Source: Ectobius pallidus
Taxonomy: Eukaryota; Arthropoda; Insecta; Blattodea; Ectobiidae
Assembly: GCA_964059195.1 (NCBI GenBank)
Contig: CAXKWD010000009.1
Coordinates: forward strand, 90,679,432-90,743,431
Direction of reading: 5' to 3'
Length of the DNA stretch: 64,000 nt
Part shown: positions 1-64,000 of the stretch, piece by piece
Layout: each line of letters starts with the position of its first letter
Numbering within the stretch: position 1 is the stretch's first letter
Made by a program: the position numbers and the translations under genes
The notes under the pieces: generated by a model
What the model was told of the DNA's origin: nothing
Seen by the model: the letters and a program-made list of their open reading frames with translations, nothing else
The model's database searches: none

Positions 1-378
1 GTGCCTCATTATTTCAACAAACATTTTCTGCACACAGATTTCACAGTCTACCTTCTGGATACTCTGTGTTAAGTAAATGCTTTGTGCCTAATTAAGCGAG
101 AGAAATGCAGAGAAGTGTTGTTTGTAATGAACTGTTGACGAATGCTTTTCACTAGAGTTTCGGCGCTCTTATTCCTAAGCTTACACCTTTTTGAAACGCA
201 ATCTCTAGATCGATAACTTTATCACGCGACTGAGTGTGTGCGTTTGTAGTCTAAATTTCAACATTCTGTTTACCCTCATGTGAACTGTTTTAATACCACC
301 TAGCCTAATACCATTGCATTCAAAAATATGGTTAATGCATCTGTAACGTAACCCATTTTATAAAAAAAATGTTATTAC

Positions 379-839
379 TAGGGGGCGGATTTCTATGACA
401 TGTCATATTTTTCCCCTTTGCATTATTTCAGGTTTCCGACTAATTTAAACCCGATTCCAAGCATCCTGGTGAAAATGGAACGGCTTTTATTGTGCATATA
501 ACTGCATATTTAGGAAATTTTCAACTATTGTAGCATATTTAGTATGAATATACATATTTATGTCATATTTTTTGCATATTTGTGTGGATATTAAATAAAT
601 TTTGAAGTGTCATATCATAATTTGTAAATTTTGCATTATACTGATACTTTTTGAGAATTTACAGATATTTTAAATAATTAACATTATATTTTAATAAATT
701 GAATTATAATGAAACTTAAAAAAATATATACATAGTGGTTAAGTCATATTTTAAATTTTATTGGTCATATTTTAATGTGTTTATAGGTCATAAATGCATG
801 CATATATCCAATTTTTAGGTCATATAAATCCGCCCCCTA
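379..839. mobile_element. Non-autonomous hAT-like DNA transposon (MITE), complete
   Basis: The element is 461 bp with terminal inverted repeats of about 20 bp. The left end reads TAGGGGGCGGATTTCTATGA and the right end, reverse complemented, TAGGGGGCGGATTTATATGA (one mismatch). It is flanked by a perfect 8-bp direct repeat, GTTATTAC, at 371-378 and 840-847. An 8-bp duplication with T/CAGGG-type ends is the known signature of hAT elements. The interior is AT-rich, with repeated GGTCATATTT and GCATATTT words and no coding potential, so it would have to be moved by a transposase made elsewhere. The perfect duplication suggests a fairly recent insertion. Confidence 0.8.
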
Positions 840-979
840 GTTATTACCATATGTGATACGTTACTGCCATTAAACGTTTAAAACTGGTACTTTTATTTTT
901 AGAAAATACGTTCTTTTATGAGGTCACATGCAGGATTTTTGGGTAATATTTACTAATTTTTAAGGTCATATTTGCAGTT

Positions 980-1018
980 ATATTTTCCACTTTTTTAGGT
1001 CATAAACATCCGAACCCT
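980..1018. mobile_element. Isolated right end of a related TAGGG.. element
   Basis: Reverse complemented, this stretch reads TTAGGGTTCGGATGTTTATG and so resembles the terminal repeat of the element at 379-839. No matching left end was found. The 379-839 element may have inserted into an older member of the same group, of which this is the surviving end. Confidence 0.4.
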
Positions 1019-1870
1019 AATTATAACAATTTTGTGTTGCAGTATTGTTATTTACTTAGATTACTCTTCGTAAACTTTCACACTGTAAACAAACCAAGGC
1101 AAATATTAACCCGCTTTTTACTTAACAATAACTTGCCACCACTGAAATCTTATTACAAGTCTATTAAAGTTGTTGGGATACACCTTGTTTGTTTACAGTG
1201 CTTTGCAGATCATATTCTCTGCCGCTTGCAGATGTTGTTCCCTCCTCTTCAACCCTCATCCAGCAACTCCTCCCTATTCAATCTAATACAACAATGAAAT
1301 GAAATGGCCGGTCGGCCAGCTGAAAACTAGAAATAAATCTCATCCCCCACCCCCTTGTGTTACGCGCTTTTGTGTGAATTTCCAACAAGGACGATGCGTG
1401 CAAATGCTGTGGCATAGGGGCGTAAAGCGTAACAGATGATAGTTACGTGTGCTTGCAGGTTTATTAGTGTTTAATTGAGACGCTAGATAGCATATTCGCA
1501 TGCTTCCATTGTCATCCAAATCAGGATTGTTACGAAACAGGTAATGAATAGAGCCAGTAAAATTATGTGCCCAGGCAATTTCTATGTTGCGTCTCTCACT
1601 CGTCTGACATTTACCTGTTTAATTGTAGGTTCTAGGTGTTAATTTATTCTACAATACTCTGTATTATAACATTAATTTAATGTCTTTGAACTTAAAACCC
1701 TACAACAATGCATCGCTTCGTTAAAGCTTTATTGACTACATTAATATATTGTTTACGCGAGTAAAGCGTGAAGAATATTTAAGTGTCGGCAAAAAGCTAG
1801 TAAAGCTATAAAATAGAAATGTACGTGGAATAAAAGTTACGTAAAAAATATGACTTCGAATTATAATAAC

Positions 1871-2459
1871 TGGGGCTCGGAAATTTATTAAAACATCGTA
1901 TTTTTAGTAATACACTATTATATGCTAGTGTTAAAATGTATACAAAACATGAAAGAAATAACATAAATTTGATGGCTTTATTTTGCTTATTTTGCCATAA
2001 TGCATCATAGGCTATTTGTTTGATATTAAAATATTTGTGCTTATTTTTATTAATTTGTCACATTTTAACGCCATACTTTCAACGCAAGCTCTTAATTCAA
2101 ACGTTTACAGCATAATTGTTCTAAGTGAATGTTTTTAGAACTGACTGTACAATAATGGACAGTAGCCGACATAGCCCAATGTATTCGGAACTGACTGTTT
2201 AATATTAAAGCGACGTTTCACTTATTTTGTTTTGAATTTATTAAAATTTGTTGACTTTACATTTTTCCAAACGTTTTCAAAGTAATTTACCAAACTTAGG
2301 CCTATACTATTTTTTTCTAATTTATAATGTAATTAAGCAAACAAGAGAATGTAAACTATCTTATTAATGATCGTTTGTTCCGGAGCATATTTTACAAATT
2401 TCTTAACATATTTAAATGAATGTTTCGTCTTCTGATAGAGCACTAACTTCCGGGTCTTA
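1871..2459. mobile_element. Old non-autonomous DNA element, R1 copy 1
   Basis: The ends are imperfect inverted repeats: left TGGGGCTCGGAAATTTAT, right (reverse complemented) TAAGACCCGGAAGTTAGT. The flanking 8-mers ATAATAAC and GTTATAAC agree at 6 of 8 positions, which is compatible with a degraded 8-bp target duplication. The interior from about 2040 to 2330 aligns by eye with 39.69-39.98 kb, including shared words such as ATTAAAGCGA and GTTTCACTT. There is no coding potential. This copy carries a TAGGCCTA at 2297-2304 that the second copy lacks. Confidence 0.5.
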
Positions 2460-2679
2460 GTTATAACAGTCCGAAAATTCAGTTTTCATGCATTCAATCC
2501 GAGAAGTTAGTTGCCGTAAGACTCAAATTATTTAACTTTATTTTGCAAAACACTGTAGTATTTAACATTAAATAATTAACAAATATTCTCGTTATTGGTA
2601 GACATAGTGTTAAGACAAAGTGTTAGACCTAATTCATTCTTAAAATTATTAATCAGAAATATATTTAGGACAGAAAGAG

Positions 2680-3200
2680 AAAAAAAACTTGTGTTAGCCT
2701 ACATCACGTAACTGTCTCTACTCTAAACCAGGGGCAATACAAGTTTATTATTATAATTATTATAATAATTATTATATTATAGAGGCAATAAGGGGCCATG
2801 TTATAGAGAGCGTATTCATGCAGTTGTTTCAGCTTGATTCAAGGATGTTATGTTCTCCACGCAAGACAAAGCCTGAGTTTGTACAAAAGATGGCTAACTT
2901 TGACTTCTCTTCTGAAAACTTTTACGAAACAATGTTTGAAATAAAGGTTTTAGCCCTTAGTGTAAGGACCTGGCGCACAAAAATTCAACAAAATCATTAA
3001 AAGCGTTTTCGAAAAAAAATTGCGAAAAAATTTCTTCATCTAAAGATGAAAGATGAAAGATGTAGTAGACAGAGTCGTCGCCAATCTTTGCATCAAATCC
3101 CCAAAAGCTTTCCTAATTCAATAATAAAAGTTTGTTTTTATACAATATTTCGTTCTTTAGCTATGCTGATCACAGACATACAGACACGTTTCTGAAAACA
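2680..3200 (+). repeat. Diverged dispersed repeat R2, copy 1
   Basis: Words in this stretch recur inverted at 16.46-16.80 kb: AGAGAGCGTATTCA, then a GTTGTT block, then a GTCGTCGCCAA/GTCGCCGCCAA block. They also recur directly at 4.99-5.30 kb (GCCTGAGTTTGTACAAA versus GCCTGAGTTCGTGCAAA). A 60-codon open frame at 2818-3000 lies inside the repeat. It is not recognisable as a protein, so I treat it as chance. No terminal structure was resolved. Confidence 0.45.
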
Positions 3201-3780
3201 GATTTTTTTTACATTCAGAGGACCTCAAAAATTGTAGGCCTATGAGTAGGCCTATTTGAAAACTCTACATCGAATTTCATGGACACGTACAGTAATCTAC
3301 TTCCTTTAGGCCGGCCTACCTGGTGTGAGCAGAAAAATTAAAAAGATTGTGTTCGATCTAAGTTTTATTTGTATTTAATTCAACAACGAACATGTTGAAA
3401 CAGTTGCCATTATGGGGGTGATATGAAGCACGGTTAGAAACAAAACTAAAGCGTGTAGTCTATTAGGGAACCGAAGACTAAGTGGCCTTTTCTGAAAATG
3501 GACCTTGGAATAATTGGCACAAATCTCCCGACTGAGTTTCTCACACTGCCGCTATTATCACAATAATTTCATTACTTTTTACACTTTGGCTGTCACACAA
3601 TGCGGGATACGTAACTTATTTCGTTTGGGGATTCTGGTTGTGCGCTTCCATACTAAAAGATGGCGTCTTACAGCGTACTTGTCCACGACAATGCCAAGTG
3701 TTCAATTTTAATTAAGTATTTAGAGAATTTATTTTTTGGTTATTTTTAAAAATAATTTGTTATATCCTGATGACATTCCC

Positions 3781-4075
3781 TCCTCGACCGACTGCGTTCC
3801 CAATTGGTTAACGTTGCTGACTACGGATCTGCAGCTCTGGGTTCGATCTGCAGTACCACATCGAACTTTTCTGAGGTAGGGAGGTCTGGAATGGGGTGCA
3901 TTCAGCCTGGTGACACAAAATGAGGAACTATTTGTTAAAGAAGTAGCGGCTTGGTTGAGTAAGCCATCAATATCAGCCGTAGGAGGCAGCATGCTGACCA
4001 CATGCTCCCAATTCTGACATTTGCCTATGGCAGATGACGTAGTCATCGGATGGCAGGTCTAGTCCTTCGAAGGGA
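3781..4075 (+). mobile_element. tRNA-derived SINE (SINE-A), old copy
   Basis: In sense orientation it starts with a tRNA-like head. A degenerate A box lies around GGTTAACGTTGCTGAC and a degenerate B box around GGGTTCGATCTGC. It then follows the body of the SINE-A copies at 8.7 and 20.9 kb: a GAGGTAGGGAGGTCTGG block, a block of AGTAGCGGCT type, then GCAGCATGCTGACCACATG. It is clearly more diverged than those two. A 105-codon frame on the opposite strand is a shadow of the SINE. Confidence 0.7.
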
Positions 4076-4989
4076 TAGCTCATGGAGTTTTGGGTATTTA
4101 TATGTCTTACCCTGCTTCTCTCATTCCCTTTCTTTGCATAGGTAAATCTTTATATTATTAATGTATGAAGACGTTTACGCACTTAGCGTAGCGTGAGTTA
4201 ATTGGAAGGAAAATATTAATGCGGTTCACAGGAGATTGTATAAGACAATTTCTTTCGGTAGAATAAACTAGGGACAGGATAAAATGGAGAACGTCTACTG
4301 TTGCGCTGTAGGAATGAACCTGATGATGGCGACGATGAAGAAGACGAAGAAGAAGAAGATGATGATGATGACAACGACGTGATGAGGAGGAGCTGAGGTT
4401 ATTTCTCGTCAAATCAGTAGCTTACATACAAGAATTAATATATTTTTAATATTATTATTTTTTAAACAATTATTATGAAAGAAATCAATGTGAAGGCGAA
4501 ATTTTACATGAAATTTACAGAGGGTTGAAGTTTGTAGCGTTGGAGTAAGTCTACTGTACAATTGGAAGGGAGGGTTTATTCCCTATTACAGAGCCTTCAC
4601 CTTAGCGTCTCACATCTCACGTCTATTTTGTTGCTGACGCAGAGTTTCTGGGGAGCAAAACGCCTTGGGGTTGTGCAGGGATCACAATCAGCTTGGTGTT
4701 TGTTTAGGGGTTTGTTCCTCAATTTTGTGGATTTCATTTTTTTTTTCTTGCGCTGTCAAGAAACTAGAAGGAATGTCTTCATTTTTTCTTCTCTCCAACG
4801 AGTATTTCCCATTGTGTTCAAGTATTGAATAGGATGGGGCAGTTTTGTTGTGTAGGTTTTATGGGAAGGAATTTCTGGTATTTTTTTTACTATTCCATCA
4901 ATTTATTAAACTCGCCATCTTATCATGGTTGAAAAGAGCTAGAGTTCATGTACTTTGCCTCTTCTGTAGCCTGTCAGTGAAACCTGAAA

Positions 4990-5300
4990 CAAAAGAGAGC
5001 AATTGTAATTTAAAAAGATAGTACAAAAGAAAAAAATCTTATACACTCAGGTAACTTTCTCTATCTCAAGATTGGGCAATACAACTCTATTAGAGAATAA
5101 GAGCCCAAACTGCTAAGAGTGAATATTCATTCGTTTGGTTCACTCGCAAAATTTAAAAGCCTGAGTTCGTGCAAACTATGACTGCCTTATAACTATCCTT
5201 CTTATATATATTTTCGTTAAAAGGTTTCAAGAGTTTTAGTCGAAGTTCTCTATAACGAAGATCGATGCAACCATAAACCGGCATTTAGCGCGCAAGTTTG
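4990..5300 (+). repeat. Diverged dispersed repeat R2, copy 2
   Basis: It shares the order GGGCAATACAA, then GTGAATATTCAT, then GCCTGAGTTCGTGCAAA with the 2.68-3.20 kb repeat. Identity is low and interrupted. The boundaries are approximate. Confidence 0.3.
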
Positions 5301-5842
5301 AGAACCGTAAGAAACTTAATATAAAAACATGAATCTGCATGTCTTTACTCAGATTCAACCTAAGTAGTGATAATGAGCCCGGAGGTCAATTTAAAGTTTA
5401 TTTATTTTAGCTCAGAAATACATCATTTACACACAAAAGAGCACTGATGTAAAATTCTACGCAATTTATGTCTCTGAAATGAAACACACGCTAATGCCTC
5501 ACTAGGTACACCTCTTAGAACATTTTTGCAGTGAAGTTCAAATCATGCGTGAATTTGCGTCAGTAGCAGTTGAAAACATTAGACTGTCGTTTACGTCGCG
5601 CCATGGCTGACAGACAGACAAACAAACAGATACAGGTAAAAGGGGAAGTGCAGTCTATTGGCTTGGGATTGTGTAACTGCTATAGAAACGTTGCTTCTTT
5701 ATATTTGTGTTGCTAGGGAAGATGAGCCTCACAACACTATAATTGTCTACAATCCTCATGAGAATCCATTCAGAAGCTACAGTTTCTGCTTCATTTTACA
5801 GGGGTGATAAGTGCTTCGCGATGTTCGTAGACCTTTTCTACT

Positions 5843-6071
5843 TCTTTTTCTTCATCTGTACCTTAGTTTTACCTCTCCCTTTAAGCGACCCACGCCGCCG
5901 GACCTTACAGGGTCGTGACCTGTCGGGAGAGAGATTATCTATTGGTTAACATACTTTTTTTTTGACCTGACCTCCGCGGATGAGTGATCAGCTCAATGCT
6001 GAGGCAACCTCCGAGCAACACGAACACATAGGACGAGACACATCATTCACACACACATTCGCTCTGAACAA
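5843..6071 (-). mobile_element. tRNA-derived SINE (SINE-B), partial
   Basis: It carries the SINE-B body in reverse orientation: a TTAAGCGACCCACGCCGCC block, CCTGTCGGGAGAGAGATTAT, a GGATGAGTGATCAG block and an ACACGAACACATAGGACGAG block. The sequence stops at an ACAC run before the tRNA-like head, so this copy is truncated. It matches 6.8-7.1 kb in the same orientation. Confidence 0.75.
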
Positions 6072-6775
6072 ACTTTTTCTATTGTGTTTCTAAAATAGTT
6101 ATTTATGATAAAAGTGGTAAAAGAGGGATTTTATTTTGCGAGTAGCCATGTTTGCAAAACGAGCCAATAAGGCTCAAGGCTTGTTTGAACATCAAGGTTA
6201 TAATCTCGAGTCAGGTTATGTGTATATATCAGTAGGCTATGTTCATGTAACAATTGATATTCCACTTTTTTCTATCGCTGATGTGCTTATGATGTGTGTA
6301 AATTTCATCTCATATTACATTTTTTAAGAATACTAGCAGCTGCCCTTTATTAATTCAATCGCTAGATTTAAAAGTAATGTATATTACAGCTAAATAATTA
6401 AAACATATTTATTGGCACTTACACGCAAATCGCAGTCAATTAAAACGATTAATAATAAAAAGCTACAAATCCGGCTTCAAAGTGCATTTCACGATTAGAA
6501 TGCGGAAAAAAGACTTCACAATAAATTTCCCTGGCCCCCAAAACCCCCGCATATTGAGTTTCGTCCAAATCGTTATAAACAAATGAATCAAGCAGAGCGG
6601 GCTAACTAAATCCAAGCGTTCGACAATTCCATGCGTTATGTTGAAAAAATCTATTTCCACGATGCTTTTCTTTGCGTAGGCCTACCCTAGATAGGCCTAT
6701 TACTGGTCACCGCACACAGACAGAAAGACAAACACTTTCGGTTATTATAGGCCTATAGATTCTCTCTTTATTTAT

Positions 6776-7212
6776 CTTAGTTTGTATCTCTCCCTTTTAG
6801 GATTTAAGCGACCGAAGCCGCCCGGGCCTTACAGGGCAACGACCTGTCGGGAGAGGGATTATCTATGGACCCCATACATACTTTTTTGACCAGACAAGGA
6901 CATGGAGGGCCTCCCCGGATGAGTGATCAGCCCAATGCCGGAGCCACCTCCGAGAAAACACGAACACATAGGGCGACACACACCATTCACACACACACAC
7001 ACACTCTCACTCCAAACAAGGCGAGGATGGTTGAAGATGATAATGACGGCCAGATGATATCTGGAGACCACAAGGGCCTAAAGTTACCCGACATTTGTCT
7101 CAAACCCCAGAAAAAAAACCCACCTAGGTAACTTGTCCCGGCCAGGACTCGAACCCGGGCCTGCTGCATGAGAGGAGCGAACGCATCCCCTACGCCACAG
7201 CAGTGGACTGGC
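6776..7212 (-). mobile_element. tRNA-derived SINE (SINE-B), near complete
   Basis: The best SINE-B copy. On the minus strand it begins with a tRNA-like head whose B box, GGTTCGAGTCC, is the reverse complement of GGACTCGAACC near 7145. The A-box region is around GTGGCGTAGGGGATGCG. The body then runs down to the CCCGGGCGGCTTCGGTCGC block near 6815. An (AC)n tract at about 6989-7005 is internal to the SINE and occurs in other copies. Reading frames of 70-88 codons here are shadows of this repeat. Confidence 0.85.
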
Positions 7213-7679
7213 CTAAACAAATTGTTATAAATATAAATTCTAACGCTAATCGAAAAGCAAAGCTCGTGCTCGAGAGATGTTCAGTACAAAACATTTGATT
7301 GCACTAAAATATTTTTACTTATGGTAAAAATGTTATCATTACAAACAAAATATGTGATGTGAAACATTCACAGAATTTTCTCTACCCTTAATATATTCCA
7401 GTATAGAGTGCACGGTTTTATTGCAGTAGTGCCCATTAAGTTGTCTCATCCTGATTTGAACTCAGGTTATTCGAGATCAAGACTTAAGTTTGTGTATAAA
7501 ACGAGTGTCTTATAAACCTGGGACTGTCCTCGATATTTTTTTCGCATGCTTAATTTTATTAATTAACGTTTCTAAATACAGTACAATTGCTTTATGCAGT
7601 TACATTATATGGAGGAAAATAAAGAAAGTGTAAGCCTACTGTATTTTGTACGTCTCGGCGTTTCTTTATAACCCTAAGT

Positions 7680-8004
7680 AAGTGCTGCCATCTCCACTTA
7701 TATTTCCAGGGCGGCGGACGGAAGCAATGAATCAGAATGAATGATAGAAGATCGAATCCAACGACTGTAGTATCTATATCGATCCGGAAGTCAAATGAAA
7801 CGCGGTAATCAGCTGTAGTGGTTTTCTAATATGGCGGTTGTGGTGAGTGAATTGTAAATTCGGGTGCTTAAAAACACTCTGCAATTAGATGTACGGGTTA
7901 GTGCCGCGTGGAAACAAGTGAAAATCAGTTATTTGTGTGTTGACCTAAGTGAAAACAATATTTCGTTGATAAGAAACTGCCCAAATTGACAAGAGAGGAG
8001 CAAA
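7680..8004 (+). promoter_or_regulatory. Promoter-like region with a YY1-type ATGGCGG motif
   Basis: This stretch is richer in CpG than its surroundings. It contains TAATATGGCGGTTGTGG at 7827-7843, similar to the AANATGGCGG core bound by YY1-type factors near animal start sites. A GT donor-like GTGAGT follows at 7843. No TATA box is evident. The stretch leads into an ATG with good context at 8005. Evidence for a real promoter is contextual only. Confidence 0.35.
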
Positions 8005-8030
8005 ATGTCATTGGCTTGGCAACATTTGTG
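8005..8030 (+). CDS. Possible first coding exon (8 codons, then splice donor)
   Basis: The start ATG at 8005 sits in an A-rich, insect-like context (GCAAAATG). The frame reads MSLAWQHL plus two bases and then meets the consensus donor G|GTAAGT at 8030/8031; unspliced, the next codon is a stop. The upstream 325 bp look promoter-like. The protein is unrecognised because only eight residues are visible. No convincing downstream exon was found, so if real the first intron is long and may span much of the window. Chance occurrence of an ATG plus donor is quite possible. Confidence 0.3.
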
Positions 8031-8508
8031 GTAAGTTATGTACAGCATGCTTTCTCAAATGACCAAAGCTGTCTTAATCTTTCGACTTCTATTATACTGT
8101 CGGGCAAATCTGTCACATTACAGTGTTACGAACTTAATTTTGAATTAACCTAAGTTATAACTAGGACTACAGGTAGAAGAAATAGGCTACTGTTAAGGGA
8201 CATGGAATTTTGTCACGTTTTCAGTTTTTGAGGTGCCTAGTGTTCAGAAACATGTCTTTATGTGTATGTGGGTGTATGTGTGTGTGTCTATCTATCCTGT
8301 TAGCATATAAAGAATTGTTCTGAACAGTAGAACACGGTAGCAGCGCATCAGCCTTTCCGTAAGTTACCATTGAGATCCAAGAAATTATAAAACAGTATAT
8401 GTTAGACATGAGCAGACAAGAACCTATTTACGTATTCTAAATATGATAGTTAAAGTCTATACCATGATGATAATTAATAACATCAATAATAAAAATATAA
8501 TTTTGCAA
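8031..8508. other. No gene seen
   Basis: AT-rich sequence with a short GTGTATGTG-type tract near 8262-8290. It would be intron if the 8005 exon is real. Confidence 0.5.
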
Positions 8509-8564
8509 TAATAATAATAATAATAATAATAAAAATAAAAATAATAATAATAATAATAATAAAA
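8509..8564. repeat. (TAA)n microsatellite
   Basis: Repeated AATAAT units with a few AAAAT interruptions. Confidence 0.9.
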
Positions 8565-8723
8565 ACAATGTGAAATTAAAAATAAATCACGTTAAGAAAT
8601 ATTGATTTGAAATTCATTCTCTCTCAAGATTGTGAATAAAATTATGTTTGTGTTTTGAAATTTCTGTAAAATTTTTTATACTGTAAGACCAATGTGACTA
8701 CTATAATACATAGCCCTAAAACT

Positions 8724-9030
8724 AAACTCCGTGGCGCTACATCCCTGGAGGGACTTGGCCTACCACCCGACCGGTGCGTCATCTCCCGTAGGCAGATGGC
8801 AGGATTGGGGGGCATGTGGTCAGCATGCCGACACCTACGGCCGTTATTGGTGGTTTTCATGACCGGAGCCGCTACTTCTCTATCAAGTAGCTCCTCAATT
8901 TGGAATCACGAGGCTGAGTGCACCCCTACCAGACCTCCCTACCTCAGAAAAATCCGAGGAGGTACCGGGATTCGAACCCGGGCCGACGGATCTGTAGTCA
9001 GCGACGCTAACCACAAGACCACGCCGGCGG
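8724..9030 (-). mobile_element. tRNA-derived SINE (SINE-A), full-length head
   Basis: On the minus strand it opens with a clear tRNA-like head. The A box lies around GTGGTCTTGTGGTTAGCG and the B box is GGTTCGAATCC in a CCCGGGTTCGAATCCCGG context near 8965-8980. The body follows, through ATCCCTGGAGGGACTTGGCC at its far end. The same unit, lacking the head, is at 20.9-21.2 kb, and an old copy is at 3.8 kb. A 113-codon frame across it is not a gene. Confidence 0.9.
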
Positions 9031-10993
9031 ACTAATACAGGCCTATAACTCCATTAAAAGAAACATTTAATGTTATAGTGTAGTGTGATCTGGACAAACT
9101 TCCAAGAAAATATGTTTTCGTTGTTTGAAAGTAGATCAAGAAACACTGTTCTTATGCTATCGCGGTTGGATCTTTAGATTTTTATAACTAGGTATATTTT
9201 TTTAAACATATTAAAATAATTTTGTTTTAGTTTTTCTCAGACAATTTAGTAACTACGGTAAACACATTGAAACAAATATATTAATCCATTTTATTTTACT
9301 TACAATTTCCAGGATCTGAACCACTAAACTATAGAATTTGTTTTTGCTTATTTTCAACAGTTTACAATTTATTGAACGCAATCACTTTATAATTGCCCCT
9401 GTCACTTTCAATTCCACCACATAAACTCAAAAAGAACAATTTTGGTTCACTAACGATTTCCTTTACTAAGACAATGGAGTACAAATTAAGAAAATTCGTT
9501 GCTATATTTTCTCTTTCAAAATAATATACTGGCAACAATGAGCAATGTGCAAAATCTAGGCTGATGTTAAAAAGTAATTTTTAGTAGAATAATAATAATT
9601 GGATTAATTATTATCATTATAATTGTTATTTAATCGTATTTCACTTGAAAAGCAGTTTTAGTCATTTTTAGTTTCTAACGGCTTATTTAGCCATGTTTAG
9701 GTTTTATAAGATTGGACTATGCGACTCTCATGACAATGAAACACAATTATGTCGAAATATCACAGTTAGGTAGTAACGAACAAACTAGTTTAAAACCTAA
9801 AAATCCTGCCCCTAGTGATCACACACCTCTGAGAAATGATCTTTATCATTCCAATATTTGTCTTTTGTAGCTGTCAGGCGAAAATGTCAGGTAGAACAAT
9901 AACGCATCCTATCTTGCATTCGTTGCTTATTATAATAATAATTCACAGATATTTTTCAACCATAGGCCTACAAGAAAAGAGTCTTGAATATTGTGTGTAA
10001 GACATTATTCCTAACATAGGCTATATCTTCGCGAAGTTCAAGATTTAACTTAAATCAATTCGAGACAACAAGTATAGCCTACTATTTCATCAGTAGTACT
10101 TTTAAACTGTGTTTTAATAAGTGTCTTCAAACCCTATATTTGCCTGATTGCTTCATTTATTAAACCAGACTCTGTCATAAAATGGCGAAAGGCATATTTA
10201 GGGATTGACAAAATACGTAATCATTTTAGCTATAGTTTCTTTTTACTCAGCTTTAGCTTGACAGAACTTCAAATATTGTTATGAATAATAAATTGAAAAT
10301 GACTCAAAAGTGGCAGAAGTTATGTATGACATGATTCATCTTATACGATAGCCTCATAAGACACAGAATTTTAAATTAGACATGTCGGAAGGCAATGCCT
10401 GTTATTATTAAAATCCCTTGTCACTCAAAATTCTTGACATTAAATGGACGATTTCTTCTGAATGTTATATCGTTTACAGTATATTACACAAACAAATTAG
10501 CAAATTTCAGAGCCATTAACGTTTAATGGGACTATCATTTAAGCATAATTAATCTTGTCAGCATACAGATATTAATTTTAAATACGTGGTTTCATTTTTC
10601 AAATTCAAACGTCTGGAGAATTTAGATTGATTCTACTGTTTTAAGTCATAGTGTTAAATGCAATCAATCATACAACCTGTACCAGCACCATAGATAGGAC
10701 TATTAGAGCTAAATTAGAGGTAAAGAAAGCATAAAGTGCTTTACTTTAAAACTCGCCGTCGAGTTCTCAGCAAAAATATATTATGTTTTAATATCCACTG
10801 AGTCCAGAAGAACTATTTTTAACCACGTAGACTACAAGGCCTATATATATATATATATATGTGTGAACCTTTTCACTGCTAACATATTATTCACTGTGCA
10901 AACTGAATTATTGAATTAATTTGCAAATTTCTTTTCTAGGTTAATCATAAATGGACAAACAATAGCTAATAATTTATCAGTTTCCTCCAAAAC
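9031..10993. other. AT-rich DNA; possible transposon end near 9797-9816
   Basis: No gene is seen. At 9797-9816 the sequence AACCTAAAAATCCTGCCCCT, followed by AG, looks like the right terminal repeat of a TAGGGGCAGGATTTTTAGG-type element, but no left partner was found. A short (TA)n tract lies at about 10842-10860. Confidence 0.4.
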
Positions 10994-11155
10994 AAGAGCC
11001 CAGCATGTATTTCTTGAAGTTTAGACTGATTTACGCAAATTTGATGATATCGGCATTTCATCACAATTACAGCATATTATTAGATTCGTCCATTGGCATG
11101 CAAAATGGTGCTAGTATATTATATGCGTCAGTAGCCCGGCCAGCAGTGATGTGCA
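10994..11155 (+). repeat. Direct repeat R6, copy 1
   Basis: A 162-bp unit, from AAGAGCCCAGCATG to GTGATGTGCA, is repeated at 11922-12083 in the same orientation with roughly 90% identity by eye. The copies are 928 bp apart. Neither contains a reading frame or a recognisable terminal signature. Confidence 0.85.
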
Positions 11156-11508
11156 CTAAAGCATAGCCTAGTCTACGTACGGCTGTAGCAGTGAAAGGGA
11201 GAAGTTTGTAAACGTTTTTGAATATATTGATGTATGCACAGGCTTATATTTTAACCCGGCATCACTCGCGTTATATTTGGTCTAGTTTTTGTTCTTTTAT
11301 TGCTAGTAAATACAACTCAAAGACATGGATTAAACTTAAGATTATATGTAACCATTTTAACATTTGTAAAAGGGCAAATACTGTTATATTTTCTTTTTGA
11401 AAAGCATAATGATAATAATAATAATAATAAATGACCTTTCAAAAAGTTAATTATTTTACAAGATTCTGGCATTGTTAAAATTTCTGTTAGCATATTATTA
11501 TTATTAAC

Positions 11509-11551
<43 letters not shown>
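11509..11551. repeat. (TTA)n microsatellite
   Basis: Uninterrupted TTA/ATT repeats. Confidence 0.9.
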
Positions 11552-11552
<1 letters not shown>

Positions 11553-11921
11553 ATACTATTACTATTAATCATAGGCCTATTGTTCTTATTATTGATTATA
11601 TTTATTATCATTACTATTATTATAGTGTTATAACACTTTTAAAAGTGAAAAATAACCAGAAATCAAAATAATTAATATAATTAAAGAGATTCAGCGATAA
11701 CATACCTCTTAGCCTATAGCCTACACAGGATGAATGCGCCGCATTGTTAGGACTAATAATACCGCTGCTGATACGTGTGTGATATGTTGCAATTGACTTG
11801 CACAAACAATGATGCACATGTTGTAGAAGACATTGCTAGCAAAACAACTTTCTCTCTCAAGATATACCTAAGTTGGTTTTCAAAATATGTACACAATTAT
11901 TAGTTCCGATCTAATAGCGCG

Positions 11922-12083
11922 AAGAACCCAGCATGTATTTCTTGAAGTTTAGATTGATTTACGCAAATTTGAGGATGCCCGCAATTCATCACAATTACAG
12001 CATATTATTAGATTCGTCTATTGGCATGCAAAATGGTGCTAGTGTATTATATGCGTCAATAGCACGGCCATCAGTGATGTGCA
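11922..12083 (+). repeat. Direct repeat R6, copy 2
   Basis: Second copy of the 162-bp unit at 10994-11155, equal in length, with substitutions only as far as I can read. The pair could be the two ends of a small element with about 770 bp between them, or a local duplication. Confidence 0.85.
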
Positions 12084-13420
12084 GTTTATGCATTTCCTGT
12101 GTGACTAAGTAAGAGTGTATTTAATTACTTTGTTAATAATCATTACTTTGTTTTCTCTGTGACCTCTTCAAAGGGATAAATGTTTTCTGTTTTCTGAATG
12201 GAACATTAGTTCATATTTCAGTGACAAAAATTTAACAAAATTAATTAAAAAATGAATTCTTCTCCATCGCACGCTAAGGCAACTGTCATTGTTCTGTTCT
12301 TGAAATAAAAGAGAATGGAGGTAAAGAGTTTGAGTAAAGGGAAAGGGGTGGAGAAACTATTCAATTCCTTCAGTTCTTGACGCTGACATTCATTTGATCT
12401 TTACATATCATTCACCACAGACTTGCATGAAAAGAAACGATGTCATTTTTTGTATGAAAGGATCATGATTTTGTCATACAACTCTTTCATATACCATATC
12501 ATCTATCAAACGGAATCACAGAATATGTATTTAACATACATTATTAGTTCTTTCTACCTCCCCATCGCCAGCAAAAATCAAAGGTTCCCATTTTCCTCTT
12601 TAATGTAGGCCCATGTATGCTTTTTAAGCCTTGCTGATTATGTCGTATACGTAGCCCTGATTAGATCGGGTATTAGAATTCTATGTTTATGTTTTTTAAC
12701 CCTTACGTGAGTTTAAACTACGGGAGAGTTATCGTATTATAGAATTCCTCCTACCACAGTTCAAGATCGTGAAAAAAGGCAACTGATTTCACCTCTCTCG
12801 AATATTTCTCATCTCTCTCGAAACTCTCTTCCTCTCCCTTGCGGATAGCAGCCGCAGAGAAAGGGGGAGTATTTTTAATGTGGTAGAATTTCTCCGGCAA
12901 AGCGAGCAGAGGCAGCGAAAGAGCAGCCAGTCTAAAGTCTTGTTAGAGAAGCCAAAAGGTCGTATTCGAAACGAATGCTAATTTCCAATTATGAATTCCC
13001 GTTCGTTACTGACTTGCATTGCTCTAATAGAGATGGCAGGATGTTTTTGACCACACACATGTATCTCCTCTTTTCTGACGTCACACACACACAACAAAGC
13101 AGAGCAAAATAGAATGAGCCCTTTCATGCATTCATAACGCAGTAACATTGCAATTGTTAAAATCTGGTTAAACGTAGACCTTTCCAAAGATAGAAGTTTA
13201 TGTTTCTGACTTGCAAAAGTCGCAATTTATTGCAACTTTAATGCATGGAGTTATATTTAAGTATACGGTACTTATACATATTTTAGGGAAACATACGCCG
13301 TTAATGATAACATTTTTACTTCCTCTTTCCGTGCCATATGTACTTTTTTAAGGTCATGCATTCACATAATAGTCTATCCTGAGCATGGAAAATACAATTT
13401 TCTCACTTTATATTTTTATA
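12084..13420. other. No gene seen
   Basis: Mixed AT-rich sequence. At 12741-12890 there is a CT/GA-richer stretch bounded by loosely inverted AGAATTCCTCCTACCACA and TGTGGTAGAATTTCT, possibly an old element. No reading frame of interest. Confidence 0.4.
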
Positions 13421-13772
13421 GGGTTTTTCCTCAACTGTGAGACAAATGTCGGGTAACTTTAGGCCCTTGTGGTCCCCGGATATAATTTGGCCGTCATTAT
13501 CATCTTCATCCCATCAACTCCTTGTTTGGAATGAGTGTGTGTGTGAATGGTGTGTCTCGTACTGTGTGTTCGTGTTGTCTCGGAGATGGCCCCGGCATTG
13601 GGCTGATCACTCATCCGGGGAGGCCCTCCATGTCCTTGCCTGGTCAAAAAAGTAAGTATGTGATTCATAGATAATCCCTCTCCCGACAGGCCACGGCCTT
13701 GTGAGGCCCGGGCGGCTTGGGTCGCTTAAATGTCCCTAACAGGGAGAGGTGGAACTAAGGTGAAGAAAGAAA
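13421..13772 (+). mobile_element. tRNA-derived SINE (SINE-B), head missing
   Basis: SINE-B body in the opposite orientation to the 6.8-kb copy: GAGACAAATGTCGGGTAACT near 13439, GGATGAGTGATCAG (as its reverse complement) near 13610, and the CCTCTCCC..GACAGGCC block near 13680. The tRNA-like head is absent; homology starts abruptly at about 13421. Two frames of about 70 codons on opposite strands are shadows of it. Confidence 0.85.
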
Positions 13773-14165
13773 GAAATATTTTTTATAAAGAATAAAAGGC
13801 TGGGAATAAGTTTTCAGTTGTCTCAGCCTAATGCAAAAGCAGGATTTACAGTCCGAGTTAATGTAAACGAGTGAGTCAGTAAAAACTCCTATCCGCTGTT
13901 GCCTTATTCATTGCTGTAAACATGCACTGAGAAAAAAGGGATGTCATAAAAATTATGCATAAAAAAATTTAAACACACAACTAAAACTGAGTAGCCTATG
14001 CTAGGTCTATATCAGAAGTCAGTAAATGTCTTATCCCCTGATTTCTCATTCATTACTGTAGGTTTTGTCGAAAAAAAAAAGACGTTAACGTCAGAAATAC
14101 AAATACGAGAATTATTATTATCATGATCATCCGCGAAAAGTAATAATAATACAGTAATAATAATA

Positions 14166-14995
14166 AGTAATGATCAGGTAACAATTACTGAGGATACAGA
14201 AGATGCGTCATATATGATCAGAAAGTTGGTAGAAGAGTAGGCCTACAGGATATGGGGATTAGAAATGAATTTCAATAAAACTGAATATTTGGCAATGGAT
14301 TTGCAAGAAAAGTTAATATGTAATACAGAAGAAATTGCACATGTTGAATATTTTAAATATCTATGGTCTGTTATACAGAAGGATGCAACAACAAATTTAG
14401 AGATTCAAAGAAGAATAACGGATGGGAAGAGAATTATAGGAATGCTAAATTCTATCTTATGGAGTAAAAATATTTTACATAGAACTAAATAATTAATATA
14501 TCAGGCATTATTCCACAGTAGCCTACAACATTATATGGCGCTGAAACTTGAACCATAAGTAGACAACAAGCAAACAAATTAATGGTAAGTTATTGGAAAT
14601 GGATTTTTGGAGGCGTTCAGCAAGAAAATCCAGGAAAGAAAAAGTTCGGAATAATAGAATAAAGGAAATAATGCCAGTTGAAAAGTATATTTTGGAAATT
14701 GTAGAAGAAAGACGCTTGAGATGGTATGGACATGTACTCAGAATGACAGAGGACAGAATACCCAAGAAAATTTTGGATTGGAAAGTAGAAGGAAAAAGAA
14801 GAAGAGGGAAGCCCAAAGAGTGAGTTGAAAAGGAGTATGGCGAGAAAAGGATTAAGTGAACAAGATGCTATGGACAGGGAATTGTGGAGGCAAAAGATTG
14901 TAGTGGGATGAAGGAAAACCATTGTATTGTGGAATATTCCTTAATAAAAATTATTATTATTATTGTTATTGTTATTGTTATTGTTATTATTATAC
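14166..14995 (+). pseudogene. Broken LINE reverse transcriptase, 3' half, with microsatellite tail
   Basis: Remains of a non-LTR retrotransposon reverse transcriptase. It starts around the (A)DDQ catalytic box, here SNDQVTITEDTEDASYMIRK. It continues through MNFNKTEYL, IYQALFHS/TTLYGAET, DFWRRSARKSRKEKVRNN, RRLRWYGHVLRM and GKRRRGKP, and ends with DAMDRELWRQKIVVG and a TGA at 14909-14911. An (ATT/GTT)n tail follows, as is usual at LINE 3' ends. The 5' end is truncated at a TAA microsatellite. Disablements: an in-frame TAG from a 6-bp TAGGCCTA insertion (14238-14245), a TAA near 14491, a frameshift from a TAGCCTA insertion (14519-14525), a TGA where tryptophan is expected (ET-W-T), a frameshift near 14590, and a stop after GKPKE. 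The family is widespread in insects, but I cannot fix its clade. The two TA-insertions matter beyond this copy. Confidence 0.88.
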
Positions 14996-16459
14996 TTTGT
15001 TGCGTTTACTTGGATTAAAGTCAAGCCTCAAAAGAACACTACAGGCTTACCTACCTGTGATGTAGAACACCGTTATACCAGGTGGTATCTGAAGAAACAA
15101 ATTGATTCCGTTTCCGGTTGCGGCAGGAAATGGAAAACACTACATGTCCAATCTTAAAGAATGCCCTTCCGTGTAGTCTGTTTTATACCGCTCTTTTGAG
15201 ACACATCAGAAGAATCGATCGATTTCTCCATGTGTTAAAATTGACAGGTTTGGTGCACGGTGGGGCAGAAAACAGCTAGGTTTCACTGATATTTATGTGT
15301 TCAACATTGTCGTTATCTTTTCATTTGATTTTTTCTTCCTAACCGTTTTCCAATATCATCGTTGCCATCGTCGATACTTCATCCTTTTATCATCGCAGAG
15401 TTCATCATTACCATCATCATTAGCTGCAGTTTCTTCGATATCTTCATTAGCAGGTGAATTTCCAGCTTCTTATTTTTATCACCATTAGTAAGCCCTACCA
15501 TTAGGCTATATGTTTACCGTTTTGCTACGCTACAGTGTATTGTCAAATGGTAATTCCTTGTTACCTATTTTTAAATTCGTGTTTTTTGTAGGGGTATACT
15601 TTAATAATGGCGGGTTCAGAGGAAATTCAGTTGTTCACAGCTCATACAATGTTAGGTCTTAGTATTTGTTCATAATAACCGAGTCATCAAAAATGACTAT
15701 TAGACCTATCGTTCATATAATTTGGAAACGATATTTTTCTCAGATTTTTAAAAAATACTCTAATTTGTCCAATATGTAGACTATTGTTCTTAAAATAAGC
15801 AATTAAAATTAAATAAACAAATGATGGCCCTAATGATCATATTTGTTCTTTGGTAGTTTATTAAATATAATTTCCTGCAAACCTTTATTAGTTTACTAAA
15901 AAAATATTAAAGTAACGTTAATAACAGTTTTAAAAATGTCAGTTACTCGGAATTTGTTACAGACTTGTTAAAGGAGGTGGCATAAGTGAATTGAAAAGTT
16001 CACTTTAATTGATAAACTCATCTCTTTCGTTATTACTCGAAAATTATTAGAGATAGGCCTAGTCTGGAATTCTTTTCACTACATTAAAGAGGTGAGGATA
16101 GGATAGTAATAAAAATATATATTTTCCTCTCCTTTAATCACGTGAATGTTGACATAAAATTTCATATATCCTCCCATGTTCTTCAAGAAGGCTCCTCTAG
16201 GACGACCATTCGGTTGCTTTCCCACTATTTTCCCTTCGAATATATTTGCTACTAATTAGGCCTAATTATGCCAAATTATGTACCCTATAATTTTTTCCCT
16301 ACTTTTCCCAAATATATACTTTGGCAGAGGAAGTATTGTTCGACCGCGAAATTCGAAGTGGAATTTTTAACATAACTTAAATACATGTTTCGAGATCCCC
16401 TTAATCCAAAAATATTATTTTCAAAAACATGTATTCCTATGTGGGTGTCAGAACGAAAA
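14996..16459. other. No gene seen
   Basis: Non-coding sequence with short CAT/ATC-rich stretches at 15360-15480. No recognisable repeat termini were found, and the frames of about 60 codons are low complexity. Confidence 0.4.
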
Positions 16460-16800
16460 ATCGTAGGAAATCAAAATTTTGTATTTTGGTAAAGTATCTT
16501 CTGAGGATGTTACACGAAATTTGGCGGCGACTTTCTAATACTTCAATGCTACTTTGCATGAAGGAAATTTCGTTTTCGCGATTTTCTCGAAGACGGCTTT
16601 AACGATTAAGTACATAAAGTGCTTACACAACTAAGAGCTACAAATTTATTTGCAACCTTTTTTTTTCGGAAAAGTTCTGTGGAGGGTAGTTGAAAGTCAT
16701 CCACTGTTTTTAGGAAATAAGTCTTGCCTGGTGAACAAAAAACTTTGCATACTTTGCATCTGGTTGGAACAACTGAATACGCTCTCTTTGCAATACGGCC
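16460..16800 (-). repeat. Diverged dispersed repeat R2, copy 3 (inverted)
   Basis: The reverse complement aligns by eye with 2.79-3.10 kb: AGAGAGCGTATTCAGTTGTT at the right edge, then an ATCGCGAAAACGAAATTTCC block and an AGTCGCCGCCAAATTTCGTG block. A shorter related stretch (CGAGAACGAAAAATCGTA) recurs at about 17669-17686. Confidence 0.4.
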
Positions 16801-17764
16801 TCTTAATCTAGGCTATATCAGAATGTTAAGTGAGAAAGGTGTAGACCTGTTTCAAATGTTAGGGTAAAGGAAGTTAACGCGAGTGCATTAATCAGATTTC
16901 CTTTGTGGTGCATATCCTTCGGGGATGCGGTGCGATGTGGTAACGACATCGTCTTCGTTTTTACAAACGATTTGCATGAAGAGAATCATACATAATACAT
17001 TACACTAGGAAGCAAATCTTTATTTGGGCAGAGGAACCTCATTTTTGCTCTTCTTTTCCCAAATATGATTTTTAATAGTGACTTAATTTCATCAACTTTT
17101 TCAAGAATATGCTGGTTACTTTTTCTTTTTATCCAGCTTGTCCTAAACTTTTATTTGAATTCGGGATTAAGCTAAATTAAGTTATAACTTACGAGTAAAA
17201 TATATGTGCTTTAAACATGACTTAAGACCATTTATAAACGAAAATTTCTATTCCGAAGAGACATGTTAATTATCGAAGAGGGATAATCATGCTCATGTAG
17301 TTATGTTTACTCTGAGTTGGAATGACTGACTTTTGTTTGAATCGCTCGTTCGCGTGCGGCTATGTAAGTAAAATGCATTCGATTACTTCACACGCCAGCC
17401 CTGCGTTTTTTTTTTCTTTCCTTCACTTTCAAATCAGGATACATAATGAATTCCTTGATTTTCCTGCATTTAACATCTCCGTTTATTCCTTTAGAGTTTT
17501 TATTTTTCATTTTGTATTTTTACTCTCTTCACTACTTTACTTCGAGGAAGTGTTGTATACGACCCTGAAATCTGATAGCAAAATTTCAGCAAAAAGCACG
17601 TTTTGAAGTTGATTCCGAAAGTGCAATTTTCAGAAGAAAAAAGTCTGCATATTTTAACTGCATAACTCGAGAACGAAAAATCGTATGAAAAATTGTTTTT
17701 GTGTTAACTGTCTTATTCTTCCTCTTCATTACCTGAGTTTCCCCTCCTCTTGTATGTACATTTA

Positions 17765-18812
17765 TCCGGCCTACGCCGCCCGGGCCTTTCAGGACCGCGA
17801 CCCGTAGGGGGATGGAGTTTTATGGATCACACACCAGACAAGGACATGGAGGACCTCCCCGGATGAGGATCTGCCCAATGCTGGTGCCACCTCCGAGACG
17901 ACACGAACAAACAGTAGGATAGGCCTACACACCAGTCACACATATACTCATTCCGAACAAGGCGTGGATGGGATAAAGGTGATAATGACGGCCAGATGAT
18001 ATCCGGAGACCAAAAGGGCATAAAGCCACCCGACCTTTGTCTCAAAGGTGAGGAAAACCCTCGGAAAAACTCCACCTAGGTAACTCGTCCTGATCAGGAA
18101 TCGTGCCCGCTGCGTGAGAAAAGCGAACGCATCCCCTACGCCAGCGTTTCTCAACCCTTTTGAACCGGAGGACCTCTAAAATGTCTAAATTGTTTCACGG
18201 ACCCCTAATTTTACATCCCATTTTTAAAAGTAAACTATATTATATATTCTTAATATTTGGGATATTAATTATAGGTCATTATAACGAAATAATTCTAAAT
18301 ACATTTTTTTTTAATTCGACGGAAACTCAGTTATTATTGAATTGGAAGTAAACTATTGTCAGTAAAATTATATTTTGAACAGACTTTAATATTTATTACC
18401 AATTTGATAATATAATTAGGAATTATAACACAGGTTTACCGTTATCAGACACTCGGGCACCTCCAACAATAAAACCCTTGTTAAGAGAGCGCCTCTTATA
18501 ACAAATTCCGAAAAAAGTCTTATTTTTCAGGGTTTTGAATGAAACAGGGAACCATAGACGCCAGTGCATCAGGGGTTTCAAACTGTGGTTCGTAACTGCA
18601 AAAGTAAGGAACTTGCAATAGGACCTGTATTTTCTAAGATTTTAAAAACTTTGACATCTAGAGTCCATTTTATGCGAAACTTTTTTATTTCTTTACTTGC
18701 TTTATGATATTTTTTAATTATGTCTGCGGACCATCTGCACTATCTTCGCGGACCACCAGTGGTCCGCGGACCATAGGTTGAGAAACGCTGTCCTACGCCA
18801 TAGTGGACTTAA
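17765..18812 (-). mobile_element. SINE-B split by a hAT element
   Basis: SINE-B sequence runs from about 17765 (CGGCCTACGCCGCCCGGGCC) to 18141 and resumes at 18799-18812 (CATAGTGGACTT), the tRNA-like head being at the right. The 649 bp between belong to a hAT element inserted in the head. This copy also has a TAGGCCTA at 17920-17927 where the other SINE-B copies have none. Confidence 0.85.
18142..18790. mobile_element. Non-autonomous hAT element nested in a SINE
   Basis: Terminal inverted repeats CAGCGTTTCTCAACC (left) and GGTTGAGAAACGCTG (right) are exact over 15 bp. Subterminal GGACC/GGTCC motifs follow, including GGTCCGCGGACC on the right. Flanking 8-mers CCCTACGC (18134-18141) and TCCTACGC (18791-18798) match at 7 of 8 positions. 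Because the host SINE sequence continues across the insertion, the target site is independently confirmed. The interior has no transposase frame. Confidence 0.92.
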
Positions 18813-19968
18813 GGGTGCTTATTGACTAGAATTGTTATCCTAAATTTTCTCTGAAATGTTGTGTACCAGAGAGGAGTGATTCTGTTTATACAATCAGATT
18901 AATTGCAGAGAACAGTTCATGAAGATTGATTAGTTAATGTAGTTCCTTGCCTTAAACTCTACAATCCAGGTAGATTGTCGACAAATTAGAATGCGATCTC
19001 TGAACTGTAGCAATAATCAATTATTCGCCTCCTTTAAGTGAAACAGGGAAACGTCCAAATAAAACACTCTTTATACAAGAACACGCTGCTCTATTGCTTT
19101 CTGATGCTAATAAGGTTTCTAACAAAATTAGATCTTCACTGGCCGGAGCATTGGCCATCTGACAGTATAGACCACCCTGCTTCCCACTTTATTTATTTTT
19201 AATTTTACCAGTAGTGTGGATATCCAAAGAGGCCTGGGGGCTACTTTCAATGCGATTTACTTTGTAGAAAACAATGAAGGAGGGAACAGAAAACAATTTG
19301 GTTGGTTTTGTAATGGTAGGGTGAAATGTTGGCAACCACGCCTCTTACTACCAGCACCATCTTGCGGGCGAACACATCCACGGAAGTCATTTGTTTAAGT
19401 TGAGCAACGAGGGGCGACTCGCTTAGTATGATTGATGTTTCTGTGTTGCGTATGTACCCCACTTTTACCAGAAATTGACATTTAATTCTCGAATTATATT
19501 CTGGTGACTAATGTTTTTACCTTAATTTTCGTTACAATGAAATAATAGCATCAAATAGAAGGACTATTTTACCCGGTGGAATTAAGGGCATTAGGCCTTC
19601 TCTTCCATTCCATGACGTAAAAGTTGTGCCTCTGTTTAAATTAAATGTCTGTGGGTAATATACATTATACATCCTTAGAAGTGATTTAGTAATAAATTAA
19701 CCCTCCCAGAGCTGAATTTATATTTTGATTGTAAGCATTCAGCAACTAAAGTCACTAATGGATTAAAAGTTTAAAATGAACTAGCAAAATTCCAATGGAG
19801 TAGCTGGTTTCGATGGATCACAATTTTAATAAGTAGATAAATATCTTGATATTTTAAGGAATTTATGAATCTATTGTACTTATTTCTCGGCCTTTATATA
19901 ATTTTTCCAAAGACGCATATGTAGGCCTACATCAGTAGCAGTGAAAATGTTAAAGATCGGTTATTGTT
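18813..19968. other. No gene seen
   Basis: Non-coding, moderately AT-rich sequence. Frames of 60-71 codons on opposite strands around 19216-19462 are unrecognised and overlap each other. Confidence 0.4.
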
Positions 19969-20185
19969 TAAGTTTATAATTATGAATTCTTTTCCACCTT
20001 CAAGCACTAGTATTTTGTATTGATATTGAAATAATAGGGTGCTGACGAAGAATTTCTAGATAGCTTATTAGCCTATAGGTATTATAAGCTATCTAGAAAT
20101 TCTCCGTCAGCACCCTATTATTTCAATATCGATACAAAATACTAGTGCTTGAAGGTGGAAAAGAATTCATAATATTATAAACTTA
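19969..20185. repeat. 217-bp near-perfect palindrome (hairpin/cruciform)
   Basis: Two arms of about 100 bp, 19969-20068 and 20084-20185, are reverse complements. I found only two substitutions and one 2-base length difference. The 15-base loop reads TAGCCTATAGGTATT. The right arm contains GAATTCATAATATTATAAAC and the left arm its counterpart. Extruded as DNA or transcribed as RNA it would form a very stable hairpin. It may be a foldback-type mobile element, but no target duplication is visible. High arm identity implies recent origin or arm-to-arm conversion. Confidence 0.95.
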
Positions 20186-20229
20186 CTATTAGCACTAGAG
20201 GAACAAAATGAAATTTTTCAACGGTTATT

Positions 20230-20420
20230 AGTTAATTTTCTATTCTTTGAAATGTAGAATGAAGATACACAGAAATAGGATTTTTCCCCAATCCATCTCA
20301 CTTCTCCCAGAAGATGGCAACGGAGATAGCTGCCGAAAGCTTGGAACCAAACCTCCAACTCACCCGGTTGGAAGCCCGAGAAACAATAATACATTCTCAA
20401 CTCCGGGGAAGCCTCAAGTC
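20230..20420 (+). mobile_element. Possible Penelope-like element 3' remnant
   Basis: The stretch CCCAGAAGATGGCAACGGAG, followed by ATAGCTGCCGAAAGCTTGG (20306-20343), has the form of the 'gaagatgg...gccgaaa' segment that I associate with 3' parts of Penelope-like elements in invertebrates. A 73-codon frame here (PEDGNGDSCRKLGTKPPT) is consistent with read-through of that tail. The family assignment is from memory and weak. Confidence 0.3.
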
Positions 20421-20888
20421 ACATACCATGAAGGTGTTCTTTTAAAGCTTGTTCAAGTAGAATTGTAATTAACGCCAAATTCACAGAAATTTTAAATGAG
20501 CTTGAAAATCATGCACATGAACGTTTATGTAATAAGTTAAGTGTAATCGTAAAACAGTGGATGAGTTAAGTGATTAAGCAAGATTAATACGACAGGAGTT
20601 AAGTGCGATAGAAAATTCTTCGTTGAATTCCACAGCTCTTTTGCATGTTCGAATGGCTATGTACGTGATAAGAAGGAAATCACTTCCTGTTTCTCCCAGA
20701 AATTTGAATGAAGCTGTATTACAATTGAAAGGTATGAAGTGACTAATAAACATGAGCGATTTCTGCACGTCTATGTTGATAGTAAGATTATGTTGGCTAC
20801 TCAAATTTATTAAACAATTTTATGCAATGAGAAAATCGGTAAGTTATTTTAGGAGATGGATGTCTTATGTAGACCTACTAAAATAAAC

Positions 20889-21168
20889 TAACCTCCGTGG
20901 CGCTACATCCTTGAAGGGACTTGGCCTACCACCCGACCGCTGCGTCATCTACCATGGGCGGATGGCAGTATTGAGGGGCATGTGATCAGCATGCCGACTC
21001 CCACTACCGTTAATGGTGGTTTTCTTGACCAGAGCCGCTACTTCTCTATCAAGTAGCTCCTCAATTTGAATCATGAGGCTGAGTGTACCCCGTTGCAGAC
21101 CTCCCTACCTCAGAAAAATCCGAGGAGGTACCGGGATTCGAACCCGGGCCGACGGATCTGTAGTCAGC
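20889..21168 (-). mobile_element. tRNA-derived SINE (SINE-A), truncated head
   Basis: Close copy of the 8.7-kb SINE-A: CCTCCGTGGCGCTACATCC through GAGGAGGTACCGGGATTCG and the B box GGTTCGAATCC (minus strand). It is cut within the tRNA-like head after GTAGTCAGC near 21168, so the A box is missing. Confidence 0.88.
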
Positions 21169-21419
21169 TACTCTATACACGGTGCACGCAATAAGATATG
21201 CTATGGTGAGTATTTCAGATTAGTGTGTTTTGCTTTCTCCCCATTAAGTCTTCAGAGCGCAACTCTATCAAGCATTGTGGGATCTAATAAACAGAATATG
21301 TAAGTTAAGCCTTATCAGTTTAATTTGCATTTCTCATCTGCAACACTTATTTTGGATTCTGAAAGATCTGCACGCTTAGGATATCACAGAGGTTCCCCTG
21401 AAGCTAAATTAGGTGTTGC

Positions 21420-21690
21420 AATTTCGGTTGGGTGATTAGCCCAATGCCGGGGCCACCTGCGGGACAGTAGGAACACTTAGCACAAGACACACAAGTCAAT
21501 CCCTCGCTCATACACACACACACACACACATTCCGAACAAGGCGCGGATGAGATGAAGATAATAATGACGGCAAGATGATAACCATGAACAAGGGCCTAG
21601 GGACTAAAGTTACCCGACATTCGACTCACAGGTGTAGAAAACCCCAATCAAGGTATCTTTTGTCCGACCGAGATTCGAACCCAAACCCTG
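21420..21690 (-). mobile_element. tRNA-derived SINE (SINE-B), partial and diverged
   Basis: Homology to SINE-B starts at a GTGATTAGCCCAATGCCGGG block near 21432, includes an (AC)n tract at 21512-21530 and a GATAATAATGACGGC block, and ends near a B-box relic, GATTCGAACCCAAACC, at 21671. The 5' body and the A box are missing. Confidence 0.7.
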
Positions 21691-21815
21691 AACTATTATT
21701 AATTAATACAAACCCGAGTTACTTTTTCACGAAAACTATGCACTCTTCAATCAGGCGTATTTTTTACTGAAATGCTAGGAAGCATTTATCTTCGTTAATT
21801 TTAACACTGTCTTAA

Positions 21816-22756
21816 GGAGGGACGTACAGGTTTAAGTACTGAGAAATAGCTGAAATTCATCGTTTGATTGTTCAGCAAATTTATATTTGTTTATTTGTTT
21901 TTGAAGTGAAACTTCTTTAGGCGCGCCAGGAGTAAATCGAGAACTATCCCACGGGAGCGCGCGGGGGAAATGTATCAGGCATTGAGTGGGGGGCTATTAC
22001 TGCTTCGAGCTAGTGGCGTGGTGAGCCCTTCACCATTATAGATGGCTCTACTCGTTGCGTGAGCATCGTTTACACTTCACTAACGTTCTCGGAAACTTAA
22101 CCAAAGCGTCCCGTTCATATAATCAAACACAGTGGCTACGATCAGTGACAGTTTGGGCATTAGTTCATCACAACTGTGTTATTGTTTTAAACGTATTCGA
22201 TTTAAAATGCCGAAAAAGTGAATTCCTTATTTTATTCAGATAATTTCCTTCTTCCGTTCTATATAATTATATGTATTCCTCTATTTCACTCTCAACGTTG
22301 CCAAAGAAGTTTCACTTCTGTCGCGTGGCGTTCCACGCACCCGATTTTTTTCACACCAATGAATTGCTGTACAACCTCGTAATCTGACATGCTCTTTATT
22401 GACTACTTCTACAGTTGCATACCATTTTCAAAATTAATCAAAACGTTTCAATAACACGTAATTATAGTTACAAAATGTCAGCCACGTTTCTTTTCAGAAA
22501 TAACTCAGGAATAACTTACTAATATTTGTGGAAAATATCACAAACTGCATTTCAGAGCACAAAACGTGACAACCATTTTGTAACGATAATTACCCGTAAC
22601 TGTAATATTTTAACTATTTTTGAAAATAGTATGTAAGTGTAGAAGTCATCAATAAAGAGTATGTAAGATTACAAGGTTACAGAGCAATTCATTGCTGAGG
22701 AAAAACAAAAATATGAATTTCACCCATTTCTTTGCAACCGAACCTGTATGTCCCCC
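21816..22756. mobile_element. TTAA-flanked DNA transposon, non-autonomous
   Basis: The left end GGAGGGACGTACAGGTT and right end (reverse complemented) GGGGGACATACAGGTT form an inverted repeat, each directly flanked by TTAA (21812-21815 and 22757-22760). TTAA duplication is known for piggyBac and Kolobok elements. The length is 941 bp. The interior has a CpG-rich block at 21940-22030 and no transposase frame. A second, isolated end of the same type (CATGTCCCCCTTAA) is at 37988-38000. Confidence 0.7.
21903..22319. repeat. Internal inverted repeat within the TTAA element
   Basis: GAAGTGAAACTTCTTTAGG at 21903-21921 is matched in inverted orientation by CCAAAGAAGTTTCACTTC at 22301-22318. This may be a second element nested in the first, or a subterminal repeat of it. 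No clear target duplication was found. Confidence 0.6.
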
Positions 22757-24768
22757 TTAATGAATTTAGAAGTTAAAAGCGTTATAATACTTGACTGGGT
22801 GGTCTTTTGTGACTTGTAGCTGTGTAACCTATCATTTGGAGAAGTGTCTAGGAGTCGGCTTAGCTGTAACTAGAAGTCACTTCTAAAATGAAGTCCCAAA
22901 CCGCTATTTTAGAGGATATTAGAATCTCTTTTCCTTCAAGTCTCAGAGACCAGCAATGAATCCATATTTTTCAGTTCATCGTACCAGCATGATGTGTCAT
23001 TTCCGCAATATCATAAATATGGAAATAAGGTAAAATGGTAGTACAGGTGTAGTGCACGAATGTCGCAACACAAAAAAAGTTGGGTCATAATATTCTCAGG
23101 CAATTGAAAATAGGTATTATGCGTCAGTTGTAACGCTAGGATAGGGACGGAATCTCATATCATGGCATTACTTTTGTAATAACAGGTAATAACGTCCAAA
23201 GACATTATCCAAATAGGTGTAATTATCGTCTTCACATGAGAAAAAATCCTCCTGGGTCTATGTGACGAAGGCAGTATTGTTTAGTAATGATACAGTAGGC
23301 CATGGTTTGCTGGTTTTATTCAGTAATCAGGCAAGCCTTATGACGGCGTCAGCATGAAGATGAGTGACGTACGCAATTGATGTAATAATGGGGAGTCTGC
23401 CGTCTATCATTGTGCTTTGTGCCTCTAGTGAAATATTGTGTCCGTTTGTATCCGGTGCGAAGGCAAAGTGGCACAAGTACCATGTGGTCACTTATCCACA
23501 AGTCTTTTGCCTTCTTCCATGCGCTAATAATAGACATAACGATGCTATTTTAAGTAGGATTACGCACGTAAGTTCCATAAGTAGGCCTATCTACATTCTA
23601 CTCTTTTTCCCAGGCGTTTTCAGTGGACCGTTTCAACGCTCGTCAAAAGTTGCCTTGAGATTAGTTGTCAACAGCGATTAGAGTCCATCGTGAAATTCTC
23701 CCCTAGTCTTGAGAGTAAAATTGGTAGGCATACTAATGATTTTCTTTATAGGGCTCCTTCATTTCATTAGAGAGGAATCTCCTCAGTAACTGTAACTATT
23801 ATCAAGTGACAGTTTGGTATTCTATAAGATTACTTGGTGGACGGGTAAAATGTATGCCCGTCGGTCAGTGAATCTGTACCCGCGATAACTCGAATATGCT
23901 TTATCATATTTTCATGAACTTATAACGTCCATAGGACGAACACTAATTTATTTTGGACCAAATCGGTTGACCGGTACCGGAGTAACCGGTAACCGGTTTT
24001 TAAATAAATTCATCACTTTAGCCTACTACAAAGTCACATGGCTAACTCATTCACTGACATAATTGTTTGCCCACTTTCATGAGCAAAAAACTAGAAATTT
24101 TGCATATTTATAGCTTATATAAAAATAACATAATGTATATAATTTTAATATAATATACTAAAAATATGACTAAATTATATTTTTCAGATTTCCAACATAG
24201 CTATAAGGATTTGTGTTGTAGCTGTAGCATACTACAGGGCAGGCCAAGTTGAAATATAATTTTAAATGCTCTGTAGAATCCCGGATGACAGATACGCGAT
24301 TAACCGATGGTCCTTATTATCCAAGGTATACGCGTATATCATTAGAAGTAAATTTTAATACAATAAAATATATGATTCCGGTAAGCCTATAGTGAGAGTT
24401 GTAGGCTATAATTACTTTTATTTTCTCACTTCTGTCATTACTACAACATTTCCAATATTAGACTTTAAAATATAAATATAATTGCTTTCTCTTACCTTAA
24501 AATCTGTTTAACAAAAATATATATTAGGCCTATTGTATTTATTCGTACATTTCCATTATTGTAAATATAACATGTTGTGTCCTTACTTGAAATAATATTA
24601 ACTCATACTTTTCTATGTTTTGTAAATATTTTTTTTTAATTAGTGTAAATAATTATTTTAGTCCAAATTACTTTATTGTATTGAACTGAACCGCCCCCGA
24701 GCACATCTTTGCTTCTTCGGGTGCCGTTCGAAACCATATTTGTATAGCCTACACTTATATTGTAATTT
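22757..24768. other. No gene seen; ACCGG-rich cluster at 23967-23998
   Basis: A 105-codon frame at 23364-23681 (+) overlaps a 62-codon frame on the other strand. Neither is recognisable. At 23967-23998 the words GGTTGACCGGTACCGG and AACCGGTAACCGGTT form overlapping palindromes. Confidence 0.4.
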
Positions 24769-25006
24769 GGGGTACGCCATAGCGTAGTGGTTGAGGCGCT
24801 GATCTACAAACCGGAAGGTCCCTGTTTCTTTCCCCGATGAGGTCGTTGGATTTTTCAATTGGCCTAATCTTTCTGGTGACACTATGGCCCTGGGGTAGAT
24901 ACAGACTCTAACAGAAATGAGCACCAGGAGCAATACTGAGAGTAAAGGCGACCGGTGCTTGAGGCTGACAACCTTACTACCTTCATGTAGGCCTATGTAT
25001 GTATGT
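24769..25006 (+). mobile_element. tRNA-derived SINE (SINE-C) with (TATG)n tail
   Basis: The A-box-like TAGCGTAGTGGTTGAGGCGC at 24780-24799 is followed by a worn B box near GGTCCCTGTTTC. The body runs through a GGTAGATACAGACTCTAAC block, and the tail is TATG repeats near 24985-25003. The tail is interrupted by TAGGCCTA at 24989-24996. A 114-codon antisense frame here is a shadow. Confidence 0.75.
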
Positions 25007-25473
25007 AATTTATTCATTGCAATTGGGTTACTACCCGGTAGCAGCGTTTCCTAATACTACAATACTACAACTAAGACTAAAATATTTACACATGGACGAG
25101 TAACACACACATTAACGAGTAACATCACATGAACGATTAACATTTCATAAACAAGAACCATTACATAAGAAGGTAGCATTACTTAATGCACAAAGAAGAC
25201 CTTAAGTTATTCTTAAATTTCTTAAGGGATGGGGGGGGGGGGTTCCCTGAAAAGCTGCTACAGGCAATTCATTCCATTCCTCAATGGTTTTATTTACAAA
25301 TGAAAACTTCCCTACATCTGTTCTACACCTTCTACCCTTAATTTTGAGGGAATGGTCGCCTCTTCCGTAATACGATGGTTTTTCATGTGCCGATGCCTAA
25401 AAATCTGGGAGCCTCAACCTCATGGAACCCTCTGAACCTCCATGGCCTGCAATAGGGAACACTTTACACTTTT

Positions 25474-26150
25474 AGGTAGATTGCAATCGATACCATGTCA
25501 TGACTTTCGAAAAATTCTTTCATATCTTTACGTTTCATGCCTCCCTAAGTACGATACCACCGCCCGTTAAAAAAAAAAAATTGTGATATTTATATATATC
25601 TTTACACGCTAGCGCCCGTAATTTTGAAGATATTTGAACCAAATTTTATTACGTTATTTCTATGCCCAATAGTTCGGACAACTTCGTTAATGAGCAAAAT
25701 TGGCCCAAGGGGAGGGTCGGGGGAGGGGGTTGAAATTTTGAAAAATTTATATATCGGCCCCTATGAAGTATAGAGGGAAACTTTGTTTGAATAAATTAGA
25801 GTACTCCCTATGGAGTTTACAGTGATACCAACGATTCGGGGGTTTTGGGTGTACGAGTGGGGGTGGTTGGTGGGCTGATGGAAATTCTAAATTTTTGAAA
25901 CCATGTCTTGTGGGGTATCGTTCAAAAGATCTTGATGAGTACTCTACAAATCAATAACTAGTTTCTCGATAGCTCTCATATAAGGCGAGATTTGAATGTT
26001 TGAAAAAGTGCTCTTTCCTTTTTTTTTTTGCAGTTATTTTTACAGGCTTGCCATGCCAAGGCTAAAGAAGAAGAGTGCTCCGCAGCGACAATAAATTAAA
26101 CCAAAAGCACTTCGAAATCTACCTCAGCCTGTATGCCTGCCTAAAGGGAT
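25474..26150 (+). repeat. Dispersed repeat R3, copy 1
   Basis: Roughly 680 bp starting AGGTAGATTGCAAT and ending near TCTACCTCAGCCTGTATGCC. It aligns over its whole length with 51854-52700 in the same orientation, close to 90% by eye, apart from about 145 bp present only in the other copy. Short inverted AGGTAGATT/AATCTACCT lies at or near the ends. No coding frame; superfamily unknown. Confidence 0.88.
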
Positions 26151-27544
26151 TTTTTATATTATAATTTGTACCGATAAATTGAATTTGAAATGTTTAGAGC
26201 TGGTCTACATTCACTCAGATAATTGAGGTTGCAGCTTATTGTAGTTTAATTTATGGGTTGTAATAGCGTTAAATAAGAGAGAATATAATTAGATAAACAA
26301 TTCGCATGCATATTGAAAGTGAAGGTTAGTGTCTGTGAAAGTGACGCGTTTCCTAGGAGACGCCCACTGCCAGAGTTTATCTGTAGCGATGTGTTACATG
26401 TCTACGTCGAGTGTTAATTGTTGTTACGGTCCGCAGGCAATGCATTTCAAATTAGAACAAACATCAAGCAAGGTTGCTAGGTCACATCATTTACATCGAT
26501 TTCTATCGATCAGCTCTGTTTTTAATTAATGTTGTTATCCGTGTTAAGAGACAAGTGACTACTGGTTAGATGGAGTGTCATTTAGCAGTGATAAGATTTT
26601 TCACACGCTCCCGAATTAACAATTCCGAGTTCTACGTGCCACATATGGAGACTAAGCTAAAACTCAACGAGTAGATTTATCAGGGGAGAATTTAGCTACT
26701 TAGTGCCCCTGAGTGTCCTATGAATTGGTAGCGAATTATCATTTACTGTTACTATGAGAAACGAAATACAAATATCTGTTAATGAATTTTAATTCCAAAT
26801 GATATGAGGTACCTATATTAAGTTTGAATATGTGAAACTTACCTGACAAAAGTTAGACACAAATAACTCCATAAGAGATAAAATATTTGCTATACATCTT
26901 ACTTTATATTCTGATACTATCTACACGACTTTATAGCCTAATACATATGTATAGGCCTATATATATATACATATAATCTTTAGATATGTCTTTATATGTA
27001 AGTTTTGAATATTTATTTAAATATTAGGCCTAACTGACCATTGTAGGCTATACAGTATCGGTACACAATAAGCTATAGGCTAAGGCTATGAGACATCAAA
27101 CAGTATTCTGAGTCATAAAATATCTGATTACATCTGTTTAATTTATATAGGCCTAATTAATTGTACAATACTAACAGAAATGTAAAATCCTATGCCCTAA
27201 CAAACTGAAATGTAGATAATAAAATACACATTGCACCACTCCAAAATTTCATAAGTTGTTCATAATTATGCTACTATATAAATGAACATCTGAGCTTGTT
27301 TTTACTTTCCTTCTATCTAAATTAATGTTATTACAAATAGTGGAAGGCCAATATGGACGGAAAGATATATTCAAATTTAGACTACAGCCATAGAGGTGGC
27401 CTACTGCAATCTACTCGTTTCTGCAATAAAATTCAGTTTCGTATGCAGCATACACATCACATCAGGCATGTCAAAAAAAGGACCAATTCGACTTGATAAA
27501 TTAAAGTCCAAATTGAAAATGTAACTTTTTTTTGTTTGATCATA
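26151..27544. other. No gene seen; cluster of TAGGCCTA-type motifs
   Basis: AT-rich. Between 26930 and 27160 there are about seven copies of TAGGCCTA, TAGGCTA or TAGCCTA. Confidence 0.4.
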
Positions 27545-27790
27545 CTATAATACGCTTATTACGTGTGACGTAGCGGTATCATATTGATATCAATTACGAT
27601 ACAGTTTCCATTATGGCATCGATGCGGTATCGATTATTGTCGAATACGGAACGATTTTGAGACCTTGAGACTATCAGCTGAAAACTGCTCGTGTTGTCAA
27701 AATCCGTTGGTTTCAAGAAAACAAGCAAAAGGAAGTTTCGATTTGATCGACGCTGTAAGCTGCCGTAGAAGACAAGAACTACAACAACCA
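27545..27790 (-). repeat. Dispersed repeat R4, copy 1 (inverted)
   Basis: The reverse complement aligns with 37650-37830. Shared features are GCGTATTATAGTA at one edge, CGTTACGTC/GCTACGTC, and a TTCGATAATAATCGAT-like block. In one frame both copies read a similar peptide, with RSVFDNNRY common to both, which hints at an old coding segment, though neither frame is long. Confidence 0.6.
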
Positions 27791-28166
27791 AGCAGCCCGC
27801 ATATGCGAAGGACAGCGCGAGCGTTTGTTTGAGTGAATCTTAAAATCTCAAAATTTAAACATTTAGACTATACTATCGAACATGTACAGTCGTATGCAAC
27901 TCGCCCGCTCGATTCATAACCATACTCGTATCTTCATAAATGCCATTATAGGCTTGTTGCATAATGTATTACTGCCTTTAAAAATTTAAGCGTCTTTTTA
28001 TATTTTGTACCAGCAACCATCCCACTTTTAAATTTTACTGTAGAATAAAACACTACCTGTTATTATTCTTGCCATTTGATGCTATGTGAATTACAATCAT
28101 TGCATTTTAAATATAGTGTATATAAAATGTGTCGATAACCTAAATAACATTTAGATAGATATATAA

Positions 28167-28280
28167 GCATTCATGAACCACAGATTGTCTCTGCTGGACA
28201 TTACGTGAGAATATTATAGGAGAAAAATTCCTCCGACACTGGGACTTGAACCCAGGACCTTTGGCTATTCGCCTACACTC
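28167..28280 (-). mobile_element. tRNA-derived SINE (SINE-E)
   Basis: On the minus strand a tRNA-like head holds the B box GGTTCAAGTCC (reverse complement of GGACTTGAACC near 28243). The part after it (GGAGAAAAATTCCTCC and ATTCATGAACCACAGATTGT in plus orientation) recurs at 61983-62045 next to a Jockey-like LINE fragment. Confidence 0.55.
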
Positions 28281-29053
28281 ATAATTCATTAATTGTTTTA
28301 TGTTGGAAGTATAATGACTGAACTTAGAAGCAGTGTGGGAATGTTGAAAATTCTGGTTTGTAGGAAAAGTAATTAAGCTGCCGCTTACCAGTTGTCATTC
28401 CCGATTCCTGAACTTTAATTTAAAAGCCTTAATATTGTCATAGTACGAAATTACAAACTGATTTTTCCGTTATAATTTAAAATTTAAGATTTTAAAATCC
28501 CTGCAATGTCCAATATGAATTTCAGTCAATTCAATTAATTAATTTAATACTAACAAGAAAGCCAGTGAACTTCTTAATAGCGTGGCAAGCATTCAAATCC
28601 ACTACCCATATCACTAATCAAAGTAGAAAACAGGTGTTGATTGAGTACCCTGGAACGAATAAAATGCACTGTTTTCTTTATGAATTTCAACATATGGTCC
28701 ATTTTCATTGTTTTGAGCACAATGCATTGTGAACAATGAGACACTTGTCTTCTGTACTGATAGAAAATCAGGTTTTAGCAAATTTTATTTTACATTAAAA
28801 TTTTTGGAGTTCATAGACTATTTATATATTTCACCTAGGCCTATAACTTCAGCGGGCCGCATCTCGTAACTCAGGGGGCCGTATGCTTGGCACGCCTGCA
28901 TTACATTATGCATATAAAAGTAGGCCTATTATTTTAATTCTCCTATTTTTTATAAAGACTTTACATAAAAAATATAGTTAATCATTATAGGCCTACAACA
29001 TATATCCATTTAAATAATTCAATAAATAAATAAATAAAGTTTATGTCACTACT

Positions 29054-30615
29054 GGGCCCGTTTCATAGAACTTTTATGCTTAATTTACAATGGAGCGACA
29101 CCCGCGACGCGACAACAGCGACGCGGCATTCGACATTTTCTGACCAATGGCAAGCAAGCATTTCTGCGGCAAAACGTCACGATAGCGGCGCGACGGAAGT
29201 TGAGTTGGAGTTAACTTTTACCGCGCGACATCAGCTGAGATGAGCGGAAATCGAATGTATTTTGTTTTTCCAATGGCGATCACAGCCACAGCAATTTATA
29301 TGGGGAACGATACTACATTTAATTAGATTTCTATATGGTTTTTAATCATTTCAAGACGGGTTCAAGTAATTAAATTTAATTTTCTCAGCCTGTAAAATTT
29401 ATTTACAGCCCTTTCTTTGAAAAGGATGTTATGTGTTCCACGGTATAAAACTAAGCTCAAACTAACCTCAAATTCAAAGTTACTGCAATATAGGCTCTGC
29501 TGGAAATACTGCTTCTCGCGTTCAAAATAATGTATTTATACTATATGAGGACCTGTGATTTGCAACAAGGTGTCATTCACATATTATTTTGCTAATAGGA
29601 ATCTGTATCTCGGTAGCCATAAACATTTCAGAATCAGGGAACCACAATTCCCACGCAATAAATAATTGACGCTCCCTGACATGATTTCTCATTTTTCTTC
29701 TTATATAGGGATAAAATTATTCTTGAATTGCATGAATATTAAGTCAGTATTATTTAATATGTTTGATTAGTTCACGTCGCGACGTATTGTGAACACAGTC
29801 CGCGGCGCGACGCGATACTGCAATTCACTCCGCGTGTCGCTGGTGTCGCCCTATTGTAAATGCCACTATACACTTATATTCTTAGCAGATACATAGTAGG
29901 CCTAATATTAGTTAATATTATTAGTTTCCTGTTTCATAAGAATATTAGCTAATATTGTTAGTTATGAGTCCATGGCCCTAAATTATTGGTGTTACTAATA
30001 TTATTAGTAAACCGTTTCATAGACTGCAAAGGTAATAAAATTTACTCATAATATTAGGTGTTTTTTTTTCTATGATTGGACTAAAGTTATTTTAAAATCC
30101 CTGTGATATAGATTTTATGAACTTGAAAGAGTGAAAAATGAGTCCCTCTGATTCAGTGTCGATTAAGAAAATGTCTACATTTTCCATCAAAGGTATTTTT
30201 TGTAACAAGATTTAAAATTTTGAGGTTAGGTTTTAATAGGCCTACATAAGCCTACCTCTGTTTTGATAGGTAAATTGATTTCTCAAAGCTAGTTACTATG
30301 TTCTAATCCATAAAACGCAAATAGAAAAGAAACATTTAATCTGAAGGCAATAGATGAAAATATACGCCATTAAATATATGTGAATAATCAGATATAGCCT
30401 ATTACATTTCTGAAGGTAGCCTATATGTAGGTCGTTCTACTTTTTAATTGTACAGAAAAGAAGAATAAGAAGAAAGAAAACACGTAATATTAGTTAAGAT
30501 TTCACGAGTAGTGTACGTACCTCTATGAAACAAGATTCTGTTAACTAATAAGTAATATTACGAGTTCTAATATTATTAACAAATATTATTAGCAAGTTCT
30601 ATGAAATAGAGCTCT
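29054..30615. mobile_element. Outer element with GTTTCATAGAACTT ends
   Basis: The left end GGGCCCGTTTCATAGAACTT and right end (reverse complemented) GAGCTCTATTTCATAGAACT form an inverted repeat. GTTTCATAGA words and CTAATATTATTAGTAA-type inverted words recur inside (around 29890-30045 and 30480-30600), as in elements with subterminal repeats. It is interrupted by the element at 29084-29860. No transposase frame, and the target duplication is unclear. Confidence 0.55.
29084..29860. mobile_element. CpG-rich inverted-repeat DNA element, nested
   Basis: The terminal inverted repeat is about 30 bp: left TTTACAATGGAGCGACACCC, right (reverse complemented) TTTACAATAGGGCGACACCA, continuing with GCGAC-rich sequence. 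The ends are much richer in GC and CpG than the neighbourhood. The superfamily is unknown to me, and the target duplication is ambiguous because the flanks are AT-rich. A 66-codon frame at 29043-29243 reads through the left end and is not a gene. Confidence 0.8.
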
Positions 30616-31052
30616 GAATTGAATTGTGAAAAAGAGTATCTAAAACCACTCTTGTACTGAGCGGGATCAGGTACAGAGAACATAAGAGACTATACAAGTC
30701 AGGACGTACAGGGGCTAATTACTCACTCCTGTAGCAGGGAGGAGGGGGGAAGCTTTTGCTTAAAACATTAGTATAAACGCAAGCCGCAAACCGCCCCGGT
30801 AGGAAGGAAGAGAGGGGGTGATGGATGTGAAGTGCAAGAGCTGGATTCTATAACCTTGCCGTCTGTCTGTCTGTCCGTTTGTGCCACGAAAATCTCCCTT
30901 ATTAAGAGAAGGGAGAGGATTATGTATGTTGTACCACAGGGTTGATCTGTGCAGTACAGACCACTAAACAAATATTCTTATGAAATCTCTTTCTCACACA
31001 TACACACATACACAACTTATATCTTCTTTCTCAGTCTAAGTAGATGTTTCAG

Positions 31053-31793
31053 CACAGGCCGCCCGGGGGGGGGGGGGGATTCATGGCTCAAGTTGCGCCA
31101 TTAGGAAACATTTTTGGGGGGAATAAAGGATTTGGGGGGAACAAAATATTGAAGTTTTGTAAAATAAAAATTCAGTGTACATTTCGAAATATTTGACAGT
31201 AGTAACAATGTAAATACAATAAATAAATACTACAGTACCAACTCTGAAGGTTACAACAGGATGCACCGAATTACAACACATTAAAATAGAGTAGAATCCC
31301 AATTATTCGAACTTCAACTATCCGGATCACCAATCATCCGGTATTTGCAGCAGGGAGCATTGGGAAGCCTTCTTCCATGGCCGATTATTTGCTTAAAGTA
31401 AAACTTATAGCCAACAAAGTCGACAGCTTGTCAGCAAAAAACTGAATCTACCGATAACTTATGTTCAGTAAGTACAGTAGACCTATTGTACAATTTAATT
31501 TTTTTTTTAAATAAATTAACATTTTCATGATTTATCCAATTAACGGGATATTTTACTACCCGGATCGGGCCCAGTCCCAATTAATTTGGATGGAGTTCTA
31601 CTGTATACCACTTGTCAAATATTTTCTTATTTTTACTTTTAACAGCATAGGCTATACGAGTAGGCTATTTCGATTTTTTAGACATAGGCTATAGTTCAAA
31701 TCGAGCACTCAGTAAAAATGCGCAAAATACGAGGGTTATTTTTTTTGGGGGGGGGGGGAATACCCCATAGCATTTGGGGAGATGGGCACCCCT
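31053..31793. mobile_element. hAT-like element with G-runs, hosting a pogo/Tigger MITE
   Basis: The left end CAGGCCGCCCGGGG and right end (reverse complemented) CAGGGGTGCCCATCTCCCC are typical of hAT ends. The flanks share TTCAGCA (before 31053 and after 31793), compatible with a worn 8-bp duplication. Long G runs lie just inside both ends (31064-31078 and 31747-31758). No transposase frame remains. Confidence 0.65.
31289..31603. mobile_element. Tigger/pogo-like MITE nested in the hAT element
   Basis: The ends are GAGTAGAATCCCAATTATTC on the left and (reverse complemented) CAGTAGAACTCCATCCAAAT on the right, with a subterminal ATCCGG motif on each side, flanked by TA on both sides (31287-31288 and 31604-31605). 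The CAGTAGAA start and TA duplication are the signature of pogo/Tigger elements. The length is 315 bp and there is no coding. Confidence 0.8.
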
Positions 31794-32885
31794 GTTCAGC
31801 ATGCATATTATGCGTTATTAGCCCATATGCAAATCCTGTAGCAATGAGTGCGTAGCTCAATGGTAATTCCAACTACACTCAGATAAGGTTTTTGTAAAGT
31901 CTAAGTTTAGCCTATAGATGGCGTATCAACAAATTAGGCTAATACACAAAAAACAATATTTTATTTAACCGGCATCTTATAGGATTTAAGGGGGATTTAA
32001 AACAAATAAAAAGTAAATAAAACAAAAGGAAATTCAATATAAGTTAAGTTAAATAACAATCACCAGTCCCCAAACATTTTTAAAATACTTTAGACGGCTA
32101 AAGAGCAATGCTCCAATGTCTTCCACCGCTTCCTGATTAACCTGTTCTTCCAATGGCTTTCATCGGTATAGTTGAGTTGCGTCCCAGTCTCAAATTTACG
32201 TATCAATTGCGAACCATACGAATTGCGGCCCGTAAGAATTGCGGCCCAGCCTTTTAAGAAGGATGTCTGAGTTGTGGCCAGGTGAATGGTCCACCCCGTG
32301 TGTATGTGTATAAGCTATACATATACAATAACTTACATAGGCCTACATTGTAAATATAATATTGAAAATGCTTCCAAAATGAAACGTTTTATAATATGAA
32401 AAGTTTTTTATTTATTACAACAAAAGTTTACAGATTTCGTTTCTTATATGTTGTACATCACGGGTGAATCTGTCTCAGCAGCAGAACCCAGTCACTTTCC
32501 TGAGTAATACGGATTTGTCAATTCCGGAGTAGGAGGAAACTGGACACTCTTGGTGGCTATATTTCTTCTGATAAGAAGTAGCTTAAAGTCACACAATTTG
32601 CAAGCAATAGGCTAACTGGATGCCCAAAAACCGCACAGCAAAATGAACAGTATTTACTTAACACTGGAGTTTTCTGCCGACCAGTTTTAAGAACTTCATT
32701 AGAGAAATATCTTTCTGCGGGCAAGGAATAGGCTATGTCTGCATAAAAATATTTTTGTTTCTTCCTTTATGAAATTTTCGTAAGGACATTCCTCTCTCAT
32801 CAATTAAGTTGTGGATCTATCCTAGGCTTATTTGTTTCAAAATGCGTAAACCTATTATCATAAACATGGAAAGGCTCTCTGTTTA
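31794..32885. other. No gene seen
   Basis: AT-rich sequence with a short GC-richer stretch at 32100-32310 (repeated AATTGCGGCCC near 32220-32250). This could be part of the decayed MULE-like region, but no frame supports it. Confidence 0.4.
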
Positions 32886-33000
32886 CAAGTAAGAGTTAAA
32901 CTGTTGATGAAAGCTTTTTACACTTTTTGTTGTTCTATATAGGGCTACCTTCTCTGGTGGTTGAGCCCCTGTTATTAGTGGAAATGCACTTTCATAATTT
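32886..33000 (-). pseudogene. Possible MULE-type transposase fragment
   Basis: On the minus strand an open stretch reads FPLITGAQPPEKVALYRTTK followed by SVKSFHQQFNSYL and a stop. The pattern 'R-T-x-x-S-V-x-x-F-H-x-x-F-N-S' resembles the R-T-N-N-S-V-E-x-(F/W)-H-x-x-F motif found towards the C-terminus of Mutator-like transposases. Frames beyond the stop are broken. The identification rests on a short motif. Confidence 0.3.
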
Positions 33001-34981
33001 ATATTATGATCTAAATATCACAGAAAGCTAAACAATAATCTGGCGGGGATGCAGATAGAGTTACATAAGAGCATCACAAACTTCATTGGAAGGTAAAAAT
33101 GCTAGATCGAAAAATATTTTCAGCCATCCCCCAATTTTGTGGGGAATATTGGTGGCACAAACCTTCCATATTGTGGCACAATCCACTTTCGTAGTTTCAT
33201 ATTTTATTTACTAGTAATAATCTGTGTGTCTCCTATTTTCTTATGTTGGTACTGTGCGGATTTTTGTCATCAAATGTTGGATTTATGAGCAAAATTCTGT
33301 GGCATTTAATTCTACAAAAAATATATTTTTACCTTCGATTTTACATGTAAGGGTTATGAGCTTTCACATAGACGAATTGACGTAGAAAAACAGCATGATG
33401 GAATCATTAAATTAAATATATAACTTAATAAACAATCTACCCTTAGAATCCATTGTTATTTAATTTCACGGCTTAAGACTTTTAAAAATAAAGTAAACAG
33501 GTTGTAAGTGCCAACCCGTAGAAATAATTAAGGATTAGAATTACAAAAGAGTATAGGTATTCAACCCTATGCGACCCGAGTATACACTTTCCCCCATTTT
33601 GCAATATTTACTCAGGTTGATGACTGAGGGTGGCTGTGAAGAAATTCAATATGTGGTGAGCTTGCTCGCAATGTGGGGAGAGAAAAAAGGGGGCGAACTC
33701 TTACCTCGTCAAGAAAAGATAGAAAACGGGTTTCTTTGTTTATTTGGTTAATGCAAGTATAGGAACGAAGTGTTGCAGTGAATGTAACTTGAACACGGAT
33801 TGGTGTGGGCACATGTGATGCTGCAGATTATAACGCACACATCATGCAAATGCACTCTGACCAATCAACGGCTGGTTCACACTTTGCACCCTGCCCCCTT
33901 TTTATACTCCATGACGTTCCCATGTTACAGGTTTTCTCGTTGCATGTGAAAGTTTTGCTAGAGATAAGTCTCACACTTTGTTCCTAATAAGTAATAAATA
34001 ATAACAATGCCAATATTAATATAAAAGAATAATAATATATTTAACTGCTAAATTTATTATTTCAATTTATTTTTAATCTAGAAAATGTCACGGCAAAAAG
34101 ACTAATTATATAAAATTACTTAAAAGTAATATGCACTGAATAATTATTATTACTTTCACAATTCAGAGAAATAATAAATTAGAGGCATTTTTCTCACATA
34201 ATATAAAAAAATTCCCATTATTTTATTTTTAATCCTATTAAACTAAAAATTACATAGACAATCAAATATAGAACAACATTAAGAAAAAACAAACAAATAA
34301 AATTACCACTAGAGCGTCTTACAATAATTTACAATTAAAAGAAATAAAATAGGCCTATAAAGTTACAAATAAAATATAAAGCTTTCTTACGCATGAGTAA
34401 CTTAAGCAACAAGTTAATACCATTAGAAAAAATCAAACGTAGTTCTAGTTATGAATAATGGAATTTAAAGTTTCCAATTCCCTTGGTAAGAGGAACCACG
34501 TATTAGTTTAATAATAATAAGTCCTTTATATAGGCCTATTCAGATTTTTTCGGGAATCCAAAATGCATTATTGTAGCAACCCTTGTCTTAATGATAAAGC
34601 TTTAGGCGTACTATTTAAACTACTGTACTATCAGGAGATTGTTGTTCATATATAATTCACATCTTGCATTTTTTAAATTTATTTATTTTATTATTATTAT
34701 TTTTATTTTATTTTTTTTATTTTTTACTCCTACCGGCACATATGTGGTATAGATAGATCTAGAATGAGCTCTCCCGAGTCGAGAAAACTATTTTCAGAAA
34801 AGTGAAGGCATGTCAGCGACTTTTTACTTATACCTAGTTCTATTATTCTTTTTCATGAACAAAAAAAAAAGTTTTCACCATTTGCTTGAAAATATCTTTA
34901 ACGATTTTTTGTAGGCCTATTCTGGCTATATGCGTAGGTCTACTAGGTAAAACTTATAAGTTAGGCTATTTGTGACACTAT
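33001..34981. other. No gene seen
   Basis: Strongly AT-rich from 34000 to 34500 and at 34670-34730. Frames of about 60 codons around 33569-33987 overlap in both orientations and are unrecognised. Confidence 0.4.
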
Positions 34982-35068
34982 TATGCTGGAACTCTACGTC
35001 CAATTTCAGGGTCCAACCTATTACTTTTTCTACGGGTAGAGTAAGAGAAAATCAAATGTATTATACTT
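34982..35068 (+). repeat. Short dispersed repeat R5, copy 1
   Basis: About 87 bp, from TATGCTGGAACTCTACGTCC to AAATCAAATGTATT, repeated at 37878-37964 with a handful of substitutions. The high identity over so short a length suggests recent transposition or duplication of a small element. Confidence 0.85.
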
Positions 35069-35559
35069 AAAGTGGTTATCATAGATGAGTTAACTTGTAT
35101 GTTCTTCAGACTTATTGAAGTAGGGCATACTGACTCACGAAAAACAAGCATTGCGTGAAGTTGGACATAGGAATTCGCAATCACGCATAGAGATCACTTA
35201 GGCCTACTTCGTCAGAATTAGACGCGAGAATAGTGAGAATGCTTAAAGTGCAAATATTTCACATCAATACCTTTACTTAGATGCTAAGTCACATTTAACA
35301 TAATTTACGAACAAAAAATGGATAGAGCCTAAATAAGGGCTTGGCTGATAAAACTACTTTTAAGAATCAAGAACTTCTTTCAGAAAATATTTAAAAATCT
35401 AATTACTAATTGCGACTACAGTAATATAGAATGTACGGCAGGAAACCTTTTTGCTCGTTTGTACTCAAACTTCCGCTAAAATATTACTTCACCGCCTGCT
35501 GAAGATAAAATCTTAGCTTTTTTTTAATTTCCAGAAGTGCGACATAGGGTGAAAGAAAG

Positions 35560-35703
35560 TGGCGGCCATTTTGTTGACACCAAAGTGCGCAAGACGACAG
35601 AATTTTATCGTCCATGATGATGTCTGAGTGATGAATTTCTTGCAGCGAGTTGTGTGTAATTTGTTGTGGACGGATGGGTTGAAGTCTTCAAAACTCCCTT
35701 TGT
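35560..35703 (+). promoter_or_regulatory. Promoter-like region with a YY1-type GGCGGCCATTTTG motif
   Basis: GTGGCGGCCATTTTGTTGAC at 35560-35579 contains the reverse complement of the CAAAATGGCGGC core often found at animal transcription starts. The following 120 bp are richer in CpG than the flanks and lead to an ATG at 35704. There is no transcript evidence. Confidence 0.3.
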
Positions 35704-35817
35704 ATGTCTTGCAAGTGGTGCTGTGGTCCTAGGATCTTACAGGACGATAGCGAATTCTTGACTTGTTTGCAAGATAGTCTCAAGTCGAAAAGAGTAAAAT
35801 ACTACTTCGCTCCTTAG
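35704..35817 (+). CDS. Possible small ORF downstream of the promoter-like region
   Basis: A 37-codon frame beginning MSCKWCCGPRILQDDSEFL and ending KYYFAP with a TAG. It is cysteine-rich at its start. No consensus splice donor lies inside it, and I do not recognise the protein. It is listed only because it follows a YY1-type motif. It could be an upstream ORF, the end of an exon, or chance. Confidence 0.15.
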   Translation: MSCKWCCGPRILQDDSEFLTCLQDSLKSKRVKYYFAP

Positions 35818-37649
35818 GAGATTAATTTTATATTTTATAATGTTCTTTTTTTATATAATAAGCTACTATTATTCTAATATAAATGCAATAAGGGTAAAAA
35901 ACACTTTATTTAAGAATACTAAATGAGAAGCATGTCTACATTTAAGTTTAGTGAAATTTTAGTACTGTTTCATTTCGGGGGGAGGGGGGTCCACCATGTA
36001 ACTTATATAATTTATTGAGAATAACTTACATTAGTCTATTACTAAGCATTTCCATTTGAACAATTTTATACAAAAATTCTCAATAGTCCAATAAAATCAT
36101 ACAGCCTAGGAGAAAATATAATGGCTTCCATGCTAACGACTGAAACTGGATCTGGCAGCTACTAATTTTACCAACTTCCTACGAATGATTATCCCTCATC
36201 TGTCCATGAAATGAACTGCTACCCTGACCAATGAGTTTATTAGTGCGCAGATAATAATCCCTGATGTATTCCAAACTTTTATAATACCAATACACCTATA
36301 AAATATATTTATGGCAATCTACCTTCTGGCTCATAGACTAACCAATGAAGTTACACGTAGGCCTACATCTTGAATTATCAGGAAAGAAAGACTAAATTAT
36401 TTTTTACTACATTCCCTAAAATCTATTCCCATATAGACTACTGAGGCTCTTCAACTTGTGGACACCGGTTCGAATCGATATCCCAAAACTTTTTTTCCCC
36501 CCACACTTCCACAGTTTATAGGGGGTCATGAGTAAAAGGAAAGGAAAAATTACAATTAAATTTTATAAAGCAGGTCTTAATATTATATAGAGCAATCGAC
36601 GACTAAAATGTCCTTTAAAACAATACCTAGGTATAATATAGCGCAGATGGCAGTACCGTACTTTGTAGGTAGAGTATGAGAGAATTCTTTATTGGACTTG
36701 AAGGAGGATAGAATAATCCAGTTTTTCCAATGTTGGTTCGGTATCTTGTTATAAAGGTTTTTTTTTCGAAAATGTTTAGATTTTCTTTAATACTAAAGAG
36801 AGAATTTGATGAACATCGCATGCAGTTTATAAAATTTAAAACCATTTTTCAGGCTGTGAAAAACCCTTTTCTGTCAATCCTCATGGAGACTGTTGTAACT
36901 TACCACAAAACCTGAATTGCGGAACTTTGACAAGGCTGCAATTAGGCCAATAGACGGAAATGCTACAGCTGCAGATGCCAAAGGAAAGGGTAGAGAAAAT
37001 CGATTTGCCGTTTAGGCCCTTTTTGACAGGTTCATACCTAACTTCTGCAAGTTTCCAAAATGGTCTATGTGGTGCTAATGTCTGAGTCGATATATGTGGG
37101 CTAAAGTATGTTTTCGAACATGAATTTCATGGGAAAGCTTTAGTTCCATATTAAGTCGATAACTAATGAAAATTTTTGGTCTTGCTTAACCATTGCTGGA
37201 ATTCGTAAAGTACAGACTTAAACAAATCTCACGAAATAAGACATGTCACTTCTCTTACTGAAGTGGATGGATGGACGAATTAAACAAATGAAATGTGCCT
37301 ATTGCCATTTATATCTAAAAATTAATTAAATTAGGCTTATTACAACGTATTAAATGTAGACTTATCTGAATACTTTTTAAAAAATTCGAATTATTCTATA
37401 TCTTTATTATATTACCAGTTGTATGGAAAGACCAATCACCACAAGTTTTGGGTTTTTAGAATAAGTTACCTCGTAAATAATGAAGTAAACGACAACTATT
37501 AGTAGTTCTCGTCTCTTCCAATAGATGGCAGGCTACAAGGCGTTCAGGCCGCAGGGATTCTCCTAAGCTCTGAATGTCAAACAATGCACATTAAAAACAC
37601 ACGAATTGAACTCAATTTTGTATAATATTAAAATGAAGAGAATTGATTT
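35818..37649. other. No gene seen; tRNA-like B box near 36467
   Basis: AT-rich. CCGGTTCGAATCG at 36466-36478 is B-box-like and may be a SINE relic, with no body recognisable. Overlapping frames of 61-72 codons at 36627-36915 are unrecognised. Confidence 0.35.
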
Positions 37650-37830
37650 TATTTTAAATACAGGTTGTTTAATTATGCAGTTTCGTTTGCTGCTCTCAAG
37701 GATTCAAATCCGTTCCGTGTTCGATAATAATCGATATCACATCAGTGTTTTCATGAAAATGTGTAACGTTGATGGATATGATTATGATCTCGTTACGTCT
37801 CATGTATGCCAATTAGCGTATTATAGTACG
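37650..37830 (+). repeat. Dispersed repeat R4, copy 2
   Basis: Aligns with the reverse complement of 27545-27790, from GCTCTCAAGGATTCAAATCC to GCGTATTATAGTACGAAC. An 83-codon frame through it shares RSVFDNNRY with the other copy. Confidence 0.6.
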
Positions 37831-37877
37831 AACAAAAAAATGTATTTTTGTATCTAGGGAACATCAGTTCGTCTATT

Positions 37878-37964
37878 TATGCTGGAACTACACATCCAAT
37901 TTCAGGGTCCAACGCATTACTTTTTCTACGGGTAGAGTAAGAGAAAATCAAATGTATTTTACTT
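37878..37964 (+). repeat. Short dispersed repeat R5, copy 2
   Basis: Second copy of 34982-35068 in the same orientation. Some 25 bp downstream, CATGTCCCCCTTAA (37988-38000) matches the right end of the TTAA element at 21.8-22.8 kb, so the repeat may lie at the end of such an element. Confidence 0.85.
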
Positions 37965-38814
37965 TACAGTGCTTAATAGAGTAGGTCATGTCCCCCTTAA
38001 GCGGTCCAGATGTTTATATTAGGGACAAATAAATTATTTAGAATTGTAAATTTCACTTAATAATATTGCCAAGTTTTTATTAGGCTTGTAAAAATACACT
38101 CACATAATGAAAGTAACGTCTTCCCTTACTTGGAGCTAATTTATCTTTGTTATGGCTTATAAAAATCAAACCGAGGAGTTCAGTAAGAAAATTAATTCAC
38201 TTTAAGCCACATTCAATTTGACCACACTGCACAAACCTGAGAGAGGTTGCCTGGAATGTTACAATTAGCATGATGGGATATGGCATTAAAGGTCTTATAA
38301 GCAGGGTAAATTTACAACCTGATGAACTTCCTATAGACATCCATCCCTTTAAGGTTGTAAAGATATAATCGTATGTTAATTTTGTTGTACCTCTATATTG
38401 AAATAACATCTGCCCTACTAACTTCTTCCTTCCAACGGTTCACCACTTCTAGTTCCTAGCTTAAGTGATTATAAAATGTAAATATAACAACAATTATTCA
38501 AATAATAATAACAATAACAATAATAATAGTCTAATAGTCTAATCTTGTGGCAGTCAGTATAAAAATGTAGTAACGATATCATCTTCGATATTGTCATCGG
38601 CATATCAGAGTTGCGCTATTGTTAGTTGATGCAGGCCTCAGACTATCATCAAGTTATTTATTACTTTCTCTGCCCGCTAGGCCTACTATAGGTAGAGGAA
38701 ATATATGTACAGTATATGTAGTCAAATGTAAATGACGTAAATATCTTTCAGTGAGGTAAGCTTTTAAGTGTAATCAGTCGAAGCAAAGGTATTATTTTTG
38801 GGTCTGTGAATCGA

Positions 38815-38877
38815 ACTCTTGAGTACCTCAGTTGGTAGAGCATCCGCACGTAAAGCCGAAGGTCGTGGGTTCTCATG
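38815..38877 (+). mobile_element. tRNA-like head (SINE relic or tRNA pseudogene)
   Basis: It contains TACCTCAGTTGGTAGAGCA (A-box region), an anticodon-arm-like CCGCACGTAAAGCCGAAGG, and GGTCGTGGGTTC, where the T-arm breaks off. The acceptor and T stems cannot pair, so it is not a functional tRNA. Confidence 0.5.
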
Positions 38878-38927
38878 TAATAATTTACTCAACAGAAACA
38901 ATATTAATACATAGGGCCTAGCTAAAA

Positions 38928-38977
38928 CCTAACCTAACCTAACAAAACTAAGCTTAACCTAGCCTATCCTAACCTGA
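38928..38977 (-). repeat. Interstitial TTAGG-like telomere repeats
   Basis: CCTAACCTAACCTAAC is three perfect units of the arthropod telomere repeat (TTAGG on the minus strand), followed by degenerate CCTAACCTGAAC-type units to about 38977. It is too short to be a telomere. It may be a repair scar or a chance expansion. Confidence 0.6.
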
Positions 38978-39528
38978 ACTAACGTGACCTTTCAGGCCTA
39001 TTTTGCTTATTGGAGGATGCTTTATTTCACGAAGGCTTATTTGTACGAATTTGTGTCAATCAGTCGATCTTTATTAAATCCTGATATTGGGGAAAAAATA
39101 CTTTAAGATGTCATGGAGCCTACCCGGCTCAACGGGAAGGAAATGTAGCCAGGATAAAACCGACATATCAGTTCTTCGCAGTCAGAGCAAATCGTTGCAC
39201 CAATAACTACGGGATTTAACATGCGTCCTGTCCATTATTTCCCCCGCTTCTCCCGTAGCTCTCTATGGTTGGAGGACCATTATCGCAGCTACTCCTTGCT
39301 CCTTCAAGGTGCCGGGATCAAGCAGAATAATTAAAACCAAGCAACATGTTTGGGCGCATCGTCAACCTGAAGCGTCATAAATGTATGCGCCGTTTCTACT
39401 AATATAACTTATCATTCTTATTAATGTATTAACTGTCAATATTATTTAGGGAAACGATAGGGGTTAATTGCCCGTTAGCGCCGTAGGAGACGTTGCCCCT
39501 GCTTGATAGGCGTATCATCAGAGTCCGG

Positions 39529-40130
39529 AAGTTTATGAAAATAATATTTTTAATAATGCGCTCTATTGCAGGCTCTATTACAAGACATGAAATAATTAAT
39601 AGAAAATTGATGGTTTGATTTAGTTATTATTGCATATTTTGTTGTTAGTTTTGCAATAATGCCTCATTTTTGTTCCAAATTAAATTATTTGTGCATTATT
39701 TATTAATTTTTCAAAATGTTAACAGCATATTTCTGAAAGATTTTAAATATTATACATATCTCTATTAATTAAATAATTTATAGCATATTTGACTAAGTGA
39801 ATATTTTGAGAACCGACAGTACAATGATTGACAGTACATAGCCTAGTGTTTTCGGAACTGATTGTATAACATTAAAGCGAAGTTTCACTTCATTATTTTG
39901 GAATGTACTAAAATTTGTTGCATTGACCTTGCTTTTTAAAGTTATGTAATATAATTTATACAAGTTATACTTTAAAAAAATTACAATGTCATCAGCTAAC
40001 AGGAGAACTTAAAATCACTTACATGATAGAGCATACTTCTTCGGTGCGAGAGCATATTTTACAAATTTAGAGCATATTTGCATGGATATTTCGTCATTTC
40101 TTAATGACAGAACATTAATTTCCGGGCCAT
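39529..40130 (+). mobile_element. Old non-autonomous DNA element, R1 copy 2
   Basis: The left end CAGAGTCCGGAAGTTTATGA and right end (reverse complemented) TATGGCCCGGAAATTAATG form a worn inverted repeat. The interior aligns with 1.96-2.40 kb (R1 copy 1), and the segment 39600-39710 also recurs at 40920-41040. No target duplication was recognised. Confidence 0.5.
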
Positions 40131-40583
40131 ATGACCCTGGTTATGATGATGATGATGATGAAGTAATATCTTTCCGTGACTGCAATTATTGTACAATAAG
40201 ATATTGTGAGTTTATTTAATGCTGCAGAGTTACTGTAGGTCAAGTTTGTGACATTCAGCAGAGATAATTGTTGCATGTGAAGGCACTCCAAGTAAACAAT
40301 CTGCTCTGTTGGCGTAGAGTGTATAGTTACATAGTTATGTATGCCCATTTCTATTATTGTTAAATAATATAGACACGGGATGTTTCTGCACGAAATATTT
40401 TCACACGAACTTCCTCAGTGGCTAGAGCTTGACACGAAACTCGGACAAGGGTACGTTTATAGGTTAGAATGTGAAGCGATAAAATCTAAAAAAATCTATA
40501 TTTAGAGGATGTAATAGGTTATTATTATTTAAGTCGATTTCAGTCGCTTTAACTTAGTGGTCATATCACGACTTAGAGTCTAC

Positions 40584-41393
40584 GTTCTACAATAAGACAT
40601 ATAGTGGACAACCATATGACAGTTCACAATAGGTAAACAGAGAACGATATACCAGGTTAGGCCTACCAATGATTTCAGTGTTAGTCTAATGTAGGCAATT
40701 ATGAATATTATTTACTGTATATTAAGTAGGTGTATCTGCTGTAAATTTTACAATGAATGAATATTTAACAACTCAAGAGGATTTTATGGGATTTTTTCTT
40801 ATATAAGTAGGCCTATTAGTTAACTGGAATTCTGCAAGACTAGGCTATAGCTCTAGCTGTAGGCTGTAGGCTGTGGGCTGCAGAATTCATTACACTATGT
40901 TACCACCAATGTACCACCAATAATAGAAAATTGATGGTTTCACTTAGTTATTAATGCATATTTTGTTACTTTTGCAATAATGCCTCATTTTTGCTTCAAA
41001 TTAAATTATTTGTGCATAATTTATTCAGGGTCTATAGACCCTACTTGACAGAATAAAAACGCCTTGTTCTACAATCAGACATATAGTGGACAACCATATG
41101 ACAGTTCACAATAGGTAAACAGAGAACGATATACCAGGTTAGGCCTACCAATGATTTCAGTGTTAGTATAATGTAGGTAATTATGAATATTATTTACTGT
41201 ATATTAAGTAGGTGTATCTGCTGTAAATTTTACAATGAATGAATATTTAACAACTCAAGAGGATTTTATGGGATTTTTTCTTATACAAGTAGGCCTATTA
41301 GTTAACTAGAATTCTGCAAGACTAGGCTATAGCTCTAGCTGTAGGCTGTAGGCTGTGGGCTGCAGAATTCATTACACTATGTTACCACCAATG
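40584..41393. repeat. Recent 328-bp direct duplication with R1-derived spacer
   Basis: Units 40584-40911 and 41066-41393 are identical except for about five substitutions and have no length change. The 154-bp spacer contains a copy of the R1 interior (compare AATAGAAAATTGATGGTTT at 40921 and 39599). Such an arrangement fits unequal exchange or a template-switch event involving the neighbouring R1 element. Confidence 0.95.
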
Positions 41394-44300
41394 AATGTGT
41401 GAGATTTATTTTAGATTATTGTTTGTGTATTTACTTGTTATGAAGGTTTTAAAATAAATGTCTTTGACTTTTTTAAAAAAACACTAACAATTTGCATCTT
41501 CAAACGTATTTTGAAAATCAGATATTCTGCTGTTATCTTTGTTTTTATTTATTCCTAAAAACAGTTTTTCTTCAAATATTCGGTTTTCGAGGATTAAATA
41601 AATTGAATAATAAATATTTACACTTTTTCGAGATACATGTAAGTTAGACATAGCCTAATTATCTACTCAGAATAAAAATTTTACTCCTTTTAAAATTTCG
41701 TCTTCCTTTATTTCTATTTACAATTTATCGTAATGGCTTTTGACTTGCCTAATTAGCCTAATAAGACAGAACACAACTTAATACCAAGAAATCTACAACG
41801 CATTTTAAAAGCCACATAGCTTTACATTTGGCAAAAATCGTGAAGCATTCTACACAATTCCTCTGTAAGCCTATTCTGTATTATTATTAGCTTTTAATGC
41901 TCCGCCAGTAAATGTATACTAAATTAAATGTATGAAATACATATTACTATAGATGTGCGGTGAAGATAATGAAAATTTACGTTCTATACGCAAAATTTAT
42001 CGTGTACTGTCAACTGTAGTACAGCTGTCTGCTATAATTTTCTCAGAACTCAAAATATAAGATAATGCAATGTCCTCTGTTGCATATGTCCCAGTTGTGT
42101 GACATTAAACTATCGCCTATTATAAAGTTATTGGCTATAAAGTGCCCATAATTTCATATTTAGATAATTTATGTCCTCTCTCGTATCAGGATGACACTTC
42201 CCAAGCTGATTTTCTTAATTATTACTGGTCTATCTCATTATCTGGATTTTAATTACTCGGTGACGACATGTTTCTTACTGCTATAAAAATATTAATCTTA
42301 GAGTAAATTCTGGGTATTAATTGTGTGGCAATTCTTTAATAGAGTGGAAGAAAATCTGCTAAAGGTAAACATACAAAGCTTATTATGCTTAGTAGAGCTG
42401 GGGTTATCTGCATAAAGGTTGATAGGCTAATGAGCAAATAATAGCTCAAATAATTAATCATTTATATCGAGTGATTGATTATATTATTTCATTGTTATAT
42501 ATGATGTATTGTTATTTGTTAATATGAAGTTGATTGATTCCTTATTAGGAATATTAAGTTCTAATCAATTTCGGATCCCTCTTAGGTTTATGTTTATTAA
42601 TTCAATTTTAATAATTTAATAATATCATAAAGAATTTTTGTAGCTATATATTACTGTCCCAATATTGATTTACTCATAATAAAAAATATCTATTGTCACT
42701 CTATATTTCCCGATTAACAGGTTAACCGTTAATCATATAGATGGATAATGTCTCATTTTGATCAGTTATCCAATTATTTGTAATTATCCAATAGATTGTT
42801 AAAAGAGAGTTTAGTTAGTCGTAAGTACAGCCTGAATTACGGTTCCAATACAAGAAGGTTGTTGAAAACATTCGTCTTGTGGATGAATAAATGGTGGCTG
42901 TATTTATGATATTGGCCATAGGCTACGAAGGATATGTTCATAAAACAAGAAAACAGTTTAATAAACAAGTCCTAAACTTAACAGAGAAGTATACAGTACA
43001 TAGACCAAGAATATGAGAATTAACTATAATTTATTAATGTTCATCTATAATACATCGATATAAAATTCCAGATAACTTAACTGCAAGTAAATTCCGATTA
43101 ACTATGAGTTCAAATAACGGTTAACTATTTTATATTTTCTGCAGTTAACCGTTATCCAGTTAGTTTTCCTACCTCTAATTCATAGCTCCTTGTGCCTAAA
43201 TTGAATATAGTCTATTAGGCCTACAGGCGAGCAGTTCAAAACCTATGGGTAGGTGTGTTCATAAAACAAGGAAAAAGCCTAATAAACAAGTCCCTAAAAT
43301 TAACGCATTAACGCAATAATGATTATAGGCCTGCTCATGAATATCAGATATCATGTACTTGGGTAATATTTTAGGCTTATTCACAAGGGGTTTCGAAAGG
43401 TTCATCTGATTTCAAAGTGCTATAGCCACTATTTTATTGGTGAGAATTTCTCAAGCTTCCACGAAATATTCGGTACTTTTAATGGCTTGATTTTATGCAA
43501 CAATGTTTTGAAATGTTTCCTTTTTTGTATCAGTTAACCCTAAAAATGTAAAAAACAAAATTATTTTCTTGTTTTAAATTATATCTTTCGTATTAATGAA
43601 TGTTTTCAAATGATACCAAATATGAAATTGATTTTAAAAGATTCCAGCAATGAGCTGTAAGTTCAGGAATAAATTAGTAAAGCGCGTTCCACTAAGATTA
43701 ATCTTATTTCAAAGTTCTGTAACTCCGCCAGCATTTCTAGGGGAGAAAGGAAAATAGAACATTTCTATCCATAGTAATTAAAACTTGATAAATCTAGATG
43801 TTTTGCAAACTGCATCTCAATGATCTATGTTCATTTCTTAGAAAATAATTAACACTGTGAAATTTTATAATTGAATAACATGAAATCTTTTCTAGCAGCT
43901 CAGAGTTTTAAAAAAATGCTTCAATCTTATTATCAATATTATCGTCTAATGTTGTTTTACCGTCGCCTATGTTTTATAAATAAATTAAAATTTTATCTTT
44001 TTAGTTTCTGTATAATGGAAGTACTGCTCTATTTATTTTAAACAATTTAAAAAACTCTTATACGGCTACACAATAAAGATATTTTCCTACTTTACTAGCC
44101 TATTTGTTTGGCGATGTTATTCTGTAATTCTCTCTGCTGGCTCATATAGGCCTAGGCCTATGTAAAACTTTTTAAATCGAGATGAAAAACTACAGCTATT
44201 TAAGAAGTAAATATCCTGTACACAATATCATAGTAGTCATCATCTGGATCTTACCGTTTTGACTATCATTTTTCATAGGTCTATCATTAGTATCATAGTC

Positions 44301-44866
44301 CCTGTTTTGTCTTTGAATACATCTTTTTACAATTTCAAGTTTTTTTTATAATTTGGAATGTTTCATCGTATTTAATTAGAAATGTCTGCAACTGTGTGAA
44401 TATACGGAGTGTGAATATAGCCTACCAAACGCTTAAAAATATATAATTGCAATTTACTTATTTATTTTATTTGAACAACTGAATCAAGTTGAAACAGTAT
44501 CATAGACCTACAGTTACAATTTTAAAATAATATGGAACACAAATGAGAATCCCGCTTAGGCCTACGCACTGCTTGTGGTCGGAAGTTTAATTGACAAAGA
44601 AATAAACAAAAACTAATTGAAATATGTGAAGATAAGGGAGTATGAATTTGTAATAATTTTATTTGCTTCTTTTTAGAAAGTTATGATTTAGTGATTACCC
44701 TTTGGCCCATGAGTAATAAGTAGGCCCACAATACGTCTATTAATAACACTATATTTTGTAATAGCAAAGCATTTAAAACAAGAAATAAAACAGTTTACTT
44801 TCTTGCGAAAGTTGTGTCGCGGTTAAAGAAAACCGTGGTTTTGTCAGGATCCATGTCAGGATCAAG
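41394..44866. other. No gene seen
   Basis: About 3.5 kb of strongly AT-rich sequence without convincing frames or terminal repeats. GGTTAACCGTTAAT at 42720 and CAGTTAACCGTTATCC at 43143 hint at an old element. Confidence 0.4.
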
Positions 44867-44930
44867 ATGGCAGGCAATTCTAAACGTTTTGGAAAGGAAT
44901 ATAAAGGATATTTACTAAGAACAGAAGGAT
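44867..44930 (+). CDS. Possible first coding exon with consensus splice donor
   Basis: The ATG at 44867 in context CAAGATGG opens a frame that reads MAGNSKRFGKEYKGYLLRTE, then G, and reaches GAT|GTAAGT at 44930/44931; without splicing it stops two codons later. An alternative ATG at 44853 gives a different frame (MSGSRWQAILNVLERNIKDI, then Y and a stop). The peptide is basic and unrecognised. No acceptor or second exon was identified. It stands out mainly because most of the surrounding 7 kb lacks codon-like sequence. Confidence 0.3.
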
Positions 44931-47900
44931 GTAAGTAGGCTTTTATAATTCCGTCTTTTTATTGACTAAATAGTGAAAATAAATTAAATTCGAGATCCGG
45001 ATTTTATGTAGAAATTTCCGACCTATTGCCTACGATAAATTTTTGTTACTGAAGTTGTACTCCTAGTCAATAGTAAATTTTATTCAGTGCGTTACACTAC
45101 TAATCTTTAACAACATACGCCGAAATTAATATTATCGGAATGGTAAGTGAGCTTTGAGTTCTGTTCGAAGTTTTTACCTTCACTGTACGAATTATTATTT
45201 TGCTAAATGAGGCAAGAATAATTTTTATTGATTAAGATTTACCTTTATACTCAAAAGCGTAAATAAAAACTCAAATCAGACTATTATTATGTGCACTGTA
45301 CTAGCAAAACAACTTCATGTAGTTGAAGTTGGACATATTCCACTTTTGAATTGAAATCCTACTATCTGAAATTAGACTTCTTGAGGGTCGCTTGCTTCAC
45401 GGGCGAGCTGATCCTGCATTACCCGGGAGCTGGACCCATCGCTAGCCGCCAACTCGTTTCCACCACTAGCGGCGAAAAAGAAACACCTACCTTCGCTCCA
45501 TCAGTTCTCCCTATTTATACACACAAGTATACAAAAGCGTCTTTCTATTCGTACGAGTTAACGGATGACTAGGTGAAATATATTATCGCAGTTAAGATAA
45601 GTAAATAGCCTGTAAATTCTGCTCCTCTCTCCTTGAAGGAAATATGCAAAAAGAAATACAGAGGTACCACAGAGAACGTACTATGTAATATTGCTTCATG
45701 GCGTTATTTTGGAAACGAAATATAGTGTTTTCTTCAGAGATGTCATGGCCCATTACATTACATCGTATAAAGAGACGCTTGAAGCATAGTTACAGCAGTC
45801 ACCGCAGAGTGGCTCTGCTGGTGCCTTGTTTTCTTATGTTTGTGCCTTTGGCTTTTATAACCTCTCCTACGAGAACTTCGCTACATTAATAACAAGAGAC
45901 AGGGAAAAAACATAAAAGTTGATTAATAAACATAAGTGTGGTTACAACTGCTTCAGGTGTTTGGATTTTTTTTAGAACACGTATTCAAGATATTCTTGAA
46001 CACGTATTCTTGACTAGTAGTCGTCTCGTATTTGAACATTCGAACGATCTTTTGATTTCAAGCAGCCTCTTTTAGGTTTTTTAAAGAGGGATGAGTAATT
46101 TATTTCGATCAACTATTTCTTTCCCATACGTTGATAACGGCCATTTATGGAGAGAAGTAACCTATGTTGCGAGTAGGAAGAAGCGAATTACATCAGATAA
46201 ATCTGAGGAGAAATCAGCTCAAGGACTGTCTTTCAATAGTGGTTAAAAGTCTACTAGACTCCAAAAGGCTAATGAAAAAGATTATACATTATTCACAATC
46301 CCCCCCCCCTTTTGGGTCTAGAATCCTTTAGTAATTAATAGTTTTATACAGTACCATCTATTTTAATTTATTTATTTATGTAAGTTACTTCACTTAATTT
46401 CTTTAGTAGGCTAACATCTAACTTATACGAATATTTACAAATTAATTAATACTTATGACATTACCTGAAATAATTATTTATCTGAACTCCGTCTTATTTC
46501 ATAATTAAACAAAATCACTACTGTAGACCATTTTATTCTGCTCATTGTTGTTCCTTTGTCCATGTTTTAGCCTACGTTGTAGCCTATGTCACCATCTCTT
46601 TAAGATATTTACGTTGTAATTTTGTTTCTTTCATAGTTGAACTTTTCTGTCTCTTAACTTGGTGTAATTTAGTAAGAAATAATATAAATCTTGTACGTTA
46701 TGTTTGGAGGCCTATTCCTAAATAATTTAATATAGTTGGGCTTCTGGTCAAGTGTAAGAAAAGGCTTAAAGGCCTTAAATCTGCCAGGTTGAGTAAAAAA
46801 CATTATTATTATTATTAATTTCAGCTTTAAATCTGCATTTCTTTTCGTGATAATAATTTTCACACTTGAATGTATGGACCTTTCATTTTTATTGTTTAAC
46901 ATAATAAACCCATACATAATCATACATAAAATAAATGGCCAGTACTAAAAAAAAGATAATCTGTTCAACATATTCTTTCATTTGGTATTTCGTCATGGAT
47001 AATAACAGAAAAATCTTTCTGGTGCATTTTTTAAGGATGAGAGAATCTATTTCAAATTACTGCTTTACAATTTCATGTTTCTGGGCCCTTGCTAAAACCT
47101 GGACAGGCCTGTCAGGTTGTAACTTTTTTTGGAACATTATTGTGACGAATTTTCTCAGTGTACATGAAACATAATGAAATATCGAAACTTTGTACTAATA
47201 CCTGCAAATAAAAATATCTAACCTTCACAACAATCTAATGGCAAGAACGAAGTTCTACACGAATCAAGAAGAAAGGGACGTTAGAGAAAAGAGCGAACAT
47301 AAACGAGTAGTCTTTTTCTCAATCGTAATGCTCAGAAATTTTGAATAAAACTCACCAAGCTGAATATAAAACTTTTAAGAAGTTCTGAAACTTGAAGACA
47401 AATATTGAATACTAATCCATAATTAGGCTATAGCTGTGAATCTTCAAGACACTTCAAAGGTAAAGACGGAGAACATTCGTAAAAAGAGTTCATAGCAAAG
47501 AATTTAAAGAAAAAACATCTCATAGACAATTCTCATTGTCAATTTTAGATCTCGATGAAGTTTTGAAGTTATTTTTATTTGCGTGAAATAATGGGAAATG
47601 GTTGACTTCGAACTGTTTGTATTATTTCCATTCTTTTTATCAACTGAAATTCCCTCAGCGAAATCTCCGATTGCTTATCCTTCTGCTGGTAAGTTTCCTT
47701 TATATCTTCCCCATGCAGTTCAAGATGGATCAACTATAGTACGAAATACAACTTACGATAAATCCATAACATGAATTTCATCATAGATCTACACTTGGAT
47801 TCAGCAATGTAAAAATGTTTTATTTCCAGATTACTTTTATAGGTTAAGGAAGAGTTTAAAGTATCAACAATTAATATTTTTTAAGTCCTATTATTAACTT

Positions 47901-49900
47901 TAATTTAATATAAATGTAAAATATATATGAAAATATTATTTAAACGTAAGAAAATATATAAATTAGAATTACAACTATGAATCCCAAAGAGCAATTTTTC
48001 GTGTTCGAGGGATCAGTTCAGTAATTACAGTTTTTAAGAATATTAAAGATACTCATACAATACCCATAAGTTAACTTACATACAAACACACATGTACATT
48101 ATTAGTAATTATAACTAGTGCCTTCTTATTTGCCTAATAGGCCTACGTAGGCTTTTTGAAGTAACGTGCATGAATAGAAAATATATACAATACCAAGAAA
48201 ACTAAGAAGAACTAATTATTTGTTGTATCTTATTCTATTCTGAAATCGATGTTGGCTACATTCATAAATATTATATAAGGTGGAAGGGGATAACTGCCCT
48301 GATTGCATCAGCTTATTCCTTCGGTAGAAACAAACAAAAAGTCCAAATACCATGTTTGTACCTAGCTAGTATTTTTCTCAGATGAAAAATTGTATCCCAG
48401 ACTTTAACTATGCTATGATTGATAAGTTATTATTCTTTCTATTCTCTTTTTATTTTCTCTCATATGTATGGTATAGACTAGAGAAAGGATTTTAAGAGAT
48501 TTTTGGGGGTTCACCCGTTTCTTCATTTCGCTGCCAATTTTCTCCCTTCATATCATTTATATTTGCGCCTCTTCCAAAATATCGTGGCATAACAGGTGAA
48601 AAATCTTGTTGCTGGCGGCCGCAAGTGAATTCTACATCCAACCTCTTCATATATACATTAGGCTAGTATATGTATATGACTACATTTCCAGGTAGGAACA
48701 GTTTTCCCACACTGAGACAGTCCATACAATCAATGGGCTGTGTGATTTTTTCTAAGGTTTCGTAATTCCTCTTTCAGAATTAAATTTTCAAACTAGGCCT
48801 ATGAATCATTTTGCACAGATTTCTATAGGCCTACATCTTCAATTTCACGAATGGGTGGATATGGCTTGCCAAACTATTTTTTTTTTTCAAATCTTAATGA
48901 AAATGCTCTACACAATTAATGGTTCAGCTGATGGAAGGTTGGCAGGCTGGAAAGTATAATTTTCTAATAGTCAGGCTATTAGGAACATATATTTATAGGC
49001 CTTTTTAAAATCATGTAACATTGCTTGTAAAACCTTGTTAGAACTACCTAAGGAGCATGAAAAAATTAATCCTCCGGTAAAATCGTTCAACAGAACATCT
49101 TAAAGGACTCCTGTAAATTTCATAGAATTATATTCCCAGTGATTTGAGTTCTTTCTTATTAAAAGCTAAAATATGTAAAATAAAAATTCTTTTCCATAAA
49201 TAGATACACAAACTCAGCCGGGATTAATTTTCCAGACACAAAACTAAATTTTTAAAATGTCTGCCGAAATCACAAAATATTTGAATCCTCTCATCCGATT
49301 TGAATCGCTAGAAGCAATAACCATAGGCCTATCTCTTTTCTGGTCTCATAATTTGTGATACTTCTTTCCTTCCATACCTGTTATGAAGGAGTGTAATCTA
49401 GGCTGTATTAATAACTTTCCTTCTCGAATAGCCTATATACCGTGTTTTAAAAACTGAAATATAAAAATAACTGTTTCCTGTGCCTACATAGCACGTTAAT
49501 GGCTATTAGGCGTACATCTGTTGTGCAAGATGAAATTTTTGCTAGAAGCATAACATCAACAATTAAAACAGCAGGAAGTGTTGAAAAAGAGAACTTATTC
49601 TCCAGGCTATCCCTAGACATAGAGATTCATATCCTGCCGAGAGACTGGAAACATTACATAGACTTAATCTAGATGTAATGATTTGTTTACGAAGTTTTTA
49701 AGTATACAGGCTTAATATCAGTGTAGATCAACAGTTACATGTAGTAAGTACGGACTGCATCAGCTATTAATATTTTCACGAAAAATTAATTACAGGAATA
49801 TCTTTACGTAAAAGCTATTAAATAACAAAAAAGAGCTCTTTGTTGGAAAGAATTAATAATTAAGTGGGTTGAAACTCATTAAGTGTAATGTTGAGTAGCG
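44931..49900. other. No gene seen; one GC-richer frame at 45351-45572
   Basis: AT-rich. The 73-codon frame at 45351-45572 (+) contains LHYPGAGPIASRQLV and lies in a locally GC-richer patch, so it is the least random-looking frame here, but I do not recognise it. Frames at 46669-47174 are low complexity. Confidence 0.35.
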
Positions 49901-51853
49901 AGGAATTACCAACTCTGTGAGATTATTACCAACACCTGCGGGCTGGCAGGTATATTTGGTGGGGTAAAGGTGGCACGCGTTTGCGTGTGAGAGAAGCCAC
50001 CCCTTTGCTCCTTGAATATATAAATTCCTACTGCACTAGGGGTGGTCTGGAGAGTAGCGTGCAGGCCTGCATTCAAGAGGCCGCGTATCGAATCCAAGAT
50101 CAAGTCAAACTCTGCCTGACATATTTATTGTACCAACATGTATTCATTCCTTTATTTATTAGTGTTATTGGACGTACTTTGCTGTCTTTCACTACCGAGA
50201 CATAATTAAAGTATAAATTCTTTCCTAGAACTTATTAATGTTTAGGGCTTAAGAAATGAAGGTGCTGATAATTCAAGACTAGAAGTTCTGTTAACGTCAA
50301 AACATTCGTAAATATAATTAGTCTACTTTTAAATTCTTGGGCTTTGCTCATCTGGGGGCTTTCAAGAAAATTTTCAAGATAATTTTATTTGTAACTTTTT
50401 TTGAAAATGTTTGATATTGAAAGATATATCGTGTTCCATCCATAAATATTACCATGGTTTAATTTCAACGAGTAAAAATCAAATGAACATGAGAATTAAA
50501 AATGGGCTAAATTATTAAAAATGGGCTAAATTCTAGAACGTGTCATTCGTAACGCCAACAATCCTCAGTTACTGTCTAAGGACTATAAATAATTAATGAA
50601 TATTTTTAACATAGCCTAAGCACTACCATTCTGTTTGTAAAATAGACTCCTTCACTGGATTATTAAAATAATAACATAATTGTCTTCTTCTGAACTTTTT
50701 TATGTTTTTCGCCCTAGGCCTTTCGGTTACATTCAGTCTTTTTCAAAGGTTTTATATAGGCTAGTTTTTATTTTTTTATTTAGAGCGCAGCTTTCTTATG
50801 ATTTCCATTATTTTTTTATTCCATTCATTTAAATATTACAATTATGGTCGATGTTTAGGTCAGTAGGCCTATTAGGCTATGTAGACCTACTCAAATTTAA
50901 AAAAAGATAGTTTTTTGTCTGTTTAAGTTTTTAATTTAGACAATTTTATTCCTTAAAACGCTATAGCTCAATTTTAATCTATTACAGTGAAATGTTATGA
51001 GTGGTAAAGTTAAGTTGCGTAAGAATTGCAAGCCTACGAAATGCAGCCAGGTAATTAGGTGTTGATAGACGGGCAAGGGTTCTTCCAACTTTCAGAGTTG
51101 TCGCTGTCATCGGAGCTAAGAACAACAAAAGTAATGCCGGCGAGTACGAAATTATTGTCTTGACAGAATTTCAAATCTTCTATTTCTGTTTAATTATGTA
51201 ACTTAAGACCATTAAATGAGGGTTTGTGGTGGGGAGTATGTTATGAAATTTTCGAGAAAAAATTCCAAGTTACCTCTCAGTTTATTAGCCTATGTAGCCT
51301 GTACTTATGATGACCATTAATTCGGGTTTTGTGGTGTCTACGTTTTCAGTGTTAGATTATTATTTATTAGACTTAAAAGCAATAGGATCTAATGCTCAAA
51401 ATGTTTTCAGCAGTTGCGAATTTCGGTGGGATTCATTGTATGGTAGGGTCAGGGTATGCTAATTCGTAACTTACATTGAATTGCGTCCGACAAAGCAGGC
51501 CTACTTAGCACTTACCTTAATCCATTAATCTGGGGGGGGGGGAAGATCGTAGCCTATTGGATCAATGATTTGAAAATTTAAGCTATGACATGAAAATATC
51601 TGAACTAACCATAGGTATATTCCTTGCATGAATGTAAAAATTCTATGAGCTTAATGTAAACAACACAGAGTAATAATCAACCAGGGCCGCGTAGGCCTAA
51701 CCTAAAAAGGTATGGCCACAATTAATCTGTCTCAGCCTGGTAAATCATTAATTCGGCCGCAACTCGTATCCTTCCGTTTTAAGTACTGTCTCCAATATAT
51801 GCTGATTCAAACTTCCCATGCAAAAATTACTCTCAAGTATGTCATATGCTTTT

Positions 51854-52700
51854 AGGTAGATTTCGAAGAAAAATCTACCTATTGCAATGGATACCATGTC
51901 ATGATTTTCGAAAAATTCTTTCATATCTTTACGTTTCATGCTCCCCTAAGTACGAAACCACCACCCGTTCAAAAAAATTTTGTGATATATATATATATAT
52001 ATATATATCTTTACACGATAGCGGCCGTAATTTTGAAGATATTTGAACCAAATTTTAATATGTTATTTCTAGGCCCAATAGTTCGGACAAGTTCGTTAAT
52101 GAGCAAAATTAGCCCAAGGGGGTGGTCGGGGGAGGGGGTTGAAATTTTTAAAAATGTATATCTCGGCCCCTATGAAGTATAGAGGGAAACTTTGTTTGAA
52201 TAAACTAGAGTACTCCCTATGGAGTTCACAGTGACACCAACGATTCGGGGGTTCGAGTGAGGGTGGGGTGGGGGTGGGGGTGGGGGGATGAAAATTCGAA
52301 ACTTTTGAAACCACGTCTTGTGGGGTATCGTTGAAAAGCTCTTGATGAGTACTCTACAAATCAATAACTAGTTTCTTGATAGCTCTCATATGACGCGAGA
52401 TTTTAATGTTTGAAAATAATAACACTTAAAAGAATTATTATAATATCATAATTTTGTCTTGTTTAGCGGCTTTGCTAATTTTATCCATTGCTGATCTTGC
52501 GCACGACGCCCAGAATATTATATCCTATTCTTGTTGTCAAAACAAATGATTGTAGGCTCTTCCTCTTTACCGAATTCAGTTCTTATTACTGCGGGTTTGC
52601 CATGCCAATGCTAAAAAAGAAGAGTGCTGCGCAGTGATAATAAATTAAACCAAAAGCACTTTGAAATCTACCTCAGCCTGTAGGCCTGCCTAAAGGGATT
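51854..52700 (+). repeat. Dispersed repeat R3, copy 2 (longer form)
   Basis: Same orientation as 25474-26150 and about 26 kb away. It begins with a small hairpin (AGGTAGATTTCG then AAAATCTACCT) and has an (AT)n run at 51989-52007. It keeps about 145 bp (roughly 52418-52570) that copy 1 lacks. Overlapping frames of 62-93 codons on both strands are shadows. Confidence 0.88.
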
Positions 52701-55584
52701 TTTTTAAACCGTACTACTAAATGCACAAGTGTAATAAAAAATATCTCGCTACTAGTCAGAGTGGCTTGACCGGAGAATACTGAAACCAAAAGGAAATGCT
52801 TCTTTTAAAAGCACCAAACATTGCTCTATACTTAATCACTTTATGTGCAGAAATTAGGTTTCCCGCTTTGCAACTTCTTTATATTTGGATGTAGCCTATA
52901 TGTGCAAGATGTAGGCCTACTGGCGACACTGAGTTACGACACTGCGCAGATTTGGCTGATTCCAACGTTTCGTGATGCCAAATTGTGTTTCAAGCTTAAT
53001 CAATTGTTTAGCTGGTTCACATTCCATAAAACGATTTGAGGAAGTGTAAAAATTGTGAAATTCATAGATTTAGACGCTGTTCAAACGTTACTGTGGGGTT
53101 TCAACGACTTGAACTTCACTGAAGTGCACTGGAATTTGTATGGAAGAAAACGGGTGCAATTAATTTCAAGAAATCGCTCTCATGAATGTAGTTACGAAAT
53201 CTAGTGTCATCATGTAAACCAGCCTTAAGACACACGTTAGTGCCATTTCTCATGGAAATTATATCAGATCATTTTCTGAAAGTACGTACAAAACTCAATA
53301 AAAACCCGGAAATTAGACCTATTCATCGATTGTATCTATAGGCCTAAGTAAGTCTGAACCAGTGTATGCTCTGAAAATAATAAACACCCATTATAACGAA
53401 CTGTGATTAATGCGATATCTATGGCGTAAGTTATGGTGTGTCTACAAATAAATTTGATCGCTAGTCGTAATCTGAGTTGAAAAAATAAGTTCTGAAGGTC
53501 TACCTAATAAACAAACTTATTTTAAACTATGGAGAATCATTAATAGGCTAGTATTAAAAACTGAAAATTGAATTTATTTCCCTTGTCACTTGTTTCCGCT
53601 TAGAAAGGGAAAATGCAGGGTGATTCATGTAGCATAGGCCTACTATTAGCTCCACGATAGGACTGATATTCCCTATCTGGGATTTTTTCATCGCATTAAA
53701 TTTGTCTGACAATCGGCATTTATTCCGGTGAAATATGGGGCATGCCCTGATAAGACTTGTTTGTTTGCTTCTTGTGATTTTTAAAATTAGATCAAGTAGA
53801 TTTTGCCGGCCAATGGATATTTGTCCGAAAGCATTTTTCTCTTATTTCGTGATTAGCTAATTTGTACGTTCTCCCTTTACTTCTTACACAAACACCCACG
53901 TCCGAGGCGGGATTCAAGCCCACTGCCTTCTCCACCAAGACTTCAAGCTTTCATGGCTAAAGGGACTTGCAATTTTATGACTTTTGTATTGTACTGCTTA
54001 TGCTTGTAACCGTATCCGAAGTGCCGGAATTTTGTCCTATAGGAGCTCTTTTAGACTACATGCTGACCTACACCTACAGACATGGGACGGTCGTACTTAG
54101 GAACTCATGAATTCAATCGAATATGTCAGGATCGAACTCCCGGTCTAGAGAACAGAAAGCAAGTGCCATATGGCAACTTGTTTGTTCTACGGCAGACTTC
54201 TTGTAAACCTTAGTAAAGTCCAGGTTAGCCCCCGAAAATTTAATCTCTACCTTTTTGGTCTATTATTATCGGGCAGTGCTTTGTCGACGTCCACCGATGT
54301 ATTCTTGCAGTATTCTCGGACAGGTTTTCAAATCTTTCTTGTGTTCCCACACAAGTGAACCCGTGTTTGCCTTTGGCTTCTTTAGAGTCATAGGCTTATG
54401 TGCGAAATTGGAGAGGGAACAATATCCTTCCTCGGCGATGATTTAAAACCCCAAATACTATGCCAGAGGTCGGTCGAAAGTCGCCTACCGCTGGGAGAAT
54501 TCCTGCGATGAGGGTTACCTGTCAGTATGCAGATCCCTAAGGAGTAACTGAAGGGTGTAGTCCTACCTTCTAGGGTTAGTTAATTTACTCCTACATGAAG
54601 GGGCAACCAATCATGACTCCCATCCCTGAATATGTACTCTGTAAGTTCGTTCTTGGAAAATCAAGCATGTATAGGTATGATGTAATTCCAAATCCAGAAG
54701 CTAAATCTTGTGATATCTTCGGAGCTATTAAATTAATTACAGCAACATAGGAAGAGAGTTCGTCGTTAAACAAGCAGCACCAAATATGGCGGCGCGCTTT
54801 GAATACTAGTCGGTCGACACTTGGCTGTGAGTTATTAATATTGCGATAATAATGATACGTGAACACCTGGCTCCGACTTCATCAAACACTCATATTTCAC
54901 GACTTTACTGACACCAGGAGAATGATAATGTTTCTACCCTACAACCTACAACTCTAGAACTCAACTGTTGCCATTTATAAAATTATAAACACTTGCAGAA
55001 ATCATTTTAGAGTCATGCTTTTCTCATTTGATAAATTTGTTGTGGGCGTAGGCAATTGAATTCCAGGATCAGTGTGAGTTACAGTCATATGACTGTATTA
55101 TTAGGGTTCGAGATGAAAAATTCACAAAAAATAATTATCGACTATTAAACTGAAATCAGAACACCTTTAAAAATGTATTAAGTTTCCTACTCTTAAAATA
55201 ACCATTAATGAGTTACTTTTTCATTCATAATTCGTGTATTTCATATTGACCAATTACGTTTAGCAATGCCTCGGATAACAACCAATAATGGTCTTTTATC
55301 GTCTAATATAGGCTACTTGCAAGGATCGCAAGGTTGCAATTTTATCTGATAAAACATCAGCTTGTTACTGGATATCTACTTATTGGTGCCACTTATTGGT
55401 GCCAATTAGTGCCAGTAAACAGGATAAATGCACATTATTTTATAGCCTACAACATATCCTATTTGGAAATTGAAATAGCTTAAATGCGTATTAATTAAAA
55501 ATACAATTATTTCGATTTGGTGTAAGTCATTTCGTGTGTTTTTATTCTTTTTTTATTTTATTTTAGATTATCTTATTTAGAATA
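52701..55584. other. No gene seen; tRNA-like relics and one YY1-type motif
   Basis: GGGATTCAAGCC near 53909-53920 (minus strand GGCTTGAATCCC) and GGATCGAACTCCCGG near 54130 are B-box-like and may be SINE relics. AAATATGGCGGCGCGC at 54783-54798 is a YY1-type motif. Frames of 62-91 codons at 54170-54866 are unrecognised. Confidence 0.35.
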
Positions 55585-55979
55585 GTCGGCCGCGGTGGTC
55601 TAGAGGTAGCTTGCCCGCCTCTAGATCCGCAGGGCGCGGGATCAAACCCGGCCGCGGTCGATGGATTTTTCAGGACGTAAATATCCTGGGCACGGAGTCC
55701 TCCGGGAGGAACTTTAAGCTGGAGGTCCCGTGTCGTAGATTTACGGCACGTAAAAGAACTCCAAGCCTAAATTAGAGCCTCTGGACAAAATTTCTCGGCT
55801 CTTTCACGTCCAAGAAATACTTAGTTTCCAGAGGGGGGTTGCGAGGCGATGGGCTTACCACCTACCCTCTACCCTCTCTCGGAAAATAAGCATATCAAAA
55901 TTAGTATAGGTAATGCAACCTCCATTGGAGGCCCCTTCGCCCCACCTGGGGATCATAGGGTACCAGATCCAGATCCAGA
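55585..55979 (+). mobile_element. Complete tRNA-derived SINE (SINE-D) with (CCAGAT)n tail
   Basis: It starts GTCGGCCGCGGTGGTCTAGA with an A box (GGTGGTCTAGAGGTAGC). A B-box-like GGATCAAACCC lies near 55640. After a conserved-looking body it ends in CCAGATCCAGATCCAGAT. A 12-bp target duplication TTATTTAGAATA lies at 55573-55584 and 55980-55991. Intact ends and a perfect duplication indicate a recent insertion by LINE-type machinery. Confidence 0.93.
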
Positions 55980-55991
55980 TTATTTAGAATA

Positions 55992-58966
55992 ACTATTTTT
56001 ATTACCATTATTTGCAGCAGTGGTTAATATTTCGTTGTTTATTGCCAGAAGGTCGCATGTCAGTATCCACTAAAAATGAACCTATTTGCTCATTCACTTA
56101 AAAACATAGGCCTATGTGAACTATTTTCTACCTAAAGGTTGTATGTTGAAAACCACTCTCACTTGATGTAGATGTGTTTCCCATATGGTTGTGTGTCATT
56201 TTTTCAATAAGACATGGCATATTTCAAAAGACATATTTTGAGTACAGTAAATTATAAAACTTTCTGGCAGAAATGCACATATGTTCTTATGGAAGTAAAG
56301 CGACGATTTGGTAACATACTCATTCTTTTAGTAAGGATGACGTTCCCATTTATGCTATGGGGCTTTACAACACACGATCAGAGTCAGTTTCAACGTAAAA
56401 TAAAAAACTAAATCAAATTGGGGTTATCAAATTTGACGATTATACTCACAACTTCCGGTTCTAGCTTTTAAGCGGAGTCACGTCTCTGAGTTTAATTTAG
56501 AGTGCAGGCCTATTTAAGTATTTATTTAATTAAAATTATCTAATTAGGTAAGCCACATGATGGTTGAAGAACCTTCTCGCAAGAATAATATATCATAAAA
56601 TTAATTATAAACTGATTTCATGGTCTCGTTTGGTGACTGGAAGAAATTCGTTTTTCCTGTGCAACCAAAATCTTATGAAATAGGCCTACTTCGTACTGAG
56701 ATTAAAACTATGACAGAAAAATGTATATTTATTGGCATATTTCAGTATTTTGTTTCATTCTTTTGTCGTTTCAAATGTTACTCACTTTTCTCCATAAGTC
56801 GACTAAAATTATTGTAAAATTTAATTCGAAACTTTTCGCAATCACTGTATATAATACGAGGAGTGAAGTTTGGGTTAGCCTTTCTCATCCTATAATAGCC
56901 TAATTTCGTATTGCAAAATGGACTGAACTAGACCTAAATATAGAAATATTAACGTTGTTTTTTTTTGCATTAAATGTCTTAATTTAATAAATTTAGGTCT
57001 ATATTCCCAAATTAATCTTATTATTCCAACACGTATCTTCATCCATAATAATGCCTAAATATATGAGTTTTGCCACATGTTCAAATCAAGGTTGGTGGTT
57101 CTTAAGCCATTATTGCATGGACTAATTTATACAGGTGTGTACGATCGGTTTTTATTGTCGTGAATATACAAGACCGCATACTCGGCTTCTGCGTGGCTTG
57201 AATATGCTACTCTCGCTTCCATTGTGCTGAGATACATTTTTTAATTGGAACCAGACATGGCGCACCACATAACTTACGTATTTGTTACGAAGAAATTACA
57301 TGTATCATTGTTCACCCAACAGTCATTTTTGGTAAGGACGTATACGTTATTTTATTATTCTTTTGTTTGTGGGTAACTATAAGTTCTATTGAGACATTTT
57401 TACAAATTTAAACTGTTGCTGCATGAAACTATTGCCTGCTTGAAACCTTGCTTGTTCTTGAAACCCGGTTTGGGAGAGTTTAGCGTCAAATCAATAGTGT
57501 CTTGTGTTGTGTGAATTGTAAATGAATTTTGATTGTTAGACTATTATCGCCAGTATTTAATAGAGGGAAAATCCACAAGGGATAAACTGCCCCAATTACT
57601 TGGGCCTTATTAAGGAAGTTAATGCTCCATCAGAAAAGTAAATTTGAATGCGAAAATGGTCTAAAATTTATAAAACAGGCTATGCTCTTGATCCAATGAA
57701 ATATGCTCTATCATTTAAATAATGTCAATACTTTACGCTCTCTTTGTTAGGTGAATTACATTAGGGCCATAATTTGCAAAAAGAATTATAGAATTTGTAT
57801 AATTTACTATTACAAAACTTTTATAAGCGCGAGGTGAATGCAACAAATTTTGGTAAATTGAAAACATTCACCTCGCTAATTATGCTAAATGTTTGACTTA
57901 ACAGATAGGCCTATGCACAAGATTTAAAATATTTCAGAAATGTGACGTTAAAATTTTACACATTAATAAAATATCCACAATATTTTATCATGTAGCAAAT
58001 ATTGTCGTATTATCGCAAAACTAACAAATTATGCCAAATGAAAGAATAATTTTCTGTTATTTTGTATGTCTTATACACACTTTAACGCCAGCATATAAAA
58101 GTTTGCACTATTAAAAATAACATTTTTCATAAACTCCCGGGACCTATCTATAAGTTTATCATATTGATTCTCCCAATTTGGAATGCATTTTATGATATCT
58201 TAAAACCAAGGAAGATGTCTATTTAATAATAAAAAAAAGTATTGCCGATACTTTAAGCACGATAATAAGGTGAACTATAACCTTTGCTTTAAGCCCAGAA
58301 GATTATTTCTTAAGAATGTGGTTAGCGCAGAATAAGAAAACAATGGGAGGCACTTGAAGGAGTGCACTTGAAACACTGTTGACTGTAGGCATTGGGGAAT
58401 TCATCATCCACTTCAAAATTCGAACAAGCACTTTTGCAATGAATCAAAAGGTCGGTTCCAATTTACTGACGTATAAATCGCTCCTGTTTTATAGAGTTGC
58501 CGATACAGGCCCTCTCATAACTACCGGCTATGCTGTATTTGGTTCATTCTAATCTAAAGTCATTTCCTATAAAGTAAAATCGATAGAGTTGCGATATTCG
58601 CAATTGCGATAACGCGATTTTATTCTTGAATTTTAACGTTTTTGTATGAAAACCCCAAATTTTCACGCTCCAGTCCAGTCGAGACCAGTTCTTCACGCTA
58701 GCACTCAGTTATATTTAAGTATGTCTTCATATTTAAAGAGGTCTTTAATGTAGATAGTAAGTATTATTTCGGGAAAAAATAGTTTTATGCCAGGCACTAG
58801 GCTCCTAAACTAACATAAACATTCCTAACCTAACAAAACGGCTGAGCTTGGCTGGTGCGCGGCATAAATCTATCTTTTACCATTACTTCTTCTAGTTAGG
58901 TACATCTATTTAATAATCTTTTCCTAAAACTTTTTACTTTTACCCTGTAATAAGCAGGGCCCGGAT
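55992..58966. other. No gene seen; hairpin at 57829-57876
   Basis: AT-rich. GCGAGGTGAATG at 57829-57840 pairs with CATTCACCTCGC at 57865-57876 across a 24-base loop. No coding frames. Confidence 0.45.
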
Positions 58967-59160
58967 TTTGATGCCATGTCATCGTTTATCTGGAACATCA
59001 TGGCCGTTGCTCACTAGGCAATTTTTAGGATCATTTTCCCCATTTTAAATTTTTAGGTCCCTTTTAGAATTTAACGTCATTATTTGGTCATTTTACGGTC
59101 TTTTTTCCTCATTTTATATTTTAGGTACTTTTAAAAAATATATAAAGTTATTACTTTCTT
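58967..59160 (+). mobile_element. Left end of a CAGGGCCCGGATTTTGATG-type element
   Basis: CAGGGCCCGGATTTTGATGC near 58967 resembles the ends of R1 and of the 379-839 element. Downstream, TTTTAGGTCCC and GGTCATTTTACGGTC words echo the GGTCATATTT repeats of that element. No right end was found before the minisatellite. Confidence 0.4.
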
Positions 59161-59212
59161 ATCTTGTGTTGTTTCACGCATTATTTAGAGTTTTTATGCA
59201 TTTATACATTGA

Positions 59213-59459
59213 AACGTTCCTTAAACGCTTGCAAATCGTATCCAAAACGTCTGCAAAAGTTTCCAAATCGTTTGCAAAACGTTTCCAAAAGTCTCCAAAA
59301 CGTTTCCAAATCGTTTCCAAATCGTTTCCAAAAGTTTGCAAAACGTTTCCAAAACGTTTCCAAAACTTTTGCAAAACGTTTCCAAAACGATTCCAAGACG
59401 TTTCCAAGACGTTTCCAAAACGTTGGCAAAAGTTTGCAAATGTCTCTAAAAGTTTGCAA
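59213..59459. repeat. 11-bp minisatellite (CGTTTCCAAAA)n
   Basis: About 22 units of CGTTTCCAAAA with variants such as CGTTTGCAAAA and CTTTTGCAAAA. Because 11 is not a multiple of 3, translation cycles through one 11-residue peptide per 33 bp, which explains open frames of 72-114 codons in several frames on both strands. None is a gene. An A-tract recurs once per unit. Confidence 0.95.
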
Positions 59460-60178
59460 CCTTTTTTTTTTTTAAATTTAATTATTCGTGCTTGTCATGG
59501 TCTCAATTAACACTGATAATTGGGAGTTAAATAATCCTCCTAGAACAGACACGAGATCATACTTTAAAGAAAGACATTTGGCTACAATGATTATTTTTTC
59601 ATTTGAAAGTAAAATAAACTAAGGTATTAAAATAATACTTGCATGAGTGCTTGATTTCTAGCATTTCACTTTTATTTTTGTGCATGTAGCCTAGAGTATC
59701 GATATTGTGCCCAGGTTTGTACTGTTTTTCTATTTCTTAATTTTGTTATGTAGGGCCTATTATATTTTGCATATGACTAATATAAACATATGGGTAAAGT
59801 CTTTTGCACAGATTTATTTCCTAGCTCGTTGAACTAAGTTATACCGGCTCATTTTTATGTAGATGTAAAACAGCCTCCATGTACGTTCCTCTTTTTACAA
59901 TTTAGTTGGTAAGGTGAATCTACAAGTGAGATTTCTTTGAAAGTATTAAAGATAGCTTAACTAGTATAAAGAAAACGAGAAACAAAGGTTCGGTATAAGA
60001 ATCAGCGGTAGATGTTCCACCGTGCCTCTCCTAGGAGTCTTTTTATTTTCTCGCATAGCCTATAAGCTACGTAGTATAGGGAAAGTATTTTGATCGTGAC
60101 GAAAAACGAAATCGAGACAACACCGGGAAAACATGTTTCACGATGCCTAGAAACCGAAAAAAGTATTTTTCTAATGCC

Positions 60179-60219
<41 letters not shown>

Positions 60220-60231
60220 CTCTCCCTCTCT
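60179..60231. repeat. (TGTC)n microsatellite
   Basis: TGTC repeats, then a CT-rich run. A shorter TGTC tract is at 30860-30880. Confidence 0.95.
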
Positions 60232-60570
60232 CTGTGGACATGCACAGCGGGTTTACGGTTCTATGTATTTACTTCTAACGATTTTAATAAAAATTTATAA
60301 TTCGAAACATCTAAGACTAGGTTAATAAAATGGCTAAATCAATTTTTTGTAATGTAAAGTTGTAGCGAAAATTAAATTGAACATTTTTTGTTAAACACAT
60401 TTCTGTATGAAATTAATAGGTATCAAGATAAAAACAAAATAAGTATTTAAGTTATAGTACATTAATTAAAATATTAATTATATTCTTTTGTTTCCCATAG
60501 CTGCAAGAAAACTAAGGCATAATCTGCATATTGTTGCGAAATGCAATAGCCTACACACTAAAACCATTCA

Positions 60571-60690
60571 GAGCGAGGTGGTATAGGTTAATAGGCAAGA
60601 GGTCATGGATTTAAATCAAACCATGTGGCCGCCCTAATTGATTTGGGTTCTTCATGGTTTCACTCACTCTCGAAGGCAAACGTGAGGTTT
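60571..60690 (+). mobile_element. Possible tRNA-derived SINE relic (SINE-F)
   Basis: The A-box-like GAGGTGGTATAGGTTAA at 60574 and a B-box-like GGATTTAAATC near 60627 are followed by CACTCACTCTCGAAGGCAAA, a body segment that looks SINE-like. No second copy in the window. Confidence 0.4.
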
Positions 60691-61538
60691 GTAGGACTTA
60701 TTTACTTACCATAACTCATCAGCGCTATGTCACTGGATATTATAATAGTTTAAACTGAATATCAGAAAAGAAGATATCACTGAACAATAGAAGCACATGC
60801 ACAGGAATGAACTATTAGGCCTAGTAGAGACTATTGATAAACCTAAACAAGTGATATGACATTTATGTGGAGTTTGTAGGCTATATTAATTTTTGAATGG
60901 TACATGCCGGCTTCTTTCGTCAACCTTGAAACCTCAAATATGTAATTAACACATATAGGCCTATGTGAGAAAGTTTGTGCAACATATTTTGCACCGTTTA
61001 TTTATGAAATTTAGCATGGTTAAAACAGCATTATAGATTTCGCTTTTCTATTTTATGAAACGAGATCTCAAGTGTCGAAAAAATAGCACACATTGTTCAG
61101 AACAGCTCGTAACATGCATAACCTACATTATCACTACCATTAGGCTACACTGCCGCTTTTTCTGCTGTGTAATTTTTAGCCAATAATAGACCAATTACCT
61201 TTTATTTTGTCTTGCGTGGCATATTCTCATCTTTTAAGACAGAATAGGCCTATCATCGTCTCCAGGGAGAGAATCTGTGAAAAAGAAAAGAAAAGAGATC
61301 TTATACAGAGTGTGGACTTAACACCTTATTGTTCGTTAAAAAAAAAAAATCAAATACCATTTCTGTCAGAAGTGAATAGGCCTACCTTCTTAGAATTTTT
61401 CACTTAAACATTTCATCCCTAATCTTTAACCGTGCTTTACTCGATAACTATTTTTTCACATCAGCTGAAGAAAGCATTTTTTCCCCTTAATGTAAGAAAA
61501 TTTCATTGTAGGCTACAAATAGTAGTCTATAGCAAACA

Positions 61539-61753
61539 TGCCTAATTTCGCAGTACCCCTAATTTCGCAGTATCTTTTTATTTTATTGCAAAATTATGAA
61601 CAGTAGTGGAAATATTTCATCTTATTCATCAAAGAGGGCATCTTCTCTACTGTTTTATACATTTTTTATTTTATTTTTCCATTACTGTTCCTGATTTTGC
61701 AGTAAATAAAATAAAAAGATACTGCGAAATTTGGGGTACTGCGAAATTAGGCA
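61539..61753. mobile_element. Foldback-type element, 215 bp
   Basis: Long inverted repeats: TGCCTAATTTCGCAGTACCC at the left is matched by the reverse complement of the right end, and pairing continues almost to the centre (GAACAGTAGTGGA against TCCATTACTGTTC). Each outer arm contains TAATTTCGCAGTA twice in tandem. There is no coding sequence and the target duplication is not clear. Confidence 0.88.
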
Positions 61754-61982
61754 CAATTTTGCTCATAAACAGAAATACTGTGTTATACATTGTGGAAAAT
61801 GCAAAGAGTTCACAACTAAGTGGTTATCCTCTTGTGAAGTAGATGTTAGGCTGGATTCAACATAGATTTTCAGAGATTTTCAGTCGACGTAGGTGACGAT
61901 CAGGCAGGAGATGGTAAGGGATCTCATTCGTTATTACCTTTGGATGTTTACTGAATTTTTGTCAAGTCAAAAGATGGAAATA

Positions 61983-62045
61983 TGCATTCATGAACCACAA
62001 ACTATTGTCTCTTTTGGATATAATATTCTCATAATATTCTCTCTT
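61983..62045 (-). repeat. Segment shared with SINE-E
   Basis: GCATTCATGAACCACAAACT, a GTCTCTTTTGG block and ATAATATTCTC match 28168-28215. On the minus strand this lies directly after the stop of the Jockey-like LINE fragment, so it may be the LINE 3' untranslated region. Confidence 0.6.
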
Positions 62046-62054
62046 GTAGCAGGA

Positions 62055-62394
62055 CTAGAAGGTAGATTCAACCGTGAATAAATGTAGGTCTGCATGTAAA
62101 TTAGCATTGCGGACAAACCAAGGTGCTTCCTCGATTATCCGTAGACCCCGATTCTGTAGAGTCTGGATTCTGTTGATTTGTGATTTGGAGGCAGAACCCC
62201 CATAGAGCTCACCCATAAGATCTTACTTGTAGGATTAAAAATAGATGAATAATTATTTTGGATTGATGTGACATTGGAGAAGATCCTTTAATGAGATGTT
62301 TAACTCGATGGATTCTGTTTATGATTACCTGCATTAGTTGAGAAGGCCTAATATGCGAGTCCAAAATTAGTCCAAAATATCTCACTTGATCAGC
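62055..62394 (-). pseudogene. Jockey-like LINE reverse transcriptase fragment
   Basis: Minus-strand translation reads ADQVRYFGLILDSHIRPSQL, then a RIHRVKHLIKGSS-like stretch, a stop and frameshift near 62209, then LYGGSASKSQINRIQTLQNR and GLRIIEEAPWFVRNANLHAD, ending with a TAG near 62055-62057. The 'V-x-Y-L-G-L-I-L-D', 'Q-N-(R/K)-x-L-R-I' and 'A-P-W-F-V-R-N-x-x-L-H' signatures are those of the C-terminal part of Jockey-group non-LTR reverse transcriptases, downstream of the catalytic domain. The fragment is truncated at its 5' end near an (ATT)n tract. It cannot make a working protein. Confidence 0.85.
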
Positions 62395-62412
62395 TTATGG
62401 TATTTCTTCACC

Positions 62413-62443
<31 letters not shown>
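62413..62443. repeat. (ATT)n microsatellite
   Basis: Uninterrupted ATT repeats beside the LINE fragment. Confidence 0.9.
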
Positions 62444-63510
62444 GTTTTTAAAATACAGTTCTATGTTTAACATCAGAAATAAAATATTTCTTCTAACGAA
62501 GAGGAAGGGGGAAACGTCCCCATAATACTAGCGGCATTTCCCCTTTGGATGGCTATGCCTATGCGATTCACCTATTCACCTTGTAATTATATTGGAAGAT
62601 GTTGTGCATTATGTTTATAAGTTAAGAGAACAGTTTGGGATTTCTTTGGATTAATTCTTACTTTCCGTTTAACACACCAATTATCTATGCGGCCCTCGTC
62701 CTCGTTCAGTGCGGCCTGCGACAAAGCGAATTAATCAATTCAAAATATTTGTTTTATTTATACATATGTAGTATTATGGTATGGATAATTTTGGCCGCAG
62801 ATATCTTGATAGTTCTGTATTCCAAACTACATTATTTGGGTAAAAAATAACAGTTTAATATAAAATCTAAACTACTTTACACAGATCATCCCATTTGTGC
62901 AAAACTGATCTTGATACATTTTGAAAATTAGCGGGATAAAGGCATGCCTAGAGCGATTTCTCATGCGCATCCAGGATTGGAATTAACTTTGGTGAAATTG
63001 TTGCTTCCCACGAGAGTCCACAGTGCTGTCATTAATGTGTTCTGAAATTTTTTTAAATCATAATTTTACTGCATCCAAGAAAGTGCTTACATTAATGTGT
63101 AGGGCCTACGTAATTTAATTCGTAATAATTTAAATGTTTAATCATAATTTTAATGCATTAAAAATGTGCGACCCGTGACGTCAACACACAGCATATATTA
63201 ACTCTTGTAAGTGAAGAAGTTGGCCACGCCTGATCTATAAGATCGACAAATAGAAAAAAAAGTATAAGGAATAAAATATTTGCATTTTGCATTTTTCAAT
63301 AGGCCTAAAGTTGAAGTTTTCGTGCAAATTTAATAAATATTACGCCTATTGCTTGGGCCACACAAATCAGCGACATAACACTACGTCGCAGAGATAATAT
63401 CTTACGAATTGTATGAGCTTTTTCAAAACGCGGGACAAAAGATAAGCTATTACCATACGAAGCAAGCTAAGTGGCAGTGCGCTTTCTCAATTCTACGGAA
63501 CTTTCTAACC
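62444..63510. other. No gene seen
   Basis: AT-rich sequence. A 71-codon frame at 62635-62850 has hydrophobic stretches but is unrecognised. Confidence 0.4.
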
Positions 63511-63971
63511 CAGTGGTTCCCAAACTTTTCAGTCCGCGGACCCCTTGAAAAAAATTAAAATTTCGCGGACCCCTTGAAAAATAAAATAAAATTTTGCGGA
63601 CCCCCTCTGGGTTGTGAAACAAAAAACTAAATAAATACTTTGTTTCAAATGTATTAAATTCAATAGACAAAATAACAATATCAATGTAACAAACAGAGTT
63701 TACTCCTTAATGTGAACAGTGAAGCTGCTTTTGATTAATTAGCTCTGCAATGTTAGGTTTAATGTCTGATAATTTCAATATTAAGTCACTTTCAACTTCA
63801 GGTTTATTTCTCAACTTTGATTTCAAGTACTTGAGGTGGGAGAGTGCTGTTTTACATAGATAAGTAGTGGGGAACACAGTTAAGCACTTCAAAGTTACGT
63901 GATATCCTATTTCTTCTTAAACACCATCGCGGACCCTCAGGGGTCCGCGGACCCCACTTTGGGAACCACTG
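63511..63971. mobile_element. hAT element with internal deletion
   Basis: The terminal inverted repeats are CAGTGGTTCCCAAACTTTTC on the left and (reverse complemented) CAGTGGTTCCCAAAGTGGGG on the right, each followed by GTCCGCGGACCCC-type sequence. The flanks TTCTAACC (63503-63510) and TTCTAAAC (63972-63979) match at 7 of 8 positions. The 461-bp element keeps the last part of the transposase frame (next entry) but lacks the rest. Confidence 0.93.
63707..63916 (-). pseudogene. C-terminal remnant of a hAT transposase
   Basis: An open minus-strand frame reads EEIGYHVTLKCLTVFPTTYL, continues with C-K-T-A-L-S-H-L and KYLKSKLRNKPEVESDLILK, and ends ..KPNIAELINQKQLHCSH with a natural stop. It matches the 'F-x-T-T-Y-L-C-x-x-x-F-S-x-L-x-x-L-K-S-K-x-R-N' segment of the dimerisation domain at the end of Buster/ZBED5-type hAT transposases. 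Only about 70 residues remain of a protein normally over 500 long. The DNA-binding and catalytic parts are absent, but the remaining frame is undamaged, suggesting a young deletion derivative. Confidence 0.88.
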
Positions 63972-64000
63972 TTCTAAACTAATTATCTTACAAATTGTAA

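Follow-up and report, generated by a model that had tools for sequence, protein, structure and literature searches.

Excision of Sleeping Beauty and other Tc1-like transposons leaves the footprint words TACAGTA or TACTGTA. Short palindromes that are hugely over-represented in a genome are also known, namely HIP1 and the other highly iterated palindromes of cyanobacteria. As described in an excerpt of a review, Sleeping Beauty generates 3-base 3' overhangs and its footprints are identical to them (PMC7827188), and natural footprints of the Tc1/mariner group are characterized as diverse and 1-4 bases long in part of a further publication (PMC1925063). Here, we analyzed a 64,000-nucleotide stretch of the 2.12-Gb Ectobius pallidus genome (C9:90679432-90743431, hereafter the window), in which the 8-base word TAGGCCTA and the 7-base words TAGCCTA and TAGGCTA recur within repeats, and we propose that these words are probably excision footprints of TA-inserting cut-and-paste transposons with a Tc1/mariner-type mechanism.

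Protein relatives and genomic copies identify 14190..14940 (+ strand) of the window as a broken reverse transcriptase gene of a LINE (non-LTR retrotransposon), specifically its 3' part. Within it, TAGGCCTA at 14238..14245 (site 1) adds six bases at a GTAC target and introduces a stop into the reading frame, and TAGCCTA at 14519..14525 (site 2) adds five bases at a GTAC target and causes a frameshift. Both words lie where the initial annotation had placed them. Its claim that these two insertions break the reverse transcriptase is borne out by P0001, the closest of 65 protein relatives (81% identical), which reads LVEEYKIWG and QSTTLYGAETW, i.e., has neither insertion. The RVT_1 match in P0001 (E 3.3e-6) is just under the Pfam curated cut-off, and the three relatives with a species name all derive from beetles. 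This LINE copy contains one more insertion, a change from TA to TAAGTTA at 14586..14592 (+5 bases), which the initial annotation had not listed. ATTATT repeats follow the window copy, and at the 3' ends of L223 and L225 seemingly 5'-truncated LINE copies stand directly behind long TTA tracts.

LINE copies from the same genome were compared using the best 40 of 2,324 first-look candidates, the window copy included; the 39 non-self copies are all other scored places and form a sample biased to the copies that are most window-like. Of these 39, 29 cover site 1 and all cover site 2, and no insertion was present in 28 and 38 of them, respectively. Within the first 20 fetched, plain TA was kept in 18/19 and 17/19 empty copies, respectively, with CA or TG in the remainder, so that the expectation of the initial annotation that most copies have a plain TA held at both sites. 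The sole exception at either site was L168, which has the same TAGGCCTA and the same TAGCCTA. An extra copy located via its scar, L122, is filled at site 1 and without insertion at site 2, which brings the copies filled at site 1 to three (window, L168, L122). No intact element was found at site 1 in the three LINE copies with a match starting near this site (L178, L179, and L181); two of these lie behind long TTA tracts and one behind an AT-rich stretch, and they therefore look 5'-truncated. Away from alignment ends, scars at TA make up six of the nine insertions of at least 3 bases in the 39 copies, all six in purine-TA-pyrimidine context. Four of them are clustered in L168 (GGCC, GAC, GCC, GGCC), which with 38 substitutions has diverged more than any other of the 39, and the other two are found in L174 (GGC) and L182 (GGCC). 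GTAC occurs three times in the LINE consensus, which contains 61 TAs in total; L168 bears scars at each of these three sites and the window copy at two of them.

Scars and corresponding empty sites are also apparent in other repeats. In repeat B copy 1870-2460, TAGGCTA at 2008..2014 has no counterpart in three other window copies. TAGGCCTA at 2297..2304 (+6 bases), also in repeat B, is missing in copy 39520-40135, and TAGCCGA at 2163..2169, probably a decayed TAGCCTA scar (+5), corresponds to plain TA in this same copy. Copy 39520-40135 likewise reads plain TA where repeat B copy 57620-58145 (- strand) carries TAGGCCTA at 57906..57913, and TAGCCTG at 57676..57682 (- strand), probably another decayed TAGCCTA scar (+5) in repeat B, is matched by plain TA in two other copies. 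An older repeat B scar at 39839 is common to two copies and has decayed at 2172. In a SINE-like family, one of five window copies (17710-18070, - strand) carries TAGGCCTA at 17920..17927; the four scar-free window copies do not read TA at this site, and an empty copy with TA is present in L134. Three units neighboring L138:4940 in a tandem array lack the six bases, and TAGGCCTAGGCCTA at 44147..44160 reads like a scar inside the TA of an earlier scar. Homologues were sought for 256 scars with enough flank from the window, random loci, and pattern loci. The 37 scars with a scorable homologue comprised 14 with at least one empty homologue (a few being ambiguous alignments, e.g., L127:677 and L123:1505), 12 with identical homologues only (six of them representing one tandem duplication in the window), and 11 in other states. 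The LINE, SINE-like, and other repeat alignments agree with the claim of the initial annotation that the words arise as insertions at TA, and from these sequence comparisons such an origin of TAGGCCTA and TAGCCTA-type words is near certain.

Further repeats show additional scar configurations. A 328-bp tandem duplication at 40584-41393 (482 bp apart, 98.5% identical) has three scars in common. At one homologous site, TAGCCTA is found at 24745 of the window and TAGGCCTA at L140:825. Many copies of another repeat family (L121, L126, and several of L200-L219) have one common TAGGCCTA scar, and a copy of the same family at L140:7990 has an empty TA at this place; none of 20 sampled places is the LINE.

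The words are highly abundant. The window contains 56 TAGGCCTA words versus 0.82 expected and 63 TAGCCTA/TAGGCTA words versus 8.33 expected. Twenty 10-kb regions elsewhere on two contigs contain 50 and 60 of these words, respectively, compared to 0, 3, 4, and 2 occurrences of four control palindromes of equal G+C in the same regions, and scar density per kb is about threefold higher in the window than in the twenty regions. Extrapolation from the latter suggests about 0.9 million (chance level removed) to 1.2 million words genome-wide. Beside the 56 intact TAGGCCTA words, the window has 51 single-substitution relatives versus ~16.5 expected, mainly transitions; TAGACCTA is the expected decay form. 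The excess of such relatives indicates that scars decay and are inherited. Removal of the scars did not lengthen open frames more than in controls.

Both scar forms have the same target preference. The base at position -1 of the scars is A in 51, G in 37, T in 17, and C in 7 cases (n=112; p 1.5e-9), i.e., purines are preferred, and T is depleted (17 versus 38.6 expected). The TAGGCCTA rate per TA relative to the mean is 4.18-fold at GTAC, 3.55-fold at GTAT/ATAC, and 1.3 at ATAT, and the TAGCCTA rate is 2.15-2.61-fold at GTAC, GTAT, and ATAC. Purine-TA-pyrimidine targets are preferred by both forms, and this palindromic TA preference is of the Tc1/mariner type.

GGCC and GGC/GCC are far above all other G- or C-containing inserts located between two TAs, and neither GG/CC nor GC is enriched; AT-only microsatellite words between two TAs are also enriched. 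It is intriguing to propose a mechanism in which a cut-and-paste element would insert at TA, duplicate it, and on departure leave on each flank a 3-base 3' overhang of its own terminal bases, with GGC as the dominant donor overhang. Two GGC overhangs could anneal along all three bases and leave a G-G mismatch in the center, the repair of which would yield TAGGCTA or TAGCCTA. Alternatively, only the self-complementary GC would pair, and fill-in of one base per side would yield TAGGCCTA. The scars would later decay by ordinary substitution. In two repeat units of L135 that are 93% identical, TAGGCTA (L135:4920) and TAGCCTA (L135:6957) occupy the matching place; such a pair would be expected if each word represented one strand of a single mismatched footprint. 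Among 336 overhangs of 2-4 bases, GGC alone gives exactly the observed product set upon annealing, by a rule that was fitted after the products had been seen; for the overhang CAG, the same annealing rule gives TACAGTA/TACTGTA. The initial annotation had assumed element ends GG..CC. From a 2-base GG overhang, however, one would predict TAGGTA/TACCTA. These words show no enrichment, and the assumed ends are thus better replaced by a 3-base GGC overhang.

The outer-base pairing rule was further evaluated in 244 kb, i.e., the window and 18 of the 20 random regions, with L141 and L147 left out. G/C-containing triplets with pairing outer bases are enriched as a class (p 0.009; p 0.026 if GGC is excluded), and this class enrichment is absent from all seven control frames. 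Individual z scores in the 244 kb are 18.8 for GGC, 4.9 for ACT, 4.3 for CAG, and 2.9 for GAC. Among the triplets that conform to the pairing rule, TCA and CCG are not enriched in these 244 kb, and the rule-breaking triplets AGC (z 3.7) and ATG (z 2.9) are mildly enriched, AGC perhaps representing decayed GGC. Neither TAC and CAC footprints (z -0.5 and -1.0) nor four-base palindromic inserts as a class (p 0.20) are enriched in the same 244 kb. At one TA, LINE position 385, an AGT scar is present in the window copy and a GGC scar (TAGGCTA) in L174, as would be expected if several transposon families had a common target preference.

In comparison to single-TA copies, the scarred copies read TA-GGCC-TA or TA-GCC-TA, i.e., the insertion is at TA and TA is duplicated, as in Tc1/mariner footprints. 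Three indirect lines of evidence, namely the duplicated TA, the target preference, and the match of the products to overhang annealing, make Tc1/mariner-type excision likely. The initial interpretation as a Tc1/mariner-type scar is thus partly supported and is the best explanation. A counterpoint to the footprint interpretation is that the scars are strikingly uniform, whereas natural footprints of this group have been characterized as diverse.

A donor was sought among TA-bounded and transposase-encoding elements. Intact elements bounded by TAGG...CCTA, which the initial annotation had anticipated, were not recovered, as no TA-bounded GGC element was found in 288 kb, window included. The only TAGGC hit in the 288 kb (L143) is inside an inverted repeat that runs past the TA, and both this hit and TAGG-type TIR hits in L147 were rejected as donors as they are parts of longer inverted repeats; L147 also contains a very long near-perfect inverted repeat (L147:5512-9637). 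A hAT-like non-autonomous element at 371-847 starts with TAGGGGGCGG and has the TIR TAGGGGGCGGATTT, but was rejected as donor as it has an 8-base direct duplication, GTTATTAC. Matches to Tc1/mariner-type transposases (DDE_3) are abundant in the genome: 150 of 6,152 candidates were scored, with all those listed above the Pfam cut-off. In total, 15 of the 6,152 candidate loci were fetched, of which 13 belong to three families and two are untyped. Both ends were seen for family A (TA-TACC) and one end each for family B (TA-CACC) and family C (ACTG-TA). The CAG end of family C agrees with the mild TACAGTA excess, and a GGC end is found in none of the three typed families (13 of the 15 fetched loci). 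An 888-bp stretch in L142 has TA-CAGTGTGTCCC at both ends. The donor of the commonest scar may be among the remaining DDE_3 candidates, belong to another superfamily, or be gone.

An alternative hypothesis is a dedicated, transposon-free process acting on RTAY sites, where it would insert GGC(C)+TA, perhaps in bursts that strike certain repeat copies; an enzyme could, e.g., cleave GTAC-like sites and add or capture a short, fixed set of bases. Unusually uniform products, four of six scars in one of 39 copies, and the lack of a donor in 288 kb are in its favor, as is the fact that the window copy and L168 have identical products at sites 1 and 2 without excess shared substitutions. Of their 25 and 38 derived substitutions, these two copies share only two (background 0-4), and repeated insertion at preferred targets is therefore the best reading of the sites that they have in common. 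As all three consensus GTAC sites, the only ones available, are scarred in L168, target preference may account for this recurrence. Further arguments against a dedicated process, which we regard as unlikely, are the presence of other scar triplets (AGT, GAC) in the same copies, the pairing of outer bases expected for overhang annealing, and the fact that L168 is also the most diverged copy. Its stricter form, a mutational process that involves no transposon family and adds GGC(C)TA at RTAY in bursts, thereby disabling particular repeat copies, appears more doubtful again; it would resemble fungal repeat-induced mutation, with 3/3 GTAC sites hit in L168. The clustering of scars in one LINE copy is the main unexplained point and, together with same-site recurrence, leaves room for another mechanism.

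Sites common to several copies could also have been inherited from a scarred LINE master or spread by gene conversion between copies rather than hit recurrently. While such transfer would account for the filled site 1 in the window copy, L168, and L122 and for the repeat family with one scar in many copies, it is very improbable given that shared substitutions do not exceed background, that site 385 has different scars in two copies, and that a stop and a frameshift would presumably disable a master; it also leaves the origin of the scars unexplained. Programmed elimination of germline-only elements, with an assembly of somatic DNA, would explain scars without donors. Scars of this kind would be made anew each generation and hence be unmutated, yet decay variants are in excess, and mutated scars common to duplicated segments indicate inheritance, so that we give this possibility very little weight. 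Selection for TAGGCCTA as a regulatory palindrome, or its rise by substitution, is scarcely credible despite the strong enrichment, as the insertions are located in dead repeat copies, empty-site alignments already disfavor it, and decay forms accompany the intact words in excess.

Other known origins were rejected. PIF/Harbinger elements have a 3-base TTA/TAA target duplication, piggyBac targets TTAA, and a telomere-fusion origin would involve the repeat words TTAGG/CCTAA, all of which conflict with the depletion of T at -1; TTAA is, moreover, not among the listed preferred contexts. hAT footprints have an 8-base target duplication around the remnant, whereas the net insertions here are 5-6 bases with TA alone duplicated.

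Searches of public collections recovered no relatives: in viral_contigs, two patterns for SINE relatives had no matches and 24 pattern matches for LINE relatives included no relative, and in genome_contigs 31 pattern matches included no relative and another search had no matches. Palindrome density was counted in at least 120 stretches with paired palindromes, the best 20 of 120 being listed, and the five that were read (L036, L067, L078, L080, and L089) contained nothing useful. The phenomenon was not found in print within the open-licence literature; TAGGCCTA appears in the text of 182 papers, and none of the 40 titles listed among them deals with it. In microsatellite papers, TAGGCCTA was present in 14 versus 42 for a control word, a comparison that gave nothing useful. 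Part of one article reports a primer for cockroach R2-like retrotransposons that contains GTAGGCCTAT (PMC7650587). Neither Rfam families nor tRNAs were detected by scanning the window, and Pfam gave no match for nine window frames. The window further includes a near-perfect 90-nt inverted repeat at 19979-20173 (98%) having a 15-nt loop with TAGCCTATAGGTA and an array of the 11-base unit AAACGTTTCCA at 59212-59459.

If the words are excision scars, this genome records roughly a million transposon departures by extrapolation, each of them site-resolved and datable by decay, and most insertions of at least 3 bases in the sampled LINE copies (6/9) stem from excision. Excision rates, target choice, and end-joining outcomes would then be readable over long times, and one extremely over-represented 8-base word would be explained. 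If no donor exists, the scars would point to an unknown insertion process.

In comparison with known systems, the scars are like Sleeping Beauty and other Tc1-like footprints in having flanking TAs with three bases between them, an outer pair, a middle mismatch, and the same annealing rule. They differ in that the middle is GGC/GCC and not CAG/CTG, in the second, 4-base product GGCC, and in their abundance, which is extrapolated to about a million. Over-representation is shared with HIP1, but here the palindrome is an insertion at TA that decays by substitution. Footprints of Stowaway, a Tc1/mariner MITE, in Triticeae are similarly described in part of one publication as short stretches of the terminal repeats, 1-4 bases long, that remain between TA duplications (PMC1925063). 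The Stowaway footprints in this part are few, single-locus, and heterogeneous (PMC1925063), whereas the scars described here are spread across the genome and nearly uniform.
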